Source of the DNA: a virus
IMG/VR virus record: IMGVR_UViG_3300023184_003370
Span: 1-20,335 of that record
DNA length: 20,335 nt
Direction: 5' to 3' (one strand)
Under the pieces are notes generated by a model that saw only the letters and a list, made by a program, of their open reading frames with translations, was not told where the DNA came from and searched no databases. Position numbers and translations under genes: made by a program. This document shows, one piece after another, positions 1 through 20,335 of this stretch (positions within the stretch are counted from its first letter, which is position 1; each line of letters starts with the position of its first letter).

Positions 1-165
1 GTTTATATTCAAGCTACCAACGGTTGCTGTGAGAATCGCGGTATTATGGCCCATAGTAGTCTCACCCAAACCACAGTTCTTCACGGTGCATTCAAGACTG
101 ATCCGGGCGTGAAGAAAGAGTTCTTTGACAACATCAAACTACAACAGGACTTTGCTCCGCGATGA
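1..165 (+). CDS. C-terminal end of an unidentified phage protein (partial)
   Basis: The first reading frame is open from the window edge to a TGA at 163-165 and gives the last 54 residues of a protein whose start is outside the window. The fragment holds a Cys-Cys pair near its beginning (TNGCCENRG), a Ser/Thr-rich stretch and a charged end (DPGVKKEFFDNIKL) finishing in FAPR. I do not recognise a family. The next gene starts inside its stop codon (ATGA), which points to translational coupling and supports this being a real gene end. The function is unknown. Confidence 0.6.
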   Translation, partial: VYIQATNGCCENRGIMAHSSLTQTTVLHGAFKTDPGVKKEFFDNIKLQQDFAPR

Positions 166-275
166 TAATTATTACTGATCGCTCTGGTGACATTCAGTTG
201 CCAGTTGAAGAAGGCCTGTTGGAATGGTTGCAGACCAACTATCCCTACTCCCAATACCACCTGGCGGAGATTTAA
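162..275 (+). CDS. Small phage protein of unknown function (37 aa)
   Basis: This is a 37-residue frame whose ATG at 162 overlaps the TGA of the preceding gene, and whose TAA at 273-275 abuts the next ATG at 276. It begins with a hydrophobic strand (MIIITD) and continues with an acidic, aromatic segment (EEGLLEWLQTNYPYSQYH). No signal peptide or known motif is visible. The support is positional: it fills the space between two genes exactly, and the overlap pattern matches that of neighbouring genes. It is too short for a family call. Confidence 0.5.
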   Translation: MIIITDRSGDIQLPVEEGLLEWLQTNYPYSQYHLAEI

Positions 276-599
276 ATGGGAAAAAAGAGACCAAAGATGT
301 CTGAAGCAGACTTAGAAGCGCTCGAGGCATTGAAAGAAGAATTTGAAGCACTAACCATAGAGGAGAATCAAATGGCAAAATCAAAAGCAAAGGCCGCAGG
401 GCCAGTTAAAAAACTCAGTGACAAGTTGACCAAGGTCAATGAGTCATTCACTATCAACATGTATGACAATGGCTACATGATTGAAGTGGGCGGCAGAGAC
501 GACGAAGACAACTGGAAGACTGCCAAGATCATGGTAGGCACTGTGGAAGAACTCTTGGTGCTGGTACGTGAAGCAACCGAAATTGAAAGAGCAGACTAA
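276..599 (+). CDS. Small charged phage protein of unknown function
   Basis: A 107-residue protein. Residues 1-32 form an acidic, Leu/Glu-rich probable helix (EADLEALEALKEEFEAL). A Lys/Ala-rich linker follows (MAKSKAKAAGPVKK). A C-terminal part of about 55 residues has alternating hydrophobics typical of a small alpha/beta fold and ends in an acidic helix. The first ATG (276) follows GGAG about 7 nt upstream. A second candidate start at 372 has an equally good AGGAG just upstream, so a shorter 75-residue form could also be made. The stop overlaps the next ATG (TAATG). No family was recognised. Confidence 0.7.
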   Translation: MGKKRPKMSEADLEALEALKEEFEALTIEENQMAKSKAKAAGPVKKLSDKLTKVNESFTINMYDNGYMIEVGGRDDEDNWKTAKIMVGTVEELLVLVREATEIERAD

Positions 600-769
600 T
601 GGCAAAAAAGAAAATTGAACTATACGCAGAAGCACCTTATAAACAAGGTTACGATTCTGCAATTGCAAAAGAAAAATTTGTCAATCCATATTCTGATATT
701 GAAGATGCAGAGGCCGACGCTGATGATTATCAGCGTGGATACGACAACGCTACAGAAGAACAGGTGTAA
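599..769 (+). CDS. Small acidic phage protein of unknown function (56 aa)
   Basis: A 56-residue frame starting at the ATG that overlaps the previous TAA by one base and ending in a TAA at 767-769, two bases before the next gene. It starts with a lysine cluster (MAKKKIELY) and turns strongly acidic (SDIEDAEADADDYQRGYDNATEE). Two similar Tyr-containing motifs, YKQGYDSA and YQRGYDNA, suggest a short internal repeat or a two-helix hairpin. No known domain is seen. The tight spacing and sensible composition support it as real. Confidence 0.65.
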   Translation: MAKKKIELYAEAPYKQGYDSAIAKEKFVNPYSDIEDAEADADDYQRGYDNATEEQV

Positions 770-771
770 TC

Positions 772-1155
772 ATGGCCACTTGGGTTCTAACCACTAAGAC
801 CAAAAAGAATGCTGTTGAAAAGCAGTTTTGGTACAAAGATGGAAAAGTTATTATCCGCGAAGAAGGCTATCGTTGGGGCAAGTTCTATTGCGAAAGCGAT
901 GAGCGCCCCGATGTGGATCTTGCCAACCCCGATGGCTATGAACTTGGCGGCACTGAGTATGACTGGGAACTTGATCATCTTGACGATGGCTGTTGGGCAG
1001 ATTGGACATATCCAGACGACATGACTGAAGAGGAACAAGAAGCAATTGAAGCAGCCTGGGAAGAAGATTTCTACGATGGTATGGAAGGCTTGGGCTGGTC
1101 AAACGACGACACTGAATACTGGTTTTACGGCGAGTTGGAACTGGAACAAGCATGA
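772..1155 (+). CDS. Conserved acidic Trp/Tyr-rich phage protein, function unknown
   Basis: A 127-residue, strongly acidic protein rich in Trp, Tyr, Asp and Glu. A basic N-terminal third (TKTKKNAVEKQFWYKDGK) leads into an acidic core (DDGCWADWTYPDDMTEEEQ) and an aromatic C-terminus (DDTEYWFYGELELEQ). From memory it resembles hypothetical proteins of T4-like cyanophages; this is family recall and not a checked match. There is no catalytic motif, signal peptide or membrane segment. High negative charge would suit a DNA-mimic or a protein-binding role, but that is only inference. Its stop overlaps the ATG of the HIT gene by 4 nt. Confidence 0.75.
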   Translation: MATWVLTTKTKKNAVEKQFWYKDGKVIIREEGYRWGKFYCESDERPDVDLANPDGYELGGTEYDWELDHLDDGCWADWTYPDDMTEEEQEAIEAAWEEDFYDGMEGLGWSNDDTEYWFYGELELEQA

Positions 1156-1544
1156 CTGATTTAGAAATTGCATATCAACAAGATATTGCACCCTGGGATG
1201 ACCGTGTGGAAGAACTTTCAGACTATCACGTGGTTGCGTTTCGCGATCGTTATCCGGTTACGCCCGGCCATTTGTTGTTTGTGCCACAGTACAATACTGA
1301 TGATGTAATCATGGAATGTTTTGAATCGGCTATGTTGCATGGTCGCCGTATGGTGGCTGATGGCAAGTGTGATGCATTCAACATCGGCATCAACATGGGT
1401 CGTGAAGCAGGCCAGACTGTGATGTATCCGCATGTGCATTTGATTCCGCGTCGTGTAGGCGACTGTGCAGATCCTGTTGGTGGTGTGCGTGGTGTGATTC
1501 CTGGTCAAGCTAATTACAAAACAGCAGGCTATCAAAAACCATAA
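1152..1544 (+). CDS. HIT-family nucleotide hydrolase/transferase-like protein
   Basis: A 130-residue protein of the histidine triad superfamily, whose members hydrolyse or transfer nucleotides (Ap4A hydrolases, nucleoside phosphoramidases). The N-terminal signature DRYPVTPGHLLFVP (32-45) and the C-terminal QTVMYPHVHLIPRR (88-101), followed by PVGGVRGVIP, match the bacterial/phage HIT branch. The usual triad HxHxH reads Y92-P-H94-V-H96: the nucleophilic middle His and the last His are kept, while the first His is Tyr. Length fits a minimal HIT domain. It overlaps the preceding stop by 4 nt and sits one base before the Rieske gene. The cellular substrate is unknown; clearing of alarmone-type dinucleotides is one option. 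Confidence 0.88.
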   Translation: MTDLEIAYQQDIAPWDDRVEELSDYHVVAFRDRYPVTPGHLLFVPQYNTDDVIMECFESAMLHGRRMVADGKCDAFNIGINMGREAGQTVMYPHVHLIPRRVGDCADPVGGVRGVIPGQANYKTAGYQKP

Positions 1545-1545
1545 T

Positions 1546-2358
1546 ATGTTTCTAGGGCTCAAACAAGATTTCAAATCCGATAGTGCAACGCCTATTGATC
1601 AACTTGATAAAAAGTGGTCAGTAGTAAATCACTACGGTCGTTTTTATTTGTTGTCCAATGTGTGTCCGCATCAGCACAGCAGAATCAGCAATTGTGAAAC
1701 ATCCAAGTTAACGTGCCCATACCATGGTATGCAATTTGATTTATTGGGACTAGGCATTGGTAACGATCTGGTGCTACAAAAAAAATCTTGCCACAGTGAT
1801 AGTGCTATGTTGTTTGATCACGCAGTGCCTTATAGTTTTCCAATTCCAACAGAACACTTTGAACTGGTAGAGCATCGCCAAGACACAGTGAACGCATCAG
1901 TTGAAACAATCATGGATGTGTTCTTGGACATAGATCACATTCCTGTTGCACATGCGGGCGTGTATGATCGAATTGGTATTGTAACAGTTGGTCGTGTGGT
2001 GTATGAAACCTTTGATGGTGGTTCTGTACAATTTGTACCCCCACAATTTAACAACCACATGATTGCACAAGATCAAGATTTAAATCTTGGTGCTTGTTGG
2101 ATGGCACTGTATCCCGGCACAATGATTGAATGGCAGCCTGGTGCGCTATTTGTTACCGTGGCAACCAACAGTGGTGTACAAGTGTACAAATATCGAGACA
2201 CAAGATATCCACTCAGCAGTTGGAACATTAACGAAGATGTATGGGAGTTGGCCTGGAGTCAAGATAAAACTCTTAGTGAAAACATAGTTGAGTTTGGTCA
2301 CACTAATCTAGATCAACTCAAACAACATCATAGGATTTATTATGCTGTGCAGAGATAA
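1546..2358 (+). CDS. Small Rieske [2Fe-2S] non-heme iron oxygenase-like protein
   Basis: A 270-residue protein with two parts typical of a ring-hydroxylating oxygenase alpha subunit. Residues 25-65 hold a Rieske motif, C40-P-H42 then C57-P-Y-H60 (C-X-H-X14-C-X2-H), which binds a [2Fe-2S] cluster. Residues 128-136 (DIDHIPVAH) fit the D-X2-H-X4-H motif where two His bind the catalytic mononuclear iron and the Asp bridges electron transfer. The third iron ligand, expected nearer the C-terminus, could not be assigned with confidence. It is shorter than typical alpha subunits (about 330-450 residues), and no reductase or ferredoxin gene is in view, so host electron carriers are inferred. It overlaps the downstream PP-loop gene by 17 nt. 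Such an enzyme could hydroxylate or demethylate a small molecule, base or sugar; the substrate is unknown. Confidence 0.85.
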   Translation: MFLGLKQDFKSDSATPIDQLDKKWSVVNHYGRFYLLSNVCPHQHSRISNCETSKLTCPYHGMQFDLLGLGIGNDLVLQKKSCHSDSAMLFDHAVPYSFPIPTEHFELVEHRQDTVNASVETIMDVFLDIDHIPVAHAGVYDRIGIVTVGRVVYETFDGGSVQFVPPQFNNHMIAQDQDLNLGACWMALYPGTMIEWQPGALFVTVATNSGVQVYKYRDTRYPLSSWNINEDVWELAWSQDKTLSENIVEFGHTNLDQLKQHHRIYYAVQR

Positions 2359-3205
2359 CTGGATTGACATCAGTTGGGACGGACTTCCACAGCGCAAACA
2401 AAAAGAAAACTTGCGTGTGATATTCAATCAAAAGGCTGACAAGATTATACCGTTTGATCAAGCATGTGATCAAACTGCACATGAAATTTATAGCCAATAC
2501 AAAAATTTATACGTTGCACTTAGTGGCGGATGTGACAGTGAGAATGTGGCTAATACATTCTACAGAAACAATATACCGTTTACTCCTATTATTTTAATTT
2601 ACAACAATGTAGATGATCAGGAGCAAGTGACAGAAAGTTTATACGCCATTGAATGGTGTAAGAAACACAAAATTGAACCATGGGTAATTCATTCACAAAA
2701 CTTTATTGGGTCACTAGAAGAACGTGCTGCATTTCTTAATGTTAAACCTAGATTATTTTTTGGTAATGTTACCAGTTTGATGTTAGCAACACATGTTAAA
2801 GAACGCAATGGACTATTGGTAACTGGATATCAGTTAGAATACTATCCTGATCACGAGCAAATGACATACTTAGAATCACAACTGGGAAACTATGTGGGGT
2901 TTGTGATGGAAGAAACTGATCGATATTTAGAAACAATGTGCCCTGATCAACACCCTTGGGGATTTCATTATTGGAGTCCAGATATTTTAGCGGCGTTTGT
3001 CAACGAATGGGATACCAGTATGACCATGCAAGAAAACAAAGCCAATATCTATAAAGTACCACATCGACCAAAGCTCAGTTATCCAAAAGACTTCGCACCA
3101 CCAGACATATATCACAATCGACATTTGTTATTATCTCAATTTGGTACGTTGGATTGTGCGCTACTAGGCACAAAACAATCACTACTCGAAAAACTTGTTA
3201 AATAG
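2342..3205 (+). CDS. PP-loop ATPase-like protein (ATP-pyrophosphatase superfamily), role unknown
   Basis: A 287-residue protein with the PP-loop SGGCDSE at 61-67 after a hydrophobic strand (NLYVAL), the signature of enzymes that adenylate a substrate with release of pyrophosphate (asparagine synthetase, GMP synthetase, QueC, TilS, sulfur transferases). The following layout (PIILIYNNVDDQEQ, then EWCKKHKIEPWVIH) fits the adenine nucleotide alpha-hydrolase fold. It lacks the C-terminal Cys-rich zinc site of QueC and carries no glutaminase domain, so QueC, AsnB and GuaA are not supported. Its ATG lies 17 nt inside the Rieske gene, implying coupled translation and perhaps a shared pathway. It appears more AT-rich than its neighbours, which may hint at separate acquisition. 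The closest subfamily is uncertain. Confidence 0.75.
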   Translation: MLCRDNWIDISWDGLPQRKQKENLRVIFNQKADKIIPFDQACDQTAHEIYSQYKNLYVALSGGCDSENVANTFYRNNIPFTPIILIYNNVDDQEQVTESLYAIEWCKKHKIEPWVIHSQNFIGSLEERAAFLNVKPRLFFGNVTSLMLATHVKERNGLLVTGYQLEYYPDHEQMTYLESQLGNYVGFVMEETDRYLETMCPDQHPWGFHYWSPDILAAFVNEWDTSMTMQENKANIYKVPHRPKLSYPKDFAPPDIYHNRHLLLSQFGTLDCALLGTKQSLLEKLVK

Positions 3206-3237
3206 TTCTTTCAGCGGCCTGTCCGGCATCATCCCGC

Positions 3238-3266
3238 TATACAAACTCTGCTGCCTATGCTATAAT
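3238..3266 (+). promoter_or_regulatory. Sigma70-type promoter of the queD-yhhQ unit
   Basis: A perfect -10 box TATAAT (3261-3266) preceded by TGC forms an extended -10. A -35-like TATACA (3238-3243, four of six consensus bases) lies exactly 17 nt upstream. It sits in the 76-nt gap before queD, followed by AGGAGG (3271-3276) and the ATG at 3282. The extended -10 sequence TGCTATAATACA recurs before the GIY-YIG gene and before 18794. A 6-bp inverted repeat, CCTATG/CATAGG (3254-3259 and 3268-3273), brackets the -10. Confidence 0.8.
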
Positions 3267-3281
3267 ACATAGGAGGACAAT

Positions 3282-3785
3282 ATGGCAAATCAACCCCGTC
3301 AATACACATATACCAGCACCAAAGAGTATCATGATGCATTTCCCTGCGCATACCGTCAATGGCGTGCCGACAGCCACTGCAACTTAATTCATGGTTATTC
3401 ATTCTCAATGAAGTTTTACTTTGGCACAGACAATCTGGATGTGCGCAACTGGGCAGCCGACTACGGCGGTCTCAAAGAACTGAAGAAAACTTTGGAAGAT
3501 CAATTTGATCATACCTTACTAGTGTCTGCAGATGATCCAGAGTTGGAAACATACCGACTGTTGCAACAAAAGAAAATGGCCAAACTCACAATCCTTCCAC
3601 GCTTAGGTTGCGAAGGTTTGGCAGACATGCTGTACAAGTATGTTAATGGTGTTTACATTCCGGACCTGTGGGGACCGGGTGAAGCAGAGCGTCTCTGGTG
3701 CTATCGTGTGGAAGTGCGCGAAACACAGAGCAACATGGCTTTCCGAGAAGGCCATCGCGAGTGGATGGAAGATCTATTCGTTTAA
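3282..3785 (+). CDS. queD: QueD/PTPS-like protein (6-carboxytetrahydropterin synthase family)
   Basis: A 167-residue member of the 6-pyruvoyl-tetrahydropterin synthase/QueD family. QueD converts dihydroneopterin triphosphate to 6-carboxy-5,6,7,8-tetrahydropterin, the second step of 7-deazaguanine synthesis. Family landmarks are SHCNLIHGYSF (31-41) with catalytic Cys33 and zinc ligand His37, DYGGLKELKK (60-69), the catalytic Asp-His pair at 76-77 (QFDH), the LGCEGLAD region (108-115), and Glu147-Thr148 near the C-terminus. Two of the three usual zinc histidines appear replaced: HGH reads HGY (Tyr39) and the early AAHR reads CAYR (Tyr24). The start follows AGGAGG with 5-nt spacing and its own promoter. 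YhhQ follows after 17 nt and QueE lies about 4.3 kb downstream, supporting a 7-deazaguanine role. True QueD activity is uncertain because of the substitutions. Confidence 0.85.
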   Translation: MANQPRQYTYTSTKEYHDAFPCAYRQWRADSHCNLIHGYSFSMKFYFGTDNLDVRNWAADYGGLKELKKTLEDQFDHTLLVSADDPELETYRLLQQKKMAKLTILPRLGCEGLADMLYKYVNGVYIPDLWGPGEAERLWCYRVEVRETQSNMAFREGHREWMEDLFV

Positions 3786-3802
3786 TATAACAAGGAAAAA
3801 TC

Positions 3803-4429
3803 ATGTTAGATCGAATCTTAAATGGCGTTGACCGTGCATTGGCCTACAAGCTCATGCTGGCACATATTATTATTATTGCTATCAGCAACTACATTGTGCA
3901 ATTCAAATTCTCAGTGTTTGGTGCGCCATTGGCAGCAGCCGCGTTTACATTCCCACTAGTGGTTGTGCTAACCGACTTGACTGTGCGACTGTTGGGCAAA
4001 CAAACTGGTCGTGCTGTGATTGCATTGGCATTCATTCCTGCTATCATTGTGTCAATGGCAGTGGTCAAACTGGGCGGCGCTCCTGACTCAGTGGCATTCC
4101 GCATTGGTCTTGGTAGTGGTTGTGCATATTTCATCAGCAACTTGCTTGATGTGTATGTGTTCCAATACATTCGTGAAAAGTATGCTACTTGGTGGATTGC
4201 ACCTGCATTGAGTTCAGTTGTTAGCACATTCTTTGATACCTATGTATTCTTCTTTACTGCATTTGCTGGCGGTGCCAATGAGTTCATGGCTGCCAACTGG
4301 CACATTGTTGCAACCAACAATTCAATCAGCAAGATCATTGTGAGTCTGGTAGTTATTCTGCCTGTGTATGGTTTGCTGTTGAATCAACTGCAAAAGAAAA
4401 TAGTAGACGACGTCAAACAGCCCGACTAA
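3803..4429 (+). CDS. yhhQ: YhhQ-type queuosine precursor (preQ0/preQ1) transporter
   Basis: A 208-residue integral membrane protein of the Vut_1/DUF165 (YhhQ) family, which imports the 7-deazaguanine precursors preQ0 and preQ1. Family landmarks are SNYIVQ (28-33), TFPLVVVLTDLTVRLLGK (49-66), NLLDVYVFQYIR (about 113-124) and the SSVVSTFFDTYVFF segment. About six hydrophobic segments are visible, and length is close to E. coli YhhQ (about 221). The ATG follows AAGGA (3792-3796) with 6-nt spacing, 17 nt after queD, so the two share a transcript ending in the terminator just downstream. A phage copy would boost uptake of precursor for DNA or tRNA modification. Confidence 0.92.
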   Translation: MLDRILNGVDRALAYKLMLAHIIIIAISNYIVQFKFSVFGAPLAAAAFTFPLVVVLTDLTVRLLGKQTGRAVIALAFIPAIIVSMAVVKLGGAPDSVAFRIGLGSGCAYFISNLLDVYVFQYIREKYATWWIAPALSSVVSTFFDTYVFFFTAFAGGANEFMAANWHIVATNNSISKIIVSLVVILPVYGLLLNQLQKKIVDDVKQPD

Positions 4430-4443
4430 TGGTTATTAACCAT
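4429..4443. repeat. 15-bp palindrome overlapping the yhhQ stop codon
   Basis: The arms ATGGTTA (4429-4435) and TAACCAT (4437-4443) are perfect inverted repeats around a single T, starting on the last base of the yhhQ TAA. It lies 5 nt before the terminator stem and may act as an mRNA 3'-end structure or a protein-binding site. The single-base centre makes a stable RNA hairpin unlikely without melting the inner pairs, so its role is open. Confidence 0.5.
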
Positions 4444-4448
4444 CTATT

Positions 4449-4474
4449 AACCCAGGGCTTGTCCCTGGGTTTTT
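4449..4474 (+). terminator. Rho-independent terminator after yhhQ
   Basis: A perfect 9-bp stem, AACCCAGGG (4449-4457) with CCCTGGGTT (4463-4471), a 5-nt loop (CTTGT) and a run of five T (4470-4474), which overlaps the last stem bases. It lies 19 nt after the yhhQ stop and closes the queD-yhhQ unit before the next gene at 4515. This is the clearest intrinsic terminator in the window. Confidence 0.92.
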
Positions 4475-4514
4475 AACAAGTTATCTCTAGGGTTTGAAAC
4501 AGATTAAATACACT

Positions 4515-6488
4515 ATGAATAAAAAAACAATAAGTTTTGTACAGCCTAACTTTCAGCAAGGTCCCGAGGAATTTAATGCATACTACTTGCCATACTCTGC
4601 AGGTGTGATCTTGAGTTATGCATTTGGATTTGAGCACATTAAAAACACCTGGGAAATTGACGAATTGATTTGGCGTAGAGAGCCGATTGAAGAAGCGGCC
4701 GCAAGACTACAGCACAATGACATTGTGGCATTTAGCACCTACGTGTGGAATCACAGATACAACTATAAACTTGCGCAACGAGTTAAAGAACTCAACCCTC
4801 AAGTGAAAATTTTGTTTGGTGGTCCAGAAATAGCCAACACTGATCCAAAATTGTTTGAAAAAGAACCTTTCATGGATCTTGTAAGCAAGATGGAAGGTGA
4901 AATTACATTCAAGCGTATATTAGAAGACTTTGACACTGACTTCTCTCATATTCCTGGCCTGTTGATCAACACCCCAACAGGTCTAATAGATACTGGTGAT
5001 TGTGCCAGGATCGACAATCTTGATCAAATTCCCAGTCCATATCTCACAGGAATTTTTGATCGTATCATGGCAGAAAACCCTGATGTAATTTGGAATGCTA
5101 CATTAGAAACCAATCGTGGGTGCCCTTACCAATGTACCTTTTGCGATTGGGGTAGTTTAACCTATAACAAAGTTAAAAAGTTTGAACTCACTAGAGTGTT
5201 TCATGAGTTAGACTGGATCGGCCGTCACTGCGGATTTGTTACCATCACCGACGCTAACTTTGGCATGTTCATTGAACGTGACAATATGATTGTGGACAAG
5301 CTAATTGAAGTACAAAAACGTTGGGCCAAGCTGGCGTCATTCTCCATGACATGGGCCAAGAATCAAAAGAACGAAGTGGTTGGCATTGTAAAGAAACTGA
5401 TTGATGAAAGTCCCAACTTTGGATCAGGTCTCACTGTGAGCGTACAGAGTATGGACCATGATGTGTTGGAAAACATCAAACGTAGAAATTTAGATCAGCA
5501 CAAGATTGACGAAATCTTTGCCTTGTGCGATCGCAACAACATTCCTGTGTATACAGAAGTGATTCTTGGATTGCCGGGCGAAACTGTGGAAACATGGAAA
5601 GAAGCTTTTTGGAAAATCTTCCGTGCAGGCAATCATACTGGAATCAACATTTTGCAAGCTCAGCTGTTGGAAAACGCCGAGATGAATCTCTTGCAGAAGA
5701 GAATGTGGAAGATTGAGTCCATTCCAGTGTATGACTATATCAGTGGCAGCTACGGCGATGTTGATTTGATTGAATGTATCGATGTTGTGATTAGCACAAA
5801 AGATATTCCCAAAGAACAGATGTTGACTACCCTGGTATGGAATAGTTTCATACAAACTTTTCATATTAACGGATTGACCACTTATATTGCAAGATACTTG
5901 GCCAAAGCGCATGGTATCGATTACAGTGAATTTTATGATGCGTTTTATCAGCATATCCAACGTGACTCTTGGATGCAACAACAATTTGCTGACACACACA
6001 AATACTACGAGCTATGGACCACTACTGGGCTTGCTAACCATCCACGGATTGGCAACGTAGAAGTCACTGGTCAGAACCTCATGCATAGAATAACACTGAA
6101 CATGCAATTGGAAAACAAGATTGACCATGTGTTCGATATCATTGACAATTTTGTAAGAACCACGTATACTATTGACAGCAACATACTAGAACAGTTGTTG
6201 CAATTTCAAAGAAACTATGTGATTGACTACAAAGATTTGCCAGCATTGCCAATCAAACAAACGTTTGATTACGACTTCCTTGGATATTTGTTAGACAATT
6301 CTGACATAGCCACATCATGTGTGTATCAATTTGATACTGGTGAAGACAAGACCATGAGCATAGAAAGATTTTTAGAAAATATGTATTTTGGTCGCAAGAG
6401 AAATTTTGGAAAAACAACAATAACAAAAACTAATTCAGCCAACTTACCTGAAATAGAATATGACAACAGAGAACTTATTACCCCCTGA
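4515..6488 (+). CDS. B12-binding-type radical SAM enzyme
   Basis: A 657-residue protein. Residues 1-160 resemble the Rossmann-like cobalamin-binding domain found before many radical SAM cores (VAFSTYVWNHRYNYKLAQ, then KILFGGPE at 98-105), though no clear DxHxxG base-off motif is seen. The radical SAM core carries C203-X3-C207-X2-C210 (RGCPYQCTFCDWG) for the [4Fe-4S] cluster that cleaves SAM, followed by TITDANFGMF, SVQSMD and EVILGLPGET, all typical of this class. A 250-residue C-terminal region is unassigned. Such enzymes methylate unactivated carbons or rearrange substrates. I prefer the ATG at 4515 over an upstream TTG at 4494 because the family-like sequence starts there. A weak late-promoter-like ATTAAATA lies at 4503-4510. 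It overlaps the glycosyltransferase gene by 29 nt, suggesting a shared pathway. Confidence 0.88.
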   Translation: MNKKTISFVQPNFQQGPEEFNAYYLPYSAGVILSYAFGFEHIKNTWEIDELIWRREPIEEAAARLQHNDIVAFSTYVWNHRYNYKLAQRVKELNPQVKILFGGPEIANTDPKLFEKEPFMDLVSKMEGEITFKRILEDFDTDFSHIPGLLINTPTGLIDTGDCARIDNLDQIPSPYLTGIFDRIMAENPDVIWNATLETNRGCPYQCTFCDWGSLTYNKVKKFELTRVFHELDWIGRHCGFVTITDANFGMFIERDNMIVDKLIEVQKRWAKLASFSMTWAKNQKNEVVGIVKKLIDESPNFGSGLTVSVQSMDHDVLENIKRRNLDQHKIDEIFALCDRNNIPVYTEVILGLPGETVETWKEAFWKIFRAGNHTGINILQAQLLENAEMNLLQKRMWKIESIPVYDYISGSYGDVDLIECIDVVISTKDIPKEQMLTTLVWNSFIQTFHINGLTTYIARYLAKAHGIDYSEFYDAFYQHIQRDSWMQQQFADTHKYYELWTTTGLANHPRIGNVEVTGQNLMHRITLNMQLENKIDHVFDIIDNFVRTTYTIDSNILEQLLQFQRNYVIDYKDLPALPIKQTFDYDFLGYLLDNSDIATSCVYQFDTGEDKTMSIERFLENMYFGRKRNFGKTTITKTNSANLPEIEYDNRELITP

Positions 6489-7314
6489 CAACCCCATCGA
6501 CATCAGTATTTTATTGCCCACCCGTGGCAGACCAAAACCACTAGAACAATGCCTACGCACTCTACTTGACCGGGCCAAAGACCCCAGTCGAATAGAAGTG
6601 ATGTTGGCGTTTGACAATGACGATACTGAGAACATTGCATACTTTGTAGATGTTATACAACCCTATCTTGATGATCTTGGGGTAGAATACAGTGCCATAC
6701 AGTTTGAAAGACTGGGCTACATGCGACTGAACGAATATCTCAATGAACTGGCCAAACACAGCCAAGGCTCTTGGCTATTCTTTTGGAATGACGATGCTGT
6801 GATGAAAACACAGGATTGGGATCAAGTAATTCGAGACAACGCTCAAGAGTTTTATTTGCTTCGAGCCGAGACCAATCACGAACATCCGTATGCTATCTTT
6901 CCTATCCTACCAAAGAAGTGGGTGGAAATTACCGGACACTTGAGCCCGCATCAAATTAACGATGCCTGGACCAGCCAAGTGGCCTGGATGTTGGATATTG
7001 TAAAAACAATTCCTGTAATGATACATCACGAACGTTATGATCTTACTGGTGAGAACTTGGATGAAACATTCAAGGAACGTATCATGTTGGAAAACATGCC
7101 AGGTAATAATCCTAGAGACTTCAATCACATTTCATGGCGCAAACGTAGAATTGATGAAACTACCAAAATTGCAGACTATCTTGACAGCATAGGCCGTGAT
7201 ACCACATGGTTTAGAGATTCTATAGTAGGTAAAAATCCAGACATTTGGGCTAGAATGGTCCTGCAAGATCCACACAAGCGACTAAGACAATGGAAGGAAA
7301 GTCCCTTTGAGTAA
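6460..7314 (+). CDS. GT-A (family 2-like) glycosyltransferase
   Basis: A 284-residue protein with a GT-A nucleotide-sugar binding N-terminus: SILLPTRGRPKPLEQCLRTL (16-35), then the AFDNDD segment (50-55), and a metal-binding DXD-like WNDDA at 109-113. The C-terminal half is rich in Trp and His and has no familiar motif. The enzyme should transfer a sugar from an NDP-sugar to an acceptor in the cytoplasm, as no membrane segment is visible. It overlaps the radical SAM gene by 29 nt and the methyltransferase gene by 8 nt, so the three are probably one functional set. Possible acceptors are a modified DNA base, a surface glycan or a protein; the sequence does not decide. Confidence 0.82.
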   Translation: MTTENLLPPDNPIDISILLPTRGRPKPLEQCLRTLLDRAKDPSRIEVMLAFDNDDTENIAYFVDVIQPYLDDLGVEYSAIQFERLGYMRLNEYLNELAKHSQGSWLFFWNDDAVMKTQDWDQVIRDNAQEFYLLRAETNHEHPYAIFPILPKKWVEITGHLSPHQINDAWTSQVAWMLDIVKTIPVMIHHERYDLTGENLDETFKERIMLENMPGNNPRDFNHISWRKRRIDETTKIADYLDSIGRDTTWFRDSIVGKNPDIWARMVLQDPHKRLRQWKESPFE

Positions 7315-8080
7315 TGAACTATTAGACAAAATTGTACAGTACTGGGACCGCCAGCCTTGTAACATCAACCACAGCGCCAGCGAAGTTGGTACCGAACAAT
7401 TCTTTAATGAGAATAGTGAAAAGCGTTATTTTGTTGAACCGCATCTCAAAGACCTAGCACAGTTTCACTTGTATGCTGGCAAACGTGTGTTAGAAATTGG
7501 ATGTGGTATTGGTGCTGATGCGGCTGAGTTTGCTAGGCACGGCGCCGAGTATGTTGGAATTGATCTCAGCAGTGAAAGTATTGCACTAGCCAAAAAACGT
7601 TTTGAAGTATTTGGCCTAGAAGGTGAATTCTACCAAGCAAGCGGCGACAATGATCTTGCACACTTAGGCAAATTTGATTTGGTTTACAGTTGCGGTGTAT
7701 TGCACCACTATCCTGCAATTGATCGAGTTATTGAAAACATACACAGTCTAACAGTAGACGGCGGCGAATTTAAGATGTTGGTGTATGCTCGTGACAGTTG
7801 GAAATATGCCATGATTCAAAAAGGTCTGGACCAATACGAAGCACAGGCTGGTTGTCCGTATGCCAAAGCCTACACAAAAGAAGAAATCTATCAGTTGCTA
7901 GAGGGCAAATTCCATATCGGACGCATTAGACAAGCGCATTGTTTCATGTATAATGTACCTAAGTACAAGCAAGGTATCTATGAACTAGAACCTTGGTTTG
8001 AAGCAATGAGCGAAGAAATGCGTCAAGCAGTTCGCGAATACTTGGGTTGGCATCTACTGGTTAAAGCAACAAAAATATGA
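7307..8080 (+). CDS. Class I SAM-dependent methyltransferase
   Basis: A 257-residue protein with motif I VLEIGCGIGADAAEF (61-75), the acidic end of strand beta2 in VGIDLS (83-88), and a post-motif core FDLVYSCGVLHHYP typical of small-molecule methyltransferases. The N-terminus (YWDRQPCNINHS) is characteristic of a group often linked to sugar or polyketide-like methylation. The start is a TTG at 7307 with AAGGA (7294-7298) at suitable spacing; the conserved-looking N-terminus needs this start and no nearby ATG serves. It overlaps the glycosyltransferase by 8 nt and QueE by 4 nt. The substrate is unknown, with a sugar or modified base the simplest guess. Confidence 0.86.
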   Translation: MSNELLDKIVQYWDRQPCNINHSASEVGTEQFFNENSEKRYFVEPHLKDLAQFHLYAGKRVLEIGCGIGADAAEFARHGAEYVGIDLSSESIALAKKRFEVFGLEGEFYQASGDNDLAHLGKFDLVYSCGVLHHYPAIDRVIENIHSLTVDGGEFKMLVYARDSWKYAMIQKGLDQYEAQAGCPYAKAYTKEEIYQLLEGKFHIGRIRQAHCFMYNVPKYKQGIYELEPWFEAMSEEMRQAVREYLGWHLLVKATKI

Positions 8081-8943
8081 AATTAAAAGTCAGTGAGTTA
8101 TTTTATTCTGCACAGGGCGAAGGACGCTTTGTTGGTGTTCCTTCAGTGTTCTTACGAACCTTCGGCTGCAACTTTACATGCGCGGGATTTGGATGCGCTC
8201 CCGGCCATAAGAGCATTGAGGCGGATGAAGTGGCCAAGTCAATCCATCTCTACAAGACTTTTGAACAGCTTCCTCTTGTTAATACAGGATGCGACTCGTA
8301 TGCCAGTTGGCATCCTGCATTCAAGGACCTAAGTCACACACTCACACACGATGAACTGATCTCAAAGATGCTGGCTCTTACTCCCAACCATCGGTGGCAA
8401 CAAGACAATGGCAATGATGTGCATCTTGTGATCACAGGTGGCGAACCACTACTGGGTTGGCAGCGTGGCTACGAAGAACTGCTGAGTCAAGACGCCATGA
8501 GTGATTTGAAGAATATCACATTTGAAACCAATGGCACTCAAACGCTACAACTAGCATTTCGAAAATTTTTGCAAGAATGGCGCTACCCTGAACCGGGTGT
8601 CACACGAGAAATTACTTTTTCAGTAAGTCCCAAACTATCAGCATCAGGTGAATCATGGTCAGATGCCATCCGGCCAGAAATCATAGCAGACTATCAAAGC
8701 AACGGCAAAGTGTATTTGAAGTTTGTTGTTGATAGTGAAGCACACTTTGAAGAAGTTGATCGTGCTGTGGCTGCATATCGTGCGGCAGGCTTCCGCGGTG
8801 TAACCTATGTGATGCCACAAGGTGGTGTGGTTACTCCTTACGCTGCCAATCGTGTGAATGTGGCCGACTGGGCACTGGCCCGTGGTTACAACTATAGCCC
8901 AAGATTGCATGTGGATCTTTGGGGCAATGGCTGGGGCAAATGA
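8077..8943 (+). CDS. queE: QueE-like 7-carboxy-7-deazaguanine synthase (radical SAM)
   Basis: A 288-residue QueE-family radical SAM enzyme, which converts 6-carboxytetrahydropterin to 7-carboxy-7-deazaguanine. Landmarks are ELFYSAQGEGRFVGVPSVFLRTFGCNF (7-33), the SAM-binding ITGGEPLLGWQ around 119-129, TFETNGTQ and FSVSPKLSASGE. The usual CX3CX2C-DT motif is interrupted: C31-X3-C35, then 36 residues, then C72-D73-S74, which looks like the third cluster Cys with its usual following acid. C40 is an extra Cys in the insert. Length exceeds typical bacterial QueE (about 210-230) largely through this insert and a longer middle region. The ATG overlaps the methyltransferase stop by 4 nt. QueD and YhhQ upstream support the pathway assignment. 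Confidence 0.92.
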   Translation: MKLKVSELFYSAQGEGRFVGVPSVFLRTFGCNFTCAGFGCAPGHKSIEADEVAKSIHLYKTFEQLPLVNTGCDSYASWHPAFKDLSHTLTHDELISKMLALTPNHRWQQDNGNDVHLVITGGEPLLGWQRGYEELLSQDAMSDLKNITFETNGTQTLQLAFRKFLQEWRYPEPGVTREITFSVSPKLSASGESWSDAIRPEIIADYQSNGKVYLKFVVDSEAHFEEVDRAVAAYRAAGFRGVTYVMPQGGVVTPYAANRVNVADWALARGYNYSPRLHVDLWGNGWGK

Positions 8944-8975
8944 TTACACCAGACGTAATGTTAGGAGTATTAGAT

Positions 8976-9392
8976 ATGTTTGAATGGTTTAAGAAAAAAG
9001 CAAAGAAGCCTAAACGCGATTCTGTTGACGACTTAGTCGACAGCATCAAGGCTGCTGGTAAAGTTACAAAGGTGCCAGTAAAAACAGAAAAAGAATTGGC
9101 CAACGAAAAAGGCGAACCTTACGTAGCTGTGCTCAGTATGGACGTAGACCCCAACAACTTGCATCAAGGTGCATTTGAACTGGACTGGAATGAAATATTT
9201 GTGGCCCGCTTGGTCAAGGCTGGTTACATGATGAAACCCACAGACTCAGATGGTGAGATTGTGGATCGCTGGTTCCAAAATATATGCAGACATGTTGTGA
9301 TGGAAACATGGGAACAAGAACAAGCAATTAAAAATTCTGGCATGTATGTGCAAAAGCGTGACCTTGGAGATGGAAGAAGCGAGATAGGATGA
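8976..9392 (+). CDS. Conserved phage protein of unknown function
   Basis: About 138 residues from the chosen ATG. A basic N-terminus (MFEWFKKKAKKPKRD) is followed by a charged linker and a globular part with GEPYVAVLSMDVDPNN, GAFELDWNEIFVARLVKAGY and VDRWFQNICRHVVMETWEQ. From memory, the ELDWNEIFVARLVKAGY block recurs in hypothetical proteins of T4-like cyanophages. The start at 8976 has AGGAG with 8-nt spacing; an alternative ATG at 8940 overlaps the queE TGA by 3 nt and would add 12 residues. The stop overlaps the next gene's ATG. No enzymatic motif is visible. Confidence 0.8.
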   Translation: MFEWFKKKAKKPKRDSVDDLVDSIKAAGKVTKVPVKTEKELANEKGEPYVAVLSMDVDPNNLHQGAFELDWNEIFVARLVKAGYMMKPTDSDGEIVDRWFQNICRHVVMETWEQEQAIKNSGMYVQKRDLGDGRSEIG

Positions 9393-9865
9393 TATTCAAT
9401 CACATCAAACAACTTAAAGCAGAAGGTAAACGAATTGGCATCACTTTCTCGACCTTTGATATGTTGCATGCAGGTCATATTGCTATGCTCTCCGAAGCAA
9501 AAAATCACTGTGATTACCTCATCGCGGGCCTGCAGACTGATCACACTATCGACCGTCCAGATACCAAGAATCACCCTATACAAAGTGTGGTGGAACGCCA
9601 GATACAGTTGGCGGCGTGTCGTTATGTTGATGAAGTTGTGGTGTACCAAACCGAACAAGATCTCCGTGATCTTTTGCTGATCCTGCCATTGGATGTTCGT
9701 GTACTGGGCGTGGAATACTGCGACAAAGATTTTACCGGGCGTGACGAATGCTATGACCGCGGCATTGAAATTGTGTTCAACGGCCGAGATCATTCGTTCT
9801 CAAGCTCAAGCCTGCGCAAGCGTGTGGTGGCTGCTGAAACAGAAAAAGTGTTACTACAAAAATGA
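9389..9865 (+). CDS. Cytidylyltransferase-like nucleotidyltransferase
   Basis: A 158-residue member of the HIGH-motif nucleotidylyltransferase family (glycerol-3-phosphate cytidylyltransferase, RfaE/HldE C-terminal type). It shows GITFSTFDMLHAGHIAML (17-34) with HAGH at 27-30 as the HxGH motif, the D-HTID region at 51-55, and FSSSSLRKR (137-145) equivalent to the ISTS/SSTxLR nucleotide-binding end. It should activate a phosphorylated small molecule with CTP or ATP, yielding an NDP-linked donor. Placed after the glycosyltransferase and methyltransferase genes and overlapping both neighbours by 4 nt, it could supply an activated sugar or alcohol. The substrate cannot be read from sequence. Confidence 0.87.
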   Translation: MIFNHIKQLKAEGKRIGITFSTFDMLHAGHIAMLSEAKNHCDYLIAGLQTDHTIDRPDTKNHPIQSVVERQIQLAACRYVDEVVVYQTEQDLRDLLLILPLDVRVLGVEYCDKDFTGRDECYDRGIEIVFNGRDHSFSSSSLRKRVVAAETEKVLLQK

Positions 9866-10590
9866 TATTATACGTTAATGGATGCAGCCATACAGCGGCA
9901 GCCGAGGCGGTGGTGCCCGATTGCTTTGCTGTAGATGATGGTAAACATGGAATTGATCGTCGACCTCATCCAATCAACTTAGAAGCCAGCTGGGGTCGGC
10001 AATTGAGCCGAATGCTCAACACTGAATTTTACTGTGACGCCGAAACAGCAGCCAGCAATGATCGCATATTGCGTACCACTAACAATTGGATTCATGAAAA
10101 CTATTCCCGACTGTATGATACTGTGATGGTAATCCAATGGACCACATGGGAACGAGAAGAATGGGTGCATGAAGGCCGGCACTACCAAGTGAATGCCAGT
10201 GGGGTAGACATGGTGCCGCCAGAGCTTGACCCTAGATATCGTCAGTACATTTTGGATGTGAATTGGACTCAAAAAACAGATGAATGGCACAACAAAATAT
10301 GGCACCTGCATCGCCGACTTAAAGATCTCAATGTACGACATCTTTTCTACAGCGGCAACAGCACATTCAGTGATATACCAAATCAAAGAGATTGGCAAAA
10401 TCACTATATCCAACCTTACTCAAGAGAGCACAGTTGGAACGCCATACTAAAAAACAACGGATTCGAGCATGTGAATCCCAAAAGTTATCACTTTGGAGCC
10501 AATGGCCATAGATTTTGGTCGGAATATGTGTTACAATACTTAAAACAACACAAACTTCTGGACCGCTTTGATGAAATATCTACTGATTGA
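9862..10590 (+). CDS. SGNH-hydrolase-like phage protein
   Basis: A 242-residue protein with features of the SGNH/GDSL fold. A first strand ends in NGCSHT (6-11), where Ser9 would be the nucleophile. AASND (63-67) resembles the block III GxND oxyanion element. A C-terminal YHFGANGHRFW (209-219) supplies His in a block V-like position. A long Trp-rich middle (VIQWTTWEREEWV) is typical of phage proteins of the DUF6071-like group. Hydrolysis or transfer of acyl groups on glycans is the family theme. No signal peptide is seen, so it acts inside the cell or is virion-bound. It overlaps both neighbours and is the first of two SGNH-like genes here. Confidence 0.7.
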   Translation: MILYVNGCSHTAAAEAVVPDCFAVDDGKHGIDRRPHPINLEASWGRQLSRMLNTEFYCDAETAASNDRILRTTNNWIHENYSRLYDTVMVIQWTTWEREEWVHEGRHYQVNASGVDMVPPELDPRYRQYILDVNWTQKTDEWHNKIWHLHRRLKDLNVRHLFYSGNSTFSDIPNQRDWQNHYIQPYSREHSWNAILKNNGFEHVNPKSYHFGANGHRFWSEYVLQYLKQHKLLDRFDEISTD

Positions 10591-11605
10591 TACTGCCAAC
10601 ATGTTCTTCCGCGCCCGCCATTCGGCACACAGGGCCAGCGACACATGGACTAAATTGGGCTTTGCGCTACACTTGACCATGATGAGCGCCAACAAGGTAG
10701 CTCGGCGGTTTGGCGTAGATCATGTGGTTTTCGCACTAGAAGGGCGCTCGTGGCGCAAAGACCACTACAAGCCCTACAAAGCCAATCGTGCTGTGGCCCG
10801 CGGTGCCATGAGTGAAACTGAAGCAGAAGAGGACAAGTTGTTTTGGGAAACCTATGATGAACTGACTAAATACTTGTCCGAGAAAACAAATTGTAGCGTG
10901 ATCCGTTGCGCAACAGCAGAAGCGGACGACGTCATAGCCCGCTGGATTGCACTACACCCCCAAGATGAACATATTATCGTCAGCAGTGATTCAGACTTTG
11001 TTCAGTTGGTTGCACCCAATTGTCAATTATACAATGGTATAAACGATCACCTGTTCAGTGTTGATGGCGTAACAGATGCCAAAGGCAACCAATTGAGTTT
11101 TTCAATAGAAAGCAATTCAAAGATTAAAGTAGGCAAAGCTGACCGGAGCTTTGTGACTCCAGCTGACTATCAGAAATGGGTGCTGTTCTTGAAGTGCATG
11201 CGTGGCGATCCTGGTGACAATGTGTTCTCGGCATATCCAGGTGTGCGTGTGAAGGGCACTAAAAATCAAGTGGGTCTTACAGAAGCCTTTGAGGACCGTG
11301 ACAAAAAAGGCTACTCTTGGAACAATCTCATGTTGCAACGTTGGTCTGACCACGAACAAGTTGAACACAAGGTGCTGACAGATTACGAACGCAATGTCAC
11401 GCTGATTGATCTCACAGCCCAACCACAAGATATCAAAGATGTAGTAGACACAGTAATCTGTGAACAAGTCAGTGCCAAAGACACGGGCATGGTAGGCGCA
11501 CACTTTCTTAAGTTCTGCGGCAAGTATGAACTTACCAAGCTCAGTGACCAAGCTGAACCCATTGGTCGCTGGCTGAATCAAACATATCAAGGAGTGTTAA
11601 AATGA
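10571..11605 (+). CDS. T4 RNase H/FEN-like 5'-3' exonuclease
   Basis: A 344-residue 5'-nuclease of the FEN/T4 RNase H/T5 exonuclease group, which removes RNA primers and 5' flaps during replication. Acidic metal-binding sites are visible in order: LLIDTANMFFRARH with Asp7, a helical-arch region with YKANR (69-73), AEADDVI (116-122), SSDSDFVQL (138-146) and GDPGDNV (212-218). Length is close to T4 RNase H (about 305). The ATG at 10571 is preferred over a TTG three bases earlier. It overlaps the upstream gene by 20 nt. It is the clearest replication gene in the window and supports a T4-type phage. Confidence 0.92.
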   Translation: MKYLLIDTANMFFRARHSAHRASDTWTKLGFALHLTMMSANKVARRFGVDHVVFALEGRSWRKDHYKPYKANRAVARGAMSETEAEEDKLFWETYDELTKYLSEKTNCSVIRCATAEADDVIARWIALHPQDEHIIVSSDSDFVQLVAPNCQLYNGINDHLFSVDGVTDAKGNQLSFSIESNSKIKVGKADRSFVTPADYQKWVLFLKCMRGDPGDNVFSAYPGVRVKGTKNQVGLTEAFEDRDKKGYSWNNLMLQRWSDHEQVEHKVLTDYERNVTLIDLTAQPQDIKDVVDTVICEQVSAKDTGMVGAHFLKFCGKYELTKLSDQAEPIGRWLNQTYQGVLK

Positions 11606-12045
11606 TCGTAGCTAAACCAGTGATTGACAATCAATACTGGATTCTTAAACAAAACAATCAAAAGATTGGCAACATTGAAGCCAGTGCAGATGGGTATGTT
11701 GTAAAAATACAAAATCAAGTATCCAGCTACAAAACCATGCCCATGGTTAAAGAAGTGATTGACATTACCTTTGAACCATCTGAAACAGTTACACCAACGC
11801 CTAATGATTCGGTGCATGGCTACGAAACTGGGTGCAAGACCTACAACGGATTGTGGAATGTTCGACTAAAGTTGCCATTGTTTACCAAACAGGATAAATC
11901 CAAGTCATGGTTTGCGGCTGGATGGTACACAGTAAAACAACATCGTACATGGAAGATTGTGCGCAATCCCAAACTGATTGCACTTGAACGTTACAAGTAT
12001 CAAGGACCGTTTTATACCAAGGAGCAGGCTAGTGTGTCAGTTTGA
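11602..12045 (+). CDS. Conserved T4-like phage protein of unknown function
   Basis: A 147-residue protein beginning IVAKPVIDNQYWILKQNNQK and containing an aromatic C-terminal block (KLPLFTKQDKSKSWFAAG, then TWKIVRNPKLIALERYKYQG). From memory this is a frequent hypothetical protein of T4-like cyanophages and aquatic myoviruses, usually near replication genes. There is no catalytic motif or membrane segment; basic and aromatic residues would suit nucleic-acid binding, which is inference. The ATG overlaps the exonuclease stop, and its last 14 nt overlap the next gene, whose Shine-Dalgarno AAGGAG lies inside this frame. Confidence 0.82.
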   Translation: MIVAKPVIDNQYWILKQNNQKIGNIEASADGYVVKIQNQVSSYKTMPMVKEVIDITFEPSETVTPTPNDSVHGYETGCKTYNGLWNVRLKLPLFTKQDKSKSWFAAGWYTVKQHRTWKIVRNPKLIALERYKYQGPFYTKEQASVSV

Positions 12046-12751
12046 TATTGCAAGTTTTGGTGATAGTTTTATATATGGATCAGAACTGCCTAATAATCAC
12101 AATGGATCACTAGGGTGGCCTGGCCAAGCCGCAAAAAATTTAAACTGTTCCTATAAAACTTTTGCTGTGCCAGGCTGCGGCAATGATCATATTGCAAGAC
12201 AAATTTATTCTTATTATAGTAACCCAACCAACTCAAACACATTAGCAGTTATAAATTGGACTTGGTTACACCGTTGGGATTTTTACATGGTGAAACATGA
12301 AAAATGGATCACGTTAGGCGAGACATGTGTTCCAGAAAAACTCACGCAAGATATTAACGAAACCGAAGCCCATCGAGTAGTTGATTTTTATAATGACTAC
12401 ACTAATAGTAGTTTGGTCTGGAACAAATTTCGAAATTTACAAACTATCTATGCTGTACAAAACTTTTTAAAAAATCAAAATGTAGTTTCTGTTCAAACAT
12501 GCATGGATTACCATCTAATAGATCAATCAATGCATGCCCCTGATTACATACAGGCATTGCAAACTCAAGTTTCAAAAGAAATATTGTGGTTCGAAGATAA
12601 AAATTTTTTAGATTGGTCTTATCACAATCATTATACAGTAACCTCAATAGGGTTACACCCGCTTGATGATGCACATAAAAATGCTGCCACTAAGTGGCAA
12701 CCAATATATAAATTAAAACTAAAGGATCTTAATGACAAACCCGTTTCGTGA
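12032..12751 (+). CDS. Second SGNH-hydrolase-like phage protein
   Basis: A 239-residue protein starting at GTG 12032, which has AAGGAG (12019-12024) seven bases upstream; an upstream in-frame TTG at 11978 is less likely. It shows SGNH blocks: SFGDSFIYGSEL (8-19) with Ser12, PGCGND (47-52) as the oxyanion element, and LHPLDDAH (208-215), where Asp212 and His215 fit the catalytic pair. No signal peptide is visible. It appears AT-richer than its neighbours and is quite different in sequence from the SGNH-like gene at 9862, so it is not a recent duplicate. Esterase, acetylhydrolase or acyltransferase activity on a glycan is the family expectation. Confidence 0.82.
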   Translation: MCQFDIASFGDSFIYGSELPNNHNGSLGWPGQAAKNLNCSYKTFAVPGCGNDHIARQIYSYYSNPTNSNTLAVINWTWLHRWDFYMVKHEKWITLGETCVPEKLTQDINETEAHRVVDFYNDYTNSSLVWNKFRNLQTIYAVQNFLKNQNVVSVQTCMDYHLIDQSMHAPDYIQALQTQVSKEILWFEDKNFLDWSYHNHYTVTSIGLHPLDDAHKNAATKWQPIYKLKLKDLNDKPVS

Positions 12752-13100
12752 TCAAGAAAAATTTATGAAGGCTTGCGATCAAACTGCTGGCGAGTGGAAC
12801 GTTGAACAATTTAATTTGTATATAAATCTAATTGAAGAAGAATGGAAAGAACTTGGTGTTGCTATAACTGATGCTGACAAAGTAGAAACACTAGATGCGC
12901 TAATTGATATTTTGGTTGTTACCATTGGTGCCTTGCACAGCATGGGTGCAGATGCAGAAGGTGCTTGGAAAGAAGTTATGAACACTAACTTTGCCAAGAT
13001 TGACAAGGAAACAGGCAAGGTTCGCAAGCGTGAAGATGGCAAGGTACTCAAGCCGGTAGGATGGAGTCCTCCTAATTTAGAACCATATCTTAAAAAATGA
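12732..13100 (+). CDS. MazG-like NTP pyrophosphohydrolase
   Basis: A 122-residue all-alpha NTP pyrophosphatase. It has the EExxE motif at 36-40 (EEEWKE region), the ExxD pair at 52-55 (ETLDALID) and a further Asp59, the magnesium-binding residues of MazG, dUTPase-like and PRA-PH enzymes. The C-terminal part (NFAKIDKETGKVRKREDGKVLKP) is typical of phage members. It would hydrolyse (d)NTPs or alarmone-type nucleotides to monophosphates and pyrophosphate, cleaning or tuning the nucleotide pool during replication. The start has AAGGA six bases upstream and overlaps the SGNH-like gene by 20 nt; its stop overlaps the next ATG. Confidence 0.88.
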   Translation: MTNPFRDQEKFMKACDQTAGEWNVEQFNLYINLIEEEWKELGVAITDADKVETLDALIDILVVTIGALHSMGADAEGAWKEVMNTNFAKIDKETGKVRKREDGKVLKPVGWSPPNLEPYLKK

Positions 13101-13309
13101 GTTTGCACATCAATCGATTTATCGACTCAATCAAGGCAGCAGAAAGCCGTGGGCAAAAAGACCTTATCATACCCATGCGTGATGCCAAAGACCTGCACGG
13201 CGATATAACCAAATTGTTGCTGGCACTTGAGCAATCTCGTCAACAACAGGTCAGTCAAAATGAGCCGATTGAAGTAGTTTTGTCAGGTGGCAGTTTTAAA
13301 TCTACATAG
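13097..13309 (+). CDS. Small conserved phage protein of unknown function (70 aa)
   Basis: A 70-residue protein whose ATG overlaps the MazG-like stop by 4 nt. It consists of two predicted helices (FIDSIKAAESRGQ and AKDLHGDITKLLLALEQS) and a C-terminal strand ending in VVLSGGSF. Similar short hypothetical proteins with the pattern DAKxLHxDIT occur in T4-like cyanophages, from memory. The helical make-up suggests a protein-protein adaptor. No catalytic residues are apparent. Confidence 0.72.
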   Translation: MSLHINRFIDSIKAAESRGQKDLIIPMRDAKDLHGDITKLLLALEQSRQQQVSQNEPIEVVLSGGSFKST

Positions 13310-13316
13310 TTATTGG

Positions 13317-13324
13317 GATAAATA
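13317..13324 (+). promoter_or_regulatory. Possible T4-type late promoter
   Basis: GATAAATA differs by one base from the T4 late consensus TATAAATA and lies in the short gap before the gene at 13341, whose ribosome binding site CGGAG follows. T4-type phages read this box with gp55 and the sliding clamp. No gp55 gene is in the window, so the call rests on the motif and its position only. Confidence 0.45.
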
Positions 13325-13340
13325 AACACGGAGTTTATCT

Positions 13341-13628
13341 ATGTCAAGACCCAAACCACAGGTGTTAATTGAAATCACCAACAAACAAACCTACAAGACC
13401 GAACAAGTGTTGGCCTCAGAAGGTGTGTGGGCAGTGTTTTACGAAAACAAACCAATCAACTTAAAAACTTCAAACATGCTTACTCAGTATCCTGGGCCTA
13501 AGTATAAAAAAGTTAGTTTTTCAAATCCTGGTCATGCCAAGAATCTGGCTCGCAAACTCAACACACAATTTCAAACCACAAAATTTTCAGTAGTGTTATT
13601 AACTGATGGCGATAAAATCTATCCATAA
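13341..13628 (+). CDS. Conserved T4-like phage protein of unknown function (95 aa)
   Basis: A 95-residue basic protein (SRPKPQVLIEITNKQTYKTE at the N-terminus, then GVWAVFYENKPINLKTSN, YPGPKYKKVSFSNPGHAKNL and a final FSVVLLTDGD). The layout of strands and the PGPKYKKxSFSNPGHAxNLA block recall a hypothetical protein widespread in T4-like cyanophages (recall only). The net positive charge may favour nucleic-acid contact. The start has CGGAG 7 nt upstream and a late-promoter-like box further up. The TAA overlaps the ATG of the radical SAM gene by one base, so the two are co-translated. Confidence 0.82.
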   Translation: MSRPKPQVLIEITNKQTYKTEQVLASEGVWAVFYENKPINLKTSNMLTQYPGPKYKKVSFSNPGHAKNLARKLNTQFQTTKFSVVLLTDGDKIYP

Positions 13629-14623
13629 TGTTTGATCATCATCCTACTAGACTGGCGTTAGAATTATCCACGCAGTGTAATAGTGCCTGCATACAATGCA
13701 ATCGATATCTTGACGATGATCCTATATTAGGTATAGTTGAAAATCCTGCGGTGCCACAAACCACAATGACGTTAAATGATATTAAAAAATTGTTGCCGTC
13801 AGAATATCTTGCCAAGGTTGAGTACATCAAATTAACAGGATCGCATGGTGACCCTACCATGGCCAAGGATGCTATACCTATAATGAGTTGGATCAAACAA
13901 CAGAATCCCAATATACTTTTTCAAATGGATAGCAATGGCGGTACTAGAACAGTAACATGGTGGCGAGAGGCTGCTAAATTTTTTACTGTAGATACTCAAC
14001 CTTACAACTTTTTAACTTTTAGTATAGATGGATTGGAAGATACCAATCACATCTATAGACGGCGAGTAGTTTGGAAAAAAGTCATGCGCAATGCCCGGGC
14101 ATTTATTGACGCTGGCGGTATAGCATGTTGGGCCTTTTTGGTATTTGAACATAACAAGCATCAAGTCATGGAAGCACGTAACTTGGCTAAAAAAATGGGG
14201 TTTACTTATTTTCAAGTAAAAGTAAGTTCGAGAGAAGCCATAAGACCGGTGCAATGGTTAACTCCTCCTAAGAGTTGGAAAGTAGTTAAACCTCGAGGCA
14301 AAGGTGACATACAGTGTCTACAAATACCTCGCAACGAAATCATGATCACTGCACAAGGATATTTTTTACCTTGTCCGTATATTGCTGAAGCAGCATATGG
14401 GCCAACTCGCCCCGATGACGCTACAGAAGAAATACATGAAGTGTTGGGAGACTTTCAACAGTATCACGGCACAAATGGCCTAGATAAAATTTTACCACTG
14501 TATAAAAAAGTAAGTGACCGGTGGGCCACCAACCCCATGAGAATTTGTAGCACAGAATGTGATGGTACTAACTTGAATCGATTTCAACAGTATCTTAAAA
14601 TTGAAAGATTACAAGATGTATGA
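13628..14623 (+). CDS. Radical SAM enzyme with SPASM-like C-terminal cysteines
   Basis: A 331-residue radical SAM protein. It opens with RLALELSTQCNSACIQCNR, giving C17-X3-C21-X2-C24 for the SAM-cleaving cluster, followed by IKLTGSHGDP (67-76) in place of the usual GGEP and by FSIDGLEDTNHIYR (131-144), typical of the SPASM/twitch branch. C-terminal cysteines at 230, 249, 307 and 311 could hold an auxiliary Fe-S cluster. Relatives modify peptides, sugars or cofactors. The start is the ATG overlapping the previous TAA; the stop overlaps the next gene by 4 nt. It appears AT-rich relative to its surroundings. The substrate is unknown. Confidence 0.87.
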   Translation: MFDHHPTRLALELSTQCNSACIQCNRYLDDDPILGIVENPAVPQTTMTLNDIKKLLPSEYLAKVEYIKLTGSHGDPTMAKDAIPIMSWIKQQNPNILFQMDSNGGTRTVTWWREAAKFFTVDTQPYNFLTFSIDGLEDTNHIYRRRVVWKKVMRNARAFIDAGGIACWAFLVFEHNKHQVMEARNLAKKMGFTYFQVKVSSREAIRPVQWLTPPKSWKVVKPRGKGDIQCLQIPRNEIMITAQGYFLPCPYIAEAAYGPTRPDDATEEIHEVLGDFQQYHGTNGLDKILPLYKKVSDRWATNPMRICSTECDGTNLNRFQQYLKIERLQDV

Positions 14624-14985
14624 CAACCAGACAGCAATACACAGCACGATTGCTGGAGTCATTACCCGAAGATGATCGTCCCACACTAGAAGAAGCCTTG
14701 CAATCTTGGTGGATGAATTTTAGAGATGGTGGCGGGTTGCGTTTGACCAATGCTGGATTTATGGCATTCGGAACTTGTGATTTAGAAACATATTCATTTG
14801 CTGTTCCAACTAACTTGGTTGCCATTGCCAGGCATTTGTTAATTTTAGACAAAAAATTAGATTGTCCTTACTACATCAAAATTGGCAAAAATCCGCAGAT
14901 TATTTTGTTTGGCAGCCGACAAGCAGTGATGTTGGCCATGTACGGTGATCTAGAAAAATGGATGACTTTTTTGAATCGGACCTAA
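14620..14985 (+). CDS. Phage protein of unknown function (121 aa)
   Basis: A 121-residue protein beginning with a polar helix (TTRQQYTARLLESLPEDDRP). It then has a Trp-rich patch (LQSWWMNFRDGGGLRLTNAG) and a C-terminal alpha/beta segment (CPYYIKIGKNPQIILFGSRQAVMLAMYG). The WWMNFRxGGGLRLTxAG block looks like a conserved phage hypothetical family, and the RLTNAGFxAF pattern resembles a winged-helix element, but this is weak. The ATG overlaps the radical SAM stop by 4 nt, which suggests a functional link or a shared transcript. Confidence 0.72.
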   Translation: MTTRQQYTARLLESLPEDDRPTLEEALQSWWMNFRDGGGLRLTNAGFMAFGTCDLETYSFAVPTNLVAIARHLLILDKKLDCPYYIKIGKNPQIILFGSRQAVMLAMYGDLEKWMTFLNRT

Positions 14986-14989
14986 TTAT

Positions 14990-15697
14990 ATGTACTGGAA
15001 CAATCCCTTAATTGAAGCACAGTGGCCTGGCACTCAAGATCCTGTGCATGATAGCATGCACAACGGCAATCATTGTTTGTTTTGGAATCCAACCGCAGAA
15101 TTTCAAAACTTACCAACCAATCAACGACTCGGCGAACTGTGTAGATGGGCAATGGAATGGCTTGACCATGACAGCATAGATGGGTTTGCTGCCGAACTAC
15201 GCAACCATTACGACATTGCTAACTTGGTCAAACTGAATCTTTGGATACACGACATCCGGGTACAAGGCATTATAAAACCTTGGTTGTTGTTAGATCAAGA
15301 TGGCACACTGGTTCCTGGTACTGGGGACAGTAGATTGAGATGCTTGGAACGCATACCAGAAATCCAAACTGTGCCTGCGTTTATAAGCACACATGTTGAC
15401 AGGGCTAATCAGTATCAGCATCTTGAGCCTGTGACCACGTTGGATCAATTTGCTCGATTGTGTGGAGCTCGGCCCGGGCAGTTGTTTACTTTTAGATTGA
15501 CAGATCCCGCCGCTCCATTTGGCATGTATTGGTACGAATACAATAGTGACCAAACTAGATGGGTCACACCCAGTGAATCAGATTGTGTTGCGGCGTTTGT
15601 GGCCTATGCACAAGCTCATCCAAAAATCAACATCACGCCTGAGTGGTTTGATTGCCTGATTGACTGGAATCAATACCACAATATTGTAAAAAAGTAG
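14990..15697 (+). CDS. ParB/sulfiredoxin-like domain protein
   Basis: A 235-residue protein. The middle part, IHDIRVQGIIKPWLLL (86-101), LVPGTGDSRLRCLERIPEI (107-125) and TVPAFIS, fits the ParB N-terminal/Srx fold: the xxGxxKP element, the G-D-S-R-L-R nucleotide-binding loop and the closing VPxxI strand. ParB-like phage proteins can be DNA-binding partition or modification factors, nucleases or CTPases; no helix-turn-helix is obvious here. Start ATG 14990 lies 4 nt after the previous stop. The last 65 nt overlap, tail to tail, the asparagine synthetase gene on the other strand. Confidence in the fold is moderate and in the role low. Confidence 0.62.
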   Translation: MYWNNPLIEAQWPGTQDPVHDSMHNGNHCLFWNPTAEFQNLPTNQRLGELCRWAMEWLDHDSIDGFAAELRNHYDIANLVKLNLWIHDIRVQGIIKPWLLLDQDGTLVPGTGDSRLRCLERIPEIQTVPAFISTHVDRANQYQHLEPVTTLDQFARLCGARPGQLFTFRLTDPAAPFGMYWYEYNSDQTRWVTPSESDCVAAFVAYAQAHPKINITPEWFDCLIDWNQYHNIVKK

Positions 15698-17168
15698 CCG
15701 ACTGAATCTGTTTCCACTGTGCAGATCGATTAAGAGATGCAGGAACATTCACTCCCATCCAAGGCAAGCTATCGTTACAATGTCCTGCAAATCCTTGCTT
15801 GGGCAACAGCAAATCTTTAGGCCATTTCTGCAAAAATCTGTTTTGTAACAAGGGTTTGCCTTGCCGCAAATGCCAAGGCAAGTTGAGAGCAAACTTTATA
15901 ATCTTAGGATGCATAAAAGGCGAACGCGGTTCTATGCTGTGTGCCATGGTCATGGTGTCTACACCTCGTGCATCGACTGCTGTGATCTGCACAAGATAAT
16001 CCATTAGCAGTGTGGCTGCACCAGCATGCCCTTGTGAGGCAGACACACATTGATTCCAAAGTCGTTGACTATCTGTGTCCGACGAATCAAATTGACTGTA
16101 AGGACTTGCAGATGTGTTTGTGACAAATTGCATGTTTTGATATTGACCATATCCACCAAACAGTTCATCAGCGCCTATGCCAGTGAACAAAATTCGTTGC
16201 TGACAGTGATGCGCAATGTGCCATTGGCCAACAAAACTCCAACTCTGCACAGGCATCTGTGAACACTCAATGATGTCAATGTAGTCTTGTGCCCAGTCTT
16301 GTTTGGTCATGGGCAGCTCAGTGAGATTTTGACATTGTTGGTCAGTTAAAAACTCTCTCACTCGGTTGCTTACAGTGTCTTTGCCTTCGCATACGGTGGT
16401 ATACAATCCTGCAAATTCAGGCATGGCAGCCAGTATAATGCCAGAGTCCACGCCACCACTAAAGGTCAATCCTGCTGGTTCTGTAGGACGCATGTCTGCT
16501 ATAACTTTGTCAAATATCCAATCAAATTCTTCTTGAGCTTCCAAGTCGGTCATGGTCTGATGACTGTGCGTCCAATCAAATATACTGTCAATTTGAAAAC
16601 TTGGTCTTATTTCGGTATACAATCGACCTGGCTCACAGCGTTCAATACCTAGGTAAGGTGTGTGCCGTATGGTGGGCCAGTGTCGTTGACTCCATGCATC
16701 AACTTGAACTTGGGGCTGAACATAGCACAGGATTGCCGACACTTCACTGCTCACAATCAAAATGTCATCGTCTTGATATCGATACAAACAGCGTTCGCCT
16801 TGAGGATCTGTGGCAAATCTTACTGACTCAAAGTCAGTGTATACCCATGCCCAGGGTCCTTCAAAGTAAGGAAACTTCTTGTAGTTTTGTTCTCGAACTG
16901 TGCGATAAACTAATTCTGTGTCTGTAGTGTATCGACCAAACCACCGATAGTTGTACACTTCGCCGTTGTAGGCCAAGAAGTCTGGCTTGGGCCAATGATA
17001 AAATTCATCTTCACCTGTGATGTGTAGCACAGTTTGTGCTATGAATATGTTGTTGTGATGTTGGTAGTGTGTGAAGTCTGGGCCGCGGTCATGTATCTTT
17101 TCAACTGCCTGTAGATGTAGGTTAAGGTCAAGAGGACGCTGACTTTTTACAAACAATATACCGCACAT
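15633..17168 (-). CDS. asnB: Glutamine-hydrolysing asparagine synthetase
   Basis: A 511-residue, apparently intact class B asparagine synthetase. After Met removal Cys2 starts the class II glutamine amidotransferase domain, with RGPD (28-31) and YNGEVYNY (67-74). The synthetase half has the PP-loop SGGVDSG (237-243), TGIGADELFGGY (329-340) and SIEPRSPF near the C-terminal third. It makes Asn, or amidates a related substrate, from Asp, Gln and ATP. Length is close to E. coli AsnB (about 554). The ATG overlaps the upstream gene's TAA by one base (TAATG), so the two are coupled on the minus strand. Its 3' end overlaps the plus-strand gene at 14990 by 65 nt. Related proteins in biosynthetic clusters amidate sugars, so its phage role need not be Asn supply. 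Confidence 0.93.
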   Translation of the reverse strand: MCGILFVKSQRPLDLNLHLQAVEKIHDRGPDFTHYQHHNNIFIAQTVLHITGEDEFYHWPKPDFLAYNGEVYNYRWFGRYTTDTELVYRTVREQNYKKFPYFEGPWAWVYTDFESVRFATDPQGERCLYRYQDDDILIVSSEVSAILCYVQPQVQVDAWSQRHWPTIRHTPYLGIERCEPGRLYTEIRPSFQIDSIFDWTHSHQTMTDLEAQEEFDWIFDKVIADMRPTEPAGLTFSGGVDSGIILAAMPEFAGLYTTVCEGKDTVSNRVREFLTDQQCQNLTELPMTKQDWAQDYIDIIECSQMPVQSWSFVGQWHIAHHCQQRILFTGIGADELFGGYGQYQNMQFVTNTSASPYSQFDSSDTDSQRLWNQCVSASQGHAGAATLLMDYLVQITAVDARGVDTMTMAHSIEPRSPFMHPKIIKFALNLPWHLRQGKPLLQNRFLQKWPKDLLLPKQGFAGHCNDSLPWMGVNVPASLNRSAQWKQIQSATFLQYCGIDSSQSGNQTTQA

Positions 17169-18277
17169 TATTTTATTTGCTCAACTACTTGGGGCCACCA
17201 TTTAGCAAAATCTGCTGGCCAGTTTTGTTTCATTGTGGCCAACTGCTGTTGATTATGATTGGCAGCCGCCTGGCATCTTTGTTTGACTTGTTCAAAAGAT
17301 TGTTTTTTTATTGCTGTTACAGATTCGTCGCCATCTCTCACAAAGTCTACCATGCGATCGCCAAACTCTCCAGTTTGTTTTTCCAAATTAAAATCTGCAC
17401 GATGATTCACCAAGTCTGACATAATATCAAACCCCATTTGTATGAGTCTGGCTGTGGTGTATCGGCCAGCATACACCATAAATGGCACAGGTGTAACCAA
17501 AGCTCTGAATGTCTTTTCGCTCAATGCAATGCAGGTTTCGCTGCTGTAAGTTTCAATCACCATGTTAAGCCAGGCATGCACATGAGATTGTTCTACGGAA
17601 TAACTGTGATTGCGATAAGGCATCAGTGGAGTCATTTGTTTGAATGTTTTACGATAAATTGTTTGCAAATTTTCAGGAACATGTCCAAATTCTTTGATAA
17701 AACTTTGCTGAAATGCCTCAGTTGAATCATTTGTACTGCCCCAGGTCCAGCAGTTAAAGTTGACAAAATCTCTATCAAGATCCAACAGTACTGGCCAATC
17801 TTTATGCATGGGATCTGGATCTGGTTTGGTTGCTCGAGTAGTCAACTCCAAAAACAATTCCAAGCGTTTGGCATCTAATCTGTTGACCGAAAAGTTAAAT
17901 CTACGCTCTGGTGTCCAATCGCTCAGTTCCGGCCGGTAACTGTAGATGCCAAAATAGCTATCAGGTAGTTGGCACACTTGGTATTGTGTGGCACAAGTAA
18001 TCTCATTGTCTGTAATTACTGTGGTATTGGTGCCCCAAGCATCTGGCATGGTGCCTGGTTGGTCCCACGGCTTGCAAGTAAACACATCGTCGGCCAAACA
18101 CACAATAACTTGGCGTGAGCCGCGAGCCCACACTTTGTTTGATTCGGATATGCTGTGATAGCCCAGTTGGGTCAATTGGCTGCGGAAGAAATCCATCATG
18201 GTATTCTCGTGCCATATGCATTGTGTTTTTTGAAACACTTCACTGGTGTAAATGTCGTGATATAAGTCAACCGTCAT
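17168..18277 (-). CDS. Unknown phage protein with glycosyltransferase-like C-terminal motif
   Basis: A 369-residue protein from the ATG at 18277. The segment 229-292 contains VIETYSSETCIALSEKTFRAL, followed by PFMVYAGRYTTARLIQMGFD. This SETY...SEKTF...PFxVxG...L...GF pattern resembles the donor-binding part of GT10/fucosyltransferase-like and related phage proteins, where the Glu-Lys pair contacts the nucleotide sugar. The N-terminal 200 residues are not recognised. The frame is open up to 18409, but that stretch contains a long palindrome and translates poorly, so I use the inner ATG although no good Shine-Dalgarno is seen. It leads the two-gene minus-strand operon with asnB, implying a joint role. 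The glycosyltransferase call is tentative. Confidence 0.68.
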   Translation of the reverse strand: MTVDLYHDIYTSEVFQKTQCIWHENTMMDFFRSQLTQLGYHSISESNKVWARGSRQVIVCLADDVFTCKPWDQPGTMPDAWGTNTTVITDNEITCATQYQVCQLPDSYFGIYSYRPELSDWTPERRFNFSVNRLDAKRLELFLELTTRATKPDPDPMHKDWPVLLDLDRDFVNFNCWTWGSTNDSTEAFQQSFIKEFGHVPENLQTIYRKTFKQMTPLMPYRNHSYSVEQSHVHAWLNMVIETYSSETCIALSEKTFRALVTPVPFMVYAGRYTTARLIQMGFDIMSDLVNHRADFNLEKQTGEFGDRMVDFVRDGDESVTAIKKQSFEQVKQRCQAAANHNQQQLATMKQNWPADFAKWWPQVVEQIK

Positions 18278-18310
18278 GTGGGTACTTAGCAACACTCGTG
18301 ACCCTGAGCT

Positions 18311-18316
18311 AAAATA
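18311..18316 (-). promoter_or_regulatory. Candidate extended -10 element for the minus-strand operon
   Basis: Read on the minus strand, TGCTATTTT gives an extended -10 (TGn plus TATTTT) about 34 nt upstream of the ATG at 18277. No good -35 is present; the region that would hold it is the palindrome at 18319-18360. A transcript starting here would fit the inner ATG as the true start. The evidence is a motif only. Confidence 0.35.
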
Positions 18317-18318
18317 GC

Positions 18319-18360
18319 AAAAAGTACTACTTTTTAGGGTTACAAAAAGTAGTACTTTTG
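18319..18360. repeat. Long AT-rich inverted repeat between divergent genes
   Basis: AAAAAGTACTACTTTTT (18319-18335) and its near-complement AAAAAGTAGTACTTTT (18344-18359) are separated by an 8-nt loop; 16 base pairs match and one T is missing in the right arm. It lies between the divergent minus-strand operon and the GIY-YIG promoter, reaching the minus-strand -10. This position suits an operator or DNA-structure element better than a terminator, since no gene reads into it from either side. Confidence 0.75.
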
Positions 18361-18376
18361 TAGTGGTATCTTTTGG

Positions 18377-18405
18377 TTGACCAATAATGCTCGAAATGCT
18401 ATAAT
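18377..18405 (+). promoter_or_regulatory. Sigma70-type promoter of the GIY-YIG gene
   Basis: TTGACC (18377-18382), a 17-nt spacer and TATAAT (18400-18405) with TGC before it form a near-consensus promoter. The first ATG at 18412 lies only 7 nt beyond the -10 box, so the transcript would begin at or within a base or two of the start codon, giving a leaderless mRNA. The extended -10 matches those at 3261 and 18761. Confidence 0.85.
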
Positions 18406-18411
18406 ACACAC

Positions 18412-18741
18412 ATGATGAGAAAGAAACGCACTGATCGAAGCCACATTGTGTACTGTATCCAAATTGGATTTGAGTACTACATTGGTATTACCGCTAAAAC
18501 CCAGCGCACAATTAACATGTCGCTCCGTAGCCGTGTGAACAAGCACATCTACCGTAGCCGCACTGAAGACAAGAGCTGGAACTTGTACGAAGCAATTCGC
18601 ACAAACGGCGTGGCGGCAATGAATGTGGCGATCGTGGACATTGTGCGCGGCAAAACTGCGGCGCACAAGTTGGAGCGCGAGTTAATACAAAAGTATGCAC
18701 CTGCGCTGAACACGGATGTTCGCGTGAAGCAAAACGGTTGA
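18412..18741 (+). CDS. GIY-YIG endonuclease
   Basis: A 109-residue protein consisting of little more than a GIY-YIG nuclease domain. [16 protein letters not shown] (12-27) supplies both strands of the motif (VYC and YIG), a conserved Arg lies in LRSRVNKH (38-45), and the metal-binding Glu is in [14 protein letters not shown] (87-100). Such proteins in T4-type phages are often free-standing homing endonucleases, but no DNA-binding tail is present, so target range is unknown. Two adjacent ATGs (18412, 18415) are possible starts, both almost at the predicted transcription start. Its own promoter, strand change and odd palindromes on both sides suggest a mobile or independently regulated gene. 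The stop TGA is part of the next promoter's -35 box. Confidence 0.88.
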
Positions 18742-18761
18742 CACCAAATCACCGTTTTGCT
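18728..18761. repeat. 11-bp inverted repeat built around a promoter
   Basis: AGCAAAACGGT (18728-18738) and ACCGTTTTGCT (18751-18761) are perfect inverted repeats separated by 12 nt. The left arm is the end of the GIY-YIG gene; the loop holds most of the -35 box; the right arm fills the spacer and touches the -10. A repressor dimer binding here would block the downstream promoter; in RNA it would form the 3' hairpin of the GIY-YIG message. Confidence 0.75.
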
Positions 18762-18766
18762 ATAAT
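18738..18766 (+). promoter_or_regulatory. Consensus sigma70 promoter for the genes from 18794
   Basis: A perfect TTGACA (18738-18743), a 17-nt spacer and a perfect TATAAT (18761-18766) with TGC extension make the strongest promoter in the window. Transcription would start near 18773, leaving a short leader with AAGGAG (18782-18787) before the ATG at 18794. It drives the small-gene run that continues to the right edge. Confidence 0.92.
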
Positions 18767-18793
18767 ACACACATAGACACAAAGGAGCTCGAG

Positions 18794-18994
18794 ATGACCA
18801 CTATAACTGTAGCACAAATGATTGAGGCACTCAGTGCCCTGCCCGCTGATGCTCGCTTGGTAGTGACCGAGTCCGGTTATTACTCCTACAGTGAGTTTGC
18901 GGATATCATGTTGCCGGAAGTGTATACTCCGGAAAATGATTTGACGCCAGGCGCACCTGTGTATCGTATTGGACATTCACATCAATCTTATTAA
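18794..18994 (+). CDS. Small protein of unknown function (66 aa)
   Basis: A 66-residue acidic protein starting 6 nt after AAGGAG and just downstream of the consensus promoter. The N-terminal pattern MTTITVAQMIEALSALPADARLVV resembles small bacterial and phage proteins with an xTVxxLIxxLxxLPxDAxVxV theme. The rest (ESGYYSYSEFADIMLPEVY) has no catalytic signature. As the first gene behind a very strong early-type promoter, it may act soon after infection, for example by host takeover; this is inference from position. Confidence 0.75.
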   Translation: MTTITVAQMIEALSALPADARLVVTESGYYSYSEFADIMLPEVYTPENDLTPGAPVYRIGHSHQSY

Positions 18995-19004
18995 GGAGCC
19001 CATC

Positions 19005-19397
19005 ATGACTAACTGGACTGACCCTATCATACACTGGAATCAACTGCCCGGCACAGAAGTCAAACGACTGCTGGCCACATGGGGCATGGATGAAAAAGCC
19101 ATAGCCCGCTATGATGCCAAACATGGCTTTGAACACCGTCCGTTGGCAGTGCCTGTGCCTGCAAAGGCAGTGGCAGTCAAGCCTGTGGTGGCAGTAGTGC
19201 CAAAGGCTCCGGCAAAAAAAGCCGCACCTGCAAAGTCAGCCACTCGTCAAAAGCATGTGGGTGCAGACGGCGAAGTGAAGTTTGTAGAGCACCGTAGTCT
19301 GTACGTGGGCTTCTGGGGTGGCCGGGTGGTGGTGACCAAACGCACCGAAGCCGCATGCGTGGAGTTTTTGAAAGCCCGGCAGGCCAAAGGAGAGTAA
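19005..19397 (+). CDS. Two-domain phage protein with Pro/Ala/Lys linker, unknown
   Basis: A 130-residue protein starting at ATG 19005, which follows AAGGAG by 6 nt. Residues 1-47 form a folded-looking domain (WNQLPGTEVKRLLATWGMDEKAI). Residues 48-80 are a low-complexity Pro/Ala/Val/Lys linker (PVPAKAVAVKPVVAVVPKAP), and the remainder (DGEVKFVEHRSLYVGFWGGR, then RTEAACVEFLKARQAKG) looks like a small domain that may bind nucleic acid. The linker resembles flexible tethers in DNA-associated proteins. The family is not recognised. It lies in the early-type transcript, 10 nt after the previous gene. Confidence 0.75.
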   Translation: MTNWTDPIIHWNQLPGTEVKRLLATWGMDEKAIARYDAKHGFEHRPLAVPVPAKAVAVKPVVAVVPKAPAKKAAPAKSATRQKHVGADGEVKFVEHRSLYVGFWGGRVVVTKRTEAACVEFLKARQAKGE

Positions 19398-19398
19398 C

Positions 19399-19812
19399 AT
19401 GCCCTGCAGAAGTTATGAGGATGATTATCGTTCAGGCGAGCCAACCGATAGTTGGCAGTATAAAGAACTTAAAGCAAACAACGACAAGCTGGCCCGTATT
19501 GCCTGCAAGGCCATGACCGAACTGGAGAACAACCGAATCGAAGACTTGTTGTTGCTCCGTGATGACGAAGTGCGTGAATGGTGGGCCAAGCACAAGGAAG
19601 CAGATCGCAAGGCTCGTGAAAAAGAACAGCGTAAACAAGAGCGCATTCGACTGCGGCGTGCGGCCCTGCGTAAACTGAGTGAAGAAGAAAAGGTTGCACT
19701 GGGCCTTAAAAAGTCCAAGGACAAAGACATTGAAGAAGATGTCACACAAGATTTGTTGGCAGTGGCTGACAAGATTCTCAAACGCAAAGCAAAAGAGGAA
19801 TGGCAAATATGA
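19399..19812 (+). CDS. Charged coiled-coil-like phage protein, unknown
   Basis: A 137-residue protein beginning MPCRSYEDDYRSGEP, a start seen in many phage hypotheticals. A very long charged helix (roughly 26-110, for example EADRKAREKEQRKQERIRLR) is likely a coiled coil, with alternating Arg/Lys and Glu. A short acidic C-terminal part follows. The ATG has AAAGGAG 6 nt upstream and sits one base after the previous stop. Structural or regulatory binding roles are possible; no enzyme motif is present. Confidence 0.78.
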   Translation: MPCRSYEDDYRSGEPTDSWQYKELKANNDKLARIACKAMTELENNRIEDLLLLRDDEVREWWAKHKEADRKAREKEQRKQERIRLRRAALRKLSEEEKVALGLKKSKDKDIEEDVTQDLLAVADKILKRKAKEEWQI

Positions 19813-20078
19813 GTAAAGAAATTGAACTGGTACCCGGCGGCGGCCGTTATTATCGTGCAATGACCTTCCACTGGGTGGTTGTGGCTGTGCTGATTGTGCC
19901 TGTGGCTGTGGCTTTGCTGATAGCCATTGTAAATCCCTTGTGGTTCCGCAGTGCCATGTTTGACTGGGTTGAGCGTGGCGTGAATAGACTGAGCCAGTGG
20001 CGCAATTATCAAAAGTATCGCATCTATTTGGGCACTGATCCCCGGATGTGGCACACCTTGCGTGGGGATTTGAAATGA
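19809..20078 (+). CDS. Small single-span membrane protein
   Basis: An 89-residue protein from the ATG at 19809, which overlaps the preceding TGA and has AGAGGA 9 nt upstream; an ATG at 19800 would add three residues but would abut that site. One strong transmembrane helix is visible (WVVVAVLIVPVAVALLIAIV, about 19-38). It is followed by an amphipathic, basic cytoplasmic-like tail (RLSQWRNYQKYRIYLGTD). Phage inner-membrane proteins of this size act in lysis control, exclusion or host takeover. No holin-specific feature identifies it. Confidence 0.72.
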   Translation: MSKEIELVPGGGRYYRAMTFHWVVVAVLIVPVAVALLIAIVNPLWFRSAMFDWVERGVNRLSQWRNYQKYRIYLGTDPRMWHTLRGDLK

Positions 20079-20251
20079 ACGATAAAATGTTTGAACTACT
20101 GGCTCAAGCCCGGAATCAACCTGTTGATGTGGTCAAGTCTGCACCATTTGGATCAGCCATGCTTACCCCTGCACAATTGGAGAAATACACCAAGTTGGTT
20201 ATTGAAGAATGTGCTAAAATAACCAAACAACATTTAGGAGTTGAAGAATGA
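20075..20251 (+). CDS. Small phage protein of unknown function (58 aa)
   Basis: A 58-residue protein whose ATG at 20075 overlaps the preceding TGA by 4 nt; a GTG at 20048 is in frame but less likely. It contains two helical segments (MFELLAQARNQPVDVVK and LTPAQLEKYTKLVIEECAKI) and resembles short hypothetical proteins of T4-like phages in which an EKYTKLVIEECAKI-type helix recurs. No catalytic residues are seen. The stop overlaps the next ATG. Confidence 0.72.
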   Translation: MNDKMFELLAQARNQPVDVVKSAPFGSAMLTPAQLEKYTKLVIEECAKITKQHLGVEE

Positions 20252-20335
20252 ATGATTTTGAAGCATTCTTGGTATTCTATGTGATACAGCCTGCCCTGTT
20301 TGTGTTTGGTGTGGCTGTGTTTGTGTTTGGCGTTG
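20248..20335 (+). CDS. N-terminus of a membrane protein (partial)
   Basis: The frame opens at ATG 20248, overlapping the previous TGA by 4 nt, with AGGAG (20236-20240) 7 nt upstream, and is still open at the window edge (29 codons). It starts MNDFEAFLVFYVIQP and goes straight into a hydrophobic Val/Phe-rich segment (ALFVFGVAVFVFGV), an N-terminal membrane anchor. Too little is present to say more. Confidence 0.6.
   Translation, partial: MNDFEAFLVFYVIQPALFVFGVAVFVFGV

Follow-up and report, generated by a model that had tools for sequence, protein, structure and literature searches.

The amidotransferase considered here is related to the asparagine synthetases. In the available parts of the reports on the human enzyme, ASNS, Arg-48 is placed for interaction with glutamine and the E364A and E364Q variants are inactive with aspartate (PMC6748925), while Arg-403 is given a role in the aspartate or aspartyl-AMP site (PMC11615228). 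Other AsnB-like proteins, WbpS and WbqG, act on a sugar acid instead of aspartate and are encoded near sugar-nucleotide genes, as described in the accessible text of two reports (PMC7468200, PMC6025236). The same text describes the formation of uronamides by WbpS, and TIGR03108 is named as the family of WbpS and WbqG in the accessible part of one of them (PMC7468200). In phages, the AsnB-like genes of Synechococcus phages S-SCSM1 and S-SCSM2R encode proteins that lack the equivalent of E. coli Arg49 (Ile and Val), and that of S-SCSM1 lies inside a glycosyltransferase and fucose cluster. No earlier report of an AsnB-like gene paired with a GT-B glycosyltransferase gene was found in the literature searched.

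Organisation of the Locus

The window, which is the whole 20,335-nucleotide stretch of DNA that was analysed, derives, as a fragment, from a jumbo-phage lineage with relatives of up to 364 kb. It carries a minus-strand gene for a 369-aa, GT-B-fold glycosyltransferase-like protein, here called PART (17168..18277), followed on the same strand by a gene for a 511-aa AsnB-like amidotransferase, comprising a class II glutaminase domain and an ATP-dependent synthetase domain (15633..17168). Both ORFs are open throughout. The PART stop and the AsnB-like start share one base (TAATG), and this overlap was found in 28/32 of the distinct relatives with AsnB adjoining PART; in the other four, the AsnB-like gene starts directly past the stop. 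A longer, 413-aa ORF is probably not the PART gene, as the ATG at position 18277 is conserved in relatives. Across 14 loci, the median dN/dS of PART was approximately 0.08, with saturated synonymous sites, and the median dN over median dS of the AsnB-like gene was approximately 0.11. Both proteins are thus under constraint, which argues against chance coding of either ORF.

These results agree with the initial annotation, which had described an asparagine synthetase-like gene and its partner as minus-strand genes joined at TAATG. Its further statement that they are the only minus-strand genes of the window probably also holds; it rests on the ORF map, in which the other minus-strand ORFs of at least 60 aa overlap longer plus-strand ORFs, and on the conservation of the plus-strand genes in relatives.

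On the plus strand, a 235-aa gene (14990..15697) converges on the 3′ end of the AsnB-like gene with an overlap of 65 bases. Its relative at locus L006 gave a weak ParB_N match (E = 4.2e-4), under the gathering score. On the other side, an intergenic stretch (18278..18411, no strand) separates PART from a divergent GIY-YIG nuclease-like gene (18412..18741, plus strand). In this stretch, positions 18320-18335 and 18344-18359 form a perfect inverted repeat with 16-nt arms, and a sigma70-like promoter is directed at the plus-strand gene. The GIY-YIG gene matched a PHROG homing endonuclease (E = 1.1e-5) and, under the gathering score, the Pfam GIY-YIG family (0.0044). Genes resembling QueD, QueE and a queuosine-precursor transporter are also carried by the window.

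Sequence Analysis of the AsnB-like Protein

The AsnB-like protein matched the Pfam families Asn_synthase (6.7e-24) and GATase_7 (8.9e-8). It scored under the cut-off against TIGR01536 (asparagine synthetase B; 149.5 bits, or 148.1 in a genome search, cut-off 267.1), TIGR03108 (WbpS / eps_aminotran_1; 57.1 bits, cut-off 816.9) and NF033535 (lasso peptide cyclase; 38 bits, cut-off 525). The domain order, the glutaminase residues Cys1, Asn74, Glu76 and Asp98, the synthetase P-loop (SGGxDS), Asp351 and Lys449 are common to the phage protein, E. coli AsnB and human ASNS, and the glutaminase residues, together with Gly75, were kept in 17/17 aligned phage members. The window protein differs from both enzymes, in E. 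coli numbering, at Arg49 (Val), Glu348 (Ile) and Arg387 (Gly). All 17 phage members lacked the equivalents of these residues, with Val, L/I/V/A and G at the respective positions. The present analysis equated human Arg-48 with E. coli Arg49 and, on the basis of a constant offset, human position 364 with E. coli 348 and human 403 with E. coli 387.

The comparison with cellular proteins included the 57 homologs that passed an ORF filter among 80 loci (23 dropped), taken from a pattern scan with at least that many matches. The Arg49 equivalent was present in 56/57, the exception being L129. The homologs were mixed at the other two positions, with leucine at the E348 position in 5/57 and no K/R at the R387 position in 20/57.

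A metabolic role, in which the AsnB-like gene would provide asparagine for phage protein synthesis and would be unrelated to PART, is consistent with the Pfam and TIGR01536 homology and with the conservation of Cys1, Asn74, Glu76, Asp98, the P-loop, Asp351 and Lys449. We regard this role as highly improbable, however, given the score of 149.5 of 267.1 bits, the operon coupling to a GT-B gene, and the missing E348, R387 and R49 equivalents in 17/17 members, set beside the inactivity of human E364A and E364Q in the available text (PMC6748925). Since the TIGR01536 score is under the cut-off and the three residues are missing, asparagine synthesis by the protein is itself unlikely. The absence of the aspartate and glutamine residues of true asparagine synthetases makes amidation of another acid likely, plausibly a sugar acid, which is in line with the original remark that AsnB-type enzymes can act on sugars or peptides. 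The loss of the glutamine-anchoring arginine also casts doubt on the nitrogen donor.

Among the matches listed, the nearest cellular relatives of the AsnB-like protein were sited among nucleotide-sugar genes, and the closest of them also lacks the glutamine-anchoring arginine. Cellular relatives occur in surface-polysaccharide-type clusters. A plasmid search yielded only 21-25% matches among the matches listed. The S-SCSM1 and S-SCSM2R proteins were approximately 25-30% identical to the window protein, and no PART relative was present in the phage collection. The comparison with WbpS and WbqG was made via TIGR03108 (57.1 bits against 816.9); putative further differences from these enzymes are the missing Arg49 counterpart of the phage protein and the hydrophobic residue that it has in place of E348.

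Predicted Fold and Family of PART

In sequence searches, PART had no match in Pfam, PHROG, PADLOC, PDB sequences or the phage collection. Weak NCBIfam lines (E 0.02-0.06) were judged to be due to chance. A family scan of species-genome contigs matched 69 pattern stretches and identified no relatives. A first model, built from 15 sequences (pLDDT 67), gave weak structural matches only and was superseded by an AlphaFold model from 79 sequences (pLDDT 92.1, pTM 0.90). The top Foldseek PDB match of PART was SdgB (E = 8e-5); KRAS-like GTPase and receptor lines in the outputs for the two models were unrelated and were put down to chance. The VIA matches of the model were glycosyltransferases and relatives of GT-B fold, with 38 chains at Z of at least 8. 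The best of these, to T4 beta-glucosyltransferase (Z 9.9, rmsd 5.0, 252 aligned), spans model residues 6-363. Values of Z 8-10 at 3-14% identity are modest, and GT-B is a common fold.

The confident model predicts a two-domain GT-B glycosyltransferase fold for PART, in common with T4 beta-glucosyltransferase, SdgB, TarM, POGLUT1 and SPY, at 3-15% identity in the listed alignments. Unlike those enzymes, PART belongs to no Pfam or PHROG family, has no PDB sequence match and is hypervariable among close phage relatives. The partner had initially been called GT-like, and the predicted fold supports this. Of the SEKTF/PFxVxG motif on which that description drew, SEKTF is present at residues 253-257, while the second part reads PFMVYAG, i.e., PFxVxxG, with the F often W in relatives. 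E254 and K255 were invariant in the 79 family members, as were D64, N223, E242, D284, D288 and R334.

The PART family was present in 11/11 larger relative records, with 1-9 matches each. In stretches of two records, PART paralogs adjoin epimerase, DegT/DnrJ aminotransferase and NDP-sugar dehydrogenase genes; PIG-L deacetylase, carbamoyltransferase and radical SAM genes were also among their neighbours in these two records. PART thus has several paralogs per phage, many of them next to genes for sugar nucleotides or sugar modification, and the PART/AsnB-like pair probably belongs to a group of several comparable gene sets that these phages carry.

Two other kinds of product were considered against this background. 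PART could glycosylate phage DNA in the manner of T4 beta-glucosyltransferase, with the AsnB-like enzyme amidating the modified base and the product blocking host restriction. The top VIA match (Z 9.9) and the QueD-, QueE- and queuosine-precursor-transporter-like genes are consistent with such a modification, but the T4 match is within 1 Z of protein glycosyltransferases and the PART paralogs adjoin sugar-nucleotide genes. Furthermore, PF00303 (thymidylate-synthase-like hydroxymethylase) was found in 0/7 relative records, which are possibly incomplete, and PF01702 (TGT-like base exchanger) in 0/7; the positive controls of these searches were found in 9/14 and 14/14 genomes. DNA glycosylation is considered unlikely. 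The second possibility is a peptide or small-molecule pathway, with the AsnB-like protein as an amide or lactam synthetase (lasso peptide or beta-lactam type) and the GT-B enzyme glycosylating its product. Such a pathway would accommodate the weak lasso cyclase match (38 of 525 bits) and the genes for carbamoyltransferase, radical SAM and, judged by eye, amidinotransferase-like proteins that relatives carry at other places. Lasso cyclases are not known to have the glutaminase nucleophile, however, and the glutaminase site of the phage protein is conserved apart from Arg49. With many sugar-nucleotide enzymes also encoded next to the PART paralogs, we consider a peptide or small-molecule pathway very unlikely.

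Variation of the Locus among Relatives

The survey comprised 56 distinct PART copies, with duplicates, fragments and distant paralogs left out. AsnB adjoined PART in 32 of these and was absent beside it in 24; the pair is therefore not an obligate unit. In 14/56, AsnB was replaced behind PART by a same-strand relative of the 235-aa gene, and a GIY-YIG nuclease gene adjoined PART in 41/56. The term moron, which had been applied to the pair, fits poorly, since the location of PART was constant among the surveyed relatives and AsnB alone varied in its presence. No prophage was seen among the relative loci, which were collected by querying these proteins.

Identity and divergence were compared in hand-picked sets of 24, 14 and 11 sequences from 98 relative loci (L002-L099), in which locus pairs are not independent because some loci are near-identical or on the same contig. 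PART was hypervariable, with a median identity of 58% versus 83-97% for its neighbours (14 compared loci). Positive selection on PART was judged less likely in view of a median pS of 0.73, indicating synonymous saturation, and a low dN/dS; this combination fits allele replacement better than fast protein change. The hypervariability of PART between stable neighbours and the adjacent GIY-YIG gene suggest that PART undergoes allele exchange, and the GIY-YIG gene is possibly the driver of this exchange.

Proposed Function

We favour, as the probable reading, a pair made up of a GT-B glycosyltransferase and a sugar-acid amidotransferase, forming a single module in a glycan programme of the phage and serving to make or modify a glycan. 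PART, judging by its predicted fold, would use a nucleotide donor to transfer a sugar onto an acceptor. The AsnB-like protein would activate a carboxylate with ATP and then convert it to an amide. Genomic context and the analogy with WbpS and WbqG suggest that the protein probably takes a sugar acid, for example a nucleotide-uronic acid or a glycan uronic-acid residue, as its acceptor in place of aspartate. PF00953 and PF01943, representing carrier-lipid sugar transferase and flippase families, were each found in 0/7 relative records. A new lipid-linked polymer is less likely for this reason, and the glycan would more likely be on a phage protein or an existing host glycan.

The same two enzymes might specifically target host surface polysaccharide, for receptor masking or superinfection exclusion, and not the virion. 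The surface-polysaccharide-type clusters that contain cellular AsnB-like relatives would fit this, and pelagimyophage glycosyltransferases are read likewise in the available part of one report (PMC7029224). Against it are the absence of PF00953 and PF01943, the families tested for lipid-linked assembly, from the seven records and, in the accessible text of a further report, the detection of at least two glycoproteins in jumbo phage XacN1 (PMC5852040). A target confined to the host surface is possible, though not the expected one, and the phage's own particle is no less likely to be modified than the host receptor.

Within the favoured module of glycosyltransferase and amidotransferase, PART would be exchanged as divergent alleles among related phages, possibly aided by the adjacent GIY-YIG nuclease gene, and the glycan would consequently probably differ between phages. 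A more specific proposal, which we put forward tentatively and consider rather doubtful, is that of a swappable glycan-type locus. PART alleles would be replaced by nuclease-assisted exchange while the surroundings stay fixed, and PART would be coupled to a new AsnB-like clade whose members amidate a sugar acid although the usual anchor for glutamine is missing, possibly with another nitrogen donor. If this is true, close relatives would change the phage-made decoration of the coat or host glycan, similar to serotype switching in bacteria.

The two genes provide a testable enzyme pair for jumbo-phage glycans, with candidate roles in the virion coat, receptor masking and defence evasion. The AsnB-like clade, in which the arginine that contacts glutamine is missing, could bring to light another nitrogen donor in a very well-studied enzyme family, and the contrast between the hypervariable glycosyltransferase gene and its stable neighbours offers a concrete lead to the means by which phages vary their surface chemistry.

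Gene Pair and Lineage

The 20,335-base window comes from an IMG/VR virus record. Scans of viral collections, queried with both proteins and with one alignment of the 369-residue protein, returned 98 relative loci. As some of these belong to contigs 343 to 364 kb long, the window was assigned to a jumbo-phage lineage; its exonuclease showed 44-46% identity to the exonucleases of jumbo phages including PA5oct, XaC1 and Munch. The ORF map and the relatives bore out the initial annotation of two minus-strand ORFs coupled by TAATG, one at 17168-18277 (369 residues, termed the partner) and one at 15633-17168 (511 residues, AsnB-like). Both ORFs are conserved, as is the gene order around them in relatives, and they are a real gene pair. 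The pairing is loose: in a survey of 56 distinct full-length partner proteins, the following gene was AsnB in 32, a same-strand gene like that for the 235-residue protein in 14, a convergent one in 5 and some other neighbour in the remaining 5. The 235-residue family (window 14990-15697, plus strand) switches strand among relatives, and its member at 4468-5148 of the relative locus L006 gave a weak ParB_N match (E 4.2e-4), under the gathering score.

AsnB-Like Protein

Pfam glutaminase and Asn_synthase domains were identified in the AsnB-like protein. It scored 149.5 with the asparagine synthetase model (cut-off 267.1), and far under the cut-offs of the lasso cyclase, N-acetylglutaminylglutamine and XrtA amidotransferase models. 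Compared with E. coli AsnB, all 17 phage members retained Cys1, Asn74, Gly75, Glu76 and Asp98, the P-loop Ser, Asp and Ser, Asp351 and Lys449, while Arg49 was replaced by Val, Glu348 by L/I/V/A and Arg387 by Gly in 17/17. Among the matches listed, 57 cellular AsnB homologs were compared: Arg49 was retained in 56, position 348 was E in 25, D in 17, Q in 7, L in 5 and other residues in 3, and position 387 was K or R in 37. Given the spread at 348, change there is not confined to phages, whereas loss of Arg49 appears nearly unique to them among the matches listed. For the human enzyme, E364A and E364Q are described as inactive with aspartate and ammonium, and the Arg-48 side chain as positioned for glutamine interaction (PMC6748925). 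The acceptor is probably other than aspartate, in line with the initial annotation, and glutamine handling may differ.

The nearest cellular match among those listed, on a Pelagibacteraceae contig (28% identity), likewise lacks Arg49. It is neighboured by genes for a cytidylyltransferase, HAD phosphatase, PhyH dioxygenase, sugar 3,5-epimerase-like protein, APS kinase, nucleotidyl transferase and sugar dehydratase. Members at E <=1e-40 were present in 2 of 197 genomes of its order, the match itself counted; the second lies next to genes for PhyH and an epimerase, and inspection by eye puts Leu at its Arg49 position. In Synechococcus phage S-SCSM1 the AsnB-like gene lies within a glycosyltransferase cluster, and the AsnB-like proteins of S-SCSM1 and S-SCSM2R both lack the Arg. 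By analogy, a sugar acid is the favoured substrate, because of the relatives' sugar-gene neighbours, the S-SCSM1 cluster and the uronamides reported as products of the AsnB-like enzymes WbpS and WbqG (PMC7468200, PMC6025236).

Fold and Paralogs of the Partner

Sequence searches with the partner gave no match in Pfam, PHROG, the PDB sequences or the phage collection, and no cellular relative came out of a scan of genome contigs. The profile of a second family, of about 320 residues and present in relatives (p320), matched partner proteins with E-values from about 1e-3 down to 1e-11, and hhalign aligned the two at 94.8% probability over 65 columns; judged by these profiles, p320 is a paralog. 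AlphaFold modelling from a 79-sequence alignment of both families gave pLDDT 92.1 and pTM 0.90. SdgB was the top PDB match in Foldseek (E 8e-5), and VIA-align returned T4 beta-glucosyltransferase (Z 9.9, rmsd 5.0, 252 aligned), followed by POGLUT1, SPY, phage HY126 glycosyltransferase, an O-GlcNAc transferase and TarM. Rows no more than 1 Z apart were counted as tied, so the model supports the GT-B fold class, consistent with the initial annotation, without assignment to a subtype. Viral structure matches were mostly uncharacterised phage proteins, one (788 aa) bearing the name UDP-glucose/GDP-mannose dehydrogenase.

With the p320 profile, the wider family was present in 11/11 larger relative records, with 1 to 9 matches per record. 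In stretches fetched from two records, the paralogs are in sugar-nucleotide and glycan-modification company: NAD-dependent epimerases, DegT/DnrJ aminotransferases, an NDP-sugar dehydrogenase, a PIG-L deacetylase, carbamoyltransferases and twitch radical SAM genes. At the relative loci L121, L122, L123 and L124, the surroundings of paralogs include several twitch radical SAM proteins, NodU-type carbamoyltransferases and proteins that by eye look like amidinotransferases, with one weak match to dimethylargininase.

Lipid-carrier transferase (PF00953), flippase (PF01943), PF00303 and the TGT-like base exchanger (PF01702) were each found in 0/7 larger relative records; controls were positive and the records are possibly incomplete. 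The initial annotation had suggested a remodelled glycan, perhaps the host receptor. Pelagimyophage glycosyltransferases have been read as altering host O-chains (PMC7029224), and at least two glycoproteins are reported as detected in jumbo phage XacN1 (PMC5852040). We lean slightly towards a phage-borne glycan, since none of the lipid-linked assembly families tested turned up in the 7 records.

Other Genes of the Window

The window also carries a QueD-like gene (3282-3785), a queuosine-precursor transporter (3803-4429; TIGR00697, 99.5 bits, cut-off 50.95) and a QueE-like gene (8077-8943). Genes for a KedN5-like methylcobalamin radical SAM protein, a GT2-like protein and a methyltransferase, in overlapping order at 4494-8080, are possibly another glycan-modifying set. 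At 1546-3205, a Rieske-domain protein is followed by an SGGCDS-loop protein without a confident family, which we take to resemble ATP pyrophosphatases.

Hypervariability of the Partner

Across 14 close hand-picked loci, median pairwise identity was 0.58 for the partner, compared with 0.89 for AsnB, 0.88 for the 235-residue protein, 0.83, 0.97 and 0.94 for the neighbours p121, p95 and exonuclease, and 0.93 for the GIY-YIG nuclease gene (18412-18741). Over 24 hand-picked loci, pairwise identities of AsnB correlated strongly with those of its neighbours except the partner (0.69 to 0.85), and those of the partner weakly with every other gene tested (rho 0.16 to 0.38). Mean nucleotide identity over all pairs of 11 hand-picked sequences was 0.61-0.73 across 18295-17246 and 0.80-0.94 in both flanks. 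In the bin 17845-17696 it rose for four relatives, which suggests mosaics. Synonymous differences were saturated in the partner (median pS 0.73, against 0.40 in AsnB), and the pattern looks like an exchange of old alleles.

A GIY-YIG gene adjoins the partner in 41/56 and does not in 11, while 4 leave no room for it. Nuclease genes have been reported at phage genetic-exchange boundaries (PMC10448857), and we infer that this one may cause the allele exchange. Upstream of the partner, a perfect inverted repeat has 16-nt arms and an 8-nt loop (18320-18359); in the relative loci L002 and L019 the loop is inverted with respect to the window (GTAACCCT versus AGGGTTAC-like), which suggests hairpin-mediated flipping.

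The pair is best read as a predicted glycosyltransferase with a predicted sugar-acid amidotransferase, a variant of known enzyme kinds. Its specialist interest lies in an AsnB clade without Arg49 and in a hypervariable GT-B locus.
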